Of a stretch of DNA of 64,000 nt, positions 1-64,000 are shown piece after piece. The notes under the pieces are model-generated. The model was not told the DNA's origin. It did not search any database and worked only from the letters and a program-made list of their open reading frames with translations. The stretch is from positions 310,001 through 374,000 of the forward strand of contig NZ_VOOS01000001.1 in assembly GCF_007993035.1 (NCBI RefSeq), given 5' to 3'. This DNA comes from Vicingus serpentipes (GTDB lineage Bacteria > Bacteroidota > Bacteroidia > Flavobacteriales_E > Vicingaceae). Each line of letters opens with the position of its first letter. Positions within the stretch are counted from its first letter, which is position 1. The position numbers were made by a program, and so were the translations under genes.

Positions 1-125
1 GTTTGTGATTCAAAATCACAATAAAAATCCTCAAAACTGATTGTTTTATTGTAACCACAAATTTGTGCTACAGTAGAATTTAGAAGAAATAATGAAACTA
101 TTAATATTGATAATATATTTTTCAT
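1..125 (-). CDS. Secreted protein, N-terminal fragment (cut by window edge)
   Basis: Reading the minus strand from an ATG at 125 gives an open frame to the window edge (41 codons). It begins MKNILSILIVSLFLLNSTVAQ, a typical Bacteroidota signal peptide ending in VAQ, followed by ICGYNKTISFEDFYCDFESQ. The mature protein starts with Cys-containing sequence, but too little is present to name a family. It lies in the same orientation as the T9SS protein downstream in the window. Function unknown; the start is well supported by the signal peptide. Confidence 0.7.
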   Translation of the reverse strand, partial: MKNILSILIVSLFLLNSTVAQICGYNKTISFEDFYCDFESQ

Positions 126-458
126 AATCAAACTTATAAAATATGTATTTAAAATACAAAAGCAAATAAATACTACACTTAACAGTCAACAGGGGTATTT
201 CTATTTTATCCAATTGATAAGGGGGCTTACAAATGACAATTATCTACCCCCCTTTTCTATCTTAAATTTTCAATACAAAACTTACTTAAAACTTAAATAA
301 TAAAACAATACTATATACCTATATAATATAAAGAGATTCAACTAATAAAAGAATAACTGCTAAATTAGTTTTAGAGATTGAAAAAGAGCTGGTTAAACCT
401 ACTCCAATCTCTCATCCTTTAATAAAAATAAATCATACCAAAATGGAAAGAATATCTA
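126..458. other. 333-bp intergenic region with one G/C-run inverted repeat
   Basis: Very AT-rich, with no convincing gene. At 219-225 and 248-254 the arms AAGGGGG and CCCCCTT form an inverted repeat with a 22-nt loop and short T/A runs outside, possibly a weak terminator or a remnant. An open frame on the plus strand (332-466) has no start codon and is treated as chance (see rejected list). Confidence 0.4.
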
Positions 459-2501
459 TTAATTAAGGATTTTTATTTTTTGGGTAAACACCAAACTTTT
501 TCCTTCTATAACTTTTATAAAAAACACTCCATCTTTAGCAAAACTATTAGTGTTTATAAAGTCATTTCCGTTAATCATTTCTGAAAAAACCATCTCACCT
601 AATAAATTATAAACTTCAACTTTAAGATTATCATAATCTTTAGCATCAATATAGATTATATCTTTTGTTGGGTTTGGATAAACTGAAATATTTAAATTTT
701 TGTGATAATCTTCAATATTAGTTACAAATGAAATGCAAGATGATGTATCAATACATCCATTTTGATTGATTTCTACAGCATAATTACCAATAGAATTTGG
801 AATGAAAAATTGATTTGATTCACCCAATATGGGTTCAAAATTATTATCACAATTTAACCATTTATATAATGCCCCAGTCGCGTTTGAAAACAAAATATTT
901 TGATTAACTGATACAGTAGTATCGACTAAATTTATAGTTAAATCAATAGTAATAACGCTATCGCAACCTATATGGTTTAGTAAAGTATCATTATATATAC
1001 CTGATGAATCCCAAACATAGTTACCGCTTGGTGAAGTATATGAAAAACATTCATTTAAAATTACGTTTGAAGTTGAAGGTAAACATCCTTCAAAATACTT
1101 TACATAAAAAGTTTGGGTTCCAGAAAGATTTAATTGACTTGGTGTAGGATCAAAATCAACACCTAATGTTGAGTTAATTTTTCCTGTTATATATATATTG
1201 CTTTGACTATCAATCAATATTTGTTGGGGAACATCACTATTTTGACCACCTATAACATTACTAAAAACATAATTTCTATTAGCATCATACTTAACAACAA
1301 AAATATCAAGTGAACCTTGACTTTGAGAAGGTGAAATATCATAATCAGTATTTAATAATATTTCATTTGTATACTCCCCATAAACATACAATTCATTAGA
1401 AGAATTTGTTACACATGAATTTGTTGTACTGTGTCCATTACCATTAAATACTTTTACCGAATTATAGTTTAAACTTGAATCTAAACTGAGTATAAACCCT
1501 GAATTTGTGAATTCAGAAGTTTTATAATCTACCCCTAAACCTGGGTTAAAATCAACTGTCTCTCTGAATCTACCCAACAGTATTAATTCGTTTGTTTCTG
1601 AGATATGAAAGTTTGTAGACTCATCATGATCTATGCCACCAATAGTAACTGCATTTAAAAAATTACCATTTAAATCTAATTTTAATAAAAATAAATCACT
1701 TTGACCATTTGTTGTTCTATTAATTAAATTAGATGGATTTGGATCAAGATCTATCGTTCCATTATACATCCCATAGATATATAAATTTTCATTTCCATCA
1801 ATTTTAACTGATCTACTAAAAACATATGAAGAAGAAATCTGCTTCACCCATAATAAGTTACCTGTAGTTTTGTCCAATTTTTGTATAAATAACCCAGAAG
1901 AATTTTCAGGGTACAAATAATAAGTTCCAATATTTGGATCAAAATCTGCTGAGTCTGAAAATTGACCAATTACATAAACACCAGTAGAAGTAGAAACTAT
2001 AGAAGATGATAAATCAGACGCCCCTTTTGAGTTAATATGTCCAGCCCACAATAAATTACCCTCACTATCAATTTTAATTGTAAATGGACAAATACCATAA
2101 TCAGAAGTTAGTTCATTAATTCCTGTATTAGGATCAAAGTCTACTGAACCTGAGAAATAACCAACAATATAATAGTTGTTTTCAGAATCTCTATTAATAG
2201 CAATGCCTTGTTCATCTCCGAAGGAACCAATAGATTTTGACCATAAATAGTTTCCATTTGAATCAATTTTTGTAATAAATATATCAAGACCACCATTTGA
2301 AATCAGAGTATCTTGTCCAAATTCAACTATACCATCAAAATAGCCAATTGAATATAAAGAATTATTTTCCCCAACAACACTTGATGAAGTATAAAATTGA
2401 AGAGCTCCTTCGTGAATTTGAGCCCATGAAGGAATTATTGTTTGAGAAAATGAATAAATAACAAAAAGAAAAAAACAAACTAAAAATGATAATGCTTTCA
2501 T
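459..2501 (-). CDS. Secreted SBBP-repeat-like protein with T9SS C-terminal sorting domain
   Basis: A 680-residue secreted protein. Residues 1-20 (MKALSFLVCFFLFVIYSFSQ) form a signal peptide. From about 30 to 470 there are irregular repeats with recurring VDFDPN, IDLDPNP, VDFNPG and VDFDPT motifs alternating with segments such as DIFITKIDSNGNYLWSKSIG. This is the pattern of SBBP-type beta-propeller repeats common in Bacteroidota surface proteins. A Cys-containing module near 475-530 (SPSGNYVWDSSGIYNDT) precedes the last ~75 residues, which start ISVYPNPTKDIIYID and match a type IX secretion (Por) sorting domain. It is therefore probably exported across the outer membrane and either attached to the surface or released. 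The substrate or partner is unknown. It stands alone, with no operon partner in the window. Confidence 0.85.
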   Translation of the reverse strand: MKALSFLVCFFLFVIYSFSQTIIPSWAQIHEGALQFYTSSSVVGENNSLYSIGYFDGIVEFGQDTLISNGGLDIFITKIDSNGNYLWSKSIGSFGDEQGIAINRDSENNYYIVGYFSGSVDFDPNTGINELTSDYGICPFTIKIDSEGNLLWAGHINSKGASDLSSSIVSTSTGVYVIGQFSDSADFDPNIGTYYLYPENSSGLFIQKLDKTTGNLLWVKQISSSYVFSRSVKIDGNENLYIYGMYNGTIDLDPNPSNLINRTTNGQSDLFLLKLDLNGNFLNAVTIGGIDHDESTNFHISETNELILLGRFRETVDFNPGLGVDYKTSEFTNSGFILSLDSSLNYNSVKVFNGNGHSTTNSCVTNSSNELYVYGEYTNEILLNTDYDISPSQSQGSLDIFVVKYDANRNYVFSNVIGGQNSDVPQQILIDSQSNIYITGKINSTLGVDFDPTPSQLNLSGTQTFYVKYFEGCLPSTSNVILNECFSYTSPSGNYVWDSSGIYNDTLLNHIGCDSVITIDLTINLVDTTVSVNQNILFSNATGALYKWLNCDNNFEPILGESNQFFIPNSIGNYAVEINQNGCIDTSSCISFVTNIEDYHKNLNISVYPNPTKDIIYIDAKDYDNLKVEVYNLLGEMVFSEMINGNDFINTNSFAKDGVFFIKVIEGKSLVFTQKIKILN

Positions 2502-2683
2502 AAAATATTTTATTGGATAATAATTAATAACCCTAAAAATTCAGTATTTGACATTGACTTCTTCATTCAAGATACTTTTTATTAGAAAACAAATAAACTA
2601 AAGTATTATTTATGATTAAATGACAAAAGTCAATTTAAAGATTTACAAAATATTTGTAACTGGTTTGTAATAAAAACCTTAAA

Positions 2684-2727
2684 AAAACAAAAAAGCCTTG
2701 ATAATCATAAGATTAACAAGGCTTTTT
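2684..2727 (-). terminator. Intrinsic terminator of the Gly-Leu tRNA unit
   Basis: On the minus strand, arms AAAAGCCTTG and CAAGGCTTTT enclose about 16 nt and are followed by a long U run. It lies directly 3' of tRNA-Leu, so it ends the Gly-Leu transcript. Confidence 0.85.
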
Positions 2728-2728
2728 G

Positions 2729-2812
2729 TACTCGAGATGGGACTTGAACCCATACGTCCTAATGGACACAAGATTTTAAGTCTTGCGTGTCTACCAATTC
2801 CACCACTCGAGC
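2729..2812 (-). tRNA. tRNA-Leu (anticodon UAA)
   Basis: 84-nt class II tRNA with a long variable arm. The acceptor arms pair over 7 bp (GCTCGAG with CTCGAGT, the first pair being G-U), discriminator A. The anticodon loop CTTAAAA sits in stem CAAGA/TCTTG, giving UAA. The T arm contains GGTTCAAGTCC. CCA is not encoded. Confidence 0.97.
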
Positions 2813-2850
2813 ATCAATATCACTATTGATAATTGGTATATTTTTATCTG

Positions 2851-2923
2851 AGCGGGAGACGGGGTTCGAACCCGCGACCTCGACCTTGGCAAGGTCGCGC
2901 TCTACCAGCTGAGCTACTCTCGC
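2851..2923 (-). tRNA. tRNA-Gly (anticodon GCC)
   Basis: 73-nt tRNA. The anticodon stem CGACC/GGTCG holds loop TTGCCAA, anticodon GCC. The D arm is GCTCAGCTGGTAGAGC and the T arm has GGTTCGAACCC. The acceptor helix GCGAGAG with CTCCCGC has an A-C mismatch at pair 4:69, which is unusual. CCA is not encoded. Cotranscribed with tRNA-Leu, 38 nt downstream. Confidence 0.96.
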
Positions 2924-2972
2924 TTAATATTTTTTCAATGTTGTTAAGAACAATCCCTTTGTAAGGGGACGA

Positions 2973-3001
2973 CAAAAGTAGCTATTTTTTTATTTCTACA
3001 A
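2973..3001 (-). promoter_or_regulatory. Promoter of the tRNA-Gly/tRNA-Leu unit
   Basis: On the minus strand, TACTTTTG (2973-2980) fits the Bacteroidota -7 consensus TAnnTTTG, with TTG (2999-3001) 18 nt upstream as the -33 element. The predicted RNA starts about 45 nt before tRNA-Gly. Confidence 0.65.
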
Positions 3002-3106
3002 AACATTTTTGATTTTTTTCGGGTATAAAATCAAAGATTTTTTTCTCCGATTTTTAACTCTTTAAAAATCAATCATTAACAAATCTTTTTTTTGGAAAAA
3101 TAATTC

Positions 3107-3141
3107 AAAAAAAAAAGCTCAACCAAATAGGTTGAGCTTTT
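3107..3141 (-). terminator. Intrinsic terminator after tRNA-Arg
   Basis: Minus-strand hairpin with arms AAAGCTCAACC and GGTTGAGCTTT, 5-nt loop, followed by about 10 U. It lies immediately 3' of tRNA-Arg. Confidence 0.9.
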
Positions 3142-3142
3142 G

Positions 3143-3216
3143 TGAGCGCGGAAGGATTCGAACCTTCGACCGCCTCCTTAGAAGGGAGGTGCTCTATCCA
3201 GCTGAGCTACGCGCCC
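3143..3216 (-). tRNA. tRNA-Arg (anticodon UCU)
   Basis: 74-nt tRNA. Acceptor GGGCGCG pairs with CGCGCTC (one G-U pair), discriminator A. The anticodon stem CCTCC/GGAGG holds loop CTTCTAA, anticodon UCU reading AGA. The T arm contains GGTTCGAATCC. CCA is not encoded. Confidence 0.97.
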
Positions 3217-3225
3217 ATTTCTAAT

Positions 3226-3252
3226 TAAAAAAACCAACTTTCGTTGGTTTTT
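3226..3252 (-). terminator. Short terminator-like hairpin between tRNA-Pro and tRNA-Arg
   Basis: Minus-strand arms AAACCAAC and GTTGGTTT with a 4-nt loop and a following U run. It lies just 3' of tRNA-Pro, so tRNA-Arg may be expressed by read-through or from its own start. Confidence 0.75.
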
Positions 3253-3253
3253 G

Positions 3254-3327
3254 TCGGGGTGGCAGGATTCGAACCTACGACCTCCTCGTCCCAAACGAGG
3301 CGCGATACCGGGCTACGCTACACCCCG
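3254..3327 (-). tRNA. tRNA-Pro (anticodon UGG)
   Basis: 74-nt tRNA. Acceptor CGGGGTG pairs fully with CACCCCG, discriminator A. The anticodon stem CCTCG/CGAGG encloses TTTGGGA, anticodon UGG. The T arm contains GGTTCGAATCC. CCA is not encoded. Confidence 0.97.
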
Positions 3328-3348
3328 ATAGGTGTTTTTAAGCGGCTG

Positions 3349-3356
3349 CAAATATA
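3349..3356 (-). promoter_or_regulatory. Candidate -7 box for tRNA-Pro
   Basis: TATATTTG on the minus strand, 21 nt upstream of the tRNA-Pro 5' end, matches TAnnTTTG. No clear TTG is seen at -33, so support is only moderate. Confidence 0.5.
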
Positions 3357-3423
3357 TATATACTTTTTACATTACGAAATAATTTTTAAACTTTTTTTTA
3401 ATTTATTTTAATCTCCATTTAGT

Positions 3424-3431
3424 TATATTTG
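3424..3431 (+). promoter_or_regulatory. -7 box abutting the start of the SLC12-like gene
   Basis: TATATTTG ends 5 nt before the ATG at 3437. With the usual Bacteroidota spacing, transcription would begin at or next to the start codon, i.e. a leaderless mRNA. Confidence 0.6.
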
Positions 3432-3436
3432 TTGCA

Positions 3437-5650
3437 ATGAGCAATAACATTCAACCATCAAGAACTATGGGTACCCTTCCGGTATTCATGACAGCCATCT
3501 CTACTATTTTAGGTGCAATTTTATTTCTAAGATTTGGATATGCTGTTGGCCATGTCGGTTTAATGGGAGCTCTTGCAATAATATTTATTGGCCATTTAGT
3601 AACAATACCGACAGCAATGGCTGTTGCCGAAATTGCTACTAATCAAAAAGTAGAAGGTGGTGGAGCATACTATATGATTTCTCGTTCATTTGGTTTAAAT
3701 ATTGGCGCAGCAATTGGAATTGCTTTGTTTTTAAGTCAAGCCATAAGTATTGCTTTTTATGTTATAGCTTTTGTAGAGGCTATAGAACCACTTAGATGGT
3801 GGGCATATACCGTTCAAGGTATATACATTGACAAACGAATTGTGGGCTGCTCTATCATGGGATTGCTTACATTATTGATGCTATCGAAAGGTGCTAACAT
3901 TGGCGTTAAAGCCCTATATGGTGTAGTCTTTATTTTAGCAATATCATTAGCTATGTTTTTTATGGGAGAATCTACATCTCCAAACGGAATGAATATATAC
4001 AAAACAGTAAAAGATCCAGATAATTTTTTCAAAGTATTTACCATTATCTTCCCTGCTTTCACTGGAATTGCAGCTGGATTAGGTTTGTCGGGAGATTTAA
4101 AAGACCCTAAAAAATCAATACCTACTGGTACCATATGGGCAACAATTGTAGGTATAATAATATATATTGCTGTGGCTATAAAATTATTTATGTCTGCAGA
4201 TATTGATGCCTTAGGAAACGACCAAATGGTAATGAGTAGCATTGCTATTTGGGGTCCAATTATTCCTATAGGCTTAGGTTGTGCAGCTCTATCTTCAGCA
4301 TTAGGCTCTATAATGATTGCTCCTAGAACCCTACAAGCTTTGGGTGTAGATTCTATTTTTCCAGGAAAACTAAATGGTTGGTTTTCTAAAGGTAGATCTA
4401 AAGATGGCGAACCTTTCAATGCTTTAGTAGTTACTTGTATTATTGGTTTTGTTTTTATTGCTCTTGGAGATATTAATACCGTTGCAGGTATTATATCTAT
4501 GTTCTTCATGGTTACCTATGGTATTATTTGTCTTATTTCATTTTTAGAACAATTTGCTGCAGACCCATCTTATAGGCCTACATTTAAATCGAAATGGTAC
4601 TTATCTTTATTAGGTGCTGTTTTTAGCTTTTGGCTAATGTTTAAAATGGATTTCACATACGCCTTAGCCTCTACAATTATTATGGTGTTAATCTATATTT
4701 GGGTTAGCAGTATTAATAAGGATAAAAAAGGAATTCAAAAATTATTCAAAGGAGTATTGTTTCAGTTAAGTCGTCAGTTTCAAATTTTTATTCAGAAAAA
4801 AGATACGGGTGCAGACTCTCCAGAATGGAGACCTTTTATTATTTGTGTTTCTAAAGATTCTTTTAAAAGACAATCTGCATATGATTTATTAAGATGGCTA
4901 TCTCACAAATATGGTTTTGGAACTTATATCCATTTTATTGATGGTTTCCTTTCAAAAGAAACTTACCAAGAATCTAAAAAAGTAATGAAAAGACTTCTTA
5001 CATTTAATGAAGGAGTAAAAAGTAAGGTTTATCTTGATACTATAATTAGCCCTTCCTATACTTCTGCAATTGCTCAAGTAATACAATTATCTGGAGTTAG
5101 CGGAAAAGGAAACAATATGATTTTGTTTGAATTTACAAATGATAATAAAGAAAGTTTAAACGACGCCATTCAGAACTACCAATTATTAAGAGCAACAGAA
5201 TTTGATGTTTGTATATTGCGGTCAACAATAAAAGGATTTGGATATAAAAAGAATATTCACATATGGATTCGTCCACGTGATTTTCAAAATGCTAATTTGA
5301 TGATTCTTTTAAGCTACATTATGCTTGGCCATCCTGAATGGAAAAAAGGTATAATTAATATTTTTTCAACTTATCCTCCAAACGAAAAAGCTGAAACAGA
5401 ATCTAAATTATTAGAGTTAATTAGTAGCGGTAGGTTACCAATATCTCCAACTAATATTCAATTAATACCTCAATTAAAAGAAGAAAAAATTGATATGGTT
5501 ATTAATAAAAAATCTGCTGATGCAGATTTAACTATTGTAGGTTACGATTCTGATAATATCGAGACAGAAAGTGATAGTACATTTAATAAATACTCTGATT
5601 TAGGAAATGTTTTATTTGTAAGTGCATTCCGTGAAAAAACGATCAAATAG
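3437..5650 (+). CDS. SLC12-type Na-K-Cl / amino acid-polyamine-organocation superfamily transporter
   Basis: A 737-residue membrane protein. Residues 1-430 contain about 12 hydrophobic segments. The start TMGTLPVFMTAISTILGAIL has the G-T-x-P-V-F and unwound TM1 pattern of cation-chloride cotransporters within the APC superfamily, and VEGGGAYYMISRSFG and GIAAGLGLSGDLKDPKKSIP are typical of SLC12 relatives. Residues 430-737 are a soluble C-terminal domain like that of SLC12 proteins, ending in a UspA-like stretch (ADLTIVGYDSDNIE). It probably couples Na+, K+ or Cl- movement across the inner membrane; bacterial members are often annotated amino acid permease, so the exact substrate is uncertain. 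It is monocistronic and driven by the -7 box directly before the ATG. Confidence 0.85.
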   Translation: MSNNIQPSRTMGTLPVFMTAISTILGAILFLRFGYAVGHVGLMGALAIIFIGHLVTIPTAMAVAEIATNQKVEGGGAYYMISRSFGLNIGAAIGIALFLSQAISIAFYVIAFVEAIEPLRWWAYTVQGIYIDKRIVGCSIMGLLTLLMLSKGANIGVKALYGVVFILAISLAMFFMGESTSPNGMNIYKTVKDPDNFFKVFTIIFPAFTGIAAGLGLSGDLKDPKKSIPTGTIWATIVGIIIYIAVAIKLFMSADIDALGNDQMVMSSIAIWGPIIPIGLGCAALSSALGSIMIAPRTLQALGVDSIFPGKLNGWFSKGRSKDGEPFNALVVTCIIGFVFIALGDINTVAGIISMFFMVTYGIICLISFLEQFAADPSYRPTFKSKWYLSLLGAVFSFWLMFKMDFTYALASTIIMVLIYIWVSSINKDKKGIQKLFKGVLFQLSRQFQIFIQKKDTGADSPEWRPFIICVSKDSFKRQSAYDLLRWLSHKYGFGTYIHFIDGFLSKETYQESKKVMKRLLTFNEGVKSKVYLDTIISPSYTSAIAQVIQLSGVSGKGNNMILFEFTNDNKESLNDAIQNYQLLRATEFDVCILRSTIKGFGYKKNIHIWIRPRDFQNANLMILLSYIMLGHPEWKKGIINIFSTYPPNEKAETESKLLELISSGRLPISPTNIQLIPQLKEEKIDMVINKKSADADLTIVGYDSDNIETESDSTFNKYSDLGNVLFVSAFREKTIK

Positions 5651-5733
5651 CAATCTGTTTTAGGATTTCAATACTAAAAGTAAATAGTTAATAACTCTAC
5701 TTATAATCTTTTAAAGTTTCTATTTTCAAACAT

Positions 5734-5741
5734 TAGATTTG
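5734..5741 (+). promoter_or_regulatory. -7 box upstream of ftcD
   Basis: TAGATTTG matches TAnnTTTG and lies 25 nt before the ATG at 5767. No clear -33 TTG is present. Confidence 0.45.
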
Positions 5742-5766
5742 TTATCAATTAAAAATTGATGTGAAA

Positions 5767-7449
5767 ATGAACAAACAACTAATTGAATGTGTACCTAACA
5801 TTAGTGAAGGTAGAGATCAAGCTAAAATAAAACAAATAACTGATGTTGTTGAAACTGTTGAAGGTGTTAAATTATTAGATGTTGACCCTGGAAAAGCTAC
5901 AAACAGAACTGTAATTACATTTGTTGGAGAACCCGAAAATGTTATTGAAGCAGCTTTTAGATTAATTAAAAAAGCTTCAGAACTTATTGATATGAGCAAG
6001 CATTCTGGAGAGCATCCTCGCTTTGGAGCTACAGATGTATGCCCTTTAGTTCCAATATCAGGCATTACAATGGAAGAAACTGTTACTTATGCTCACAAGC
6101 TGGCTAAACGTATTGGTGAAGAATTATCAATTCCTACTTATTGTTATGAAAACGCAGCTCAAGAACCTAAACGTAAAAATTTAGCAAATTGCCGCTCAGG
6201 AGAATACGAAGGATTAAAAGAAAAATTAACAAATCCAGAATGGAAACCAGATTTCGGACCAGCTGAATTTAATTCAAAAGTAAAAACTACAGGAGCTACA
6301 GCAGTTAGTGCTCGTGATTTTTTAATAGCATATAACATTAACTTAAATTCAACCTCAACTAGACGTGCAAATGCAATTGCATTTGATATTAGAGAAGCAG
6401 GAAGAAATAAAATGGAAAATGGGAAACCCGTTTTAGATCAAAATGGAGAACCTATTCGAATTCCAGGTAAACTTAAAGCAGTTAAAGGAATTGGCTGGTT
6501 TATTGATGAATATGGAATTGCTCAAATCTCATACAATTTAACAAACATTAGCATTACCTCTATGCATGTTGCTTTTGACGAAACTTGCAAAGCAGCTACT
6601 AAAAGAGGATTAAGAGTTACTGGTTCTGAATTAATTGGATTAATTCCACTAAAAGCAATGCTAGATGCTGCTGATTACTTCTTAATTAAACAGCAACGCT
6701 CTCTTGGTTGTTCTGAATCTGAAAAAATTAAAATTGCAATAAAATCTCTAGGTCTTGATGAATTAAAACCTTTTAATCCTGAAGAAAAAATTATTGAATA
6801 CATCTTAGAGGATAAGTCTACAAAAAAATTAGTGGATTTATCATTAACTGACTTTGCAAATGAAACAGCTGGGGAATCAATGGCACCAGGTGGAGGTTCA
6901 ATTTCTGCTTATGTTGGTTCATTAGGAGTTGCTCTAGGAACAATGGTTGCTAACTTATCAAGTCATAAAGCTGGTTGGGACGATAGATGGGAAGAATTTT
7001 CTAATTGGGCAGTAAAAGGAAAATCTTACAAAAACAAATTAATGTTTTTAGTTGATGAAGATACTAATGCCTTCAATAAAATTATAGATGGCTTTAGAAT
7101 GCCAAAAGGAACTGAAGAAGAACAAAAATTAAGAGCAGAAGCAATAGAAAATGCTACAAAATATGCTACTGAAGTACCTTTTAAAGTGATGGAAACAGCA
7201 TTCCAATCTATGGAAGTAATGCAAGCGATGCTAAAAGATGGCATGCAAACTTCTTTATCTGATGCAGGTGTAGGAATTCTTTGCGCCAAAGCAGCAGTTA
7301 CTGGAGCTTATTTCAATGTTAAAATAAATGCTAAAGACATTAAAGACAGAACTTTTGCTGATGATTTATTAAAAAGAGGTGAAGAAATTTACCTTAGAAC
7401 AGTCGAAATAGAACAAGAAACAATAAACTATATCAACTCTAAAATGTAA
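5767..7449 (+). CDS. ftcD: Glutamate formimidoyltransferase / formimidoyl-THF cyclodeaminase fusion
   Basis: A 560-residue bifunctional enzyme of histidine degradation, like animal FTCD. It moves the formimino group of N-formiminoglutamate to tetrahydrofolate and then deaminates it to 5,10-methenyl-THF. Residues 1-330 are the transferase: it starts IECVPNISEGRD, and KHSGEHPRFGATD places His83 where the catalytic His of FTCD lies. Residues ~350-560 are the FchA-like helical cyclodeaminase, with AGESMAPGGGSISAYVGSLG and a conserved Asp (DEDTNAF). A GTG in frame 6 nt upstream (5761) is possible, but the ATG at 5767 matches family N-termini better. Other hut genes are not in the window. A secreted cupin follows after 3 nt. 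Confidence 0.93.
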   Translation: MNKQLIECVPNISEGRDQAKIKQITDVVETVEGVKLLDVDPGKATNRTVITFVGEPENVIEAAFRLIKKASELIDMSKHSGEHPRFGATDVCPLVPISGITMEETVTYAHKLAKRIGEELSIPTYCYENAAQEPKRKNLANCRSGEYEGLKEKLTNPEWKPDFGPAEFNSKVKTTGATAVSARDFLIAYNINLNSTSTRRANAIAFDIREAGRNKMENGKPVLDQNGEPIRIPGKLKAVKGIGWFIDEYGIAQISYNLTNISITSMHVAFDETCKAATKRGLRVTGSELIGLIPLKAMLDAADYFLIKQQRSLGCSESEKIKIAIKSLGLDELKPFNPEEKIIEYILEDKSTKKLVDLSLTDFANETAGESMAPGGGSISAYVGSLGVALGTMVANLSSHKAGWDDRWEEFSNWAVKGKSYKNKLMFLVDEDTNAFNKIIDGFRMPKGTEEEQKLRAEAIENATKYATEVPFKVMETAFQSMEVMQAMLKDGMQTSLSDAGVGILCAKAAVTGAYFNVKINAKDIKDRTFADDLLKRGEEIYLRTVEIEQETINYINSKM

Positions 7450-7452
7450 TTA

Positions 7453-7872
7453 ATGAAAAATATAATAACAATATTCATTCTTTTCATTGCTAGTTTAGCA
7501 TTTGGACAGTCTGATGAAAAAACAAACCTTAATGATATTGCTCCAGAAAAAGAATATGACAATATTTTGGTAAAGAACTTATATTCAGATGCTAAAGCTT
7601 CATATTTTGTAATTTGGGTAAAAAAAGGTGTAAAATCTCACAAACATCTAAAACACACTGAATCAATTATTGTTTTAGACGGTGAAGGAGAAATGACTGT
7701 TGGAAAGAAAAAATTTGATATTAAACAAGGTGATCACTTTACAATCCCTGAGAACACTTTTCATTCTGTCATTGTTACATCAAAAAATCCATTAAAAATT
7801 GTTTCCCTACAAACTCCTGAGTTTTTTGGAAAAGATAGAATATATGAAGATAATACCACTGGGGACTATTAA
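7453..7872 (+). CDS. Secreted small cupin-domain protein
   Basis: A 139-residue protein with signal peptide MKNIITIFILFIASLAFGQ (cleavage near 19). The single cupin 2 barrel shows motif 1 as SHKHLKHTESIIVLDGEG (metal ligands His, His, Glu) and motif 2 as GDHFTIPENTFHSVI (His ligand). It is therefore probably a metal-binding periplasmic cupin, enzyme or sensor, of unknown substrate. It starts 3 nt after the ftcD stop, so it is translated from the same mRNA; a role in histidine catabolism is only guilt by association. Confidence 0.8.
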   Translation: MKNIITIFILFIASLAFGQSDEKTNLNDIAPEKEYDNILVKNLYSDAKASYFVIWVKKGVKSHKHLKHTESIIVLDGEGEMTVGKKKFDIKQGDHFTIPENTFHSVIVTSKNPLKIVSLQTPEFFGKDRIYEDNTTGDY

Positions 7873-7910
7873 TCTCTAAAAACTAAAAGACTGATAACGT
7901 GCTTATCAAC

Positions 7911-7947
7911 AAAAAACCTTGATTTATTAACAAATCAAGGTTTTTTT
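7911..7947 (+). terminator. Terminator of the ftcD-cupin operon
   Basis: Arms AAACCTTGATTT and AAATCAAGGTTT with a 6-nt loop, then seven T. It lies about 40 nt after the cupin stop. Confidence 0.9.
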
Positions 7948-7958
7948 ATAATCAAAAG

Positions 7959-7988
7959 TTGCATAAAAATAGAATTCGTCTATATTTG
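7959..7988 (+). promoter_or_regulatory. HU gene promoter
   Basis: TTG at 7959-7961 and TATATTTG at 7981-7988 with a 19-nt spacer, a near-consensus Bacteroidota sigma-ABfr promoter. Predicted 5' UTR is about 43 nt. Confidence 0.75.
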
Positions 7989-8036
7989 TTATAGATTAAT
8001 AGATAAAAAATCATTGTTTAACCTAATTTTTACAAA

Positions 8037-8309
8037 ATGAATAAAGCAGAATTAATTGACGCAATTGCAAAAGATGCAAAATTATCGAAAGCTGATGCAA
8101 AAACAGCATTAGAAACTATTACTGGATCAGCTACTTCAGCACTTAAAAAAGGTGATAAAGTAACTTTAATCGGATTCGGAACTTGGTCTGTATCTAAAAG
8201 AGCAGCAAGAACAGGAAGAAATCCTCAAACTGGTAAAGAAATTAAAATAGCTGCTAAAAAAGTAGTTAAGTTTAAGGCTGGATCAGCATTAGCTGATAAA
8301 GTAAAATAA
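8037..8309 (+). CDS. hup: HU-family histone-like DNA-binding protein
   Basis: A 90-residue protein of exact HU length. It begins [26 protein letters not shown] and contains the arm region [23 protein letters not shown], with the Arg-Asn-Pro tip that intercalates into DNA, then [17 protein letters not shown]. It is a small basic dimer that bends and compacts DNA. Monocistronic, with a strong promoter and terminator, as expected of an abundant nucleoid protein. Confidence 0.97.
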
Positions 8310-8326
8310 TTTGTGATAAAATTATT

Positions 8327-8358
8327 TAAAAAGGCTTTCCCTATGGAAAGCCTTTTTT
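8327..8358 (+). terminator. Terminator of the HU gene
   Basis: Arms AAAAGGCTTTCC and GGAAAGCCTTTT around a CTAT loop, followed by T residues. Confidence 0.92.
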
Positions 8359-8413
8359 GTTGCATAGATTTTTTTGTTTTTAATCTTTATTAGAAATATT
8401 ATCTTTATCGCAA

Positions 8414-9085
8414 ATGAAAAAACAATTATTAGAACAACTTTTAACCTTAGTTACAGATAACAAAAAGGAGTTATTTGATAAAGTTTTAGCAGAAAGAACA
8501 AAACATGTAACTGTTGTTCTTGAAAATATATTTCAACCACAAAATGCAAGTGCTGTTCTTCGTTCATGCGATGTTTTTGGTATACAAGATTTACACGTTA
8601 TTGAAAACGAAAATTCTTACAACATAAACCCAAAGGTTGTTATGGGCGCATCCAAATGGGTTAACCTACACAAACACAATAAAAAAGAAAATAACACCTT
8701 AGATTGTATTAATGAATTAAAGAGCAAAGGTTATAAAATATACGCAACAACTCCACACACTAATGATTGCTTAATTGAAGATATTGATTTAACAGAAAAA
8801 TGTGCTTTAATGTTTGGAACTGAATTGGAGGGCTTATCTCAGGTTGCTATGGATAATGCTGATGGATTCGTAAAAATACCGATGTATGGATTTACTGAAA
8901 GCTTAAACATTTCTGTTTGTGCAGCAATTAGTCTTTATGAAATTAGTCGAAAACTAAAATCATCTGATATAGATTGGCAATTAAGTGAAGAAGACAAAAT
9001 TGACCAACTACTTATTTGGTCTAAAAAAGTAATTAAGCGTAGCGATATAATTGAAAAAGAATTTATCGAAAAGCTATCAAAATAA
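8414..9085 (+). CDS. trmH: TrmH-like tRNA 2'-O-ribose methyltransferase (SpoU/SPOUT family)
   Basis: A 223-residue SPOUT methyltransferase. Motif 1 is seen in ENIFQPQNASAVLRSCDVFGI (Asn and Arg conserved), motif 2 in LMFGTELEGLS, and motif 3 in FVKIPMYGFTESLNISVCAAISLYE, which forms the trefoil-knot SAM site. Length and the short N-terminal helix fit TrmH, which makes Gm18 in tRNA, rather than the longer RlmB with its L30e-like domain. The C-terminal helical tail (WSKKVIKRSDIIEKEF) also fits TrmH. The assignment to position 18 is inferred from the family. It ends in a terminator shared with the convergent helicase gene. Confidence 0.88.
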   Translation: MKKQLLEQLLTLVTDNKKELFDKVLAERTKHVTVVLENIFQPQNASAVLRSCDVFGIQDLHVIENENSYNINPKVVMGASKWVNLHKHNKKENNTLDCINELKSKGYKIYATTPHTNDCLIEDIDLTEKCALMFGTELEGLSQVAMDNADGFVKIPMYGFTESLNISVCAAISLYEISRKLKSSDIDWQLSEEDKIDQLLIWSKKVIKRSDIIEKEFIEKLSK

Positions 9086-9092
9086 ACTATAA

Positions 9093-9123
9093 AAAAAAGC
9101 CTCTCAAATTGAGAGGCTTTTTT
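9093..9123. terminator. Bidirectional terminator between trmH and the DEAD-box helicase
   Basis: Arms AAAAGCCTCTCAA and TTGAGAGGCTTTT, flanked by A residues on the left and T residues on the right, so it works on both strands between convergent genes. Confidence 0.92.
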
Positions 9124-9140
9124 ATTATATAAGGTAATTT

Positions 9141-10931
9141 TTATCTTCTACTTCTTGAACGATCATTTCTTCCTCCTCCTCTATTAGAGAATTCTTTTCT
9201 TTCTCCACCTTCACGTCTTCTTCCACTTCTTTCTCCTCCACCTTCTCTTCTTCTACCTTCTCCACCATTTCCTCTACCACCTCTTTCTCCTCTTGGCTTG
9301 TCTTTAGAAAATTCTACTCTAATATCTCTCGACTCAATGTTTTTACCATTCATATTGCTGATAATTCTTTCTCCAATACCATCTTCCACTCCTATGAATG
9401 CAAAACTATCGAACAAATCAATTTTACCAACAGAATTACCATCTATGCCAGATTGATTACAAATAAAACCTAAAATTTGACCTTTATTTTCAAATCCATC
9501 CATTTTACCAACGTTGATAAACAAACGGTTAGTATTAGAAACACTGTTATCTCTCCTATCTCCTCTTCTTCCTTCATCTCTATCTGAGCTTCTTCTTTGT
9601 CTGCTAGGATCAATATTTATGTCTTTAGCATTATCATAAGTTTGTAAGAATCTATTAAATTCTACAGATACAAAACGCTCTATAATTTCTTCTTTACTAA
9701 AATCAGCTAAGCTTTCATGAATTTGAGCAACAAAAGGAGCAATTCCTTTTTCGTTTACCTCTACATCATGAACATTTTGAGTTAATTGAATAATTTGTTG
9801 AGCACAAATATCAGTACCCGTTGGTGCTTTAACTAGATCTAATTTTTTACCTATTTGTTTTTCAACTAATCTTATTCTACCTGATTTACTAGGGCTAATT
9901 AAGGCAACAGAAATTCCTGACTTCCCCGCTCTTGCAGTTCTACCACTTCTATGTGTATAGCTTTCAATTTCATCTGGTAAATCAACATGAAATACGTGAG
10001 TTACATCATCAACATCAATACCTCTTGCAGCAACATCAGTTGCAATTAAAATTTGTAAAGCTCTGCTTCTAAATTTATTCATCACCGCATCACGTTGAGC
10101 TTGTGATAAATCACCATGAAGTGCATCAGCATTATAACCATCAGTCATTAACTTTTCAGCAAATTCTTTGGCTTCTCTTCTTGTTCTTGTAAATACAATA
10201 CCAAACATTCCTGGAGAGTAATCAATAAATCTTCTTAAAGCATGATATTGATCCCTTCCACTAACTAAACAATATTGGTGCTCAATATTTGCAGCACTAC
10301 TATTTTTAGTTCCAACAGTAACTTTAAAAGGATCCGTCATATAGTTACTTGCAATACGCTCTACCTCTCTAGGCATGGTTGCAGAAAATAACCAAGTGCG
10401 TTTAAAAGCAGGTGTTCCTTCTAAAATTTCATTGATATCTTCTTTGAAACCCATGTTTAACATTTCATCGGCTTCATCTAACACAACTGTAGAAACAGTA
10501 TCAAATTTTAATACTTTTCGTTGCATTAAATCTATTGTTCTACCTGGTGTACCAACAATAATATTAGCACCTTTTTTAATATCTCTAATTTGATCAGAAA
10601 TACTAGCTCCACCGTAAACGGCAGTAACTCTAACACCATCACTATGCTTTGAATAAGCAGTTAATTCTTTTGTAATTTGTAAACACAACTCACGAGTAGG
10701 ACACAAAATTAACCCTTGAATTGCTCGGTAAGTTGGATCAATTTTTTGAATCATTGGCAAGCCAAAAGCTGCCGTTTTCCCTGTTCCGGTTTGTGCTAAA
10801 CCTACTAAATCTGTATCAGATGTTAATAATTGTGGAATTGCTTTTTCTTGGATTTCTGAGGGTGTCTCAAATCCTAATTCCGTTACTGATCTAACGATAT
10901 TATCGTCTAGACCTAAATCTTTAAATGTCAT
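9141..10931 (-). CDS. deaD: DEAD-box ATP-dependent RNA helicase (CsdA/DeaD type) with RGG-rich tail
   Basis: A 596-residue helicase. Q motif FETPSEIQ at 21-28, Walker A AQTGTGKT at 46-53, PTREL near 78, DEAD at 152-155, SAT at 183-185, and HRSGRTAR near 330 show a complete two-RecA-domain ATPase core. Residues about 460-545 resemble the DbpA RNA-binding (RRM-like) domain, with FINVGKMDGFENKGQILGFI. The last 50 residues are rich in Arg and Gly (RGGRGNGGEGRRR and similar), a disordered RNA-binding tail. It probably remodels RNA in ribosome assembly and mRNA decay, especially in the cold. The upstream region contains two short inverted repeats that may be regulatory. It is convergent with trmH and not in an operon. 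Confidence 0.94.
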   Translation of the reverse strand: MTFKDLGLDDNIVRSVTELGFETPSEIQEKAIPQLLTSDTDLVGLAQTGTGKTAAFGLPMIQKIDPTYRAIQGLILCPTRELCLQITKELTAYSKHSDGVRVTAVYGGASISDQIRDIKKGANIIVGTPGRTIDLMQRKVLKFDTVSTVVLDEADEMLNMGFKEDINEILEGTPAFKRTWLFSATMPREVERIASNYMTDPFKVTVGTKNSSAANIEHQYCLVSGRDQYHALRRFIDYSPGMFGIVFTRTRREAKEFAEKLMTDGYNADALHGDLSQAQRDAVMNKFRSRALQILIATDVAARGIDVDDVTHVFHVDLPDEIESYTHRSGRTARAGKSGISVALISPSKSGRIRLVEKQIGKKLDLVKAPTGTDICAQQIIQLTQNVHDVEVNEKGIAPFVAQIHESLADFSKEEIIERFVSVEFNRFLQTYDNAKDINIDPSRQRRSSDRDEGRRGDRRDNSVSNTNRLFINVGKMDGFENKGQILGFICNQSGIDGNSVGKIDLFDSFAFIGVEDGIGERIISNMNGKNIESRDIRVEFSKDKPRGERGGRGNGGEGRRREGGGERSGRRREGGERKEFSNRGGGRNDRSRSRR

Positions 10932-10943
10932 TTAATTTATTTT

Positions 10944-10999
10944 ATACCGAACCGGTATGATAGAAAGTGGCGGGACTATTTTCGCCAGTATAACTATAC
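10944..10999. promoter_or_regulatory. Two inverted repeats upstream of the DEAD-box helicase
   Basis: ATACCG-AAC-CGGTAT (10944-10958) and GTATA-AC-TATAC (10988-10999) lie 13-68 nt before the helicase start. Being GC-richer than the surroundings, they may be operators or 5'-UTR structures of a cold-inducible mRNA. No regulator is identified. Confidence 0.4.
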
Positions 11000-11093
11000 C
11001 AATTTGGCTGTTATTAATAAGCTTACCTTGTGGTAAGATTTTGCAAATGTCGGATTTATAATTGGATTAACCTAATAAACATCGTATTTAACA

Positions 11094-11124
11094 TAAAAAG
11101 CACCTTGAAAATCAAGATGCTTTA
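11094..11124 (-). terminator. Terminator of rnpB
   Basis: On the minus strand, AGCATCTTGA and TCAAGGTGCT pair (one G-U) and are followed by five U, just beyond the 3' end of RNase P RNA. Confidence 0.85.
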
Positions 11125-11132
11125 TTATAAAA

Positions 11133-11486
11133 TACAAATCTATAAGCCAGTTTCTGTTCCCGATAAATCGGAATTCTATCATTTATCTGGGAGTAAAGTT
11201 GCCTCTACCCTCATTCGATCTACCCTCCAAGATTGGGCGAGCAACCCTCAAGCCTTGGTTTATTTGATCTTTCAGCTCTAAAGGTTTACCAAGCTTACAA
11301 TATTACTATTATAACTGGTGAGCTCTTACCTCACCTTTTCACCCTTACCACACAATGTGTGGCGGTATATTTTCTGCTGCACTAGCTGTTACATTTCTGC
11401 ACCCCGCGTTTCCCCGGGTTAGATGCTCTTTGCTGTCCGGACTTTCCTCATTACACAAAAAGTGTAACGCGATAGAACGATTTGTA
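11133..11486 (-). ncRNA. rnpB: RNase P RNA, bacterial type A
   Basis: On the minus strand the conserved core GAGGAAAGTCCGGACA lies near the 5' end and the hallmark ACTGGCTTATAG near the 3' end. The P1 helix closes with TACAAATC (5', 11479-11486) and GATTTGTA (3', 11133-11140), which fixes the ends and gives about 354 nt. Internal stretches such as CCCGGGGAAACGCGGGG and the conserved AGGGTAGATCGAATGAGGG-like segment also fit. It is the catalytic subunit that matures tRNA 5' ends. Short protein ORFs readable through this region are spurious. A -7 box and a terminator flank the gene. Confidence 0.95.
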
Positions 11487-11489
11487 CTG

Positions 11490-11497
11490 CAAATTTA
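11490..11497 (-). promoter_or_regulatory. -7 box of rnpB
   Basis: TAAATTTG on the minus strand ends 3-5 nt before the P1-defined 5' end of RNase P RNA. This gives an internal calibration of the -7 box to transcription-start distance in this genome. Confidence 0.65.
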
Positions 11498-11519
11498 TAT
11501 AAATAAATTTTTGATTTCT

Positions 11520-12083
11520 TTATTGTTTAATAAATACTTCTGTAGCTCCAGAACCATACTCTCTGTAATCAGCATCTTTGAATGAAAGATTTTCAAATTC
11601 AGCCAAATAATTTCTTAGTTCTGTTTTTAAAACGCCAGTGCCAACGCCATGAATAAAAACAAGTTTTCTTATTTTCTGATTAAAAGCCGCGTTTAAACAT
11701 TTTTTAGCATGGCCCATTTGAGTATGTAATCGTTGCCAATCATCTAATCTCATTGGAAATTCAACCAGTTCTTCTAGATGCAAATCTATTTCAATAATTT
11801 TTTCAAACTGATATTTTGTAGTGGTTGTATATTTTCCCAAAAAACCTTCACTTACATTTTTTTCAGGTTTAAATAGTTTGATTCTATCCTTTACCTGCTT
11901 CTCGTCTAGTAAATAAGAATGAGTATTGTCTTGATTTATAACTATTAATTCATTAACCGATAATTCATAATCAAAACCATTGTTAGCCTCCACAGTAACC
12001 TTACCATTTTGAAGGACAGATTTCACTATCCCTTCAAGGTTTTCATTTAAAAATTTGACTTTATTACCTACCACTAGACTCAT
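11520..12083 (-). CDS. DUF2027-like protein with C-terminal Smr domain
   Basis: About 187 residues from the ATG at 12083 (a TTG three codons upstream is less likely). The N-terminal part, VVGNKVKFLNENLEGIVKSV, looks like a small beta-barrel of the type found in Bacteroidota DUF2027 proteins. The C-terminal 85 residues are a Smr domain: IDLHLEELV, then LVFIHGVGTGVLKTELRNYL, which carries the H-G-x-G-x-G nucleic-acid-binding/nuclease signature. It is relatively short for DUF2027 proteins. Smr domains act on nicked or branched DNA or on collided ribosome mRNA, so a nucleic-acid role is likely but unproven. The -7 box TACTTTTG ends 6 nt before this ATG, supporting the start. Confidence 0.8.
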   Translation of the reverse strand: MSLVVGNKVKFLNENLEGIVKSVLQNGKVTVEANNGFDYELSVNELIVINQDNTHSYLLDEKQVKDRIKLFKPEKNVSEGFLGKYTTTTKYQFEKIIEIDLHLEELVEFPMRLDDWQRLHTQMGHAKKCLNAAFNQKIRKLVFIHGVGTGVLKTELRNYLAEFENLSFKDADYREYGSGATEVFIKQ

Positions 12084-12089
12084 AAATAA

Positions 12090-12097
12090 CAAAAGTA
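12090..12097 (-). promoter_or_regulatory. -7 box abutting the Smr gene start
   Basis: TACTTTTG on the minus strand, 6 nt before the ATG at 12083, predicts a leaderless or nearly leaderless transcript. Confidence 0.55.
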
Positions 12098-12242
12098 AAC
12101 AACTAATTTAAAATCCTAACAATCATAAAACTATTGGTTGGATTTGCTCTTTTATAATTAACAATATTTCGTATATTTAACACCAACACAATATTTAAAA
12201 ACACAATAAATCCATTCTTCAACAATTAATTCTGAATTAACT

Positions 12243-13499
12243 ATGAAAAAAATTTACTCCTTAGCAACCGCATTATTAATTTTCTCTGGGTATCAAGCTA
12301 TTGCTCAATGCGACGGCAGATATCAAGCTGACATTTTTACCAATGTTGATGTTACTACTGTTCAATACGGTAGTAATCAAAACTTAAATGGTACAACTAT
12401 AAACCTTGACATGGATATTTATCAACCTCAAGGAGATACTGCCTCAAATAGGCCTGTTATCATTTTTGCACACGGAGGATCATTTTCTGCTGGAACAAAA
12501 AATGATGCTGATCAAGTATTTTTTGCAACAGAAATGGCAAAAAAAGGATATGTATGTGCTTCTATTAACTATAGACTTGCAACAAGTGCATTCTCTTTAA
12601 TTGCAGAAGAAACAACTGCAAAAGTTGTATTAATGGCGATTCAAGATGGTAGAGCTGCTATTCGTTTTTTTAAACAAGACGCTGCAACTACAAATACATA
12701 CAAAGTTAATCCAGAACAAATTTTTATAGGAGGAACTTCTGCTGGTGGAATATTAGGAATCAATTTAACTTATAATGATGATATTTCCGAATTAAGCCCT
12801 CAATGGCAAACTTGGGCAACCGAAGTTGGTGGTATTGAAGGTAATAGTGGAAATCCCGGATATTGCTCAAGAAGTAATGGTACTTTTGGCTTTGCTGGAG
12901 GCGTAGCGGATACTAGCTGGATTGAAGAAAATGATGTTCCATGGTACGGATCTCATGCATACACCGACAATACTGTTCAATACGGTTATGGTCAACCTCT
13001 AAATGGTTTTACTCCTGTATTTTTATATGGAAGTGGCCTAATGAAAGATAGATTAAATAATTTAGGAATATACAATCATTTAGATGAATATACTGGAGGA
13101 AACCACCCTCCTTTTGCTGGTGATGCTAATATAATGGCTAATAATAAAGATAGTTTAGCAATGTTCTTGTATAATATTTTAGATTGTAATCCAAGCAACT
13201 TACAACTTCCAAATCAAAAAAGCTGTAATACTACCGTTAGTATTGCAGAAGTTAATGGAAATACATTAGATGCAAGTATCTATCCAAACCCTTTTAACGA
13301 TGAAATTAATGTTTCTATTAAAGAGGTAAATGGTACAACTATATCTGTAATTAACTCACTTGGAAAAGTAGTTTTAACTGAACAAGCAAATTCATACATA
13401 ACTAATATTAACCTTTCTCATTTAGCAAAAGGAGTTTATATCGTTAAAGTAAATTCAGTTGATGGAAGTAACCACACTCAGCTAGTTGTTAAGCAGTAA
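12243..13499 (+). CDS. Secreted carboxylesterase-like alpha/beta hydrolase with T9SS sorting domain
   Basis: A 418-residue secreted enzyme. Residues 1-22 (ending YQAIAQ) are the signal peptide. The hydrolase domain (about 50-320) shows the oxyanion-hole motif VIIFAHGGSFSAGT and the nucleophile elbow IFIGGTSAGGILG (G-x-S-x-G), as in carboxylesterases and hormone-sensitive lipases. A candidate catalytic His is in GGNHPPF. The last ~80 residues (ASIYPNPFNDEINVSI to the end, LVVKQ) form a type A T9SS C-terminal domain. It is predicted to be a surface or released esterase; the substrate is unknown. A strong terminator follows and the next gene is another T9SS cargo. Confidence 0.88.
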   Translation: MKKIYSLATALLIFSGYQAIAQCDGRYQADIFTNVDVTTVQYGSNQNLNGTTINLDMDIYQPQGDTASNRPVIIFAHGGSFSAGTKNDADQVFFATEMAKKGYVCASINYRLATSAFSLIAEETTAKVVLMAIQDGRAAIRFFKQDAATTNTYKVNPEQIFIGGTSAGGILGINLTYNDDISELSPQWQTWATEVGGIEGNSGNPGYCSRSNGTFGFAGGVADTSWIEENDVPWYGSHAYTDNTVQYGYGQPLNGFTPVFLYGSGLMKDRLNNLGIYNHLDEYTGGNHPPFAGDANIMANNKDSLAMFLYNILDCNPSNLQLPNQKSCNTTVSIAEVNGNTLDASIYPNPFNDEINVSIKEVNGTTISVINSLGKVVLTEQANSYITNINLSHLAKGVYIVKVNSVDGSNHTQLVVKQ

Positions 13500-13514
13500 T
13501 AAACACAAAACAAC

Positions 13515-13548
13515 TAAAAAAGCCGCTCAAATGAGCGGCTTTTTTTTT
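13515..13548 (+). terminator. Terminator after the T9SS esterase (sequence repeated at 14937)
   Basis: Arms AGCCGCTCA and TGAGCGGCT with A residues before and T residues after. The same hairpin occurs after the next gene. Confidence 0.93.
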
Positions 13549-13596
13549 GCTTAATCATTTCTAATAACTTAAAATAATTTAATAATAAATCACAAT

Positions 13597-13604
13597 TACT
13601 TTTG
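13597..13604 (+). promoter_or_regulatory. -7 box of the second T9SS cargo gene
   Basis: TACTTTTG matches TAnnTTTG 67 nt before the ATG at 13672. No good -33 TTG is visible. Confidence 0.45.
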
Positions 13605-13671
13605 AAATTTAACAAACATTTTATTTTTAAACTAAACTAGTTACTTTTAAAAAAACTAAAAAAAAATAATT

Positions 13672-14919
13672 ATGAAAAAAACTTTACTATCTTTATTTGT
13701 GATTGGAACAACATTTTCTGCTTTCGCACAAACAAACAATCAATTACAATCTATCGACAAAACTTTCAAATTTGATAAATATGAAAGTAAAATATCAACA
13801 ACAGCTAAAGGAACTGTAACTTGTGATAATGACACAATAGATTATTCTTATGCAAAAGCAACTGGTTTAGCTGCATTAAACTTAAATAATGCGACTTCAG
13901 CTAGAGCTGTATCTCAATATTACAATGCTCCTCAATCAATAACTGTATATGGAGCAACTTTTTATGCTTACAAAGTTGATGCTACAGGAGGTATTTCTAC
14001 AAATGTTAATGTAGAGATTTATTTAGCTGGAGCTGATTCAATGCCTACCGGAGCTCCTTTAGCAGCTGTTTCTGTTCCTGTTGATACTTCATTTGGTGGT
14101 GGAGCCTTAGCTGTCTTAGAAAAAACTGTTAACTTCACTTCTCCTGTTGTTGTAAATCAACCGTATGTAATTGTTGTAGACAATAATTCTGCTAATGGAG
14201 TTGGTATTGTTAGTAATAGCTACCAGGCTGCGGATGGAGCTCAAGAATGGTTATCTTCTGCTAATCTTTTTGGAACATGGACAAGATCTTATGCTTTATC
14301 ACTTGGAGGTACACTTTATGATGCAGACATTTATATTCAACCATACGTTTCTTATGATGTAACTGTTGATTTTACAGTTGATGGTTGTTTGCCAACTACT
14401 GGTGGAGGAAACATTTCTGTTACAAATACTTCTTCTCCTATTTTAAATGACAGAATGTATAGCTTAGCTGCATTTTTAGGAAATACTGATACTTCATACG
14501 TTTACAATTTTGGTGAAGATGCTACTTTAATTTACCAAGAAAATCCAAATCACACTTATGCAACAAGCGGTACTTATACGGTTACTTTACTAGCTGGATT
14601 ACAAGGCTGGAGATCTGTTGCTCTTTGTTCTGAATCACAAACTGGAACTGCTGACATTTGTACTGGAATAAATGAAAATAGCAATACTACAGTTCAATTA
14701 TATCCTAATCCTGTAAATAATTTATTAAACATTAATGGTTTAGAAGTGAATTCTTCTATCAACATTTTCGATTTAACTGGAAAATTAGTTATTAGTAAAA
14801 ATAACTTATCTAATACTAACTTCTCTATTTCTACAGAAAGCTTAAAAGCTGGTGTATATTTCGTTTCAATTAACAATGAAAATACTCCAACAAAAACTGT
14901 TAAAATTATTAAACAATAA
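13672..14919 (+). CDS. Secreted T9SS-sorted protein of unknown function
   Basis: A 415-residue protein. The signal peptide is MKKTLLSLFVIGTTFSAFAQ. Residues 60-240 are beta-rich, resembling the lectin or jelly-roll modules of secreted Bacteroidota proteins (VTVYGATFYAYKVDATGG-like pattern). Residues ~245-320 contain a PKD-like motif ending YATSGTYTVTLLAG. The last 75 residues start VQLYPNPVNNLLNING and form a type A T9SS sorting domain ending KIIKQ. No catalytic motif is evident. It has its own promoter and a terminator identical in stem sequence to that of the preceding esterase, so the two are separate transcription units despite similar export. Confidence 0.82.
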   Translation: MKKTLLSLFVIGTTFSAFAQTNNQLQSIDKTFKFDKYESKISTTAKGTVTCDNDTIDYSYAKATGLAALNLNNATSARAVSQYYNAPQSITVYGATFYAYKVDATGGISTNVNVEIYLAGADSMPTGAPLAAVSVPVDTSFGGGALAVLEKTVNFTSPVVVNQPYVIVVDNNSANGVGIVSNSYQAADGAQEWLSSANLFGTWTRSYALSLGGTLYDADIYIQPYVSYDVTVDFTVDGCLPTTGGGNISVTNTSSPILNDRMYSLAAFLGNTDTSYVYNFGEDATLIYQENPNHTYATSGTYTVTLLAGLQGWRSVALCSESQTGTADICTGINENSNTTVQLYPNPVNNLLNINGLEVNSSINIFDLTGKLVISKNNLSNTNFSISTESLKAGVYFVSINNENTPTKTVKIIKQ

Positions 14920-14936
14920 CACAACACGAATTCAAA

Positions 14937-14969
14937 TAAAAAAGCCGCTCAAATGAGCGGCTTTTTTTT
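14937..14969. terminator. Bidirectional terminator between the T9SS cargo gene and STAS-like gene
   Basis: Arms AGCCGCTCA and TGAGCGGCT, flanked by A and T runs, identical in stem to 13515-13548. It can serve both the plus-strand gene ending at 14919 and the minus-strand gene ending at 14989. Confidence 0.92.
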
Positions 14970-14988
14970 ATGATACTTAAGATTTATT

Positions 14989-15369
14989 TTAATGAATATT
15001 TAACCATTCCAATGCTTTATCTACATCAGTAAACATTTTGGTTGGTGTTTTAGGCCGATTAAATTTGATAAAGAAATTCATCATCAATTTTGTAGGAAGA
15101 GAATCTGAAACTAATGCCATGGCTATACTTAAATCTGCATGTCTGTCTTCAGCAGCATAATCTCTAGCTTCTTTTGTTATATTAAACAACCCTCTTGAAT
15201 CAACTAAAATTTTCATTTTTTGATTATTCTGTAATAATAACCGCGCTTTTTTACTCTCCTTCATACAGTCAATACAAACATCTGCACCTTCTTTAAAAAC
15301 AATATAAAGAACATCATCTTGAATAAAATGATTCCCAATCGACGTTTCTATTATATCTTTATTTACCAT
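14989..15369 (-). CDS. STAS/SEC14-like small cytosolic protein (paralogue 2)
   Basis: 126 residues from the ATG at 15369; a TTG directly after the upstream stop would add three residues. It has no signal peptide. The pattern IQDDVLYIVFKEGADVCID, then MKILVDSRGLFNITKEARDYAAEDRHADLSIAMALVSDSLPTKLMMNFFIKFNRPKTPTKMF resembles the small STAS-like Bacteroidota proteins recently grouped as a DUF (I recall DUF7793; not checked). It is clearly paralogous to the gene just upstream, sharing IAMA-V-SLP-K, NFF-K-N-P-TPTK-F and EWL. Function unknown; such folds often bind small ligands or act as regulatory partners. Confidence 0.72.
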   Translation of the reverse strand: MVNKDIIETSIGNHFIQDDVLYIVFKEGADVCIDCMKESKKARLLLQNNQKMKILVDSRGLFNITKEARDYAAEDRHADLSIAMALVSDSLPTKLMMNFFIKFNRPKTPTKMFTDVDKALEWLNIH

Positions 15370-15378
15370 GAACTTCAA

Positions 15379-15753
15379 TTAATATTCAAAATTATCTAAC
15401 CATTCTTTAGCTTTTTCTCTATCACTAAAAAGCTTAGTAGGCGTAAGAGGTTTATTTATTTTCATAAAAAAATTAGCAACCATTTTTATAGGCAAAGAAT
15501 AACCCACTACTACAGCCATTGCAATCGTTATACTTTTAAATCTTTCACTACTTACAATTTTTCTTGCTTCATCCGAATAATGCCATACTTTAGTTACATC
15601 TACTAAGGTTTTCATTTTTTTGCCTTCTTGTATGTTTGTTTTAACACTAATATTCTCTTCAATTTCAGAAATACCAACATCTGCTTGCTCCTTATAAATA
15701 AGGTAAACGATATTATCTTTAATGTAAATATTAGCCGTTTTTGTTTCTACCAT
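15379..15753 (-). CDS. STAS/SEC14-like small cytosolic protein (paralogue 1)
   Basis: 124 residues with no signal peptide. Order of features: short beta strands [17 protein letters not shown], a helix, [24 protein letters not shown], then [45 protein letters not shown]. It is paralogous to the following gene, which begins 9 nt after its stop, so the pair is an operon formed by tandem duplication. The family is common in Flavobacteriales next to two-component or stress genes, but no such gene lies here. Function unknown. Confidence 0.72.
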
Positions 15754-15860
15754 ACTGAATAACTACACACAAAAAAGACTAATTTATAAAAAATATCGAC
15801 AAAACAAACATTTCATACGTCTAAAATCAATTGATTTATTATTTTTCAACATAGAATTTC

Positions 15861-15903
15861 TTGAGCATTTTTATTATAAAAACAGCTCAAAAATCGTAAA
15901 TTC
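15861..15903 (+). promoter_or_regulatory. Palindrome plus -7-like box upstream of icmF
   Basis: TTGAGC (15861-15866) and GCTCAA (15885-15890) enclose TTTTTAT and ATAAAAA, a long near-perfect inverted repeat. TAAATTCG (15896-15903), a variant of the -7 consensus, follows 5 nt later, so the palindrome covers the -33 region and may be an operator. Confidence 0.4.
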
Positions 15904-15928
15904 GCAACGCTTTAGAACAAGAATAGAT

Positions 15929-18900
15929 ATGGAACAAATCGAAAAATACATCCCTAAAAATAAAGTAAGAATTGTAACTGCTGCCAGTCTTTTTGATGGC
16001 CACGATGCTGCAATTAACATTATGCGAAGAATTATTCAAGCAACTGGTTGCGAGGTAATTCATTTAGGGCATGATAGAAGTGTAGAAGAAGTTGTAAACT
16101 GTGCTATTGAAGAAGATGCAAATGCAATTGCAATGACTTCATACCAAGGTGGACATGTTGAGTATTTGAAATACATGTTCGATTTGTTAAAAGAGAGAGG
16201 ATGCGAGCACATAAAAATATTTGCTGGTGGTGGTGGAACTATCTTACCTGAAGAAATTAAAGAATTACAAGAATACGGTATTACAAGAATTTATCATCCG
16301 GATGATGGGCGTGAAATGGGCTTACAAGGAATGATAAATGATATGATTCAGTTGTGCGATTTTCCAACTGGAGCTAATTTAAATGGAGAAGTAAATCATT
16401 TAAAAGAAAAAGATGTTAAATCGATTGCTAAGTTAATTTCTGCTGCTGAAAACTTCCCAGAAGAAAGTAAAGCTGACATGGACAAAGTTCATGACATGGC
16501 TACAACGGTTAAAACTCCTGTACTTGGAATTACAGGTACTGGTGGAGCGGGTAAATCATCTTTAGTAGATGAATTGGTTCGTCGTTTTTTAATCGATTTT
16601 CAAGATAAAACCATTGCTATTGTTTCTGTAGATCCTTCTAAACGTAAAACTGGAGGAGCTTTATTGGGAGATAGAATTAGAATGAATGCCATTAAAAACG
16701 ATAGAGTTTACATGCGTTCGTTGGCTACTCGTCAAAGTAATTTAGCTTTATCTAAACATGTTGCTGAAGCCTTACAAATTTTAAAAGCTGCGGAATACGA
16801 TTTAATTATTTTAGAAACTTCTGGTATTGGTCAGTCTGATACAGAAATTATGGACCACTCTGATGTTTCTCTGTATGTAATGACACCAGAATTTGGTGCC
16901 GCAACTCAGCTAGAAAAAATCGATATGCTTGATTTTGCTGATGTTATTGCCATCAACAAATTTGACAAACGTGGTGCTTTAGATGCGGTTAGAGATGTGA
17001 AAAAACAATACAGACGTAATCACAATCAATTTGAAATACCTGACGAACAAGTTCCAGTTTACGGAACAATTGCTTCTCAGTTTAACGACCCTGGAATGAA
17101 TTCATTATACAAAGTGATAATGGATAAATTGGTTGAGAAAACAAACACTGAATTAAAATCGAGTTTTGAAATTACCCAAGAAATGTCTGAAAAGATATTT
17201 GTAATACCTCCAAGCAGAACACGTTATTTATCTGAAATATCGGAAAACAATAGAGGTTATGATAAATGGGTAAACGAACAAGTTGCACTTGCCGATAAGT
17301 TAGATGCAATTACAAGAACTATAGCTACTTTAAGCGATAGCGAAGAAGATGTAAAAAAAGTATTGCAAGCTACTTTTGATAAAATAAAACTAGATTTCGA
17401 CCCTAAGAATATGCTTATTATTGAGCAATGGGAAGAAAAAGTACAAAAATATAAAGACCCTGTTTACAAGTTTAAAGTAAGAGACAAAGAACTTTCTATC
17501 GAAACACATTCGGAAAGTTTATCGCACTTACAAATACCTAAAGTTGCCTTACCAAAATACAAAGGTTGGGGCGATGTATTGCGTTGGAGCTTACAAGAAA
17601 ATGTACCTGGCGAATTTCCTTACACAGCAGGTTTATTCCCATTTAAACGTGAAGGTGAAGACCCAACACGTATGTTTGCTGGTGAAGGTGGACCAGAACG
17701 TACTAACAGACGTTTCCACTACGTAAGTTTAGGAATGCCTGCTAAGCGATTAAGTACTGCTTTCGATTCGGTAACCCTTTACGGAAACGACCCAGATTTA
17801 AGACCAGATATTTACGGTAAAATTGGTAACTCAGGTGTTTCTATCTGTTGTTTAGATGATGCTAAAAAATTGTATTCTGGTTTCGATTTATCTCATGCTT
17901 TAACTTCGGTTAGTATGACCATAAACGGTCCAGCACCAATGTTGCTTGGCTTTTTTATGAATGCTGCCATCGACCAAAACTGTGAGAAATACATCAAAGA
18001 AAATGGTTTAGAAAAAGAAGTAGAAGTAAAAATTGCTGCTATTTACAAAGCAAAAGGAACTACTCGCCCAGCCTACCAAGGCGAATTACCTCAAGGTAAC
18101 GATGGCTTAGGTTTAATGTTATTGGGTGTAACTGGCGACCAGGTTTTACCAGCCGATGTTTACGAAAAAATTAAAACAGAAACCCTAACCAAAGTTAGAG
18201 GAACTGTACAAGCCGATATTTTAAAAGAAGATCAAGCACAAAACACGTGTATTTTCTCAACCGAGTTTGCATTGCGTTTAATGGGAGATGTACAAGAATA
18301 TTTTATTGAAAATGGTGTACGTAATTTCTACTCGGTATCGATTAGTGGTTACCACATTGCCGAAGCTGGTGCCAACCCAATTACACAATTGGCGTTAACA
18401 TTAAGTAACGGATTTACTTATGTAGAATATTACCTAAGTAGAGGAATGGACATTAATGCTTTTGGTCCTAACCTATCTTTTTTCTTTAGTAATGGTATTG
18501 ACCCTGAATATGCTGTAATTGGACGAGTTGCTCGAAGAATTTGGGCAAAAGCCTTAGCGAAAAAATACGGAGCCAACCCAAGAGCACAAATGCTAAAATA
18601 CCACATACAAACTAGTGGACGAAGCTTACACGCTCAAGAGATTGACTTTAACGATATAAGAACAACGCTACAAGCCTTGTATGCGATTTACGACAACTGT
18701 AACTCGTTACACACCAATGCTTATGACGAAGCCATTACAACACCTACCGAAGAAAGTGTACGTAGAGCAATGGCAATACAGTTAATTATTAACCGTGAGT
18801 TAGGATTAGCGAAAAACGAAAACCCTATACAAGGAGCGTTTATTATTGAAGAATTAACCGACTTGGTTGAAGAAGCAGTATTAACTGAATTTGATAGAAT

Positions 18901-19297
18901 TACCGAGCGTGGCGGTGTATTAGGTGCTATGGAAACGATGTACCAACGTAGTAAAATACAAGAAGAAAGCTTGTATTACGAAACACTAAAACATAATGGT
19001 GAGTTCCCAATTATTGGTGTAAATACTTTCTTAAGCAGTAAAGGCTCGCCAACGGTTACCCCTAAAGAGGTAATACGTGCTACTGAAGAAGAAAAGCAAT
19101 ACCAAATAAACATGTTGGAGCAATTGCACAAAGGCAACGAAAATGTTGTAGCCGAGCAATTAAGCAAACTGCAAAAAGCAGCTGTACAAAACGAAAACGT
19201 GTTTGAACTATTAATGGAAGCCAGTAAATATTGCTCTTTAGGACAAATTACAGATGCATTGTTTATGGTAGGTGGGCAATATAGAAGGAATATGTAA
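15929..19297 (+). CDS. icmF: Fused isobutyryl-CoA mutase (B12-binding, G-protein chaperone and mutase domains)
   Basis: 1122 residues, the usual IcmF length. Residues 1-150 bind adenosylcobalamin (DGHDAA at 23-28 carries the lower-ligand His25). Residues ~195-420 are a MeaB-like GTPase with P-loop GTGGAGKSS near 201-209 and NKFD. Residues ~550-1100 are the mutase barrel. Specificity residues point to isobutyryl-CoA rather than methylmalonyl-CoA: Phe in [17 protein letters not shown], where MCM has Tyr, and Gln in [13 protein letters not shown] near 768-770, where MCM has Arg. It interconverts isobutyryl- and n-butyryl-CoA, probably in branched-chain amino or fatty acid metabolism, with its own reactivase domain. 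Monocistronic, preceded by a large palindrome. Confidence 0.93.
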
Positions 19298-19348
19298 ATT
19301 TATTCCAACTAAATTTTATATGAAGCCAAAAACATTACTTTTAACTTT

Positions 19349-19672
19349 ATGAAAAATATAGTATTACTTATTTCTGTTGTATTATTAAGCTTAACAACTC
19401 AAGCTCAAAAAAAAGAAAATACCTATAAAGTTATAGCAGCCTGCGGCACTTGTAATTTCAATATGAGTTCGCCAACTGGTTGTGCGCTGGCTATACAAGT
19501 TGCTGGCAAATATTATTGGGTAGATGGTAGTACATTACAAGACCATGGCAATGAACACAACGCTAATGGGATGTGTAAAGTAACCCGAAAAGCAGAGGTT
19601 CAAGGCACTTTTAAAGGCAACCGTTTTAACGCTAAGTCTTTTGCTTTGCTACCTGATAAGAAGAAAAAATAG
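19349..19672 (+). CDS. Small secreted Cys-rich protein (DUF6370-like)
   Basis: A 107-residue protein with signal peptide MKNIVLLISVVLLSLTTQAQ. The mature part has ACGTCNFNM, GCALAIQVAGKYYWVDGS, HGNEHNANGMCKVTRKAEVQG and a basic tail PDKKKK. The CxxC plus a further Cys and His-rich stretch suggest metal binding or a disulfide. I recall a Bacteroidota family of this pattern labelled DUF6370, but this is from memory. Function unknown. The -7-like box TACTTTTA ends 5 nt before the ATG, so the mRNA may be leaderless. Confidence 0.75.
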   Translation: MKNIVLLISVVLLSLTTQAQKKENTYKVIAACGTCNFNMSSPTGCALAIQVAGKYYWVDGSTLQDHGNEHNANGMCKVTRKAEVQGTFKGNRFNAKSFALLPDKKKK

Positions 19673-19747
19673 GCTTTATTTTACTTCCGTTTCATCTCTA
19701 TCTAAAAAAAATATTTTTTTATTGTCTCATTTAATTATCTTAGAAAG

Positions 19748-21724
19748 ATGAAAAAAATTGCTTTTATAATCGTTCTAATTTTGCTTTTTTCAATCAAGGC
19801 AAAATCGTCAAATATTGATAGTTTAATTAGTGTTCTTCCTAGTTTAAATGATAGTGGTAAAATTTCAATACTATTTAATTTATCACGAGAATTAACTTAC
19901 CAAGAGCCTTTAAAATCTAAAAAATATGTTGATGAAGCTTTAGCAATCCTAAAAAAAACTAATGATACTTTATCTACATTTTATGCACGATTTCATACCC
20001 AACTTGGTGTTTTAGAAAAAAACAAAGGAAATTTTAACGAAGCTGCTATTTACCAGCATATTGCACTGAAAATTCATGAGCAAATAGGTGAACCTAACAA
20101 CCGCTATAAAGCCAGTGTTTATAATGATTTAGGAATTATCTATAAAACACTACAAAATTGGTCGTCAGCTTTAAACTATTACAAAAAATCAAATCAACTA
20201 TGTAAGGAATTAGATTTACTCCAAGGTGTTTTAATGACCTATAACAACATTGGTACTGTGCTAATTCAATTAAATGAAACAGATAGTGCTCAGTTATACT
20301 ACAATAAAGCATATGATTTAAGTTTAGAAATGGAAGATTTATATGGTCAAGCCTTAACCTTAAATAATTTAGGTGAGTTATTGGTAACAATTGGAGACTC
20401 TAAAGGAGCGCTTAAAAAGTTTGAAGAGGCACTTAAAATGGATAGATTATCGGGTGATCGATTCGGAATTGTTTCAACCTTAATTAACCTTGGAACTTTA
20501 GAACAAGAAATGGGTAAAATTTCGGATGCTGAAAAACATTTAAAAGAAGGTGTTGAAATTGCAAAGCAACAAGAAGCTAAACTCCTTATTGCTCAAACGC
20601 AAAAATCATTATCACTTATTTACGAATCTCAAAACAATTTTAAAAATGCTTATTTCTCTCTAAAAGAATCAGAGATCTTAAATGATTCAATATTTAACGA
20701 AGAAAAAAACAAACAAATTACTGAGCTCGAGGCAAAATATCAGAATGAAAAAAAACAACAAGAAATAGAATTGCAACAAGCAAAATTAAATGAACAAGAT
20801 GCTGCTCTTGAAAAGAAAAAAGTAGAAAAGAAACTATACATCTACGTGATCATATTTGGTATCTTAATTATTCTAATCTTAATCTATGGCTGGAATTTAA
20901 AAAGAAAAGACAATGATGCCCTAAGTATTAAAAATATTGAAATTGAACAGCAACGTCTTACCCTTGAAGAAAAAAATATAGAAATAACAGATAGTATTCA
21001 CTATGCGAAAAGAATTCAATCTGCCATTTTACCACCTCAAAAAATTGTGAAAGAATACCTTCAAAAAAGTTTTATTCTTTACAAACCTAAAGACATTGTT
21101 GCTGGAGACTTTTATTGGTTAGAACATAAAGAAAACAAAGTACTTTTTGCTGCCTGCGATTGCACAGGACATGGTGTTCCAGGTGCAATGGTTAGTGTGG
21201 TTTGTAATAATGGGTTAAATAGATCGGTTAGAGAAAATGGATTAACTGACCCTGCTGAAATATTGAATAAAACCCGTGAAATTGTAATAGAAGAGTTTGA
21301 GAAAAGCGAAGATGATGTAAAGGATGGAATGGACATCGCTTTATGCTCGTTGGAAGGAAATACTTTAAAATATGCGGGTGCTAATAACCCTTTATGGATT
21401 ATTAGAAAAGATGCCACTGAAGTAGAAGAAATAAAAGCCGACAAACAACCTATTGGTAAATATTCTGAACCTCAACCCTACACTACTCATACCATAGAAC
21501 TTAATGAAGGTGATACTATTTATATCTTCTCTGATGGCTACGCCGACCAGTTTGGCGGAGAAAAAGGTAAAAAATTAAAAACGGTAAACTTTAAAAAACT
21601 ACTATTATCCATTCAAAAGGAGGATATAGAAAAGCAACGAGAACTGATTGATAAATCTTTTGAAGAATGGAAAGGTAATTTAGATCAACTAGATGATATT
21701 TGTGTTATTGGAGTTAGAATCTAG
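19748..21724 (+). CDS. TPR-repeat membrane protein with SpoIIE/PP2C-type phosphatase domain
   Basis: A 658-residue signalling protein. Signal peptide or N-terminal anchor at 1-22, six or so TPR repeats at ~60-310 (ALNYYKKSNQLCKELD, ALTLNNLGELLVTIGD and similar), a charged coiled coil at ~315-360, a transmembrane helix (LYIYVIIFGILIILILIYGW) near 361-380, a second coiled coil, and a SpoIIE phosphatase domain at ~430-658 with KPKDIVAGDFYW, DCTGHGVPGAM, KDGMDIALC, IFSDGYADQFGG and DDICVIGV. The motifs holding the metal-binding Asp residues are present. It probably senses a periplasmic signal through the TPRs and dephosphorylates an anti-sigma antagonist or similar protein. A close paralogue lies at 29711. 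It converges with the next gene and the ends overlap by 4 bp. Confidence 0.9.
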   Translation: MKKIAFIIVLILLFSIKAKSSNIDSLISVLPSLNDSGKISILFNLSRELTYQEPLKSKKYVDEALAILKKTNDTLSTFYARFHTQLGVLEKNKGNFNEAAIYQHIALKIHEQIGEPNNRYKASVYNDLGIIYKTLQNWSSALNYYKKSNQLCKELDLLQGVLMTYNNIGTVLIQLNETDSAQLYYNKAYDLSLEMEDLYGQALTLNNLGELLVTIGDSKGALKKFEEALKMDRLSGDRFGIVSTLINLGTLEQEMGKISDAEKHLKEGVEIAKQQEAKLLIAQTQKSLSLIYESQNNFKNAYFSLKESEILNDSIFNEEKNKQITELEAKYQNEKKQQEIELQQAKLNEQDAALEKKKVEKKLYIYVIIFGILIILILIYGWNLKRKDNDALSIKNIEIEQQRLTLEEKNIEITDSIHYAKRIQSAILPPQKIVKEYLQKSFILYKPKDIVAGDFYWLEHKENKVLFAACDCTGHGVPGAMVSVVCNNGLNRSVRENGLTDPAEILNKTREIVIEEFEKSEDDVKDGMDIALCSLEGNTLKYAGANNPLWIIRKDATEVEEIKADKQPIGKYSEPQPYTTHTIELNEGDTIYIFSDGYADQFGGEKGKKLKTVNFKKLLLSIQKEDIEKQRELIDKSFEEWKGNLDQLDDICVIGVRI

Positions 21725-22101
21725 AATACTTCCTTCACACTCTCTAAACGCTGTTTTATCATTGCTAAGATTCGCTTATTGTAATCGTTTTTGGTAGTAA
21801 TATAAACTTTAAATTCATCAACAGTAAATTGCCCAATAACCAATCCTTTAAGTTCTGCTTTAAAAGAATTGTCTTTGCTAAATGCTGAAGTAATAAACTC
21901 GAACTTTTTTAGTTCTGATAACGCACTAAAATTGCATTTTTTAGCAATAAGGTAATTTTTAAAATAAACAACCAATAAATCATGTTGCATCTTTATTATT
22001 GGCCTTAAAGTACTGTTCTGAAACTGCTCTTCAGCACTCATATTTTCATTTAGCTTTAACCCTTTTATTATTGGTCTTATTTTTTTTCTATCAAGATTCA
22101 T
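21721..22101 (-). CDS. Conserved Flavobacteriales protein (often mislabelled glyoxalase)
   Basis: 126 residues, soluble, no signal peptide. Sequence MNLDRKKIRPIIKGLKLNENMS, then EEQFQNSTLRPIIKMQHDLLVVYFKNYL and a helical C-terminus with VIGQFTVDEFKVYI. I recall homologues in Flavobacteriales databases labelled glyoxalase, but no VOC metal motif is visible, so that label is doubtful. It is the third gene of a minus-strand operon: photolyase, flavin-reductase/DUF2452 fusion (11-bp overlap with this gene), then this one. A link with flavin or DNA repair is possible only by context. Confidence 0.68.
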   Translation of the reverse strand: MNLDRKKIRPIIKGLKLNENMSAEEQFQNSTLRPIIKMQHDLLVVYFKNYLIAKKCNFSALSELKKFEFITSAFSKDNSFKAELKGLVIGQFTVDEFKVYITTKNDYNKRILAMIKQRLESVKEVF

Positions 22102-23128
22102 CTATTACCTTTTTCCAAGTTTTATCATTATTCAACACATAAGAACCAATATGCTCCATTTTCCAACTCGATGGAGGAATCAATGAAAGAAAATTCTTGC
22201 CTTTTTTATCAGAAAAATAGAGATGATATACTTTTCCAACAATGGGTTCAAAACTCATATCTGCTTTATAAAGCATATCATTTATTTCATATTCATTAAT
22301 CAAAGCTTGATAATCACTTTTTATTAATTCAATTTTGTTTTTAAAGGTATGGTTGAAACTAGTTACACTGGTATTAATCCATGTAGAAACTCCTGATGCC
22401 TGAATACTAGGTGCGCCTATATTTGTTCCATAGGGCAATAAGTTTGCATTATATGTTTGAGTTTCATCATCAAAAACAACGTTATCTGGGCGTTCTTTTT
22501 GTTTAAAATTAGGAGCCTCCTCTACTCTTGCATAAGGTATGTTTTTAAACTTATTTACACTCGAATATTGATTTAATCCCGTTACACAAACATCGTTCGA
22601 CAATGCTAAATCAATTTGACCATCTTCTTCTATATAATTTTCATCAATAAATACTTCTTGAACTTCTCCAATAATTAATCGAGTTCCATTTACTTGAATT
22701 TCCTTATCATCAATAAGTTTTAACCCTAATTTTATTGTGCTTTCACCTACAAAAGGGGCTGAAAAGGAATTCGAATATTCAGGGGTTAAGTTACATGCCT
22801 CAAATTCTGAAACATCAGTAGGAAATTTCGCCGATGTATAATGTGCCTTTTTTAAAAATGATTTATGAACATGATTAATCGTGTAATATCTTGTTTCCTT
22901 TATATTGTTATAGGTATTCCGCTCAACTGTTAGTGGTCGCATTATAAAGCCTATTAATGGTGGCGAAGAGCCAATATGAACTATGGAATTAAAAATAGCT
23001 AAGTTGGTTTCTTTATTCTTGTTTTGAGTACCAATTAAGTGCACACCTTTATAGCCTGATAGAGAATTAACAAACTTTAAACGATAACGTTCATCCCACT
23101 CCATTAAATCCGACAATTCAATTTTCAT
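22091..23128 (-). CDS. Flavin reductase-like domain fused to C-terminal DUF2452
   Basis: 345 residues. The N-terminal ~205 residues fit the FMN-binding split-barrel flavin reductase fold: KGVHLIGTQNKNKETNLAIFNSIVHIGSSPPLIGFIMRP is the typical FMN-binding strand-turn, followed by a His-containing NHVH. Residues ~210-345, starting RPDNVVFDDETQTYNANLLPYGTNIGAPSI and ending SSWKMEHIGSYVLNNDKTWK, match the DUF2452/C1orf50-like family, normally a separate protein. The fusion lies 11 nt downstream of photolyase, which uses FAD, so it may provide or handle reduced flavin; this is inference from context. It overlaps the next gene by 11 bp. Confidence 0.8.
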   Translation of the reverse strand: MKIELSDLMEWDERYRLKFVNSLSGYKGVHLIGTQNKNKETNLAIFNSIVHIGSSPPLIGFIMRPLTVERNTYNNIKETRYYTINHVHKSFLKKAHYTSAKFPTDVSEFEACNLTPEYSNSFSAPFVGESTIKLGLKLIDDKEIQVNGTRLIIGEVQEVFIDENYIEEDGQIDLALSNDVCVTGLNQYSSVNKFKNIPYARVEEAPNFKQKERPDNVVFDDETQTYNANLLPYGTNIGAPSIQASGVSTWINTSVTSFNHTFKNKIELIKSDYQALINEYEINDMLYKADMSFEPIVGKVYHLYFSDKKGKNFLSLIPPSSWKMEHIGSYVLNNDKTWKKVIDES

Positions 23129-23139
23129 GTTATTTTTTT

Positions 23140-24426
23140 TTAAATAAAACTTTCTAAACCGGTTTTATATGTTCGCAGTGCTCTTTCTCTTGCCATTTTA
23201 TGATCAACCATTGGAGTATAAGTTAGTTCATTTAATTCTGGCACCCACTTTTTAATGTATTTCATATCAGGGTCAAACCTTTGTGTTTGTGAAGTTGGAT
23301 TAAACACTCTAAAATAAGGTGCTGCATCGCAACCTGTTCCCGAAGACCACTGCCAATTTCCATTATTGGAAGCCAACTCATAATCTAGTAATTTTTCAGC
23401 AAAATAGGCTTCTCCCCATCGCCAATCAATTAATAAATGTTTACACAAAAAACTGGCTGTTACCATCCTCACTCTATTGTGCATATATCCTGTCTCATTT
23501 AATTGTCTCATCCCCGCATCAACTATTGGGTAACCTGTTTTACCTTCGCACCAACGAGAAAATTCATCTTCGTTGTTTCTCCATACTATGCCATTGTATT
23601 TACTCTTAAAATTTTCATTTACAACCCTCGGAAAATGAACTAATATTTGAATAAAAAATTCTCTCCATATCAATTCACTTAAAAAAACATGGTCGGAAGG
23701 TTTTAGCTGACTAATTATTGAACGAACACTCACTGTCCCAAAACGCAAATGAGGACCTAAATAGCTTGTTCCGTTTAAATGGGGGACATCTCTAGTTTGT
23801 TCATAATTACCTAACTGTTTAAGGTTAAAATCTTCTACTTGTATTGTTGATGGTTTAAAACCTATATCAGATAAACTCGGAAAATTAAAATTACTTGAAT
23901 ATAAGTTTTCTAAATTAGGAGTCGGTAATACTTGAGGCTTGTTTAACTCAAAATGTTTTAACCATTTGTTTTTATAAGGTGTATAAACCGTATAAGGTAA
24001 ACCATCATCTTTTAAAATTTGTTTTGGCTTAAATACTACTTGATCTGTAAAAGATTTAAGTTGAATATTTTTAGATGCTAAAAATTGTTCAACCCTTTCA
24101 TCTCTTTGCATTGCATAAGGCTCGTAATCTTCATTAATGTAAACCTCTTTTACATTAAATTCTTTTATTAATTCTTCCCAAGCTTCATCAACCGAAGAGT
24201 TATATATCTTTAATGAACCTTTATATTTACCAAGCTCCTTATTAATTTGAGTTAATTGCTGATGAATAAAATTAACTCGAGCATCATTTCGAGGCAATTC
24301 CTCAAGAATATCTTTATCAAAGATAAAAATGGGAAGTACAGCATAATCAGAATTCAAAGCATTATAAAGTGCAGTATTATCTTCTAACCTTAAATCTCTT
24401 CTAAACCAACAAACTGAAATCTCCAT
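23140..24426 (-). CDS. phrB: Deoxyribodipyrimidine photolyase (class I CPD photolyase/cryptochrome family)
   Basis: A 428-residue flavoprotein that repairs UV-induced cyclobutane dimers with blue light. The N-terminal alpha/beta antenna domain begins ISVCWFRRDLRLEDNTALYNAL. The FAD domain carries TGYPIVDAGMRQLNETGYMHNRVRMVTASFL and DWRWGEAYFAEKLLDYELASNNGNWQW, with the tryptophan chain and the Asn and Arg contacts typical of class I enzymes. Length is slightly short (usually 430-470). First gene of an operon with the flavin-reductase/DUF2452 fusion. The promoter -7 box lies 27 nt upstream. A CPD substrate rather than 6-4 products is inferred. Confidence 0.93.
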   Translation of the reverse strand: MEISVCWFRRDLRLEDNTALYNALNSDYAVLPIFIFDKDILEELPRNDARVNFIHQQLTQINKELGKYKGSLKIYNSSVDEAWEELIKEFNVKEVYINEDYEPYAMQRDERVEQFLASKNIQLKSFTDQVVFKPKQILKDDGLPYTVYTPYKNKWLKHFELNKPQVLPTPNLENLYSSNFNFPSLSDIGFKPSTIQVEDFNLKQLGNYEQTRDVPHLNGTSYLGPHLRFGTVSVRSIISQLKPSDHVFLSELIWREFFIQILVHFPRVVNENFKSKYNGIVWRNNEDEFSRWCEGKTGYPIVDAGMRQLNETGYMHNRVRMVTASFLCKHLLIDWRWGEAYFAEKLLDYELASNNGNWQWSSGTGCDAAPYFRVFNPTSQTQRFDPDMKYIKKWVPELNELTYTPMVDHKMARERALRTYKTGLESFI

Positions 24427-24453
24427 TATTTTTTTTGTTTAATCTTTTAAAGT

Positions 24454-24461
24454 CAAAGATA
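24454..24461 (-). promoter_or_regulatory. -7 box of the photolyase operon
   Basis: TATCTTTG on the minus strand matches TAnnTTTG, 27 nt before the photolyase ATG. No convincing -33 element is seen. Confidence 0.5.
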
Positions 24462-24499
24462 AACAAAATTTAACTGTAACGTATAAAGCAAATTATTAA

Positions 24500-25165
24500 T
24501 TAATAACAGTTTTTATTTATTTGCTCCTCAATAAATTTGACAGAACTTTCAGAACTAACTCCTAAGGCTAAATATAAATCATCGCAAGCACCATCTTTAT
24601 CTCCTCTCATTTTTTTTACAAACGCTCTATTACTGTAACCAGCTTCTAATCTTGTATAATTAATATTCCCATCAACTCTATTTGTTTCCGTTTCTATAAT
24701 TTGAGTAAAATCCTTTAAAGCACTTTTGTAGTTTTTAAACTGTTTAGCTCTTATTATCCCCCTATTATTTAAGGCATTCCACATTTCAGAGCTGTACTTT
24801 TTAGCTAAACTTATCGTTTTGGTATAATCCTCATCAGCCCCATTATAATCCTTTAATTTTTCTTTTTCAAGAGCTCGTTTATAATAAAAATCAGCTTTTT
24901 GCTTTTCTTCAATTACTTCTTCTCCCTTATCTTCTATCTCCGTTTGTTCAGATGGTAATTCATTAATTATATCAGCTAATTTATTTTCATCCTCTATCCA
25001 ATCCTCTGTTAATTCACTTTCATAATTAGCTTGATCTTGATATGTAATAACTGTATACATACTATAAAAAGCAATAAAAAAGAAAGCTGCCATAATTAAC
25101 AATATCCTTCTTACTTTATCTTTTGGAGTATCTCCTCTTGATATTATCGGTCCGTTATTTTCCAT
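24500..25165 (-). CDS. Membrane-anchored TPR protein
   Basis: About 221 residues from the second in-frame ATG (25165); an upstream ATG at 25180 would add five. One transmembrane helix near 25-45 (ILLIMAAFFFIAFYSMYTVI) is followed by an acidic linker and two or three TPR-like repeats (DYNGADEDYTKTISLAKKYSSEMWNALNNRG, YKSALKDFTQIIETE, GDKDGACDDLYLAL). It is probably an inner-membrane protein with a soluble TPR domain for protein contacts. No partner is evident. It is read toward photolyase but separated from it by 73 nt that carry the photolyase promoter. Confidence 0.7.
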   Translation of the reverse strand: MENNGPIISRGDTPKDKVRRILLIMAAFFFIAFYSMYTVITYQDQANYESELTEDWIEDENKLADIINELPSEQTEIEDKGEEVIEEKQKADFYYKRALEKEKLKDYNGADEDYTKTISLAKKYSSEMWNALNNRGIIRAKQFKNYKSALKDFTQIIETETNRVDGNINYTRLEAGYSNRAFVKKMRGDKDGACDDLYLALGVSSESSVKFIEEQINKNCY

Positions 25166-25195
25166 ATAATAAATATACATTTAAATGCAATAAAT

Positions 25196-25227
25196 AAAAA
25201 AGCCTCTCTTAAAAAAGAAAGGCTTTT
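25196..25227 (-). terminator. Terminator of the small TonB-C-like gene
   Basis: Minus-strand arms AAGAAAGGCT-type and AGCCTCTCTT with one mismatch and a U run. It lies 20 nt after the stop of the gene ending at 25250. Confidence 0.75.
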
Positions 25228-25249
25228 TATACTAACTAAACTAATATTA

Positions 25250-25579
25250 CTACATTTTTTTAAAGGTAAAGTTGTAATAGTAAACCTTATTAGGGTCATG
25301 TTTTTCTTCAATTTTAAGCTCATTTAATTTAAGCATCAATTGTTCTTTAACTAATTCATCAGAGTAATTGGTATCGATAATTTCAATCTTACCTTGCGCA
25401 TCAATTTTAAAACTCACTTTAACAAATGCTGTTTTATTTTTTTCAATTGGTAATTTGTTGTTTTCAAATTTTACTACTTTTTGCAACTTATCTTTAATAT
25501 TAAAGTTACCGCCTCCAGCATAAGTGTTATTTATTAATCCTGAAGTTAAAATTGCTATTGTAATTGCTAATGTTTTCAT
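25250..25579 (-). CDS. Small secreted protein, TonB C-terminal-like
   Basis: 109 residues with signal peptide MKTLAITIAILTSGLINNTYA. The mature part, AFVKVSFKIDAQGKIEIIDTNYSDELVKEQLMLKLNELKI, resembles the short TonB C-terminal fold (beta-alpha-beta) found in many small periplasmic Bacteroidota proteins, without a transmembrane anchor or Pro-rich linker. It is not itself an energy transducer. It is oriented away from the BlaI/BlaR1-TonB operon 320 nt away, which also encodes a TonB-C domain. The -7 box TACTTTTG lies 25 nt upstream. Confidence 0.68.
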   Translation of the reverse strand: MKTLAITIAILTSGLINNTYAGGGNFNIKDKLQKVVKFENNKLPIEKNKTAFVKVSFKIDAQGKIEIIDTNYSDELVKEQLMLKLNELKIEEKHDPNKVYYYNFTFKKM

Positions 25580-25868
25580 GTTTTATATTTTTAATTTATA
25601 GTTCAAAAGTATTTCCTAAATCCTTCCTCCGAAATCATTTTTAGGTGAACGGATGCTATTTTTCGGTAATTGGTAGATTTAGACATTTTAATTTATTTGT
25701 TTGTAAGTATGACGCCTCTAGACCAATTATTGTTACAGATCAGGTAAAAAAAATACCTTAATAATATGTGAATGGTTTATTATAATTACTAATGGTAAAA
25801 AATAAACGTTAAACAAATCAAACAACACCTTTTTATAAAATATTCGACCTTTAACTAAAAGAATAGTT
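25580..25868. other. Intergenic region between divergent TonB-C-like gene and blaI
   Basis: AT-rich, with the -7 box of the leftward gene (TACTTTTG, 25604-25611, minus strand). A short stem GGTA-AAAAAAA-TACC lies near 25745. No gene is supported; the BlaI operator follows. Confidence 0.5.
25604..25611 (-). promoter_or_regulatory. -7 box of the small TonB-C-like gene
   Basis: TACTTTTG on the minus strand, 24 nt before the ATG at 25579. Confidence 0.5.
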
Positions 25869-25897
25869 GTATAACTAAACATTTAGTTATACATTTG
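25869..25897 (+). promoter_or_regulatory. BlaI operator overlapping the blaI -7 box
   Basis: A perfect 11-bp inverted repeat, GTATAACTAAA (25869-25879) and TTTAGTTATAC (25882-25892), with a 2-nt centre. The promoter element TACATTTG (25890-25897) shares its first three bases with the repeat and ends 4 nt before the blaI ATG. A dimeric repressor bound here would block RNA polymerase, giving autoregulation; the predicted mRNA is leaderless. Confidence 0.8.
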
Positions 25898-25901
25898 AAC
25901 C

Positions 25902-26255
25902 ATGCAAGAATTAACAAAAGCAGAAGAACAAATAATGCTAATTATATGGCAAAAGAAAAAGTGTTTCGTTAAAGAAATACTGCCAGAATTACCTGACCCT
26001 AAACCTGCATACAATACAGTTTCTACTATCGTGAGAATACTTGAAAAGAAAGAGTTTGTTGGCTACGAAGCATTTGGGAAAACTCATCAATACTTCCCTA
26101 TAATTTCAAAAGAAGAATATAAAAATTTAAAAACTGATAACTTAATAACTAGTTTTTTTGGGGGCTCTACTTCTTCAATGCTTTCATTTTTCATGAAAGA
26201 AAAGAAAATGGATATTAAACAAATTGATGAGTTACTAAAAGAACTAAAAAAATAA
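25902..26255 (+). CDS. blaI: BlaI/MecI/CopY-family transcriptional repressor
   Basis: 117 residues. An N-terminal winged helix (ELTKAEEQIMLIIWQKKKCFVKEILPEL, then PAYNTVSTIVRILEKKEFVGYEAFGKTHQYFPII) is followed by a C-terminal dimerisation helix bundle (SFFMKEKKMDIKQIDELLKELKK). The family represses its own operon by binding dyad operators and is inactivated by proteolysis after BlaR1/MecR1 activation. A perfect dyad overlaps its own promoter. It lies 3 nt before the BlaR1-like gene. No beta-lactamase gene is near, so the inducing signal is probably something other than a classical beta-lactam response. Confidence 0.93.
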   Translation: MQELTKAEEQIMLIIWQKKKCFVKEILPELPDPKPAYNTVSTIVRILEKKEFVGYEAFGKTHQYFPIISKEEYKNLKTDNLITSFFGGSTSSMLSFFMKEKKMDIKQIDELLKELKK

Positions 26256-26258
26256 AAT

Positions 26259-27419
26259 ATGGAAAGTTTATTCTATTTATTAAAAACAGGTATTATTTAT
26301 AGTTTATTCTATTTGTTTTACTTTTTGTTTTTCAGAAACAACACTAATTTTCAAGTAAACCGATTTTATCTTTTACTCTCTTTGCCCCTATCTTTTATTA
26401 TTCCTATTATAAAAACAAGCGTTACAGTTTCTAGTAATTTTCAAGCAATTTTACCAACCATAGAATTATCAAACATCTCAAAACAAAGCACTTCATTTAA
26501 TTGGAGTTACATATTAATAATAGCTTACATTTCTATAGCCTCTTTGCTATTTTTTCGCCTAATTTTCTCAATATATAAAACACTCAAAACTATTAAACAA
26601 ATTAATAAAGGAGAAATAACTGAAGTTTTACCCTTTTCCTTTTTTGGATACATTCATATCCCTACAAACCTTCCTAAAGAAGATAGAGCTGCTGTTTTTC
26701 ACCATGAACAAATTCACTCAAACCAATTACACTCTTTAGACATATTGATATACGAATTAAGTAAAATTCTACTGTGGTGGAATCCCTTTATATGGATGGG
26801 GCTAAACTCGGTAAAATGTAACCATGAATTTATTGCCGATAAATTTGCCTCACAAAAATCAAATAAATATTCATCAATTCTTGTTGCTCAACTGCTTGGT
26901 GTGAATTGCAGTGCGTTAGCAAACAATTTTAATTATAAACCATTAATAAAAAGGAGAATTATTATGATGAAGTCCAAAAAATCAAACCGTTTAAGCGTTT
27001 TAAAATACGCTTTAGTTGTGCCTGTAATTGCATTAACTACACTTGCCTTTAACAATAAGGAGGTAAAAGTTATGTCTGAAAAAACAACTAAACTACAACA
27101 TACCGATAAGGTATATGAAAAAGTTGATAAAATGCCCGAATTTGAAGGGGGGCAACAAGGGCTAATGAATTATTTAATGAAAGAAATTAAATATCCTGAA
27201 CAATCTAAAAAAGATAATATAGAAGGCAAAGTTTTTATTGAATTTATTGTTGGAGATGAAGGAGCAATAAAAAACGTGAAAGTTTTAAAGTCGGTTAATT
27301 CTGAATTAGATAAAGAAGCAACTAGAGTTATTTCTAAAATGCCAAATTGGACACCTGGTGAACATGAAGGCAAAAAGGTTAATGTAAAATTAGTGTTGCC
27401 TATTATGTTTCAACTATAA
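26259..27419 (+). CDS. BlaR1/MecR1-type M56 metallopeptidase with C-terminal TonB domain
   Basis: 386 residues. Four or so membrane helices in 1-115 and near 170 surround the zinc peptidase motif HHEQIHSNQ (HExxH near 147-152) with downstream E-x-x-A-D (HEFIADKFAS). After a final hydrophobic segment (LSVLKYALVVPVIALTTLAF, near 246-265), residues ~290-386 form a TonB C-terminal domain (FEGGQQGLMNYLMKEIKYPEQSKK, then GKVFIEFIVGDEGAIKNVKVLKS). In place of the penicillin-binding sensor of BlaR1, the periplasmic part is TonB-like, a common Bacteroidota architecture. It probably cleaves or triggers loss of BlaI. It could also contact outer-membrane receptors. Confidence 0.87.
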   Translation: MESLFYLLKTGIIYSLFYLFYFLFFRNNTNFQVNRFYLLLSLPLSFIIPIIKTSVTVSSNFQAILPTIELSNISKQSTSFNWSYILIIAYISIASLLFFRLIFSIYKTLKTIKQINKGEITEVLPFSFFGYIHIPTNLPKEDRAAVFHHEQIHSNQLHSLDILIYELSKILLWWNPFIWMGLNSVKCNHEFIADKFASQKSNKYSSILVAQLLGVNCSALANNFNYKPLIKRRIIMMKSKKSNRLSVLKYALVVPVIALTTLAFNNKEVKVMSEKTTKLQHTDKVYEKVDKMPEFEGGQQGLMNYLMKEIKYPEQSKKDNIEGKVFIEFIVGDEGAIKNVKVLKSVNSELDKEATRVISKMPNWTPGEHEGKKVNVKLVLPIMFQL

Positions 27420-27457
27420 AGATAATTCACACCAAGCACAATTAGTCCTTGGATTAA

Positions 27458-27490
27458 GAAGGGAGTTCTATTTATAGAACTCCTTATTTT
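27458..27490 (+). terminator. Terminator of the blaI-blaR1 operon
   Basis: Arms GGAGTTCTA and TAGAACTCC with a TTTA loop, then a T-rich stretch. Confidence 0.85.
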
Positions 27491-27493
27491 ATC

Positions 27494-27523
27494 AAAAAAA
27501 AGCCTCAATTTTCATTGAAGCCT
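27494..27523 (-). terminator. Terminator of the lamin-tail gene
   Basis: On the minus strand, GCTTCAAT and ATTGAGGC pair (one G-U) around GAAA, followed by eight U. Confidence 0.8.
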
Positions 27524-27560
27524 TTCTTAAACTAAACTATATAATTAACTAAACAACTAA

Positions 27561-28070
27561 TTACTTTTCCCTATCAGCACTTAATTGTCTATAAACTAAA
27601 CCTTTATCTGTTCTAAATATGGCCATTTGACTATCTATATCTAACGGCATATAACTAACAGTATCTATTATTAATAATTCATCATCACTTTTATAGCTTA
27701 AAACTATTGTTTCACCATAGGATGAAAGCTTAAAGTTAGTATGAATTTGATTTCTTACTCTATTTTCATCATCACACCATATTATAATTGATTTTTTTGG
27801 TCCAATTATTTGGTTCGGCAATCTATATTTCTTTGGCCGTTTTGGATTATCAGTTATAAACCATTTACATTGACCCAAATCAACAGCAATATCTCCATCA
27901 TTATATACTTCTATCCAATCAGCCTGATTTCCAAACTCATTTTCGCAAATCGAACCTTTAGGAATAATCGTTTTAATTATAAGTTGAGGTTCATATTTTT
28001 CTAATGTTTGAGAGATACAACTATTAAAAATGAAAAAAAACAGGTATATAAACAGGTATAATGGTTTCAT
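27561..28070 (-). CDS. Secreted lamin-tail-domain (LTD) protein
   Basis: 169 residues. Residues 1-21 form a signal peptide; FNSC could be a lipobox, making it a possible lipoprotein. The rest is one LTD beta-sandwich: ADWIEVYNDGDIAVDLGQCKWFITDN, then SIIIWCDDENRVRNQIHTNFKLSSYGETIVLSY and IDTVSYMPLDIDSQMAIFR. In Bacteroidota such domains occur in secreted nucleases and surface proteins; here it is alone, with no catalytic domain. It is preceded by a small ORF in the same direction (12-nt gap), probably one operon. Confidence 0.82.
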   Translation of the reverse strand: MKPLYLFIYLFFFIFNSCISQTLEKYEPQLIIKTIIPKGSICENEFGNQADWIEVYNDGDIAVDLGQCKWFITDNPKRPKKYRLPNQIIGPKKSIIIWCDDENRVRNQIHTNFKLSSYGETIVLSYKSDDELLIIDTVSYMPLDIDSQMAIFRTDKGLVYRQLSADREK

Positions 28071-28082
28071 ATTTTTTGTTAA

Positions 28083-28289
28083 TTAATTTAGATTCCTAAA
28101 AAATCGGTTTGATATAGTTTCAATAAATTTTCCTCTTTCTGATAAGCCTTTTTTGATAAAATTGACTTCTTTCTTATCAAATGATATTTCCTTTTTGTCT
28201 TTTTCGATTTGCTTAACTTCTTTACACAAATTGCTATGATTGCCATACTTATAATCATACATTATTTTTTTATGGTAGTTTAACTTCAT
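28083..28289 (-). CDS. Small Lys-rich hypothetical protein
   Basis: 68 residues, highly charged, no signal peptide or domain recognised (MKLNYHKKIMYDYKYGNHSN at the start, helical middle with KEVKQIEKDKKEI). Support for its being real: the -7 box TACTTTTG lies 15 nt before its ATG, nothing else uses that promoter, and the lamin-tail gene follows after 12 nt. Function unknown. Confidence 0.5.
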   Translation of the reverse strand: MKLNYHKKIMYDYKYGNHSNLCKEVKQIEKDKKEISFDKKEVNFIKKGLSERGKFIETISNRFFRNLN

Positions 28290-28304
28290 GCCCTTTATTT
28301 ACTC

Positions 28305-28312
28305 CAAAAGTA
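28305..28312 (-). promoter_or_regulatory. -7 box for the small ORF and lamin-tail gene
   Basis: TACTTTTG on the minus strand, 15 nt upstream of the ATG at 28289. Confidence 0.5.
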
Positions 28313-28452
28313 CGAGGTGTTTGTCAGTTATATTTAAAGCCTACCTTAGGGTTTTGTTAACCTTTTCTTTATAAGATTAAAGTACTGTTAACTCAATTTA
28401 AATTTATCCTAATAAAACAGAAAACCGTATTTTAGTTTAATAATCTAATAAA

Positions 28453-29364
28453 ATGGTATTAAAAAAAATAAAAGAATTATCTAATAGTGGCTTTGGTTCA
28501 AATATAAATAACGAAGGAGAAAGACTTATTACAAAAGAAGGCAAGTTCAATGTTAAAAAAGAGGGATTGAGTTTTTTTGAAAGATTTAATCTTTTTCATG
28601 CCTTAATCAACATGTCTTCATTTAGTTTTTTTGCTTGTCTTTTAGTTGGTTTTATTATCATTAATTTAATTTTCACCTCCTTCTATTTACTTGTAGGATT
28701 AGATGGCTTAAAAGGAACTACAATTAACAATAATTTTTTTGACGCATTTTACTTTAGTGCTCAAACCCTAACAACTGTTGGCTATGGAGGTTTGCATCCC
28801 ACTGGAAAAACAATTAGCCTTATTGCAAGTTTTGAAGCTTTTATAGGTCTATTAAGCTTTTCCGTTTCTACTGGATTATTATATGGTCGTTTTTCAAAAC
28901 CTAAGCCACAAATAATGTTTTCTAAAAATGCTTTAATATCTCCTTATAAAGATATAACTGGTTTAATGGCTAGAGTTGCAAATCCAAAAAACAACCAACT
29001 TATCAATGCTTCAGCAAAAATTATTTATTCTCAAGTAGAAGGTGTTTCAAGAAAGTTTTATACCCTTGATTTAGAGATGGAAAAAATTAGTCTATTTGTT
29101 ACTAGCTGGACAATCGTTCATCCAATTACAACAGAAAGTCCATTGCATAGTTTAACTCATCAAGATATAATAGAAAGGAATGCCGAAATTGTTATTCTGC
29201 TTAGTGCTTATGACGAATCTTATAGTCAAGATTTACATGTAAGAACTTCATACAAAGCTGAAGAAATTGTGTCAAATGCAAAATTCATCTCTGTAATTGG
29301 TTTTAGCGAAGGTAAACAGTCAGTAATTCAACTAGATAAATTAAGTGATTTTGAAAAGCTCTAA
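28453..29364 (+). CDS. Inward-rectifier-type potassium channel (Kir/KirBac family)
   Basis: 303 residues with the KirBac layout: a slide-helix region, TM1 (FFACLLVGFIIINLIFTSFYLLVG, ~55-80), pore helix and selectivity filter TTVGYGG (107-113), TM2 (~120-145), and a C-terminal immunoglobulin-like cytoplasmic domain (~155-303) with LMARVANPKNNQLINASAKI and SYKAEEIVSNAKF. It forms K+-selective tetramers in the inner membrane. Length is typical of bacterial Kir proteins (290-330). Single gene, followed at once by gene remnants. Confidence 0.92.
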   Translation: MVLKKIKELSNSGFGSNINNEGERLITKEGKFNVKKEGLSFFERFNLFHALINMSSFSFFACLLVGFIIINLIFTSFYLLVGLDGLKGTTINNNFFDAFYFSAQTLTTVGYGGLHPTGKTISLIASFEAFIGLLSFSVSTGLLYGRFSKPKPQIMFSKNALISPYKDITGLMARVANPKNNQLINASAKIIYSQVEGVSRKFYTLDLEMEKISLFVTSWTIVHPITTESPLHSLTHQDIIERNAEIVILLSAYDESYSQDLHVRTSYKAEEIVSNAKFISVIGFSEGKQSVIQLDKLSDFEKL

Positions 29365-29365
29365 A

Positions 29366-29554
29366 TTAGAGTTCTTCTTTTCTTATAATATTTCTTAACC
29401 AAACTAAAAACAAAATTGAGAGGAGTAAAAGTCCTCCCATTATATACCAAGTAGTTTCATAACCAAAATTAGCTATTAACTGCATTCCTGAATTATGGGA
29501 AAATATATGGGCTATAGAAAAACTCATCGTAAACAAAGCCATAACTGTTGACAT
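29366..29554 (-). pseudogene. C-terminal remnant of an MFS transporter
   Basis: A 62-codon minus-strand frame reads MALFTMSFSIAHIFSHNSGM, then a final transmembrane helix (TTWYIMGGLLLLSILFLVWL) and tail RNIIRKEEL. This matches the end of MFS drug-efflux proteins (YMALYTMSFSIAHI-type sequence before the last two helices). Full MFS proteins have about 400 residues, so the first ~340 are missing; the frame closes by a stop a few codons before the first ATG. It is best read as a truncated gene left by a deletion, not a functional small protein. Confidence 0.7.
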
Positions 29555-29657
29555 GGAGATAAAAGAAGGTTTTTGGGATCATTGTAGTGATAATCTATCT
29601 TATCCTCAAAGTAGAACTGGAACTTATGTTGTGATTAATAAAATCATCAAAAAGTAA
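29553..29657 (+). pseudogene. Possible 3' remnant of a divergent gene
   Basis: A 34-codon plus-strand frame, MEIKEGFWDHCSDNLSYPQS continuing to a basic tail (VINKIIKK), starts where the minus-strand MFS remnant ends. It may be the tail of a second gene truncated by the same event, but it is short and could be chance. The family is not recognised. Confidence 0.3.
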
Positions 29658-29710
29658 ATTAATAGACAATAGTAACCAAAATTATTACCTATTTTTTATA
29701 TTTTAGCCAC

Positions 29711-31813
29711 GTGTCAAAATTAGCTTCATACCTTTTCTTATTAATTTCTTTATTAAATATTGGAAATATTCAATGTGAAACTAAAGTTGATAGCTTAAAA
29801 AATATAATAAATACTTCTTCAGGTAAAGAAAAAGTTGATGCACTCTTAATAATGAGTGAACAATTTTTTGCATCTGATTTTAATTTATCGCTTTCTTATT
29901 CTAGAGAAGCTTTCTTAATTAGTGATAAAATAAATTACAAAAAAGGAATAGCTGTTGCTCATAACAATATTGGATATTCTCTAACCGATCTAGGAGATTA
30001 CAAGAACGCTTTAGAGCATTATTTAATTAGTATAGATTTATTTAAAGAATTAGGAGAAGAAAATAAAGAAGCTATTGCATATAATGACATTGGTTATATA
30101 TTTCAATCACAAGGCTTAATTGAGAAAGCAATAGAAAACTACATAAAAAGTTTAAAACTACTTGAAAAACTTAATGATAAGGGAAGTGTTGGTGCATGTT
30201 TAAACAACATTGGCTTGCTTTACCATGAACAAAATAATTTTGAAAAAGCTTTAGAATATTATGAAAAAGGCCTAAAAGTAAAAGAAGAAATTGGCGATGA
30301 AAAGAGTATAGCTGTATCATTAAACAATTTAGGATCATTATACTTTTCTCAACAAAAATATTATGAAGCAAAAGAATATTTCTTTAAAAGTTTAGCTAAA
30401 CGTAAAAAAACAAATGATAAACCTGGAATTGGTCAATGCTTGATAAATATTGCTGGCATATATCGTGAACAAAAAGAATATGATACAGCTTTAGAGTATC
30501 TTCTAATGTCTGAAAAAATTCAAAATGAGATAAATAATACTGCCGGATTAGTAAATACACTTAATAGTATTGGTGTTATATACAGGTTAAAGCAAGATAA
30601 GCAAAGTGCTCAGCCTTATTTAGATAAAGCTTACAATTTAGCAAAAACAATAGGCTCTCCTGAACTAATTAAAAACACTTCGCTTTCGCTAAGTAACCAA
30701 TACCGTGATTTAAAAGAATTCGAAAAATCATACCGCCTTTTAATTGAGCATTATCAAATGGTTGACTCACTTCAAAATACAGAAAATACACATAAAACAA
30801 TTCAAGCTGGAATGCAGTATGAGTTTGAAAAAAAATTACATGAAAACGAACTTGCTCAAGTAAAAAAAGATCATGAACATGAAATAGAAATTAAAGAACA
30901 AAAGTTAATCTCTTACTCTTTTGGCATAGGACTAGTAGCATTAGTTGTTCTATCTATTGTTATACTAAAATCACTAAATGATAAGAAGAAAGCTAATAAA
31001 AGAATTACTATTCAGAAAAAAGAAATTGAAGATAAAAGTTTAAAGCTTGAGGAAGCTTTAATTAATATTACTGATAGTGTAAAATATGCTAAACGCATTC
31101 AACAAGCACTACTGCAATCAGAAGAACATATTTCAAGTAATGTTCCTCCTCATTTTATTCTTTTTAAACCAAAGGATATTGTAAGTGGTGATTTTTATTG
31201 GTCTTATGAAAAAGATAACTTCATGTATATAGCAGCAGCTGATTGTACTGGTCATGGGGTACCTGGAGCATTAATGAGTATGCTAGGAATAAGTTTCTTA
31301 AATAGTATTAATACTGTAAATAATATTTTGTCTCCTGCTGAAATATTAGACAATCTTAGAGCTAAGGTAATAGAAGACTTAAGTCAAAACACAAAAAGTG
31401 GAGCTTCGAGAGATGGAATGGATATATCTTTAGCAAAAATTAATCTTGTTAATCATGAAATTGAGTGGGCTGGAGCAAATAATAACCTATGGGTGATTTC
31501 ACAAAATGAAGTTAGAGAATACAAAGCCGATAGGCAAGCAATTAATTTTACTGAAAATTTAATTCCTTATACAAATCATAAAATAGAAGCAAAAAAAGAT
31601 GATTTGATATACTTATTTACTGATGGATTTGCAGACCAATTTGGAGGTCCAAATGGTAAAAAAATAAAATATAAACCTTTTAAATCTTTCTTGGCATCAA
31701 TAGCAAACAAAGAACTTAATGAACAAAAAAACTTATTAAATTCTTTCTTTGAAGATTGGAAAGGTAATCTTGAGCAAATTGATGATGTATGTGTAATTGG
31801 TATTAAAGTTTAG
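29711..31813 (+). CDS. TPR-repeat membrane protein with SpoIIE/PP2C-type phosphatase domain (paralogue)
   Basis: 700 residues starting at GTG, the only start in frame near the signal peptide (SKLASYLFLLISLLNIGNIQ). About eight TPRs lie at 60-345 (SVGACLNNIGLLYHEQNNFEKALEYYEKG is one unit), then a coiled coil, a transmembrane helix near 398-420 (SFGIGLVALVVLSIVILKSL), a second coiled coil, and a SpoIIE phosphatase domain at ~470-700 with KPKDIVSGDFYW, DCTGHGVPGAL, RDGMDISLA, LFTDGFADQFGG and DDVCVIGI. Same architecture and motifs as the gene at 19748, with one or two more TPRs. It is probably a signalling phosphatase controlling an anti-sigma/antagonist or c-di-nucleotide-independent pathway; the partner is unknown. 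The end overlaps the convergent gene at 31810 by 4 bp. Confidence 0.9.
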   Translation: MSKLASYLFLLISLLNIGNIQCETKVDSLKNIINTSSGKEKVDALLIMSEQFFASDFNLSLSYSREAFLISDKINYKKGIAVAHNNIGYSLTDLGDYKNALEHYLISIDLFKELGEENKEAIAYNDIGYIFQSQGLIEKAIENYIKSLKLLEKLNDKGSVGACLNNIGLLYHEQNNFEKALEYYEKGLKVKEEIGDEKSIAVSLNNLGSLYFSQQKYYEAKEYFFKSLAKRKKTNDKPGIGQCLINIAGIYREQKEYDTALEYLLMSEKIQNEINNTAGLVNTLNSIGVIYRLKQDKQSAQPYLDKAYNLAKTIGSPELIKNTSLSLSNQYRDLKEFEKSYRLLIEHYQMVDSLQNTENTHKTIQAGMQYEFEKKLHENELAQVKKDHEHEIEIKEQKLISYSFGIGLVALVVLSIVILKSLNDKKKANKRITIQKKEIEDKSLKLEEALINITDSVKYAKRIQQALLQSEEHISSNVPPHFILFKPKDIVSGDFYWSYEKDNFMYIAAADCTGHGVPGALMSMLGISFLNSINTVNNILSPAEILDNLRAKVIEDLSQNTKSGASRDGMDISLAKINLVNHEIEWAGANNNLWVISQNEVREYKADRQAINFTENLIPYTNHKIEAKKDDLIYLFTDGFADQFGGPNGKKIKYKPFKSFLASIANKELNEQKNLLNSFFEDWKGNLEQIDDVCVIGIKV

Positions 31814-32531
31814 TTAGTTTTAGTATAGTAATCTAACAACGTATTTATGCTATAACTAAATCTATCTTCACAGTTTTTTATATCACCTTTAAACCTTAAC
31901 TCATTAGGAATCGCCAAACGATAAATGCCTTTCCCTTTTGCCATCTTCTGGAGTTTTTTTATAGCTTTTTCCGATAATTGATTATAGTTGTTTTTTAAAA
32001 TCTCACACTGCTCTATTCTACCATATTCATAATCCCAACTCTTTGCTTTCTCATTTTTTATTGGATTATCTGAATAATATACATCTTTTAATTTAAGCCA
32101 AGCAAATTTAAAAACATCCTGAGAACCTTGTTTTGCAAAATTTAATAACTCCTTATTATTTATAACAAATGCTTTAACAAATGGGTTATCTAATTTTGAT
32201 AAATTACCAGCTGCTATATCTGCTATACCTACCCACTTTATTTCATGTTTTTTTCTTTTCTAACCTCATCAAACCAAATATAGAAATCATGAATTTGATG
32301 AATATTTTTATATTTTAAATAAGATTTTTCAAGACCTATATTATAGGCATTAGCTTCTTTCCAAACAATAGTATTCTTTTTTCTATCTTTTTTTAGCCAA
32401 TTTCCTGCAGCTAATATTTCATTTCCTGTCTCAATTGTATATGATTTTAAATTCTTCCATTCTTGTGAATAGCAAAGAAATATACTTGAGAAGCTAAAAA
32501 AAAAGCTTAATAAAAAGTGTTTGTAATTCAT
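31810..32531 (-). CDS. Secreted protein gene split by a -1 frame change at A AAA AAC
   Basis: In frame 0 from the ATG at 32531, 97 residues are read: a signal peptide (ending FLCYSQ) and EWKNLKSYTIETGNEILAAG, stopping at 32238. At 32247-32253 the RNA reads A AAA AAC aligned to the codons. Slipping back one base there continues into CAT GAA ATA AAG TGG and a further 145 codons to 31810 (HEIKWVGIADIAAGNLSKLD, GQ-rich middle, KGKGIYRLAIPNELRF, DYYTKTN), giving about 240 residues. The second frame has no start of its own but is clearly coding in character. This is either programmed -1 frameshifting, a recent one-base loss in the A7 run, or a sequencing error. Family not named with confidence. Confidence 0.7.
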
Positions 32532-32540
32532 TAAAAGATG

Positions 32541-32565
32541 TTTTGAATTAAGTAATTCAAAACTA
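32541..32565 (-). promoter_or_regulatory. Perfect palindrome overlapping the promoter of the split secreted-protein gene
   Basis: TTTTGAATTA (32541-32550) and TAATTCAAAA (32553-32562) form a perfect 10-bp dyad with a 2-nt centre. The minus-strand -7 box TAGTTTTG (32558-32565) lies inside its right arm, 26 nt before the ATG at 32531. The geometry is like the BlaI site at 25869, suggesting a repressor operator; a weak hairpin ending nupC is the alternative only if read on the same strand. Confidence 0.5.
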
Positions 32566-33873
32566 TTAAATTAACATACCTACTACTACAGCAGTAAATA
32601 ATGAGGCTAAAGTACCGCCTATTAATGCTTTAAATCCATATTGAGAAAGCAATCCTTTTTTAGATGGGGCTAATGCACCTATACCTCCTATTTGAATTCC
32701 AATAGATGCAAAATTGGCAAACCCACAAAGAATATAAGTTGCCATTATTATAGATTTTTCTTCTGCAAATTTTCCAGCCATTTTCATTTCTCCTAAAGAA
32801 ACATAAGCAACAAATTCATTCAGAATAGTTTTTTCTCCAAGAAGTTGTCCAACCAACACCATATCTTCTGAACAGACACCCATAAGCCATGCAATTGGTG
32901 CAAATATATAGCCTAATATAAATTGAAAAGACAATCCATCAAAAGCAGTATTAGAACTAATCATATCGTTTATTGTTGTCCAATCTCCTAGTTTAAATAA
33001 TATGTAATTACCCATTGCCATTAATGCAATAAAAACTAATAACATACCACCTACATTTACTGCTAACCTTATTCCTTGAGATGTTCCATTTGCAATTGCT
33101 TCTAATGCATTTGAACCTATTTTTTCCTTTGAAATTATCAAGTTACTATCAAATTTTTCTGTTTCTGGAACTAATATTTTTGCCGCAACTACTGCAGCTG
33201 GTGCTGACATTACGGATGCTGCCAACAAGTGTTTTGCAAAATAGATTTGCTGTACAGGGTCATCACCACCTAAAAACCCAATGTAAGCAGCTAAAACTCC
33301 TCCTGCTATAGTTGCCATACCTCCACTCATCAAACACATTAACTCAGAATTAGTCATTTTATCTAAATAAGGTTTAACTAACAAAGGTGCTTCAGTCTGA
33401 CCTAAAAATATATTACCTGCCGCTGCTAAACTTTCAGCACCAGATAAATTCATCGCTTTTTTCATTACCCAGGCAAAACCATAAACTATTTTTTGTAGTA
33501 TTCCCCAATAATAAAATAAACTTGTAAGTGCAGAAAAGAAAATCACCGTAGGCAAAACCATAATCACAAAATTAATTAGCGAAGAACCTAATTCACCACT
33601 AACATAAGACCTGAATAAAAACATAGTCCCCTCTTGGGTAAACCCAATAACTTTTGTAAAAATCTTACTTACAAATTCAAAGCCCTCTTCTACAAAAGGG
33701 ACTTTTAAAACTAAAATAGCAAAAACAAATTGTATGGCTAGACCTTTAGCAACTAATGGCCAATTAATTTTACGTTTATTATCACTAAATAAAAATGCTA
33801 TTCCTATTAAGACAGCCATACCTAAAATACCTTTTAGAATAGCAGTAAAACTTATGGCTAATAATGGAGTCAA
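32566..33873 (-). CDS. nupC: Concentrative nucleoside transporter (CNT family, NupC-like)
   Basis: 435 residues with about 10 hydrophobic helices. CNT signatures include GILGMAVLIGIAFLFSDNKRKINW at the start, LFYWGILQKIVYGFAWVMKKAMNLSGAESLAAAGNIFLGQTEAPLL, and LMSGGMATIAGGVLAAYIGF. It imports nucleosides with Na+ or H+ across the inner membrane. No ATG fits the N-terminus: the start is TTG at 33873, 8 nt after the stop of the bifunctional-nuclease gene, or the Met 18 codons later, which would cut into the first helix. Likely cotranscribed with that gene. Confidence 0.92.
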   Translation of the reverse strand: MTPLLAISFTAILKGILGMAVLIGIAFLFSDNKRKINWPLVAKGLAIQFVFAILVLKVPFVEEGFEFVSKIFTKVIGFTQEGTMFLFRSYVSGELGSSLINFVIMVLPTVIFFSALTSLFYYWGILQKIVYGFAWVMKKAMNLSGAESLAAAGNIFLGQTEAPLLVKPYLDKMTNSELMCLMSGGMATIAGGVLAAYIGFLGGDDPVQQIYFAKHLLAASVMSAPAAVVAAKILVPETEKFDSNLIISKEKIGSNALEAIANGTSQGIRLAVNVGGMLLVFIALMAMGNYILFKLGDWTTINDMISSNTAFDGLSFQFILGYIFAPIAWLMGVCSEDMVLVGQLLGEKTILNEFVAYVSLGEMKMAGKFAEEKSIIMATYILCGFANFASIGIQIGGIGALAPSKKGLLSQYGFKALIGGTLASLFTAVVVGMLI

Positions 33874-33881
33874 AATCTTAT

Positions 33882-34505
33882 TTAATTTGAGTTACGCTTA
33901 TCTATTTCTTCTTTAATTTTAGATGCTTCTTCATAATCTTCATTATCAATAGCTGATTGTAATCTAGCATTTAATTCTTCATTTGTTAAATCAGAATAAT
34001 TTAATGGTTTAGGAGAAGTAACAGACTCTGTAAGTTCATCTTCTATTTCATTAATTTGATTTTCTATATCAGAAGAATCATCAGAAGCAGATTCATCTAA
34101 AATAATTCCAGCACTCGATAATATAAATTCATAAGTTGAAATAGGACATTTAAAACGAACAGCTAAAGCAATAGCATCTGATGTTCTGGTATCAATTTCA
34201 ACTTCTTTACCATCCTTTTCTGTAATTAATTTAGCATAAAAAATTCCTTCAACAAGATTGTAAATAATAATCTCTTTTACATGAATTTCGTAAGCATCTG
34301 AAAAAGTTTTAAATAAATCATGAGTTAATGGACGACTTGGCGTCATAGACTCTAACTCTATAGCTATTGCTTGTGCTTCAAACCCTCCAATAATAATTGG
34401 AAGTCTTCTTTTTGCCCCTACTTTCTCCCCTAGTACTAAAGCATAAGCTCCAGTTTGAGTTTGACTGTATGACAATCCTATTATTTCTAATTCTATCTTT
34501 TCCAT
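33882..34505 (-). CDS. Bifunctional nuclease (BFN/DUF151) with C-terminal UvrB/UvrC motif
   Basis: 207 residues from the ATG at 34505. Residues 1-135 form the BFN domain (IIGLSYSQTQTGAYALVLGE, GFEAQAIAIELE, SRPLTHDLF, VEIDTRTSDAIALAVRFKCPI), a family with reported DNase and RNase activity in plants and Thermotoga. An acidic linker leads to a UVR helix pair (NEELNARLQSAIDNEDYEEASKIKEEI), a protein-protein contact motif. The combination is standard in Bacteroidota. Nuclease substrate unknown. Upstream of nupC in the same operon, after the Etf terminator. Confidence 0.88.
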   Translation of the reverse strand: MEKIELEIIGLSYSQTQTGAYALVLGEKVGAKRRLPIIIGGFEAQAIAIELESMTPSRPLTHDLFKTFSDAYEIHVKEIIIYNLVEGIFYAKLITEKDGKEVEIDTRTSDAIALAVRFKCPISTYEFILSSAGIILDESASDDSSDIENQINEIEDELTESVTSPKPLNYSDLTNEELNARLQSAIDNEDYEEASKIKEEIDKRNSN

Positions 34506-34510
34506 CAACG

Positions 34511-34538
34511 TAAAAAGGGGGATTTTACATCCCCCTTA
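34511..34538 (-). terminator. Terminator of the etfB-etfA operon
   Basis: Arms AAGGGGGAT and ATCCCCCTT with a 5-nt loop and a U run on the minus strand. It lies between the etfA stop and the bifunctional-nuclease start. Confidence 0.9.
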
Positions 34539-34554
34539 TTTGGTTAGTTAATTT

Positions 34555-35517
34555 CTAATTTTGAGCCTTTAATTTCTTAATTGCTTCTATTAATTTAGGT
34601 ACAACTTCAAAAGCATCTCCAACTATTCCATAGTCTGCAGCTTTAAAGAATGGTGCTTCAGCGTCAGTGTTAATCGCTACAATTACCTTACTACCATTAA
34701 CTCCTGCTAAATGTTGTATAGCTCCAGAAATACCTATTGCAAAATATAAATTTGGACGAATCGCAAAACCAGTTTGACCAACATGCTCATGGTGAGGTCT
34801 CCATCCAATATCTGCTACTGGACGAGAACAAGCTGTTGCTGCTCCTAATTCTTTAGCTAATTCCTCAATCATTCCCCAGTTTTCTGGTCCTTTTAATCCT
34901 CTACCAGCAGAAACTACAATATCAGCTTCTGTTAATGATAATTCTGTAGATTCTTTTCTTACTTCTTTTACTTTTAAGTTTGTAGATGGAATTTCAACTG
35001 AAAAAGCTTCAACAGTAGCACTTCCTTCTCCTATTTTCTTTTCAATAGAATTTGGTAAAACTGACACAATTTTAGTTGCTGAATTTACTTCTACAAAGGC
35101 GAAAGCTTTCCCTGAGAAAACAGCTTTTTTAACAATAAACCCACCATCAGTATTCGGTAAAGATATCGCTCCTGTTACTAAACCAGCATCTAATTTTGCT
35201 GCTAATCTTGGTGCAACAGATTTACCTGAATAATCATGAGAAAAAATAATAGTATCTGCTCCAACTGATTTTGCAGCTTCTGCTATCACATGAGTTATTT
35301 TTTGAGGGTCAAAATTATCTAAAGATGCATCAGAAGCATGTAATACTTTTGAAACACCATATTTCCCTAAATCTTCAATACCAGAAACAGTTCCTGTAAC
35401 AATAGCTACAGCTGAACTTCCCGTTTGTTGAGCCAATTGAGCTCCATAACTTACTGCTTCAAAAGCATTTTTGGTTAAAGCACCATTGTTTGAATCAGCA
35501 TATATTAAAATTGACAT
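34555..35517 (-). CDS. etfA: Electron transfer flavoprotein, alpha subunit
   Basis: 320 residues, of normal length. The N-terminal alpha/beta domain (SILIYADSNNGALTKNAFEAVSYG) and the conserved C-terminal FAD-binding segment (VVSAGRGLKGPENWGMIEELAKELGAATACSRPVADIGW, then VGQTGFAIRPNLYFAIGISGAIQHLAGVNGSKVIVAINTD) identify EtfA. With EtfB it accepts electrons from acyl-CoA dehydrogenases and passes them to the quinone pool. Second gene of a two-gene operon, 26 nt after etfB. Confidence 0.97.
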   Translation of the reverse strand: MSILIYADSNNGALTKNAFEAVSYGAQLAQQTGSSAVAIVTGTVSGIEDLGKYGVSKVLHASDASLDNFDPQKITHVIAEAAKSVGADTIIFSHDYSGKSVAPRLAAKLDAGLVTGAISLPNTDGGFIVKKAVFSGKAFAFVEVNSATKIVSVLPNSIEKKIGEGSATVEAFSVEIPSTNLKVKEVRKESTELSLTEADIVVSAGRGLKGPENWGMIEELAKELGAATACSRPVADIGWRPHHEHVGQTGFAIRPNLYFAIGISGAIQHLAGVNGSKVIVAINTDAEAPFFKAADYGIVGDAFEVVPKLIEAIKKLKAQN

Positions 35518-35543
35518 AATTTTCTTTTTTAAAGTTCTTAATT

Positions 35544-36284
35544 TTAGATAGCTTTTGCTTCGTTATGTAATAAACTAACTAATTCTTCAACATTATCAGC
35601 AGAAACTAATTTACAAGCTGATTTTGCAGGAAGCAATTCAAAGTTTTTAATAGAAGTCACAGCATTAACATCAACTCCAGCCTCAACAGCTAAAGGTTTA
35701 GTTCTTGCAGCCATAATCCCTCTCATGTTAGGTATTCTTGCTTCTGCCATTCCTTTTGCAGCACTTAAAACTAATGCTCCAGTTACTTCAACAACCTCAA
35801 CTCCACCTTCAATATCTCTCTCAATTGTTGCAACTCCTCCATTTACATCAAATTTAGTTGCTAATGAAACATAAGGTAAGTTTAACAATTCGGCAACCAT
35901 TCCACCAACTTGAGAACCATTATAATCAATAGTCTCTTTTCCTAAAAATATTAAATCAAATCCTTTGTCTTTAGCATAATTAGAAATTTGTTTTGAAACA
36001 GAAAGAGCATCTGTAGCAACAGTATCAATTCTAACTGCATCATCAGCACCAATTGCTAAAGCTTTTCTAATAATAGGATCGTTTTCAACTCCTCCTACAT
36101 TTAAAACAGTAACAGAACCTCCATTTGCTTCTTTCAACTCTAATCCTCTAACTAATGCATACCATTCATCGTAAGGGTTTACAATAAATTGGACTCCATT
36201 TTCATCAAACTTCGTATTACCATCCGTAAAGGCAATTTTAGCAGTTGTATCAGGAGCTTTACTTATACAAACTAATATTTTCAT
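35544..36284 (-). CDS. etfB: Electron transfer flavoprotein, beta subunit
   Basis: 246 residues. It starts MKILVCISKAPDTTAKI and contains FIVNPYDEWYALVRGLELKEANGG, GADDAVRIDT, and FLGKETIDYNGSQVGGMVAELLNLPYVS, the EtfB signature region that binds AMP. It forms a heterodimer with EtfA. Fatty-acid beta-oxidation genes are not adjacent. A -7-like element (TAATTTCG) lies about 60 nt upstream. Confidence 0.97.
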   Translation of the reverse strand: MKILVCISKAPDTTAKIAFTDGNTKFDENGVQFIVNPYDEWYALVRGLELKEANGGSVTVLNVGGVENDPIIRKALAIGADDAVRIDTVATDALSVSKQISNYAKDKGFDLIFLGKETIDYNGSQVGGMVAELLNLPYVSLATKFDVNGGVATIERDIEGGVEVVEVTGALVLSAAKGMAEARIPNMRGIMAARTKPLAVEAGVDVNAVTSIKNFELLPAKSACKLVSADNVEELVSLLHNEAKAI

Positions 36285-36592
36285 AATTATATATTATATA
36301 TGTTTTATAATTGTTTTGACTGCAACGAAATTAATAATAATAGCCCATATAAAAAAAATGATACTCATCAATAACTAACATGTTTTTAACATAAAATAGA
36401 ATTTAAAAAATTGATAAGAATTTGTTTAAAATTTTGATTTTAAATTGACAAAATAATTGTAGAAAATAGAACTCATTAACTATTATAAAAATATCAAATA
36501 GGGCTTTTTAATTTTTTAAAATAATTTTTGACGAAATAAAATTATTTTGAAAGTATTTTTTATATAGTTTTGCCTCATCAACTAAACAAATA
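36285..36592. other. Divergent intergenic region between etfB and the asnA leader
   Basis: 308 bp of very AT-rich sequence, containing the etfB promoter region on the left and the -7 box of the attenuated amino-acid operon on the right (36565). No gene is supported apart from the leader ORF that follows. Confidence 0.5.
36547..36572 (+). promoter_or_regulatory. Promoter of the attenuated asnA/aromatic operon
   Basis: TAGTTTTG (36565-36572) matches the -7 consensus; TTG at 36547-36549 lies 15 nt upstream, slightly closer than usual. RNA would start near 36578, about 15 nt before the first leader ORF. Confidence 0.6.
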
Positions 36593-36640
36593 ATGAAAAC
36601 AAATTTTAATAATAACTTTTATTTTAATCCTAAAAACTAG
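36593..36640 (+). CDS. Leader peptide 1 (Asn/Phe-rich attenuator ORF)
   Basis: 15 codons encoding MKTNFNNNFYFNPKN: six Asn, three Phe and one Tyr, ending in TAG. It lies ~15 nt downstream of a promoter and immediately before a terminator, with asnA (asparagine synthesis) and the aromatic genes downstream. The RNA can fold as 1:2 (TCCTA 36628-36632 with TAGGA 36638-36642, covering the stop), 2:3 (GAAAGGTT 36644-36651 with AGCCTTTC 36675-36682) or 3:4 (the terminator). Ribosomes stalling on scarce Asn-tRNA or Phe/Tyr-tRNA would free segment 2 and prevent termination. The peptide probably has no other function. Confidence 0.75.
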   Translation: MKTNFNNNFYFNPKN

Positions 36641-36672
36641 GACGAAAGGTTATTTTATATAAAATATTTACG

Positions 36673-36704
36673 AAAGCCTTTCAATTTTGAAAGGCTTTTT
36701 TTTT
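36673..36704 (+). terminator. Attenuator terminator 1
   Basis: Arms AAAGCCTTTC (36673-36682) and GAAAGGCTTT (36689-36698), 6-nt loop, followed by a run of T. Its 5' arm is also complementary to GAAAGG in the leader just after the stop codon. Confidence 0.9.
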
Positions 36705-36714
36705 GAAACAAAAC

Positions 36715-36774
36715 ATGATGAACTTTTACTTTAATAACAATTTTAATTATGCAACCCCACCTGGAGGAGACTGA
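36715..36774 (+). CDS. Leader peptide 2 (Asn/Phe/Tyr-rich attenuator ORF)
   Basis: 19 codons encoding MMNFYFNNNFNYATPPGGD: six Asn, three Phe and two Tyr, with a ribosome-stalling-prone Pro-Pro-Gly-Gly end. The core NFYFNNNFN is the exact reverse of the leader 1 core NFNNNFYFN. It begins 11 nt after terminator 1, so it is translated only when terminator 1 is read through. Its last codons contain GGAGGAGA, whose GGAGA can pair with TCTCC (36803-36807) in terminator 2, a possible antiterminator. It is followed by asnA. Confidence 0.7.
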   Translation: MMNFYFNNNFNYATPPGGD

Positions 36775-36794
36775 AATTTTATATCAATTTTTTT

Positions 36795-36827
36795 AAAGCC
36801 TTTCTCCAAACAGAGAAAGGCTTTTTT
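36795..36827 (+). terminator. Attenuator terminator 2, before asnA
   Basis: Perfect 12-bp stem: AAAGCCTTTCTC (36795-36806) and GAGAAAGGCTTT (36813-36824), 6-nt loop, then T run. The 5' arm can also pair with the 3' arm of terminator 1 (GAAAGGCTTT). Confidence 0.92.
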
Positions 36828-36868
36828 ATTTTAAAATCAAATCATAACCAATTATAAAAACTAAAAAA

Positions 36869-37906
36869 ATGAGCGAATTAATTTTACCAAAAGATTACAA
36901 ACCTGCACTTGATGTTGAGACAACAGAAAAGGCAATTAAAAAAATTAAAGACTACTTTCAAGTAGCCATTGCAGATGAATTATTATTAAGAAGAGTTACT
37001 GCTCCTATAATCGTTTTAAGAGGAACAGGAATTAACGATGATTTAAATGGTATTGAAAGACCAGTATCTTTTCCTATTAAAGGAATGGACGAACAAAAAG
37101 CAGAAGTAGTTCACTCGCTAGCAAAATGGAAACGTTTAAAGTTAGCCGATTTAAAATTAGAAACTGGTCGTGGAATTTATACTGACATGAATGCTCTAAG
37201 ACCAGATGAAGAACTAGGAAGCTTACACTCTATATATGTTGACCAATGGGATTGGGAAAAAACAATTGACCAAAAAGATAGAACTATAGATTATCTAAAA
37301 GAAACTGTAGAGAAAATCTTTAATGTATATAAAAGAACTGAAGAACATTTAACAAAAGAGTACCCAGAAATAAAACAAACTTTACCAAGTAAAATCACTT
37401 TTGTTTATGCTGAAGATTTATTAAGAGAATACCCTGAATTAACTGTAAAACAGAGAGAAACAGAAGCTGCTAAAAAGTATGGTGCTGTTTTCATAATTGG
37501 AATAGGTGGAAAACTTTCAAACGGAGAACCTCACGATGGTAGAGCTCCAGATTATGATGATTGGACAACTGAAACTAAAGAAGGTTATTACGGTTTAAAC
37601 GGAGATATTGTTTTCTGGAACCCTACAATTGAAAGAGCTTTCGAAGTATCATCAATGGGAATTAGAGTTGACAAAAAAGCGTTATTAAAACAATTGGAAA
37701 TTTCTGGTGAAGAAAGTAGAAAAGAATTTTTGTTTCATAAGTTATTATTAAATGATCAGCTTCCTTACACAATTGGTGGCGGAATTGGCCAATCGAGAAC
37801 TTGCATGTACTTGTTACAAAAGGCTCATGTTGGTGAAGTTCAAGCTAGTATTTGGCCAAAATCAATGAAAGAAATCTGTTCTTACTCTGGAATTAAATTA
37901 TTATAA
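36869..37906 (+). CDS. asnA: Aspartate-ammonia ligase (AsnA-type asparagine synthetase)
   Basis: 345 residues, the family length. It makes asparagine from aspartate, ammonia and ATP. AsnA signatures: VTAPIIVLRGTGINDDLNGIERPVSF, AKWKRLKLADLKLETGRGIYTDMNALRPDEE, LHSIYVDQWDWEK and GGGIGQSRTCMYLLQKAHVGEVQ, the class II tRNA-synthetase-like motif 3. It is preceded by two tandem leader-peptide/terminator units rich in Asn codons and followed after one base by a Tyr/Phe leader ORF. It is therefore the first structural gene of an operon continuing into aromatic amino-acid synthesis. Confidence 0.97.
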   Translation: MSELILPKDYKPALDVETTEKAIKKIKDYFQVAIADELLLRRVTAPIIVLRGTGINDDLNGIERPVSFPIKGMDEQKAEVVHSLAKWKRLKLADLKLETGRGIYTDMNALRPDEELGSLHSIYVDQWDWEKTIDQKDRTIDYLKETVEKIFNVYKRTEEHLTKEYPEIKQTLPSKITFVYAEDLLREYPELTVKQRETEAAKKYGAVFIIGIGGKLSNGEPHDGRAPDYDDWTTETKEGYYGLNGDIVFWNPTIERAFEVSSMGIRVDKKALLKQLEISGEESRKEFLFHKLLLNDQLPYTIGGGIGQSRTCMYLLQKAHVGEVQASIWPKSMKEICSYSGIKLL

Positions 37907-37907
37907 A

Positions 37908-37961
37908 ATGAACAAAAGCATCACATACTTTTTTTATTATTTCTTCAACTTCAAAAATTGA
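37908..37961 (+). CDS. Leader peptide 3 (Tyr/Phe-rich pheA attenuator ORF)
   Basis: 17 codons encoding MNKSITYFFYYFFNFKN: five Phe and three Tyr, with eight of nine residues from 7 to 15 aromatic, comparable in character to enterobacterial PheL. It begins one base after the asnA stop, so it is translationally coupled to asnA. TTCTTCA (37941-37947, in Phe codons) can pair with TGAAGGG (37986-37992), overlapping the 5' arm of terminator 3. Stalling at the earlier Tyr/Phe codons would leave this free to form an antiterminator. Prephenate dehydratase is next. Confidence 0.85.
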   Translation: MNKSITYFFYYFFNFKN

Positions 37962-37987
37962 GGGTTACCTAATCATGTTTAAAACTG

Positions 37988-38014
37988 AAGGGAGCCTAAT
38001 AAGCTCCCTTTTTT
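37988..38014 (+). terminator. Attenuator terminator 3, before pheA
   Basis: Arms AAGGGAGC (37988-37995) and GCTCCCTT (38003-38010) with a 7-nt loop, then T run to 38014. It lies 27 nt after the aromatic leader stop and 21 nt before pheA. Confidence 0.93.
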
Positions 38015-38035
38015 ATTTTAATAAAATTTAAACTT

Positions 38036-38857
38036 ATGAAAATAGCAATACAAGGAATAGAAGGATGCTTTCATCAAATAGCAGCCAATAAATTTTTCAA
38101 TAGAGAAGTGGAAGTGCTTTGTTGCGTAAACTTCCATGAGTTAGTAAATAAAGTTACAACTCAACAAGAATGTGATTTAGGTATTATGGCAATAGAAAAT
38201 TCTATTGCAGGAAGCATTTTACAAAATTACAAGTTATTACAGCAGTCTAATTTAAAAATAATTGGAGAAGTATACTTACCAATTGTTCAAAATTTGATTG
38301 TGATACCGGGAACTAAAATTGAAGATATAGAAGAGATTCATTCTCACCCTATGGCAATTTACCAATGTAGTGAATTTCTTTCTAAGCTAAAAAATATAAA
38401 AGTTATAGAAACTGAAGATACTGCGGCGAGTGTTAAAAGAATTAAAGACAATAACTGGGGAAAAAAAGCAGCTATTTCAAGTGAGTTATCAGCTTCTATT
38501 TACGGAATGGAAATTTTAACTAGTTCAATTGAAACAAACAAAGCTAATTACACACGCTTTTTAATACTAAGTAAAAATGAAATTGAAGAAGTTAAAGACA
38601 CTAATAAAGCATCCCTTTATTTTTCAGTAGAAAATACCAAAGGAAGCTTGGCTAAAGTGTTAGAATTAATAACAAAAAATGACATTAATCTAACTAAACT
38701 ACAGTCGTTTCCAATTGTTGGATCTAGTTGGCAATATTATTTCCATAGCGATTTAGAATATAGTGCCTACAGCAATTTCAACAACTTAATTCTACAATTA
38801 AATAATCACACAACTAAAGTTAAAATATTAGGAAACTACAAAAAAGGAATAAAATGA
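38036..38857 (+). CDS. pheA: Prephenate dehydratase with ACT domain
   Basis: 273 residues. The catalytic domain (1-180) starts KIAIQGIEGCFHQIAANKFF and has CDLGIMAIENSIAGSI (the substrate-binding IENS) and the YTRFLIL Thr-Arg-Phe motif near 175 essential for dehydration. Residues 195-270 are an ACT domain (KGSLAKVLELITKNDINLTKLQSFP) with the Bacteroidota variant of the ESRP motif, which usually binds Phe for feedback inhibition. It has no chorismate mutase domain; that is fused to the DAHP synthase gene downstream. First gene of the aromatic part of the operon, overlapping the next gene by 4 bp. Confidence 0.95.
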   Translation: MKIAIQGIEGCFHQIAANKFFNREVEVLCCVNFHELVNKVTTQQECDLGIMAIENSIAGSILQNYKLLQQSNLKIIGEVYLPIVQNLIVIPGTKIEDIEEIHSHPMAIYQCSEFLSKLKNIKVIETEDTAASVKRIKDNNWGKKAAISSELSASIYGMEILTSSIETNKANYTRFLILSKNEIEEVKDTNKASLYFSVENTKGSLAKVLELITKNDINLTKLQSFPIVGSSWQYYFHSDLEYSAYSNFNNLILQLNNHTTKVKILGNYKKGIK

Positions 38858-40020
38858 ACATTCAAACAGCAAATAGAATAAACACCGTAAATGAATACTA
38901 TTTCTCAAAAAAAATGAAAGAGATAGATGAGTTAAATAAGGTTGGGAAAAAGGTAATAAACTTAGGAATTGGAAGCCCAGATTTAGCCCCTGAATTAGGA
39001 GTTGTAAAAGCATTAACTGACTCAGCTAATGCCTTTAACAACCATGCTTACCAAAGCTATAAAGGCATTCCTGAATTAAGATATGCAATGGCAAATTGGT
39101 ACAATTCTATTTACGAAATAGCTATCGATAGCAATCATGAAGTTCTACCATTAATTGGTTCTAAAGAAGGAATTATGCACATCAGCATGACCTACCTTAA
39201 TGAAGGTGATGAAGTTTTGGTGCCAAATCCGGGTTACCCAACCTACACTTCTGCTACTAATTTAGCTGGAGGAAAGGTTGTACACTACAATTTGGATGAG
39301 AGTAACGATTGGGACATTAACCTAAAAGAGATTGAACAACTTATATCAGCCAAAACTAAATTAATGTGGGTAAACTACCCTAATATGCCAACTGGTGCAA
39401 ATGGAAATTGGAACACTTTAAAACAATTGATTGCTTTAGCCAAAAGCAATAACATTTTAATTTGTAATGATAATCCTTACAGCTTAACCTTAAATGATAC
39501 TCCAAAAAGTCTGTTGGAATTAGACCCAAACAAAAAAGTTGTAATGGAACTTAATTCGTTAAGTAAATCGCATAATATGGCAGGTTGGAGATTAGGAATG
39601 TTAGTAGCAAATCAATCACGAATTGATGAAATATTAAAATTTAAAAGCAACATGGATTCGGGAATGTTTTTACCAGTACAACATGCTGCCATTAAAGCAC
39701 TCGAATTAGGTAAAGATTGGTACAAAAGCAATAATTTAATTTATGAAGAACGCAGAAAAAAGGTTTGGGAATTGTTAGATGTAATAAAATGTAAATACAG
39801 CAAAAATCAAGTTGGGATGTTTGTTTGGGCTAAAATTCCTGAAAGCATTTCAAATTCAACTTCTTTTTCAGATTTGCTATTGTACAATACTAAAGTTTTC
39901 ATTACTCCTGGAAGCATCTTTGGCAGTAAAGGAGGTAAATTCATTAGAGTTTCATTATGTAATAATATTGAAACATTAGATGAAGCAATAACTAGAATTA
40001 AAAAATTTATAGCACAATGA
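38854..40020 (+). CDS. PLP-dependent aminotransferase, class I/II (aromatic or aspartate type)
   Basis: 388 residues with fold type I features: GIGSPDLAP, AYQSYKGIPELRYAMANWY, VNYPNMPTGANG and the PLP-binding Lys in LNSLSKSHNMAGWRLGML near 239. By position between prephenate dehydratase and prephenate dehydrogenase it is probably the aminotransferase that makes Phe and Tyr from phenylpyruvate and 4-hydroxyphenylpyruvate. Specificity cannot be read from sequence; an aspartate or diaminopimelate-type enzyme is the alternative. It overlaps the genes on both sides by 4 bp. Confidence 0.9.
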   Translation: MNIQTANRINTVNEYYFSKKMKEIDELNKVGKKVINLGIGSPDLAPELGVVKALTDSANAFNNHAYQSYKGIPELRYAMANWYNSIYEIAIDSNHEVLPLIGSKEGIMHISMTYLNEGDEVLVPNPGYPTYTSATNLAGGKVVHYNLDESNDWDINLKEIEQLISAKTKLMWVNYPNMPTGANGNWNTLKQLIALAKSNNILICNDNPYSLTLNDTPKSLLELDPNKKVVMELNSLSKSHNMAGWRLGMLVANQSRIDEILKFKSNMDSGMFLPVQHAAIKALELGKDWYKSNNLIYEERRKKVWELLDVIKCKYSKNQVGMFVWAKIPESISNSTSFSDLLLYNTKVFITPGSIFGSKGGKFIRVSLCNNIETLDEAITRIKKFIAQ

Positions 40021-40859
40021 GAAATATAGGAATTATAGGATTGGGATTGATTGGTGGTTCACTAGGTCTTTCTTTACAAAAAGAAGGATTTATTGTTTTT
40101 GGTTTAGATGTTCAAACAGCTCATCAAAGTCAAGCATTAAAGTTAGGATTGATAAATAAAATAGCTAATGAACAAACGCTTCTAGATGAGTGTAATATTA
40201 TCATTGTAGCAACACCAACAACAGTGAGCACGTCAATAATTACGAGCTTATTAGATAATATTCAACCTCAACAAGTAATAATAGATATGGGCTCTACAAA
40301 AAGTAAAATTTGTGATGCATTAAAACAACATCCTAGCAGAAAAAACTTTGTAGCTGCCCACCCTATTGCTGGAACAGAAAATTCAGGGCCACAAGCTGCC
40401 ATTCAAAATTTGTTTGATGGTAAAAAAATTGTGATTTGTGATAAAGAGGATAGTAATGAGAATCTACTATCACAAATAGTTGAGTTATTTAAAAAGCTAA
40501 AAAGCGATATCGTTTTTATGAACTCGAAAGAGCATGACAAACATTTAGCTTACATCTCTCACTTATCTCATATCTGCTCTTTCGCTTTAAGCTTAACAGT
40601 TTTAGCTATTGAAAAAGATGAACAAAATATCTTCAACTTAGCTGGAAGTGGATTTTCATCAACTGCACGATTGGCAAAAAGTTCTCCTCAAATGTGGGAG
40701 TCTATTGCGATGCAAAACAAAGAGAATTTATTGCCAGCAATTGAAAGTTATATCGAGAAATTAAAAACGTTGAAACAAAACATTGAGGAAGGTAATTCTA
40801 CGGAATTAATAAGTAGCATGAAAAAAGCAAATGAAATAAGAAAAATTATAAAAAACTAA
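40017..40859 (+). CDS. tyrA: Prephenate dehydrogenase
   Basis: 280 residues. The NAD(P)-binding Rossmann motif GLGLIGGSLG lies at 6-15, followed by the TyrA catalytic patterns DMGSTKSKICDAL, AAHPIAGTENSGPQAA (His and the TENSG loop) and HLAYISHLSHICSFAL. It oxidatively decarboxylates prephenate to 4-hydroxyphenylpyruvate for Tyr. There is no ACT domain and no fused mutase. It overlaps the aminotransferase by 4 bp and precedes the DAHP synthase fusion by 5 nt, so the four genes are one mRNA. Confidence 0.95.
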   Translation: MRNIGIIGLGLIGGSLGLSLQKEGFIVFGLDVQTAHQSQALKLGLINKIANEQTLLDECNIIIVATPTTVSTSIITSLLDNIQPQQVIIDMGSTKSKICDALKQHPSRKNFVAAHPIAGTENSGPQAAIQNLFDGKKIVICDKEDSNENLLSQIVELFKKLKSDIVFMNSKEHDKHLAYISHLSHICSFALSLTVLAIEKDEQNIFNLAGSGFSSTARLAKSSPQMWESIAMQNKENLLPAIESYIEKLKTLKQNIEEGNSTELISSMKKANEIRKIIKN

Positions 40860-40864
40860 AAAAG

Positions 40865-41968
40865 ATGAAATCAATAAATAATGAATTAAGTGTACACAGT
40901 GGTCCAATTTTAATTAGTGGTCCATGTAGTGCAGAAACTGAAGAACAATTAATAACAACTTCTATTCAGCTAGCAGAAACTAAAAAGGCAGATGTATTAC
41001 GTGCAGGAATATGGAAACCGAGAACCAAGCCAGGAAGTTTTGAAGGTGTGGGTGCTGAGGGTTTAAAATGGTTAGCTGAAGCTAAAAAAGAAACTGGCTT
41101 AAAAACTGCTGTTGAAGTTGCGAATGTTAAACATGTTTACTCTGCATTAAAACATAATGTAGATATTTTGTGGTTAGGAGCTCGTACAACAGTTAATCCA
41201 TTTGCAGTGCAAGAAATTGCTGATGCTTTAGAAGGTGTTGATATTACCGTTTTATTAAAAAATCCTGTAAATCCAGATATTGATTTATGGGAAGGTGGTA
41301 TTGAACGAATCTTAAAAGCTGGTGTTAAAAATGTAGGAGCAATTCATAGAGGATTTTCTAAATATGGAGAATCAAATTTTAGAAACCCTCCTCAATGGCA
41401 AATTCCTATTGAATTAAAACAACGTTTTCCTGAATTAACATTGATTTGCGATCCAAGTCATATTTGTGGAAAAAGAGATACTTTATTAGAAATATCACAA
41501 GAAGCTATTGACTTAAATTTTGATGGACTTATGATTGAATCTCATATTACCCCTGATAAAGCTTGGAGTGATGCCAAGCAACAAATCACTCCTTTTGAAT
41601 TAAAAAAATTAATTGAGCAAATTGTCATAAGAGAAAGTAAACTCCCTAAAAAAGGGAAAGATACTGAGTTAGATAATTTACGTCAAAAAATAAATATTTT
41701 AGATAGTGAACTGATTGAAATTTTATCTCAGCGAATGAAAACAACAGATTTAATTGGTGAATACAAAAAACAAAATAGAATTAAAATATTACAGTCGAAC
41801 CGTTGGGAAGAAATTGTTGAAAAAAGTGTAATAGAAGGTCAATCTAAAGGTTTAACAAAAGATTTTATTGTAAAATTTTTATCTGATATTCATCTAGAAT
41901 CAATAACTCGGCAAAATAATATTATGAATTCAAACAAATGGTTAGACAAAATTTTAGTTAAGAGATAG
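40865..41968 (+). CDS. aroF: DAHP synthase / chorismate mutase fusion
   Basis: 367 residues. Residues 1-260 are a KDO8P-type (type I beta) DAHP synthase: ISGPCSAETEEQL, VLRAGIWKPRTKPGSFEGVG, LWLGARTTVNPFAVQEIA, AIHRGFSKYG and LICDPSHICGKRDTL, with the metal-binding Cys, His and Asp. Residues ~275-360 are an AroQ-class chorismate mutase helix bundle (LDNLRQKINILDSELIEILSQRMKTTDLIGEYKKQ), which in this fusion type often gives feedback control by prephenate. It makes both the first intermediate of the shikimate pathway and prephenate. Last gene of the attenuated operon. Confidence 0.95.
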   Translation: MKSINNELSVHSGPILISGPCSAETEEQLITTSIQLAETKKADVLRAGIWKPRTKPGSFEGVGAEGLKWLAEAKKETGLKTAVEVANVKHVYSALKHNVDILWLGARTTVNPFAVQEIADALEGVDITVLLKNPVNPDIDLWEGGIERILKAGVKNVGAIHRGFSKYGESNFRNPPQWQIPIELKQRFPELTLICDPSHICGKRDTLLEISQEAIDLNFDGLMIESHITPDKAWSDAKQQITPFELKKLIEQIVIRESKLPKKGKDTELDNLRQKINILDSELIEILSQRMKTTDLIGEYKKQNRIKILQSNRWEEIVEKSVIEGQSKGLTKDFIVKFLSDIHLESITRQNNIMNSNKWLDKILVKR

Positions 41969-42039
41969 ATGAATAACATTTAATTTTAGATAGACGCTAT
42001 TTTTTTATCGCTAAAATTCATTAAACAATATATTTAGTC

Positions 42040-42047
42040 TAATTTTG
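42040..42047 (+). promoter_or_regulatory. -7 box of pyruvate carboxylase
   Basis: TAATTTTG matches TAnnTTTG, 45 nt before the ATG. The -33 region has no clear TTG. Confidence 0.5.
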
Positions 42048-42092
42048 CAAAAAACTAAACTTTTTTTAAATATTTAACATACTGGTTAAAAA

Positions 42093-45000
42093 ATGGAACT
42101 CAAAAAAATCAACAAACTTTTAGTAGCAAACCGTGGTGAAATTGCGATAAGAATTTTTAGAGCTGCAACTGAACTACATATTAGAACAGTTGCTATTTAC
42201 ACTTACGAAGATAGGTATTCTTTACACAGATATAAAGCTGATGAGTCTTACCAAATTGGCAAAAATGACGACCCGTTAAAACCTTATTTAGATATAGAAG
42301 AGATTATTAACGTAGCTAAAAATATTGGTGCAAATGCGATTCATCCTGGTTATGGTTTTTTGTCAGAGAATGTTCATTTTGCTAAAAGATGTAGAGAAGA
42401 AGGGATAATTTTTGTTGGTCCTGCTCCAGAAGTAATGGAACAGTTAGGAGATAAAATTGCTGCAAAATTAATTGCTGTAAAAGCTCAAGTTCCAGTAATT
42501 GAAGGCTCCGAAATTAAAACATCTGATAATGCTACCGTTTTAAGTGAAGCTCATAAAATTGGTTATCCGATAATGATAAAAGCTGCCGCTGGTGGAGGTG
42601 GTAGAGGAATGCGTGTAGTTAGAAATGATGAGCAATTATTAAAGTCGTACTACGAAGCAAAAGGAGAAGCAGGAACAGCTTTTGGTGATGACACCATTTT
42701 TATTGAAAAATTTATTGATTCGCCAAAACACATTGAAGTTCAAATAATGGCTGACGAGCATGGCAACATGGTTCATTTGTTTGAACGTGATTGCTCTGTT
42801 CAACGTCGTTTTCAAAAAGTGGTTGAGGTTGCTCCATGTCAAAATTTGTCACAAGAAGCAAAAAACAAAATTTACAATTATGCCACAAGCATTTGTAAAT
42901 CGGTTAACTACAATAATGTTGGTACGGTTGAGTTTTTGGTTGATCCAGATGAAAACATTTACTTTATTGAAGTAAACCCTAGAATACAAGTTGAGCATAC
43001 CATTACTGAAGAAATTACAGGAATTGATATTGTTCGCTCTCAAATACAAATTGCGCGAGGATATAAATTAGCCGATCCACAAATTTTCTTAAAAAGTCAA
43101 GAAGACGTAAAATGTAACGGTTATGCTATACAATGTAGAATTACAACTGAAGACCCTCAAAATAATTTCACACCTGATTACGGAACAATTGTAGCTCAAC
43201 GAACTGCAGCTGGCTATGGTATTCGTTTAGATGCTGGTAGTTTATATACTGGCTCAACTATTTCTCCATTTTTTGATTCAATGTTGGTAAAAATTTCTGC
43301 TTCGGGAAGAACCTTAAAAGGAACTTGCCAAAGATTAGAAAGAGCCTTAAAAGAATTTAGAATTAGAGGTGTAAAAACCAATATTGGTTTCTTAGAAAAT
43401 GTAATAACTCATCCCGATTTTCAGAATGGAGATGTAACAGTTAAATTTATTGAAAACCACCCTGAACTTTTTGAGTTTAAAAGAAAATTTGATAGAGGAA
43501 CTAAAACATTAAAATATTTAGGAGAAGTAATTGTTAATGGAAATCCAGATGTAAAGTTTGTTGATCCAAACAAAACTTTTGTTACTCCTATTGTTCCAGA
43601 TTTTGACCGTTTTAGTACTCATCCAAAAGGGACAAAAGACTTGTTAACCGAATTGGGTAGAGATAAATTTATTGATTGGGTAAAAGAAAATCCAAGCATA
43701 AAATATACCGATACTACTTTTAGAGATGCTCACCAATCACTATTAGCAACTCGTGTTCGTACAACCGATATGCTAAAAGTTGCTGAAGGTTTTTCTAAAC
43801 ATTTCCCACAATTATTTTCTATGGAAATGTGGGGAGGAGCTACTTTCGATGTGTCGATGCGTTTTTTACATGAAGACCCATGGGCTCGTTTACAATTACT
43901 AAGAAAAGCTATGCCCAACGTGTTAACACAAATGTTAATTCGTAGCTCTAATGCTGTTGGATATACCGCTTACCCAGATAATTTAGTAGAGAAATTTATT
44001 GAAGAATCAGGAAAAAATGGATTGGATGTATTTAGAATTTTTGATTCATTAAATTGGTTCGATTCGATGAAAACGAGTATTACTGCTGTTAATGAAAGAA
44101 CTGATGGAATTGCTGAAGCTTGTATTTGCTACACTGGTGACATTTTAGATCCAACCCAACATAAATATACTTTGCAGTACTATTTAGATTTTGCAAAGCA
44201 ACTGGAAGATGCCGGAGCTCATATTTTAGGTATAAAAGATATGGCTGGGCTGTTAAAACCATATTCTGCTCACAAACTAATTACTGAGTTAAAGAAAACT
44301 ATTGACATTCCTATTCATTTACATACACATGATACTTCGGGATTACAAGTAGCTACTTATTTACAAGCCGTTGAAGCTGGCGTTGATATTATGGATGTAG
44401 CGTTGAGTTCAGTTTCTGGACTAACCTCACAACCTAATTTTAATTCGCTGGTTGCAATGTTTCAAGGACACCCTAGAGCAGAAGAATTTGACTTAAAAAA
44501 ATTAAACGAATATTCTAACTATTGGGAAGCTGTACGTGAACAATATTATCCTTTTGAGTCTGGATTAAAAGCAGGTACTGCTCAAGTATTCGACCACGAA
44601 ATACCTGGCGGACAATACTCTAACTTACGACCTCAAGCAAGAGGTTTAGGATTAGAAGAAAAATTTGAAACCATTAAAAAGAATTATGAAACGGTAAACG
44701 ATATGTTTGGCGACATTGTTAAAGTTACTCCTTCTTCTAAAGTGGTAGGTGATATGGCAATGTTTATGACTTCAAACAATTTAACCGAACAAGATGTTTA
44801 CGATAAAGCGGAAACACTTTCGTTTCCTGAATCGGTAATCAATTTCTTTAAAGGTGATTTAGGGCAACCTTACCAAGGCTTTCCGGAGAAATTACAAAAA
44901 GTTATCTTAAAAAATGTAAAACCATATACCGATAGACCAAATGCTCACCTTGCTCCTATCGATTTTGAAAAAGAATTTGCTGAATTTCAAGTAAAGTTTA

Positions 45001-45536
45001 ACAAGCACTGTAATTTCTTAGATTTCTTATCATACAAATTTTACCCAAAAGTGTTTGAAGATTATTTTAATCACCATCAACAATATGGTGATGTTTCTTA
45101 CATCCCAACAACTGCATTCTTTTATGGGTTGAAACACAATGAAGAAATTACCATAGAATTTGAATCGGGTAAAATGATTATTGTGGAGTATTTATATACC
45201 ACTAATGCCGATGATGATGGTTATAGAAATGTATTCTTTAACCTTAACGGACAAACAAGAGGTGTAAAAGTTAAAGACAACACAGCAGTTTCTACAAAAG
45301 TAAAACACGTAAAAGCTGAGGCTGATAATGAAATAGGAGCTCCATTACAAGGCAAGCTAGTACAACTTAAAGTTAAGGCTGGTGATGTAGTTAAAAAAGA
45401 ACAGTCGTTGTTTGTACTGGAAGCCATGAAAATGGAATCTACCGTTACGGCCCCTACTGATGGAAAAGTAAAGAAAGTACATTTAACCGAAGGTACTATG
45501 GTAGAACAAAGCGACTTAGTAGTAGAATTTGAGTAA
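42093..45536 (+). CDS. pyc: Pyruvate carboxylase
   Basis: 1147 residues, the size of single-chain pyruvate carboxylases. Biotin carboxylase at 1-460 (KKINKLLVANRGEIAIRIFRA, AAGGGGRGMRVV, EVNPRIQVEHTITEE), carboxyltransferase at ~530-800 (TDTTFRDAHQSLLATRVRTTDML, EMWGGATFDVSMRFL, HTHDTSGLQVATYL), and a C-terminal biotinyl domain with EAMKMES, biotin on Lys1113. It carboxylates pyruvate to oxaloacetate for anaplerosis. Separate transcription unit after the aromatic operon; a VOC gene follows 30 nt later. Confidence 0.97.
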   Translation: MELKKINKLLVANRGEIAIRIFRAATELHIRTVAIYTYEDRYSLHRYKADESYQIGKNDDPLKPYLDIEEIINVAKNIGANAIHPGYGFLSENVHFAKRCREEGIIFVGPAPEVMEQLGDKIAAKLIAVKAQVPVIEGSEIKTSDNATVLSEAHKIGYPIMIKAAAGGGGRGMRVVRNDEQLLKSYYEAKGEAGTAFGDDTIFIEKFIDSPKHIEVQIMADEHGNMVHLFERDCSVQRRFQKVVEVAPCQNLSQEAKNKIYNYATSICKSVNYNNVGTVEFLVDPDENIYFIEVNPRIQVEHTITEEITGIDIVRSQIQIARGYKLADPQIFLKSQEDVKCNGYAIQCRITTEDPQNNFTPDYGTIVAQRTAAGYGIRLDAGSLYTGSTISPFFDSMLVKISASGRTLKGTCQRLERALKEFRIRGVKTNIGFLENVITHPDFQNGDVTVKFIENHPELFEFKRKFDRGTKTLKYLGEVIVNGNPDVKFVDPNKTFVTPIVPDFDRFSTHPKGTKDLLTELGRDKFIDWVKENPSIKYTDTTFRDAHQSLLATRVRTTDMLKVAEGFSKHFPQLFSMEMWGGATFDVSMRFLHEDPWARLQLLRKAMPNVLTQMLIRSSNAVGYTAYPDNLVEKFIEESGKNGLDVFRIFDSLNWFDSMKTSITAVNERTDGIAEACICYTGDILDPTQHKYTLQYYLDFAKQLEDAGAHILGIKDMAGLLKPYSAHKLITELKKTIDIPIHLHTHDTSGLQVATYLQAVEAGVDIMDVALSSVSGLTSQPNFNSLVAMFQGHPRAEEFDLKKLNEYSNYWEAVREQYYPFESGLKAGTAQVFDHEIPGGQYSNLRPQARGLGLEEKFETIKKNYETVNDMFGDIVKVTPSSKVVGDMAMFMTSNNLTEQDVYDKAETLSFPESVINFFKGDLGQPYQGFPEKLQKVILKNVKPYTDRPNAHLAPIDFEKEFAEFQVKFNKHCNFLDFLSYKFYPKVFEDYFNHHQQYGDVSYIPTTAFFYGLKHNEEITIEFESGKMIIVEYLYTTNADDDGYRNVFFNLNGQTRGVKVKDNTAVSTKVKHVKAEADNEIGAPLQGKLVQLKVKAGDVVKKEQSLFVLEAMKMESTVTAPTDGKVKKVHLTEGTMVEQSDLVVEFE

Positions 45537-45566
45537 GTTTATTGTTTAAATAAAAAAGCAAAAACG

Positions 45567-45947
45567 ATGGATAGCACTACAAATGCATTAAACTGGTTTG
45601 AAATACCTGCTTTAGATATAGAACGAAGCAAAAAGTTTTACGAAACCATTTTTGACATAGAAATGACGCTAATGGACATGGGTGATGAAAAATTAGCCCT
45701 ATTTCCATTTGAACCAGGAACTGGAAAAGCATCAGGAGCAATTGCTACTGGAGAGTATCATAAACCAAGCGACAAAGGAACTTTTGTATATTTAAATGCT
45801 AACCCAACAATGGATAATGTATTGGCAAAAGTTGAAGCTGCTGGTGGTAAAATTTTACAACCTAAGTTTAGTATTGGAGAAAATGGTTTTGTTGCTTACA
45901 TACAAGATACTGAAGGTAGCGTTGTTGGTATTCATTCGATGAGGTAA
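45567..45947 (+). CDS. VOC-family (glyoxalase/bleomycin-resistance fold) protein
   Basis: 126 residues forming one VOC module: LNWFEIPALDIERSKKFYETIFDIEM, MGDEKLALFPFEPGTG, KGTFVYLNANPTMDNVLAKVEAAGGKILQPK and GFVAYIQDTEGSVVGIHSM. A Glu near residue 17 and His near the C-terminus could be metal ligands, but the enzyme type cannot be told; these small proteins are often labelled lactoylglutathione lyase-like. It lies 30 nt after pyc on the same strand and is probably cotranscribed. Confidence 0.82.
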   Translation: MDSTTNALNWFEIPALDIERSKKFYETIFDIEMTLMDMGDEKLALFPFEPGTGKASGAIATGEYHKPSDKGTFVYLNANPTMDNVLAKVEAAGGKILQPKFSIGENGFVAYIQDTEGSVVGIHSMR

Positions 45948-45950
45948 ATA

Positions 45951-46042
45951 TTCGTCATTCCGGGCAATGTCATCCTTAGTTTGCCGAAATGTTGATCCGC
46001 AATCTCAATAGCAATATTCCGAGACAAGCTCGGAAAGACGAA
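45951..46042. repeat. Intergenic palindromic repeat, possible REP/MITE-like element
   Basis: A 92-bp, relatively GC-rich block in an AT-rich gap. Its ends are complementary: TTCGTC-A-TTCCGGGC at the left and GCTCGGAA-A-GACGAA at the right, allowing one G-T pair. Inside are CATCCTTAGTTTGCCGAA and GATCCGCAATCTC, reminiscent of the dispersed CATCCTGAGCTTGTCGAAGGATC-type repeats common in Bacteroidota genomes. It separates the VOC gene from a convergent gene. Copy number elsewhere is unknown. Confidence 0.6.
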
Positions 46043-46054
46043 AAAAGAAATAAA

Positions 46055-46543
46055 CTATTTAACAGCTTCCTCTTTTAAAAGTGCTAACAGATTTTCTGCT
46101 GTAGTTTTATCACCGCATACGATATCTCCCATAAAAGCATCATTACTCATTAATGCCATAAAATCAGAATAGATATCTTTCTTTACAGATGATTGAAAAT
46201 CTTTTGTCATAAAACTTATTTCAAAGCTCCCTTTATCTTCCTCGATTTTTGCTGCCGCTAAATCTATATCAGCAATAGGAACAGATAATACCTCAGCTGA
46301 CATAACTACTCCAGTTCCTTTATTGGTTGTACTCACTTTATAAACTATCAAAATTTTATTTTCAATAAAATATACAGTTTCAACAAGTGAAGCATTATCT
46401 CCTTCACCTAAAAAACCTGTTTTAATTAAATCGCCTTTAAAATTGTGCTCTGCTTTATTTAAGTTAAATGTGTAAGATTTGGTTTGAGTAAAACCAAAAG
46501 TAGTTAGCGTTAATATTAAACTTAGAATCAATAATTTTTTCAT
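46055..46543 (-). CDS. Small secreted protein of unknown function
   Basis: 162 residues with signal peptide MKKLLILSLILTLTTFGFTQ. The mature protein begins TKSYTFNLNKAEHNFKGDLIKTGFLGEGDNASLVETVYFIENKILIVYK, a beta-rich pattern, and ends in helices (LMSNDAFMGDIVCGDKTTAENLLALL). No motif is recognised. Followed on the minus-strand side by the repeat at 45951; upstream lies ccsBA in the same orientation, 101 nt away, with two small inverted repeats in the gap. Confidence 0.65.
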   Translation of the reverse strand: MKKLLILSLILTLTTFGFTQTKSYTFNLNKAEHNFKGDLIKTGFLGEGDNASLVETVYFIENKILIVYKVSTTNKGTGVVMSAEVLSVPIADIDLAAAKIEEDKGSFEISFMTKDFQSSVKKDIYSDFMALMSNDAFMGDIVCGDKTTAENLLALLKEEAVK

Positions 46544-46644
46544 GTCTTTTTTTTTACCAAAATAGGTAAAATATCACTTCAACACACTAACAATGTGATA
46601 AATACGGCATTTGACGTACTATAATCCCAAATACTGATTGGCTT

Positions 46645-49600
46645 TTAAACCCTATCCTTTCTATTTCTAAGGTAAGCAACAACACCAACCAACAATACAA
46701 CTGCTAAGGTAACCGGCACAAATGTAGGTATTGGCACAGGATCGCCTTTAGCATAAGAATGTAACCCAGCTAGGTAATAGTTTACACCAAAATAAGTCAT
46801 AATTACTGTGCTAAACCCAAGTACAGCAACCAAGTTAAATAGGTATTTTCCATTTGCTTTTGGTATAAAACGTAAGTGTAAAATCATGGCATAAATCAAC
46901 ACTATTACCAACGCCCATGTTTCTTTAGGATCCCAACCCCAGTAACGTCCCCAGCTTTCGTTAGCCCAAACACCACCTAAAAATGTACCTACTGCTGCCA
47001 TAAACAAACCAACTGTTAAGGTCATTTCTACAATAATGGTTAACTCTTTTATGGTTGAGTTAATTCTTAATCTGTTTTTAGCTGTTTTCACTATCATCAA
47101 TATAAGGTTCATAAAACCTAACAAACAACCTAAACCTAAGAAACCATAACTACCTGTAATAATAGCAACATGTATCATTAACCAATACGATTTAAGAACG
47201 GGTACTAAAGGTGTAATTTCTGGATCTAACCAATTAAGGTGAGCTACCATCAAAATTAAAGCTGTTAAAATTGAAGTTGCAGCCAAAGTCATTTTTGATG
47301 TTCTTGAAAACAAAAAACCTGCAAAAACTGTTGCCCAACCAATATAAATCATCGATTCGTATCCATTACTCCATGGTGCATGCCCTGAAATATACCAACG
47401 AGCAGCCAAGCCTATAGTATGTAAGCCAAACAAAATAAACAAACCTCCTGTTAAAAACTTAACAACTGTTTTTTTCCATTTTTTAGCACTAAAAATATCC
47501 ATAAACAAAAACACCAAAATCAGTAAACCAACAAAGGTGTAATACATAAACAAACGCTTAAATATGTTTACTCGATTGTAGGTAATTTCTAGATCAATTT
47601 TAGATTGTTCTGGAATTACCTCAGCACCAAATTTGTATTGGTAATCGGCAACAAGTGTTAAAATACTATCGGCAGTTGCCCAATTCTTTGTTTTAAACGA
47701 TTCTGAAACCACAGAGAAATAATAAGGCAACATCGACTTTACAAATACCGAATCGTGCGAAGTAAATTGCTTGTAATCTCTACTGGTAAACCAAGTATTG
47801 TTTTCATCGCCAACTTTAGGGAATATTTTAAATAATGAACCATCAAAAATCATAAAACAAACATTTGCTCGTTCATCAACAGCTATTACTTCTTTATCAT
47901 ATTTTGTTCGTTCTGATGGTTTTTTACGGTTTGCAATTTCTGCATCTTCTTGAATAATGTATTGGAAGTTTTTATCAAAAAAGTTTAAAAATGGTGCATA
48001 ATGATCTTTGGCTCCCAATTTTTCTTCCAACTCAGGATGATTTACCTTAATCATTGGTAATTGTTGCCAATAAGGTGGGTTATACATCATACTCAATAAC
48101 ACCTGAGATGGTGTCATGTTGTTAAACATTTCTTTACGTGTTACTTTACGCAACATTTCAGAAGCCATTGTTTGCACAGGCTTAATTCTACCATCAGCAT
48201 CTTGCACCAATAATCGCCCAAACTTGTCTGCATGCTCTTTATTTACCTCAACAAAATCTTTTGTTTCATTTTTATGATTGTGGCCATCTTGCCCATGTAA
48301 ACCAACAAAAGAGAATAACGCTAAAACAACTGTCATAGCTTCTCTTTTTAAACGAATTTCTTTCACCTTACGACGTAAGATATTAAACCTTGAGTTTTTA
48401 GTAATTAATGTAATTACCATTCCAAGAGCTAATAAAAAGTAACCAATATAAGTTACAGTTGTTCCCCAAAAATCATGATTAACAGAAAGTACAGTTCCTA
48501 ACTCATCTTGATCGTATGATGATTGAAAAAATCTATAGCCATCGTAATCTAACACATTATTCATAAATATTTTTTGAGAGAATTTAACTCCACCATTTCT
48601 GTTATCATTTAAAGTTACTTCACTTTCGTATGAAGATGGACTCATTGACCCTGGATATTTATCTAAAATAAAATCATCTAAAGTTATTTCAAATGGAACT
48701 GTAGTTTGTTTTGCTCCATAGGTTAACGAAAAATTTAGTCCTTCTAATTGAAATATAGTTGGGTTAGATAAATAACCTTTTCCTCCAAATAAAATAACCT
48801 CTTTACTTTTTCCATTGCAAGTTACATCAACTATTAATGCATCCTCTCCATTTGGATTTTTCTTATCGGCACTTACTTGTTTTATTACACTTTTTTCATG
48901 CACTTGCTTATACACCATTTGTACTTGCCCAATACTATATAGCCTTCTGTTTTTAAATACGTGAATCGTATCTTTTTTTAATAAGCCTGTGCTCTGGTCA
49001 TCCATACTTAAATAGTTCACATCGTATGGAGAAACCATAATTAAACCGGTGTCAGTAGTCATAATTTTTACAGCTTCAGCAACAGTATTGTTATCAAAAG
49101 CTACCGGAAAGTTGCCAAAAAACTTAGTTTGACCTTGCTCTATAAAACGAGAAACTCTCCCTTTTTGACCTACAGTTACAATCTCAATAATATTTTTACC
49201 ATTATCATCTGGAATTACGGTGTCAATAGAATTTTGAATAAAATCTTTGAAGGTTACTTCTACATCAGAACCTACAAAATCAAAATCAATATTAAAAGGC
49301 GCGTTATATAAAGGATTTAAAAATAATTTCTTCTCGTAAGAAGTTTGTATTTCTTGATTGTCAACCTTAAACTGTAAAAAAGTATCGTCAGAAACTATTG
49401 TATTACTTGTTTCACCCTCTCTAATATGCATCAATCCTTCATAACTAATGTATCTTGTAATACCTGCACCAATTAAGATAATGATTAATGCCACATGAAA
49501 AGTTAAAGTTGCCAACTTAGAAAGTTGGATCATTTTATACTTAAATATATTACCAATTAAATTTATGGTTAATAAAAGCATTACTAATTCTAACCACCGT

Positions 49601-49743
49601 GTATTAAAAATTACTGCCTTAGAGGCTGGTGTTCCAAAATCGTTTTCGATAAATGTAGCCACTCCAATAGCTGCTCCAAAAACAAACAATAAAACAGCAG
49701 TTAAACGAGTAGAAAATAGAATATCTTTAATGGTTTTAAGCAT
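46645..49743 (-). CDS. ccsA: Cytochrome c biogenesis fusion protein CcsBA (ResB-ResC)
   Basis: 1032 residues. The N-terminal ~460 residues are ResB/CcsB-like, with paired transmembrane helices near 15-100 and a large periplasmic domain, then a helix near 430. A periplasmic insert (~480-725) contains the HG-QDGHNHKNET junction and SEMLRKVTRKEMF. The C-terminal part (~730-1032) is CcsA/ResC with the haem-handling WWD motif WANESWGRYWGWDPKETWALV near 925-945 and flanking His residues. It exports haem and attaches it to apocytochrome c in System II. The fused form is common in Bacteroidota and epsilonproteobacteria. Its divergent promoter is shared with the next gene. Confidence 0.94.
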   Translation of the reverse strand: MLKTIKDILFSTRLTAVLLFVFGAAIGVATFIENDFGTPASKAVIFNTRWLELVMLLLTINLIGNIFKYKMIQLSKLATLTFHVALIIILIGAGITRYISYEGLMHIREGETSNTIVSDDTFLQFKVDNQEIQTSYEKKLFLNPLYNAPFNIDFDFVGSDVEVTFKDFIQNSIDTVIPDDNGKNIIEIVTVGQKGRVSRFIEQGQTKFFGNFPVAFDNNTVAEAVKIMTTDTGLIMVSPYDVNYLSMDDQSTGLLKKDTIHVFKNRRLYSIGQVQMVYKQVHEKSVIKQVSADKKNPNGEDALIVDVTCNGKSKEVILFGGKGYLSNPTIFQLEGLNFSLTYGAKQTTVPFEITLDDFILDKYPGSMSPSSYESEVTLNDNRNGGVKFSQKIFMNNVLDYDGYRFFQSSYDQDELGTVLSVNHDFWGTTVTYIGYFLLALGMVITLITKNSRFNILRRKVKEIRLKREAMTVVLALFSFVGLHGQDGHNHKNETKDFVEVNKEHADKFGRLLVQDADGRIKPVQTMASEMLRKVTRKEMFNNMTPSQVLLSMMYNPPYWQQLPMIKVNHPELEEKLGAKDHYAPFLNFFDKNFQYIIQEDAEIANRKKPSERTKYDKEVIAVDERANVCFMIFDGSLFKIFPKVGDENNTWFTSRDYKQFTSHDSVFVKSMLPYYFSVVSESFKTKNWATADSILTLVADYQYKFGAEVIPEQSKIDLEITYNRVNIFKRLFMYYTFVGLLILVFLFMDIFSAKKWKKTVVKFLTGGLFILFGLHTIGLAARWYISGHAPWSNGYESMIYIGWATVFAGFLFSRTSKMTLAATSILTALILMVAHLNWLDPEITPLVPVLKSYWLMIHVAIITGSYGFLGLGCLLGFMNLILMIVKTAKNRLRINSTIKELTIIVEMTLTVGLFMAAVGTFLGGVWANESWGRYWGWDPKETWALVIVLIYAMILHLRFIPKANGKYLFNLVAVLGFSTVIMTYFGVNYYLAGLHSYAKGDPVPIPTFVPVTLAVVLLVGVVAYLRNRKDRV

Positions 49744-49768
49744 GATTTATTGATTTGAAAATTGACCG

Positions 49769-49776
49769 CAAAAATA
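49769..49776 (-). promoter_or_regulatory. -7 box of ccsBA
   Basis: TATTTTTG on the minus strand matches TAnnTTTG, 25 nt before the ccsBA ATG, in the divergent 71-bp gap. Confidence 0.5.
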
Positions 49777-49814
49777 ACTAATTTTACACAGACCTTAGGT
49801 TTAAATCTGATTAT

Positions 49815-50585
49815 TTGAAAGACATCAAATCCATAACATTTATTGGTGCTGGTAATGTTGCCACCCATTTAGCTAAAGCTTTTTTTAACGAAGGCTTTGA
49901 TATTGAGCAAGTTTACAGTCGAAATATAGATAATGCTTTGCTACTTGCAGATGAAGTTCAATCTATAGCAATTGATAATTTAGTAACCCTTAACTCAAAT
50001 GCAGATTTATACATTATTTCAATTAAAGATGATGCTATCGAGTCAGTCCTTCAGCAAGTTTTAGATAAAAACATATTTATTACTCATACTTCAGGAAGTA
50101 TTCCTATTACAATTTTTGAAGAAACTGGATTTAAAAATTACGGCATTTTCTATCCTTTACAAACTTTTAGCAAATCGAAAACTATTAATTTACTAGAAGT
50201 ACCTTTTTGCATAGAAGCAAATGAGAATGAAGATTTACTTTATGATTTAGCAAACAAGCTATCTAACTCTGTTCACTTAGTAAGTTCTGAACAACGAAAA
50301 AAATTACACTTAGCTGCTGTTTTTGCTTGTAACTTCACAAACCACATGTATGCTATTGCAGAAGATTTGTGTTCAAAGAATAATGTGAATTTTAATATTC
50401 TAAAACCACTAATTAGAGAAACCGCAGAAAAAATCACCCTGAATCATGCTAAAGATGTTCAAACTGGACCAGCAATAAGAAATGATGAAAAAATTATTGC
50501 AAATCATTTAAGCCAATTAGATGATTTAATTAATTATCAAGAAATTTACCGATTAATCACTCAAAATATTCAAAAAGATAAATGA
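49815..50585 (+). CDS. Rossmann-fold DUF2520 oxidoreductase-like protein
   Basis: 256 residues starting at TTG (no ATG is available before the dinucleotide-binding motif). Residues 1-130: MKDIKSITFIGAGNVATHLAKAFFNEGF is the GxGxxxxHL NAD(P)-binding loop, with HTSGSIPITIFEETGFKNYGIFYPLQTFS. Residues 135-256 form the DUF2520 helical domain (LHLAAVFACNFTNHMYAIAEDLC, LIRETAEKI, TGPAIRNDEKIIANHL). It resembles 6-phosphogluconate/ProC-type dehydrogenases, but the substrate is unknown. First gene of an operon with a KdsC-like phosphatase (4-bp overlap), an arrangement common in Bacteroidota. Confidence 0.85.
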   Translation: MKDIKSITFIGAGNVATHLAKAFFNEGFDIEQVYSRNIDNALLLADEVQSIAIDNLVTLNSNADLYIISIKDDAIESVLQQVLDKNIFITHTSGSIPITIFEETGFKNYGIFYPLQTFSKSKTINLLEVPFCIEANENEDLLYDLANKLSNSVHLVSSEQRKKLHLAAVFACNFTNHMYAIAEDLCSKNNVNFNILKPLIRETAEKITLNHAKDVQTGPAIRNDEKIIANHLSQLDDLINYQEIYRLITQNIQKDK

Positions 50586-51103
50586 GCAATTTCAAAGAAT
50601 TACTTCCAAAAATAAACACTTTTATATTTGATATTGATGGTGTTTTAACTAATGGTATGGTTATGATTATGCCAGATGGCGACCAACTAAGACAAATGAA
50701 TATTAAAGATGGTTATGCTTTGCAATATGCTGTAAAAAAAGGCTATAACATTGCGATAATTTCAGGAGGAAGTTCAGAAACTGTTCGTAAACGTTTAAAT
50801 GGACTAGGTATTACTGATGTGTTTTTAAAAGCAAGTAATAAGATTGAAATTTTTGACAACTATGTAAATGGTAAAAATATTTCAAAAGAGAATATTTTAT
50901 ATATGGGTGATGATATTCCAGATTACCCTGTAATGCAAAAAAGTGGTGTTGCTACTTGCCCTAAAAATGCAGCAATTGAAATTAAAAACATTAGCCATTA
51001 CATTTCTGATAAAAATGGTGGCGAAGGTTGTGTTAGAGATATTATAGAACAAGTATTACGTTGTCAGGGTAACTGGTTTGATAAAGATGCTCATACTTGG
51101 TAA
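50582..51103 (+). CDS. kdsC: KdsC-like HAD phosphatase (3-deoxy-D-manno-octulosonate 8-phosphate phosphatase family)
   Basis: 173 residues, C0-type HAD lacking a cap. Motif I is FDIDGVLTNG with Asp17 and Asp19, motif II IISGGSS, motif III Lys in FLKASNK, motif IV GDDIPDYPVM. In the family it removes phosphate from KDO 8-phosphate in lipopolysaccharide core synthesis, working as a tetramer. Length is typical. The residue pattern GDDIPDYPVMQKSGVATCPKNAA is close to KdsC. It is cotranscribed with the DUF2520 gene and followed directly (0-nt gap) by a VF530-like gene. KdsA and KdsB are not in the window. Confidence 0.88.
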   Translation: MSNFKELLPKINTFIFDIDGVLTNGMVMIMPDGDQLRQMNIKDGYALQYAVKKGYNIAIISGGSSETVRKRLNGLGITDVFLKASNKIEIFDNYVNGKNISKENILYMGDDIPDYPVMQKSGVATCPKNAAIEIKNISHYISDKNGGEGCVRDIIEQVLRCQGNWFDKDAHTW

Positions 51104-51331
51104 ATGACAGAAACTCAAAAAAACAATCCGTTACATGGAATAACCTTAAAAGTTGTACTTACCACTTTAGTAGATTATTATGGGTGGGAAAAACTAGGAA
51201 AGCATGTTAAAATAAATTGTTTCATTAGTAATCCTAGTATGAATTCAAGTTTAAAATTTTTACGCCAAACAGATTGGGCACGTAAAAAGGTAGAAGACTT
51301 GTACCTTGAAATTATGGAGCGCAAGATGTAA
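51104..51331 (+). CDS. VF530-family small DNA-binding protein (DUF2132)
   Basis: 75 residues. [60 protein letters not shown] covers the whole VF530 domain, a compact helical fold with proposed DNA-binding activity. It abuts the KdsC-like gene and is directly followed by a CDP-alcohol phosphatidyltransferase gene; all lie in one operon. Cellular role unknown. Confidence 0.9.
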
Positions 51332-52120
51332 ATGTCAAAATTAGCACCTGAGAATAAATTTATTGATCTATCTGATTATGGACGTTTTTTAGCAAGAATA
51401 TTTGCCAAATCATTAGTTAAAACATCATTTACACCAGTTCATGTTACACTGTTGTTTTTTCTTGTAGGATTGGCCGCAATTTACTGTATTCTTAATCAAT
51501 TTTACATCACTGCTCTATTCCTTTTAATATTAAAATCAATAATAGACGCTGCTGATGGCGAATTGGCTCGATTAAGACAAAAACCTTCTTATATTGGTCG
51601 GTTTTTAGATTCTAACTTGGATTTTGCATTAAATTTCGGCTTCCTTTATGCCATTCATATTGTTACCGAAAACTCCTTTGGATTAATGTTAATGGCCTTT
51701 TTTTCAATTCAATTACAAGGTACCGTTTTCAATTATTATTATACTATTCTTCGAAACAATTCTGATGGAGGTGATACAACTAGCCGCATCAAAGAATCTT
51801 CTTTTCCAAAAGCATTGCATGGCGAAAATCAACAAATAGTTAATTTTCTTTTTATTATCTATACCATCTTTTATGGTGGTTATGATAAAATCATTTTTGC
51901 AATGGATTCAAGGGCTAAAAATAAAAGTTCATTCCCTAATTGGTTTATGACATTTGTATCAATTTACGGACTTGGCTTTCAATTATTAATAATTGGAGTA
52001 ATGTTAACTTTAGGCTTAATAAATTTCATTTCTGAGTTCCTTATAATTTACAATGTATTTATATTATTGATAATCGGGGTAAGAAAAATAGTTCTTCCTC
52101 AGAAAAAATCTAGTCAATAA
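51332..52120 (+). CDS. CDP-alcohol phosphatidyltransferase family enzyme
   Basis: 262 residues with six or so hydrophobic helices. The catalytic motif D-x2-D-G-x2-A-R-x8-G-x3-D-x3-D is intact: DAADGELARLRQKPSYIGRFLDSNLD, starting near residue 72. It transfers a phosphoalcohol between a CDP-alcohol and an acceptor alcohol in the inner membrane; members make phosphatidylserine, phosphatidylinositol-type lipids or cardiolipin, and the specific lipid here is unknown. It starts immediately after the VF530 stop and ends the operon before a promoter. Confidence 0.87.
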   Translation: MSKLAPENKFIDLSDYGRFLARIFAKSLVKTSFTPVHVTLLFFLVGLAAIYCILNQFYITALFLLILKSIIDAADGELARLRQKPSYIGRFLDSNLDFALNFGFLYAIHIVTENSFGLMLMAFFSIQLQGTVFNYYYTILRNNSDGGDTTSRIKESSFPKALHGENQQIVNFLFIIYTIFYGGYDKIIFAMDSRAKNKSSFPNWFMTFVSIYGLGFQLLIIGVMLTLGLINFISEFLIIYNVFILLIIGVRKIVLPQKKSSQ

Positions 52121-52123
52121 ACT

Positions 52124-52131
52124 TATATTTG
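52124..52131 (+). promoter_or_regulatory. -7 box abutting the 6-pyruvoyl-tetrahydropterin synthase start
   Basis: TATATTTG ends 5 nt before the ATG at 52137, the same spacing as at 3424, again predicting a leaderless mRNA. Confidence 0.6.
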
Positions 52132-52136
52132 TTTTT

Positions 52137-52547
52137 ATGATTTACCTAACCAGAAGAGAACGATTTAATGCAGCCCATCGTTTGTTTAAAAAAGAATGGA
52201 GCGATGAAAAAAACTTTGAAGTTTTTGGCAAATGTTCAAACCCAAATTGGCACGGACACAACTATGAGCTTTTTGTAACCATAAAAGGAGATATAAACCC
52301 TGAAACTGGCTTTGTAGTAAACTTAAAGGTTTTAAGTAAAATAGTTCGAGAAAAAGTAATTTATAAAATAGATCATAAAAACTTAAATCTGGATGTAGAT
52401 TTTATGAAAGGTAAAATTACTTCAGCTGAAAATATTGCAATTGCAATATGGGAAGAAATTGAAAAAGATGTAAATCAATTAGATTGCCAATTACATTGTG
52501 TAAAAGTGGTTGAAACAGAAAATAACTCAATAGAATATTACGGATAA
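52137..52547 (+). CDS. 6-pyruvoyl-tetrahydropterin synthase / QueD-family protein
   Basis: 136 residues. Zinc ligands His14 (FNAAHRLF), His39 and His41 ([14 protein letters not shown]) and the catalytic Cys33 are all present, as are DHKNLN and [13 protein letters not shown] at the end. The Cys-x4/5-His-Gly-His order resembles PTPS and QueD alike. Next to folE (1-nt gap), it could convert dihydroneopterin triphosphate to 6-pyruvoyl-tetrahydropterin or to 6-carboxy-tetrahydropterin for queuosine. Other que genes are absent here, so both routes remain open. Confidence 0.88.
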
Positions 52548-52548
52548 C

Positions 52549-53175
52549 ATGAATGATATGATGAAAGAAAACAATATGGATGGGTACGAAAAAGTTGAAC
52601 AATACAACGAAAAAAAAATTGAGTCGCTATCTAAACATTATGAAAATATTATAACTGAATTAGGTGAAGATATAAACAGAGAAGGATTACAAAAAACACC
52701 AGAAAGAGTTGCTAAAGCAATGCAATACTTAACACATGGTTATGATTTAGATCCAGCAGAAATATTAAAGGGAGCAATGTTTGCTGAAAACCATGACCAC
52801 ATGGTAATTGTAAAAGACATTGAACTTTATTCTATGTGTGAGCACCACATGTTACCATTTTTTGGAAAAGCTCACATTGCTTATATTCCAAACGGTCATA
52901 TTGTTGGATTAAGTAAAATTCCTAGAGTTGTTGATGCATTTGCCAGAAGATTGCAAGTCCAAGAAAGATTAACCGATCAAATTATGAATTGTATTCAAGA
53001 AACTTTAAACCCAAAAGGTGTTGCCGTAGTAATTGAAGCTAAGCATATGTGTATGCAAATGCGTGGTATTCAAAAACAAAATTCAACAACAACAACATCT
53101 TCATTTACTGGTGCCTTTGAAAAAGATAGCACTAGAAAAGAGTTTATTGCTTTAATCTCTCACAAAATGTCATAA
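52549..53175 (+). CDS. folE: GTP cyclohydrolase I
   Basis: 208 residues. The zinc and substrate site is seen in [52 protein letters not shown] (Cys97, His100) and KHMCMQMRG (second Cys near 168). It makes dihydroneopterin triphosphate from GTP, first step of folate and tetrahydropterin synthesis. The N-terminal ~15 residues vary and a start at a later Met is possible. Operon partner of the PTPS/QueD gene, supplying its substrate. Confidence 0.96.
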
Positions 53176-53250
53176 AACACTGTCAAACTGACTTTGTTTT
53201 ATAAAAGGAATGAGATTTGAGTATTAGAATAAAAAATAAAATTATAAAAA

Positions 53251-53988
53251 ATGGAAAATAACAATTTATTTAACGACCCTATTCAACGAACAGAAAGTAG
53301 TTTTACGGGTGAAAATGCGATTGCTAAATCATTCTTATCAAATGTGTTTGCATACATGGCATCTGCTCTAACAATAACCGGAGCTATTGCTTATTGGTTT
53401 GGTACTGATATGGATTTAATTTCTATGCTCTTTAATGCTGAAGGAGGAATGAATGCTTTAGGATATATCGTTACGTTTGCTCCTTTTGGATTTGTTTTAT
53501 TAATTTCTGCAGGGTTTCAAAAGTTTTCTTCAACAGTTCTATTAGGTTTATTTCTAATTTACTCGCTATTAATGGGATTGAGCTTAAGTACCATCTTTTT
53601 AGTTTATACTGGTAGTTCAATTTTTACTACATTTTTTATTACCGCTGCAACTTTTGCTGTTATGGCAGTTTTAGGGTATACTACTAAAACCGACTTAACC
53701 AAATTTGGTTCAATTCTAATGATGGCTTTAATTGGTATCATCATCGCAAGTGTTGTAAACATTTTTATGGGTAATGCTATGATGGATTTAATTATTAGTG
53801 TCTTAGGTGTTTTAATTTTTACAGGATTAATTGCCTACGATGTGCAAAAATTAAAAAGAATTGGAAGTGGCCAGGAATATGGGCATGAAATGACAAATAA
53901 ACTTGCAATTATGGGTGCTTTAAGTTTATATCTAGACTTTGTAAACCTATTTTTATTCATGCTTCGTTTTTTAGGAGATAGAAAATAA
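53251..53988 (+). CDS. Bax inhibitor-1/YccA-family membrane protein
   Basis: 245 residues with seven hydrophobic segments from about 27 onward (SNVFAYMASALTITGAIAYW first, LFLFMLRFLGDRK last). The C-terminal pair of Asp (LIAYDVQKLK and LYLDFVNLFLFML) are typical of the BI-1 family, in which they control a pH- and Ca2+-dependent pore. Inner-membrane protein, physiological role unclear. It stands alone, with no operon partner. Confidence 0.9.
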   Translation: MENNNLFNDPIQRTESSFTGENAIAKSFLSNVFAYMASALTITGAIAYWFGTDMDLISMLFNAEGGMNALGYIVTFAPFGFVLLISAGFQKFSSTVLLGLFLIYSLLMGLSLSTIFLVYTGSSIFTTFFITAATFAVMAVLGYTTKTDLTKFGSILMMALIGIIIASVVNIFMGNAMMDLIISVLGVLIFTGLIAYDVQKLKRIGSGQEYGHEMTNKLAIMGALSLYLDFVNLFLFMLRFLGDRK

Positions 53989-54017
53989 TCCTTGAATAGA
54001 ATTAATCTAAAATCACG

Positions 54018-54048
54018 TTGTGTTTTTCGGTTTAAAATTATACTTTTG
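54018..54048 (+). promoter_or_regulatory. Promoter of sucD
   Basis: TTG (54018-54020), 20-nt spacer, TACTTTTG (54041-54048), consistent with Bacteroidota housekeeping promoters. 5' UTR about 30 nt. Confidence 0.7.
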
Positions 54049-54083
54049 GGAAACCTTATAAATAAATAAAATACTAAGATATA

Positions 54084-54962
54084 ATGAGTGTATTAGTAAA
54101 CAAAAATTCAAAAGTTATCGTTCAAGGTTTTACTGGTGGGGAAGGAACTTTCCATGCTAGTCAAATGATTGAATATGGTACAAACGTTGTTGGTGGTGTA
54201 ACTCCTGGTAAAGGTGGTCAAAAACACTTAGACAGACCTGTGTTTAATACTGTAGAAGATGCTGTAAAAGAAACTGGTGCTGATGTTTCAATTTTATTTG
54301 TACCTCCTGCTTTTGCTTCAGATGCAATATTAGAAGCTGCTGATGCAGGTATTAAAGTAATTATCTGTATTACTGAAGGTATTCCCGTAAAAGATATGAT
54401 TCCTGTTAAGGAATATTTAAAAGATAAAGATTGTAGATTAATTGGACCTAACTGTCCTGGAGTTATGACTCCTGATGGAGCAAAAGTTGGTATTATGCCA
54501 GGTTTTATTTTTAAAGCTGGAAATATTGGTATTGTTTCTAAATCAGGTACTTTAACTTACGAAGCTGCTGACCAAGTTGTAAAAGCTGGTTTAGGAATTT
54601 CTACTGCAATTGGTATTGGTGGTGATCCAATTATTGGAACAACTACTCAAGAAGCAATTGAATTATTCATGAACGATCCAGAAACTGAAGGGATAGTAAT
54701 GATTGGTGAAATAGGTGGTAACTTAGAAGCTAACGCAGCTGAATGGATTAAAGCTAATGGCACTAAACCAGTTGTTGGTTTTATTGCTGGAGAAACTGCT
54801 CCTGCTGGTAGAACAATGGGGCATGCAGGTGCTATTGTCGGTGGTGAAAATGATACTGCTCAAGCTAAGAAAAGAATAATGAGAGAATGTGGTATTACAG
54901 TTGTTGATTCTCCTGCTGACATAGGTGCTGCTATGGCTGAATTAATGAAAGTAAACGCGTAA
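54084..54962 (+). CDS. sucD: Succinyl-CoA synthetase, alpha subunit
   Basis: 292 residues. [44 protein letters not shown] is the CoA-binding start, [21 protein letters not shown] follows, and the phosphorylated His lies in [11 protein letters not shown] near 247. It forms succinyl-CoA or regenerates ATP/GTP in the TCA cycle with SucC, which is not adjacent here. Single gene with clear promoter and terminator; the separation from sucC is common in Bacteroidota. Confidence 0.97.
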
Positions 54963-54979
54963 TTTTTTATAAAAAACTG

Positions 54980-55010
54980 AAAACCTACCTTTTTATGGTA
55001 GGTTTTTTTT
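54980..55010 (+). terminator. Terminator of sucD
   Basis: Arms AAACCTACC and GGTAGGTTT with a 7-nt loop, then eight T. Confidence 0.92.
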
Positions 55011-55023
55011 ATATCATACAACT

Positions 55024-55770
55024 ATGAAATTATTAGAAGGAAAAGTTGCTGTTATTACTGGTGCTACAAGAGGTATTGGTAAAGGTGTAGCTGAAGTTTT
55101 CGCTAAAAATGGTGCCAATATTGCTTTTACTTATGTTTCTTCAGATGAAAAAGCAAGAGTGTTTGAACAAGAGTTAAACGCATATGGAATTAAAGCAAAA
55201 GGTTACAAATCAAATGCTGCTGATTATAATGCTGCTGAAAAATTCATCAATGATGTAGTTGAAGAATTTGGTAGAATTGATGCGATTGTAAATAACGCTG
55301 GTATTACTCGCGATGGTTTATTGATGCGTATGAGTGAAGAAAATTGGGACGAGGTTATGAATGTTAACTTAAAGTCTGTTTTTAACATTACAAAAGCTGC
55401 TTTAAAAACATTATTAAAACAACGTTCTGGTTCTATTATAAACATGAGTTCAGTTGTTGGTATTGAAGGAAATGCTGGTCAATCTAATTATGCTGCTTCT
55501 AAAGCTGGTGCAATTGGGTTTACTAAATCTATAGCTCAAGAAATTGGGTCAAGAAATATTCGCTGTAATGCTATTTGCCCTGGTTTTATTGAAACTGAAA
55601 TGACTGCCGAATTAGACGAAACAGTTAAGGCTGGTTGGATTAATGATATACCAATGAAAAGAGGTGGAACACCAGAAGATGTTGCTAACGCTGCATTATT
55701 CTTGGCTTCTGATTTATCGCAATACATTACCGGACAAACATTAAATGTTTGTGGTGGAATGCAAACTTGA
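55024..55770 (+). CDS. fabG: 3-oxoacyl-ACP reductase (SDR family)
   Basis: 248 residues, classic FabG length. The cofactor loop TGATRGIGKGVAEVF, NNAGITRDGLLMRMSEENW, SSVVGIEGNAGQSNYAASKAG (catalytic Ser near 143, Tyr156, Lys160) and the end LASDLSQYITGQTLNVCGGMQT are all present. It reduces 3-oxoacyl-ACP with NADPH in fatty-acid elongation. Its start lies 14 nt after the sucD terminator, so it may depend on read-through or on a promoter within that hairpin region. Confidence 0.95.
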   Translation: MKLLEGKVAVITGATRGIGKGVAEVFAKNGANIAFTYVSSDEKARVFEQELNAYGIKAKGYKSNAADYNAAEKFINDVVEEFGRIDAIVNNAGITRDGLLMRMSEENWDEVMNVNLKSVFNITKAALKTLLKQRSGSIINMSSVVGIEGNAGQSNYAASKAGAIGFTKSIAQEIGSRNIRCNAICPGFIETEMTAELDETVKAGWINDIPMKRGGTPEDVANAALFLASDLSQYITGQTLNVCGGMQT

Positions 55771-55790
55771 TAAACAAAAATATTTATTCT

Positions 55791-55822
55791 AAAAACTGCC
55801 TTAATTTATTAAGGCAGTTTTT
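55791..55822 (+). terminator. Terminator of fabG
   Basis: Arms AAAACTGCCTTAAT and ATTAAGGCAGTTTT with a short TT loop, then T residues. Confidence 0.9.
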
Positions 55823-55861
55823 GTTTATACAAGTCAGTTTTTCTTAATACCTTAGCTATAA

Positions 55862-57019
55862 ATGAGCAAAAAACTAAACATACTATTTCTTGCATCTTGG
55901 TACCCAAATAACCTGTTACCATTTAATGGCAACTTCATCCAGAAGCATGCTCAAGCAGTATCAAAGTTTTGTAATGTTTCTGTTTTGCATATTATTGCTC
56001 ATAATCAAGACGAAAAATTTAAAATCGATACAGCAGAAAACAATAATGTTTATGAAGTGATTGTTTATTATAGAAAGATTAATAGCAACTCTCCTATTCA
56101 TCAGTTTCAAAAATTAAAAAGAAGACAAGAGGCACATTTATTAGGGTATAAAACCATCTTAGAAAAAGTAAGACATATAGATATCACCCATTTAAATGTT
56201 GTTTTCCCTGCTGGTAGTTTTGCATTATATCTTAAAAAGAAGTTCAATATTCCTTTCATAATTAGTGAAAACTGGACAGCGTTATTAGAAAACACACCAA
56301 CACAATTAGGAACCATCACAAAAAAGATTGTTCAAAAAACATTAGACAATGCCGATGTTTTATGTCCCGTTTCTGAAGATTTGAAACAGGCTTTACAAAA
56401 ATTAACAGCAAACCTTAATTATCAAATTGTTCCAAATGTGGTAAACACAAATACCTTTACTTTCAAAGAACATTCTGCAGAAAATAAGATATTACACATC
56501 TCTAATTTAAAAGACGAGCATAAAAATATAACGGGAATTTTAGATACCATAAAAGAACTAAGCAAAACTAGAAACGACTTTTTTATTACCATTGCTGGAA
56601 ATGGCGATTATCATTTTTTTAATCAATACGCATTAAAAATTGGTATCCAAGAGAACTTATTTAAAATTGAGGGAGCAAAAAGTACTGAAGAAGTTGCCCA
56701 ATTAATGCAATCACACAATTTGTTTTTATTGTATAGCAATTACGAAAACTTACCCTGTGTAATTTCTGAAGCTTTGGTAACTGGAATGCCTGTTTTAACA
56801 TCTAAAGCTGGAGGAACTGCAGAAATGATTACCGATGAAAACGGAATTGTTGTACCTCCTAAAAACAATAAAATACTATTAGAGAAGTTAAACTACATGC
56901 TCGATAATTTAGCAAACTATAATTGTAAAGAAATTTCAAAAAATGGTATCAATATATACAGCTATGAAGCTGTTGGTAAACAGTTTTTAGCTATTTACAC
57001 TAAATTGTTGAGCAAATAG
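55862..57019 (+). CDS. Glycosyltransferase family 4-like protein
   Basis: 385 residues with the GT-B fold. The N-terminal domain starts LNILFLASWYPNNLLPFNGNFIQKHAQAVSKF. The C-terminal donor-binding domain has ILHISNLKDEHKNITGILDTI and the E-x7-E pattern in SEALVTGMPVLTSKAGGTAEMI. It transfers a sugar from a nucleotide donor; the acceptor is unknown. First of five same-strand genes (glycosyltransferase, asparagine-synthetase-like, flippase, methyltransferase, hexapeptide acetyltransferase) that look like a surface-glycan modification locus. Confidence 0.88.
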   Translation: MSKKLNILFLASWYPNNLLPFNGNFIQKHAQAVSKFCNVSVLHIIAHNQDEKFKIDTAENNNVYEVIVYYRKINSNSPIHQFQKLKRRQEAHLLGYKTILEKVRHIDITHLNVVFPAGSFALYLKKKFNIPFIISENWTALLENTPTQLGTITKKIVQKTLDNADVLCPVSEDLKQALQKLTANLNYQIVPNVVNTNTFTFKEHSAENKILHISNLKDEHKNITGILDTIKELSKTRNDFFITIAGNGDYHFFNQYALKIGIQENLFKIEGAKSTEEVAQLMQSHNLFLLYSNYENLPCVISEALVTGMPVLTSKAGGTAEMITDENGIVVPPKNNKILLEKLNYMLDNLANYNCKEISKNGINIYSYEAVGKQFLAIYTKLLSK

Positions 57020-57021
57020 TT

Positions 57022-58674
57022 TTGTACGGTTTTACTATCATATACAATAGCACATCGAAATTTTCAATTGAAAATTCAAAATCGATTTCATATAAAAACC
57101 ATTCTTTTTTTTACGAGCAGAGCAGCAAGTTTTTAAACGATAAAATCTTTACTGAAACGCCTGATTTTATAATTGGTATTGATGGTGTTATTTTAAACTT
57201 ATCTCAGCTTAAAAAGCAACATAATATAATTGATTATACAGCTCTTATCATTCATTTGTTTGATTTAGACAAACAGTTTTTTAAGCAGTTTAAAGGTGAT
57301 TTTTCAGGTTTTATATTTAATAAGAATACTGAAGAGTTAATTTGTTTTACTAACCATATAGGTTCGCAAAAACTATTTTATAGCCAACTTGATAGCAGTA
57401 CTATTGTAAGTCATCGATTAGAAACAGTAACTCAATTTAGAAAAGAGAACCGTTTAAATGTTGTTGCTGCTTATGAGTTAATGACTTTTGGTGGTATGAT
57501 TGAAAACAAAACATTAGCAACAGATGTTTATCGTTTATTGGGTGGAGAGCAACTTACTGTCACTCCTACATCATTTAAAGTATCGAAATATTTAGATTTT
57601 AATTTCGTTAAAGCCACTGATACTGACAGCAAAAAAGCCATTCAAAAACTTGACGAGTTGTTTACTTCATTAATAACTCTTGAATACGAAAAAGATAAAG
57701 AATACGGTTACGAACACTTTGCAACATTAAGCGGCGGTTTAGACTCTCGAATGAATGTAATGGCTGCAAACAGAATGGGTTACCAAACACATAACTTTTG
57801 TTTTTCACAATCGAATTATGACGACCATAAAATAGCTGAACAAATTAGCAACGACCTCAATAATAAGTTTTCGTTTATCTCCTTAGATAATGCTGAATAC
57901 TTAACGCAATTGGATGAAAATATAGAAATTTATGATGGTTTAATTTTTTACTTAGCATCTGCTCATTATAACTATACACTTAACAATTTAGATAGAGAAA
58001 AATCTGGATTAATACATACCGGACAAATTGGCGATGCAATTTTAGGTGGCTTTGTTTCTTTAAGCAAACCCAACTATTTTTCATCAATGATGTCAAAAAA
58101 ATTGGAACATAAGTTAGCTCCAATTGACACTTCAAAATACGCTTCAGAAGAAACATTTAAACTTTATAACAGATTATTTAATGTAACTACGGCTGGATGC
58201 TATGTTTCATCTCATCATCAATCGTATATAGTTGCTCCGTTTTTAGATCCTGAATTTATTGCGTTGTGTTTATCCTTACATCCTAACTTAAAGAAAGAAG
58301 GAAAAATCTATTTAGAATGGATAAATAAATTAAGACCAGAAGTGGCTAAATACAAATGGGAAAAAACAGGTTTTAGACCTGATGCACAATGGAAAAACAA
58401 ATTGAGTCAGTACTCTAAAAAGGTAAAGATAACTTATTATACTGTTACTAACCAACAACATAAAACCAGTATGAATCCTTATGACTACTGGTACAACAAC
58501 AATAAAGAGGTTGCTTTATTTTTTGAGAATACTTTTAAAAATCAAATCGATTGTATAAGCAACAGCGAACTAAAAAAAGATGTGTGCTTCTTATTTGAGA
58601 CTGGAAATACCATTGAAAAGTCGATGGTTTTAACCTTACTTAGCACAATTAAAAAACTGAAAATTAAAGCTTGA
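57022..58674 (+). CDS. Asparagine-synthetase-like protein with an inactive-looking glutaminase domain
   Basis: 550 residues. The N-terminal part (1-190) aligns with the class II glutamine amidotransferase domain of AsnB: YGFTIIYN sits where MCGF is expected, so the nucleophile Cys2 is Tyr. The synthetase PP-loop is intact (ATLSGGLDSRMNVMAANRMG near 238), with TGQIGDAILGG further on. It is therefore probably an ATP-dependent amide- or adenylate-forming enzyme using ammonia or an amine rather than glutamine. Start is TTG at 57022 (2 nt after the GT stop). Within a glycan locus it may aminate a sugar acid, as in some O-antigens, but this is inference. Confidence 0.82.
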   Translation: MYGFTIIYNSTSKFSIENSKSISYKNHSFFYEQSSKFLNDKIFTETPDFIIGIDGVILNLSQLKKQHNIIDYTALIIHLFDLDKQFFKQFKGDFSGFIFNKNTEELICFTNHIGSQKLFYSQLDSSTIVSHRLETVTQFRKENRLNVVAAYELMTFGGMIENKTLATDVYRLLGGEQLTVTPTSFKVSKYLDFNFVKATDTDSKKAIQKLDELFTSLITLEYEKDKEYGYEHFATLSGGLDSRMNVMAANRMGYQTHNFCFSQSNYDDHKIAEQISNDLNNKFSFISLDNAEYLTQLDENIEIYDGLIFYLASAHYNYTLNNLDREKSGLIHTGQIGDAILGGFVSLSKPNYFSSMMSKKLEHKLAPIDTSKYASEETFKLYNRLFNVTTAGCYVSSHHQSYIVAPFLDPEFIALCLSLHPNLKKEGKIYLEWINKLRPEVAKYKWEKTGFRPDAQWKNKLSQYSKKVKITYYTVTNQQHKTSMNPYDYWYNNNKEVALFFENTFKNQIDCISNSELKKDVCFLFETGNTIEKSMVLTLLSTIKKLKIKA

Positions 58675-59924
58675 GTACCGTAAATTTCATACAATCATTT
58701 TTGCAACGAAAAGGCGGTTATGTGGTTTTCTCATCTTACTTTGCTAAGTTGATTACTTTTATTATTGCTGTTTATATTATTAGATTTATTCCAAAAGCTG
58801 AGTATGGCTTTATAGTTTATGCTAGCACCATCATTTCGTTTATTGCTCCTTTTAAAGGCTTAGGTATTCATCAAGGTTTATTAAGATTTGGTTCTATTTC
58901 TAAATCGCAACAACTTAAAAAATACTACCTCAACCAAACCTTAAAAAAAGGACTTTTATATACGCTATTGATTATTGGTGCTTTATGTGCAATCACACCT
59001 TTGTTAAGCAGCAATATGGAAGATGCTTTTTTGTACATCATCTTATTGAGTTTTCAATTAGTGAGTTTGTTGTTACTAGAAATTATAAAAATTTATTCGA
59101 GACTAATTCACCTCAATAAACTATATTCAAACATAACCATTTACAACAATATCTTTTTGCTAATAGGAGTAATTGGTGCTACTTATTTATGGGGAGCGTT
59201 AGGCTATATTGTTAGTTTAATTTCTATCCCAACAATATATAGTTTGTTTTTGATTTTCAAACTAAGATTGCTGAATTACAATAAAAATCTAACTGCGCCA
59301 GAATCGAATAAAAGCTTTTTAAGCTATGGTTTTTACATGAGTTTAGGCGGAATGTTATCTCAACTTTTATACGCTGTAGATGTTATTTTAATTGGTAATT
59401 TAATTAAAGATGCAGAAATAATTGCTCAATATAAAACTTCAAACATTATTCCTTTTAGTTTATTAATTTTACCTGTTGCTATTTTAACTAACGACTTTGT
59501 TAAAATAACAAACGAAGCAGATAAAGACAAACGTTCCATTTGGCATTATTACCTTAATTATCTTAAAATAATGAGTGTAATATGTTTAGGAATTCTTGGT
59601 ACATTTTACTTTTTCTCACAAGAAATTTTACTCATTTTTGGTAAAGAATACAGCAACGATAACAACCTCATGTTTATCTTTTCTGTGGGTGTTGTTGGGG
59701 CATTATTATTTAGAATCCCATTAGGAAATATATTATCGGCAATTGGTTGGCCAAAAATTAACGCACTTTTTTCGGTAATCGTTTTATTAATAAACATCGT
59801 TGCAGGCTATTATTGTGTAATTAATTATGGTGTAATGGGTGCTGCTTACACAACAGTTTTCTTAATGTGGTTTTCAGGAATATTATCGTTATTTGCATTA
59901 TTAAAATTTTTAAAAACCGAATAG
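58671..59924 (+). CDS. Wzx-like flippase (polysaccharide export)
   Basis: 417 residues with 12 or more hydrophobic segments (GGYVVFSSYFAKLITFIIAVYIIRFIPKAEYG first). The MATE/Wzx-type pattern AVYIIRFIPKAEYGFIVYASTII and LSYGFYMSLGGMLSQLLYAVDVILIGNL marks an O-antigen or teichoic-acid flippase. It would move lipid-linked oligosaccharide across the inner membrane. Start is TTG, overlapping the previous stop by 4 bp; a TAA one codon upstream in frame excludes an earlier start, so TTG is the only choice. Confidence 0.86.
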   Translation: MSTVNFIQSFLQRKGGYVVFSSYFAKLITFIIAVYIIRFIPKAEYGFIVYASTIISFIAPFKGLGIHQGLLRFGSISKSQQLKKYYLNQTLKKGLLYTLLIIGALCAITPLLSSNMEDAFLYIILLSFQLVSLLLLEIIKIYSRLIHLNKLYSNITIYNNIFLLIGVIGATYLWGALGYIVSLISIPTIYSLFLIFKLRLLNYNKNLTAPESNKSFLSYGFYMSLGGMLSQLLYAVDVILIGNLIKDAEIIAQYKTSNIIPFSLLILPVAILTNDFVKITNEADKDKRSIWHYYLNYLKIMSVICLGILGTFYFFSQEILLIFGKEYSNDNNLMFIFSVGVVGALLFRIPLGNILSAIGWPKINALFSVIVLLINIVAGYYCVINYGVMGAAYTTVFLMWFSGILSLFALLKFLKTE

Positions 59925-59939
59925 AACGCTTTATCTTCA

Positions 59940-60752
59940 ATGTCGAAACTTAACAAACTAATCCAAGCCGTTAAAATTTTAGCTCAGAAACCTTATATGA
60001 TTAATAAGGTTATTGATAACGAAGATGTACACCAAGATGAAGTTTTAAAAATAGGAACACAATACAAAGAAGGTATTCCTACTATAGATTTAACTGAAGT
60101 GCTGCCCAACTTTAATGAAACCATTAACCCCTATTCTTTTTTAGATGGTGGCTCACTACTTACCGATTTAGCTTTACTAAAAGGATTAGCAAAAAAATAT
60201 ACCGATTGCACTTATTTTGAAATTGGTACTTGGAGAGGTGAAAGCGTTGCTAATGTTGCTGAAATGGCAAAACAATGTTTTACCCTAAACTTGCCAGATG
60301 AGAGATTACGTGAAATTGGATTAAGAGAAGAATACATTAGCCAACAAAGTTTTTACTCTAAAAACTTAACCAATGTAACGCACTTAAAAGGCGATTCTAA
60401 CATCTTCGATTTTTCTCCTTATTATGGTAAATGCGATGTTATTTTTATTGATGGCGACCACCATTACGATGCGGTAAAAAGAGATACTGCTTTGGCTTAC
60501 CAATTAATAAAAGATGAAACCAGTGTAATTGTATGGCACGATTACGCACATACCCCAGAAACGGTTCGTTGGGATGTTTTTAGAGGTATATTAGAAGGTA
60601 CTCCAAAAGACAAAAGAAAAAACTTATACCACGTTTCGAATACCATGTGTGCTATTTACAGTACAACACAATATAATGAATTGGACAAAAGTAAATTGAT
60701 AATTCCTACCAAGAAATTTGAAGTGAATTTGAAAACTCATTCTATTTTATAA
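59940..60752 (+). CDS. Class I SAM-dependent methyltransferase
   Basis: 270 residues. The Rossmann core is seen in YFEIGTWRGESVANVAEMAKQCFTLN (SAM-binding GxG-like loop near 99-104), THLKGDS, and DVIFIDGDHHYDAVKRDTALAYQLI, followed by VIVWHDYAH. The DxDHxY pattern is typical of the Methyltransf_24-like sugar or small-molecule methyltransferases found in surface-polysaccharide loci. Substrate unknown. It lies 15 nt after the flippase gene. Confidence 0.84.
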   Translation: MSKLNKLIQAVKILAQKPYMINKVIDNEDVHQDEVLKIGTQYKEGIPTIDLTEVLPNFNETINPYSFLDGGSLLTDLALLKGLAKKYTDCTYFEIGTWRGESVANVAEMAKQCFTLNLPDERLREIGLREEYISQQSFYSKNLTNVTHLKGDSNIFDFSPYYGKCDVIFIDGDHHYDAVKRDTALAYQLIKDETSVIVWHDYAHTPETVRWDVFRGILEGTPKDKRKNLYHVSNTMCAIYSTTQYNELDKSKLIIPTKKFEVNLKTHSIL

Positions 60753-60753
60753 T

Positions 60754-61317
60754 ATGATTTTTAGACTAATAGTAAATAAAATTGGGGGTTACTATAAGTT
60801 GAGGCTAAAGTACCAAAAATCTAAGTTTCTTAAAAAATTCTACTTTTTTATAAATAAAGGATTTGAACATGAAACAAATTCATATTTACCTTTTAACAAT
60901 ACCATAGAAGGACCCATAAATTTTATTCATGGTACTTATGGTGTTTTTATTAGTGGCGATGCTAAAATAGGAAGTAATTGTACAATTTATCATCAAGTAA
61001 CAATAGGCTCAAACATGCTAATAGACTCAACAAGGCTAGGTAGCCCAACTATTGGTAATAATTGTCTTATTGGTGCTGGCGCTAAAATTATTGGCAAAGT
61101 AACTATAGGAAATAATTGTAGAATAGGTGCTAATGCAACAGTTACAATTGACTTACCTGATAATAGTATTTGCTTTGCTGGTAAACCAATTGTTATTCAA
61201 AAAGAAAATCTTATAAATAATATTTATCAAAAAAAAGGTGATAATTGGGGCTACAGAAAAGATGATAAGTTTATTATTGAAAAAGATGAAACTAAGCTTA
61301 AGTTACTTAAAAAGTAA
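60754..61317 (+). CDS. Hexapeptide-repeat acetyltransferase (serine/sugar acetyltransferase type)
   Basis: 187 residues. After a basic N-terminal helix region, residues ~62-150 form a left-handed beta helix (GVFISGDAKIGSNCTIYHQVTIG, SPTIGNNCLIGAGAKIIGKVTIGNNCRIGANATVTIDLPDNSICFAGKP). Most similar in style to CysE/sugar O-acetyltransferase proteins, with a His in YHQVTIG in the expected catalytic place. It starts 1 nt after the methyltransferase stop and ends in a symmetric 14-bp palindrome with the convergent bshB1 stop. Likely acetylates a glycan sugar; cysteine synthesis is a less likely alternative. Confidence 0.86.
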   Translation: MIFRLIVNKIGGYYKLRLKYQKSKFLKKFYFFINKGFEHETNSYLPFNNTIEGPINFIHGTYGVFISGDAKIGSNCTIYHQVTIGSNMLIDSTRLGSPTIGNNCLIGAGAKIIGKVTIGNNCRIGANATVTIDLPDNSICFAGKPIVIQKENLINNIYQKKGDNWGYRKDDKFIIEKDETKLKLLKK

Positions 61318-61325
61318 CGTTACTT
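61312..61325. other. 14-bp palindrome spanning convergent stops
   Basis: AAGTAACGTTACTT is a perfect palindrome; both stop codons (TAA at 61315-61317 on plus, TTA at 61320-61322 for the minus gene) lie in it. There is no other terminator between the two genes. Confidence 0.6.
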
Positions 61326-62036
61326 CAACCCCATAACATCTTCTACACCAATATAACGCTCCGCAGTAAAACCTTCGGCATAATCTACGCCTATTTCTCG
61401 TCCAAACTGCATCATGCGTCCTTTTATAAAATCAAAAAACTGTTCACCACTAATTGGTGTTTGTGGTTCTGTAGAGTTTGGATCAAAAAACTGTGAACTA
61501 AAACACTTTATTGCTTCTATTTTTTGGTCAACAAATGGAGTTACATTAACCACAAAATCAGGTTTTAAAAATCGGTCTTGTATGTAGTGATAAACAGCTT
61601 TTGGTCGCCATTTTTCTTGTTTTACTCCATCTAGTTCAGTTTCAATTTTAATTAACCCACTATAAAAACAAGCGTCACTTATTAGTTTCGATGCTCTACC
61701 GTGGTCTGGGTGTCTGTCACTTTCGGCATTAGCCAACACCACTTCAGGTTGATACTTTCGAATAATTTTTATTATCTCTAATTGACTTGCTTTATTGTTT
61801 TCAAAAAAACCATCAGCCAAACCAATATTTTCTCTAAACTTTACTCCTAACACTTTCCCTGCGTTTTCTGCTTCAACTAATCTCAAAGCTCCACTTCCAC
61901 GCGATCCAAGCTCTCCTATTGTTAAATCTAAAATCCCAACTGTTTTACCTTGTGCAATATGCTTTAAAATTGTTCCTGCACAACTCAATTCAACATCATC
62001 TGGGTGTACTCCTATTGCTAAAATATCAATCTTCAT
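61320..62036 (-). CDS. bshB1: Bacillithiol biosynthesis deacetylase BshB1
   Basis: 238 residues of the LmbE/PIG-L family. Zinc ligands are in AIGVHPDDVELSCAGTI (His, Asp) and NAESDRHPDHGRASKLI (His); LTIGELGSRGS is the family GELGTRG loop. It removes acetate from N-acetylglucosaminyl malate in bacillithiol synthesis. The sequence is close to the Bacteroidota BshB1 group, including FSSQFFDP and ERYIGVEDVMGLK at the end. BshA and BshC are not in the window. Convergent with the acetyltransferase gene; stops are 2 bp apart. Confidence 0.93.
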   Translation of the reverse strand: MKIDILAIGVHPDDVELSCAGTILKHIAQGKTVGILDLTIGELGSRGSGALRLVEAENAGKVLGVKFRENIGLADGFFENNKASQLEIIKIIRKYQPEVVLANAESDRHPDHGRASKLISDACFYSGLIKIETELDGVKQEKWRPKAVYHYIQDRFLKPDFVVNVTPFVDQKIEAIKCFSSQFFDPNSTEPQTPISGEQFFDFIKGRMMQFGREIGVDYAEGFTAERYIGVEDVMGLK

Positions 62037-62088
62037 AATACCTGATTTAATTCATAAAATTATTAATATTTATCGGGTTAATCTTGCT

Positions 62089-62096
62089 TATATTTG
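62089..62096 (+). promoter_or_regulatory. -7 box of the beta-CASP nuclease gene
   Basis: TATATTTG matches TAnnTTTG, 20 nt before the ATG at 62117. Confidence 0.55.
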
Positions 62097-62116
62097 AGTA
62101 AAGTAAATATCGTAGT

Positions 62117-63520
62117 ATGAGAATAGAATTTAAGGGGGCAGCAAGAACTGTAACAGGAAGTAAACATTTAATTACCTTATTCAATGGTAAAAAGATTTTG
62201 TTAGACTGCGGGTTGTTTCAAGGTAGAGCTGCTGTTGAAATGAATGACAATAAAAATTTAGGTTTTGATGCAAGTGCTGTTGATTACTGTATTTTATCTC
62301 ATGCTCATATCGACCATTCAGGAGCAATCCCTTATTTGGTAAAAAAAGGATTTAAAGGTAAAATTTATTGTACTGATGCTACACGAGATTTGTGTGAAAT
62401 TATGTTGGTAGACAGTGCTCACATTCAAGAGTCTGATGTAAGGTACACGAATAGAAGAAGAGAACAAAAAGGACTTGAACCAATTGACCCTTTATACACA
62501 ATAAAGGATGCTAAAACAGCATTATTACAATTTGAAAGTGTAAAATTTGAAGAATGGTTTAAAATTGACGAAGAGGTTGACTTATGCTTTACAGTGGTAG
62601 GACATATTCTTGGTGCTGGAGCAATTAATTTAAAGATTAAAGAAAATGGCAAAACACATAAGCTTTGTTATACAGGTGATATAGGTCGTCAAAACCATAA
62701 AATAATTAAAAACCCAAAGCCTTTCCCTCAAGCAGATTACATCATTACCGAATGTACTTATGGTGATCGATTACATGCCGATCTTTCTCATTCTGAAGGA
62801 AGATTAATGGAAGTAGTACACGAAACTTGCGTAGTTAAAAAAGGTAAATTAATTATACCTGCCTTTAGCTTAGGTAGAACTCAAGAAATAGTTCATGCGC
62901 TAGATAGATTGGAAACCAACGGACGTTTACCAAATATTAAAGTTTTTGTTGATAGTCCATTATCTACAAATGCAACCGAAATAATGCGAAATCATCCTGA
63001 GTGCTACAACAAAAAAGTATTGGATTATATGAAAGTAGATTCTGATCCTTTTGGTTTTAACCGATTGAAGTACATTAGAGATGTAGAAGAATCGAAAATG
63101 TTGAATGAATTAAAAGAACCTTGTATAATTATCTCAGCATCGGGTATGATGGAGGCTGGAAGAATTTTACATCATTTAAAAAATAATATTAATGATAAAA
63201 AGAATACCATTTTAGTTGTAGGATATTGTGCTCCTTCTACATTAGGAAATAAAATTGCCCGTGGCGATAAAGAAGTAAAAATTTATGGGATAGATTATGA
63301 AGTAAAAGCTGATGTAATGACTATGGATGAATATAGTGCTCATGGTGATTATGAAGAAATGATTACATATTTAAGTTGTCAAGACCCTATGAAAATAAAA
63401 GAAATGTATCTGGTTCACGGTGAATATGACGTTCAATTAAATTATCGCGAAAAATTAGAAGCTGCTGGCTTTAGAAACATTCGTATTCCTGATTTAAACT
63501 CTGAATATTTAATTGATTAA
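62117..63520 (+). CDS. MBL-fold beta-CASP RNA-processing nuclease
   Basis: 467 residues. The metallo-beta-lactamase core starts EFKGAARTVTGSKHLIT and carries SHAHIDHSGAIP (zinc ligands His62, His64, Asp66, His67) and GDIGRQ. The beta-CASP insertion follows: FSLGRTQEIVHALDRL, VDSPLSTNAT, and the C-terminal zinc-binding part SAHGDYEEMI and LVHGEYDVQ. The family resembles CPSF73 and YsdA-type RNases (RNA-specificity domain), acting on RNA ends. Length is typical. Its 3' end overlaps the convergent prmC by 12 bp. Confidence 0.9.
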   Translation: MRIEFKGAARTVTGSKHLITLFNGKKILLDCGLFQGRAAVEMNDNKNLGFDASAVDYCILSHAHIDHSGAIPYLVKKGFKGKIYCTDATRDLCEIMLVDSAHIQESDVRYTNRRREQKGLEPIDPLYTIKDAKTALLQFESVKFEEWFKIDEEVDLCFTVVGHILGAGAINLKIKENGKTHKLCYTGDIGRQNHKIIKNPKPFPQADYIITECTYGDRLHADLSHSEGRLMEVVHETCVVKKGKLIIPAFSLGRTQEIVHALDRLETNGRLPNIKVFVDSPLSTNATEIMRNHPECYNKKVLDYMKVDSDPFGFNRLKYIRDVEESKMLNELKEPCIIISASGMMEAGRILHHLKNNINDKKNTILVVGYCAPSTLGNKIARGDKEVKIYGIDYEVKADVMTMDEYSAHGDYEEMITYLSCQDPMKIKEMYLVHGEYDVQLNYREKLEAAGFRNIRIPDLNSEYLID

Positions 63521-64000
63521 TTGAGCAGAAACGATACGGTTTTTACCATTAATATCTTTTATCAATCTTGCATCAGAAAAACCTTTACTTTCTATTAAAT
63601 CTAGAGTTTCATTTCCATAATTTTCATGGATTTCGAAATACAATTTTCCGTTATTTTTCAAATTTATTTTTGCAAAATCAGCAATAGCATCATAAAACAA
63701 TAAAGGTTCATGATTAGCCACAAACAATGCTAAATGAGGTTCAAAATCTAAAACATTATTAGCCATTTCTGTTTTATCACTCCCTGGAATGTAGGGTGGA
63801 TTACTCACAATTACATCAAACTGTTGTTGAAATATTGAGTTTCTATTTTTTAAGATATCATATTCCAAAAAAGTAACTTCAACTTCGTTTAGTTGTGCAT
63901 TTTGAGTCGCAACTTTTAAAGCTTCTTTACTTACATCTACTGCAAAAACTTGGTAATTATTGTTTTGTTTTTTTAAAGTAATCGGAATGCATCCCGAACC
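63509..64000 (-). CDS. prmC: Peptide-chain-release-factor glutamine N5-methyltransferase, 3' part (cut by window edge)
   Basis: The minus-strand frame runs from the window edge (GSGCIPITLKKQNNNYQVFAVDVS) through the catalytic NPPY (VIVSNPPYIPGSDKTEMAN) to a stop at 63509. The GSGCI is the SAM-binding motif I of HemK/PrmC, EVTFLEYDIL follows, and FEPHLALF is the PrmC-specific segment. About 163 of ~285 residues are present; the N-terminal helical domain lies beyond the window. It methylates the GGQ glutamine of RF1 and RF2. The frame is open well above a TTG at 63868, which is not the start. Confidence 0.93.
   Translation of the reverse strand, partial: GSGCIPITLKKQNNNYQVFAVDVSKEALKVATQNAQLNEVEVTFLEYDILKNRNSIFQQQFDVIVSNPPYIPGSDKTEMANNVLDFEPHLALFVANHEPLLFYDAIADFAKINLKNNGKLYFEIHENYGNETLDLIESKGFSDARLIKDINGKNRIVSAQLIN

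Follow-up and report, generated by a model that had tools for sequence, protein, structure and literature searches.

The analyzed window, a DNA stretch of 64 kb, contains two short Asn-rich ORFs between positions 36593 and 36827. Each of them is followed by a strong intrinsic terminator, and the asnA gene is located directly downstream (Table 1). This arrangement had been proposed in a first-pass annotation of the same DNA, and the coordinates, the folds, and the match of the encoded protein to TIGR00669 (397 bits versus a cut-off of 293) all agree with it. The genes upstream of the leaders, by our reading two electron-transfer-flavoprotein-like ORFs, are encoded on the minus strand, and asnA is encoded on the plus strand. 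The two terminators folded with free energies of -15.3 kcal/mol (36672-36699, z -6.0) and -17.0 kcal/mol (36795-36824, z -5.0), respectively, and in both cases none of 200 shuffled sequences folded as well.

Table 1. Features of the asnA leader region, in window coordinates.
Feature	Position	Strand	Remarks
Bacteroidota-type -7 promoter element TAGTTTTG (TAnnTTTG)	36565-36572	+	28 nt before leader ORF 1; promoter function inferred
Leader ORF 1, MKTNFNNNFYFNPKN and stop codon	36593-36640	+	6 Asn of 15 residues; Asn-rich ORF conserved in L083 and L084 (window's family), L103 (a different order), and a GC-rich family
Possible segment 1, Asn codons AAUAACUUUU	36611-36620	+	Can pair with 36645-36654; MFE fold
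Small hairpin TCCTA/TAGGA around the stop codon of ORF 1	36628-36642	+	Arms 36628-36632 with 36638-36642
Segment 2 of unit 1, GAAAGGTT, 5' arm of the antiterminator	36644-36651	+	Pairs with AGCCTTTC, 36675-36682; covaries; 2:3 duplex beats 200/200 shuffles
Terminator 1 (segments 3 and 4, T run)	36672-36704	+	36672-36683 with 36688-36699; segment 3 core 36675-36682; covaries
Leader ORF 2, MMNFYFNNNFNYATPPGGD and stop codon	36715-36774	+	5 Asn of 19 residues
Segment 2 of unit 2, TGGAGGAG	36762-36769	+	Pairs with 36801-36808; 8 bp, -10.2 kcal/mol (untrimmed arm)
Terminator 2 and T run	36795-36827	+	36795-36806 with 36813-36824; segment 3 core 36801-36808
asnA, aspartate--ammonia ligase	36869-37906	+	345 aa; TIGR00669 equivalog above cut-off; PF03590

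The motif TAnnTTTG was found as an exact match 24-33 nt upstream of ORF 1 in all four loci with tandem leaders. It was absent before the second units of the same four loci, and the plus strand of the window contains no other copy from ORF 1 to the end of asnA. As the only element precedes ORF 1 and none precedes unit 2, the motif distribution indicates that both units are probably arranged in series on one transcript.

Conservation and RNA pairing of the leaders

In the family to which the window belongs, AsnA matches were present in 5 of 46 genomes, three of which have proteins with 77-100% identity. All three, i.e., the window and two relatives at 77-78%, contain the tandem pair in front of asnA. 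The leaders are MKKLNNNNLFNNQF and MKNMKTNINNNLNNNPPPEEGK in L083 and MRNFNNNNFFNYPII and MMNNFFNNNFNYNPP in L084, both from this family, and asnA of L103, from a different order, is likewise preceded by a pair (MKSLKNNFFNYNSNNNIRAERLFY and MLQFRINNNNTNKSPP). A family with a GC content of about 60% contains a single unit at 37 of 46 asnA loci, with a run such as NNNSNNN, and one unit with the leader MMCFVNNNSGNNNTGFILPEVC precedes asnA in L087, which belongs to a further family. The combination of leader ORF, antiterminator, and terminator before asnA is conserved in at least four families of Bacteroidia. The comparison with relatives that the first-pass annotation had suggested thus revealed conserved leader ORFs and stems in these families. 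Conservation across the Flavobacteriales remains unconfirmed, because the window's order was represented by only one family, with 46 genomes, in the set compared.

No Asn leaders were seen at the asnA relatives L003-L082, which are mostly from Bacteroidales. In the window's family, 30 asnB loci were inspected and lacked them as well; the terminators seen there belong after the preceding gene, and control of asnB by an Asn leader was rejected for these loci. L102, with MSNIYNSLLNYPCNLAGS and a terminator, was considered as a further case and excluded as too weak. A covariance model (R1) was used to look for other genes with Asn leaders; it was applied to 395 genomes of Bacteroidia and to 390 from the order that includes the GC-rich family. 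The inspected matches outside asnA loci were plain terminators, a Lys/Met-rich leader of asd, branched-chain amino acid leaders of ilvD, and orphan leaders of genomes that have lost asnA, whereby the weak matches were only partly inspected.

For 44 of 46 units, the pairing between segments 2 and 3 surpassed at least 198 of 200 shuffles. The two exceptions were second units, i.e., those of the window and of L103; with the untrimmed arm, the helix of L103 reached -11.3 kcal/mol, and that of the window has the length and energy given in Table 1. In an alignment of 29 sequences, 97.8% of the 2:3 helix and 94.5% of the terminator were paired, and sliding the partner by one column reduced pairing to 58-72%. 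Double changes occurred in both helices, from GC to AU (CCTTCC to CCTTTC) and, in L103, from AU to GC. Because the changed cells are few and the sequences are related, this covariation is regarded as support, not as proof. Two tests of membership among ribosome-mediated attenuators were met, namely, an antiterminator that excludes the terminator (2:3 versus 3:4, in 44 of 46 units and with covariation) and an intrinsic terminator between the leader ORF and the structural gene.

The first-pass annotation had described three mutually exclusive pairings in unit 1 that follow the 1:2, 2:3, 3:4 logic. Their positions were correct, but exclusivity applies only to 2:3 and 3:4. The TCCTA/TAGGA hairpin and GAAAGGTT have no base in common, which rules out this hairpin as the 1:2 pairing and leaves it as a separate stop-codon hairpin; relatives retain its pairing with altered bases (TCAGT/ACTGA in L083). 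The Asn codons designated possible segment 1 in Table 1 would compete with the 2:3 helix through the pairing seen in the MFE fold of the window, and this pairing was weak in comparison with shuffles (34/200). Over all units, no more than 28 of 46 had a 1:2 pairing at 10/200 shuffles or better, and support for a real 1:2 protector is weak. In an equilibrium calculation without a ribosome, 2:3 was favored in 37 of 46 units, and the model thus suggests that untranslated leaders may read through; the zero values obtained with a ribosome on segment 2 hold by construction. In some single units the stop codon is close to segment 3, and a ribosome located there could hinder the terminator.

The sensed amino acid and the proposed mechanism

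Asn accounts for 28% of all leader residues, and the next most common residues (Arg, Leu, Phe) for less than 10% each. The 46 units before asnA also passed a further membership test: their short leader ORFs abound in codons for the amino acid made by the operon. The leaders had been annotated as rich in both Asn and Phe/Tyr codons; only Asn turned out to be the conserved residue, while Phe and Tyr vary and may follow in part from complementarity to the antiterminator. The second ORF is Asn-rich with a Pro-Pro ending in all four tandem loci. The Asn frame is intact in every unit, whereas single-base indels shift the frame after the run (RDWKAI, RDGRLLV, VIGRLLF). The nucleotides GGAAGGCTATTG are kept despite these shifts (GGAAGGCTGTTG in the case of VIGRLLF). 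Since the frame is kept through the Asn run and the nucleotides are kept after it, we infer that translation matters up to the end of the run and RNA pairing beyond it.

Codon usage and spacing were also quantified. In families other than that of the window, and with L103 counted twice, AAT made up 228 of 303 Asn codons in the leaders (75%) versus 7 of 143 in the asnA genes (5%). This excess would fit the use of a disfavored codon for sensitivity, as occurs in leu leaders, and the leader Asn codons are also constrained by local pairing. The last Asn codon is located a median of 15 nt (typically 14-15) before segment 2. If a ribosome is assumed to cover about 13 nt beyond the first A-site base, one that stalls at this codon would just leave segment 2 free, and under this assumption the membership test for control-codon placement relative to segment 2 was met.

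On the basis of the anatomy, conservation, covariation, codon identity, and spacing, all of which are read from sequences, we consider it very likely that the region contains two serial attenuators of transcription, both ribosome-mediated and both responsive to charged Asn-tRNA. Transcription would start just upstream of leader ORF 1. With ample Asn-tRNA, the ribosome would read the Asn run, reach the stop codon, and cover segment 2, so that segment 3 would fold with segment 4 and RNA polymerase would stop at terminator 1. With scarce Asn-tRNA, the ribosome would stall in the Asn run before reaching segment 2; segments 2 and 3 would then pair, terminator 1 would be blocked, and transcription would reach unit 2, where the Asn test would be repeated before asnA. 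This scheme implies that asnA would be switched on at asparagine shortage. As read-through of both units is needed, the two read-through fractions should multiply. Leader translation, premature termination, the response to Asn, and a benefit of the tandem arrangement are inferences, and experimental data are not available for any of them.

A more general proposal is put forward only tentatively, as we regard it as possible but somewhat less than evenly supported. It states that an Asn-specific class of leader-peptide attenuators exists in Bacteroidia, and that some lineages contain two in-series sensors of different design, with a stop-codon hairpin in unit 1 and Pro-Pro next to the antiterminator in unit 2 (4/4 tandem loci). 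Multiplied read-through would give a steeper response than one unit, and the disfavored AAU would serve as the sensing codon.

The Phe and Tyr codons in the window leaders, together with the pheA operon that follows asnA, raise the question of whether Phe/Tyr, or Phe, Tyr, and Asn jointly, are sensed within the control of that operon. In genome G030, pheA is preceded by a leader containing 5 Asn, 5 Phe, and 2 Tyr, which also points in this direction, but G030 has lost asnA, and the leader is therefore probably the leftover of an asnA unit. Phe and Tyr are very scarce in the leaders of L083; in families other than that of the window, there is almost no Tyr and pheA does not follow asnA; and pheA has its own Phe/Tyr leader, which is located between asnA and pheA. 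Phe/Tyr sensing was thus rejected on conservation, and we regard it as improbable. Still less credence is given to the possibility that a ligand or tRNA is sensed directly by the RNA, as in a riboswitch or a T-box, and that the Asn codons are a by-product of pairing. The Asn codons do join local pairings. However, the Asn frame is intact in every unit despite the later frame-moving indels, and, apart from the Asn codons, units of different families have little sequence in common before segment 2. Rfam yielded no T-box or riboswitch match and no fitting family; the best sub-threshold match was Phe_leader (RF01859), with 28.0 bits versus a gathering score of 55.

It was also considered whether the leaders are a coincidence of an AT-rich region, in a genome of 30% GC where AAT and AAC are common, and whether the terminators merely end upstream transcripts. 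A detector for an Asn-rich short ORF followed by a terminator was run on both strands of the window and on simulated sequence. The simulated sequence, 400 kb with the composition of the intergenic region, was drawn from a dinucleotide Markov model of that region. It indeed contained 21 short ORFs rich in Asn, but none of them had a terminator, while in the 64 kb of the window just the two ORFs described here fulfilled both conditions. Coincidence is refuted by the conservation of the same leaders in genomes of about 60% GC, and, with the upstream genes on the opposite strand, there is no upstream transcript to end. We therefore regard its probability as negligible and retain serial attenuation in response to Asn-tRNA as the preferred interpretation.

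Relation to known attenuators and other leaders

Ribosome-mediated attenuators are known for the trp, his, phe, leu, thr, and ilv leaders of enterobacteria. The asnA leaders share with them a short ORF with codons for the product, a segment common to antiterminator and terminator, and a spacing at which ribosome stalling frees segment 2. They differ in the specificity for Asn, the tandem arrangement in some lineages, the weak 1:2 protector, and the phylum. In Firmicutes, Asn-specific T-boxes precede asnA and asnS, and the T-box RNA binds tRNA directly without translation. The signal, the gene, and transcription attenuation are the same; in contrast, a T-box covariance model did not match the window or seven relatives. 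In the Salmonella mgtCBR leader, two leader units answer different signals, whereas both units of the asnA tandem appear to answer Asn. Two short ORFs in the one mgtCBR leader are linked to attenuation (PMC3641672), and, unlike asnA, mgtCBR is not an amino-acid biosynthesis gene. A transcriptome study of Flavobacterium psychrophilum describes conserved elements before pheA and hisG and infers leader-peptide attenuation before amino-acid operons, i.e., the same type of mechanism in the same phylum, and its main text mentions neither asparagine nor asnA (PMC9723704). The pheA leader of the window is of this kind.

The first-pass annotation had called an Asn-sensing tandem before asnA unusual. 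The open literature searched yielded no Asn leader-peptide attenuator, although an earlier prediction of an Asn leader is not excluded. The mechanism is a known one, and the Asn specificity and the tandem for one signal appear to be undescribed in that literature. Asparagine joins the amino acids with inferred leader-peptide attenuation on the comparative evidence of dozens of genomes, and it does so in a phylum in which attenuators are little studied. The tandem is also a natural system in which to ask whether two serial attenuators sharpen a response.

Leaders without their gene were also found. Two genomes without an AsnA match, G464 and G488, have retained an orphan Asn leader and its terminator (L240 and L241, 1501-1645), with eroded Asn runs (SNNSTNN and MNNSANN). 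In the window's family, only 4 of 46 genomes match this pheA, and three of these have asnA immediately upstream of the pheA operon. In the fourth (locus L189 of G030), asnA has been lost, the unit-1-like leader MNNFFNNYFFNYSRT discussed above and its terminator are left before the pheA leader, and pheA contains an in-frame TAA stop codon.

The window also contains a Phe/Tyr-rich leader, MNKSITYFFYYFFNFKN, and a terminator (37908-38014) directly before pheA (prephenate dehydratase) and the aromatic operon. By analogy with those inferred in flavobacteria, it is a putative Phe/Tyr attenuator. The pheA leader of L083, MTTTFYNTYFFIYPKYRTER (2636-2750), has the layout of unit 1, TCCTA...AGGAC AGAAAGGT ... 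AAAAGCCTTTC, with Phe and Tyr codons at the positions of the Asn codons of unit 1. Judged from this comparison, it looks as if the specificity was changed by codon replacement, which suggests that replacing codons alone can switch the specificity of the device.

Two further types of leaders were met in the comparison. L242 (1501-1890) contains the tandem branched-chain leaders MKQVINIQTIITIVIESQ and MKLNNITITVVIITGPTG, each followed by a terminator, before an ilvD-like gene, and putative tandem leader attenuators are therefore not limited to asnA. In three genomes of one family (L190, L193, and L195, about 1501-1630), a Lys/Met-rich leader (MKMICK...) and a terminator precede a gene similar to that for aspartate-semialdehyde dehydrogenase.
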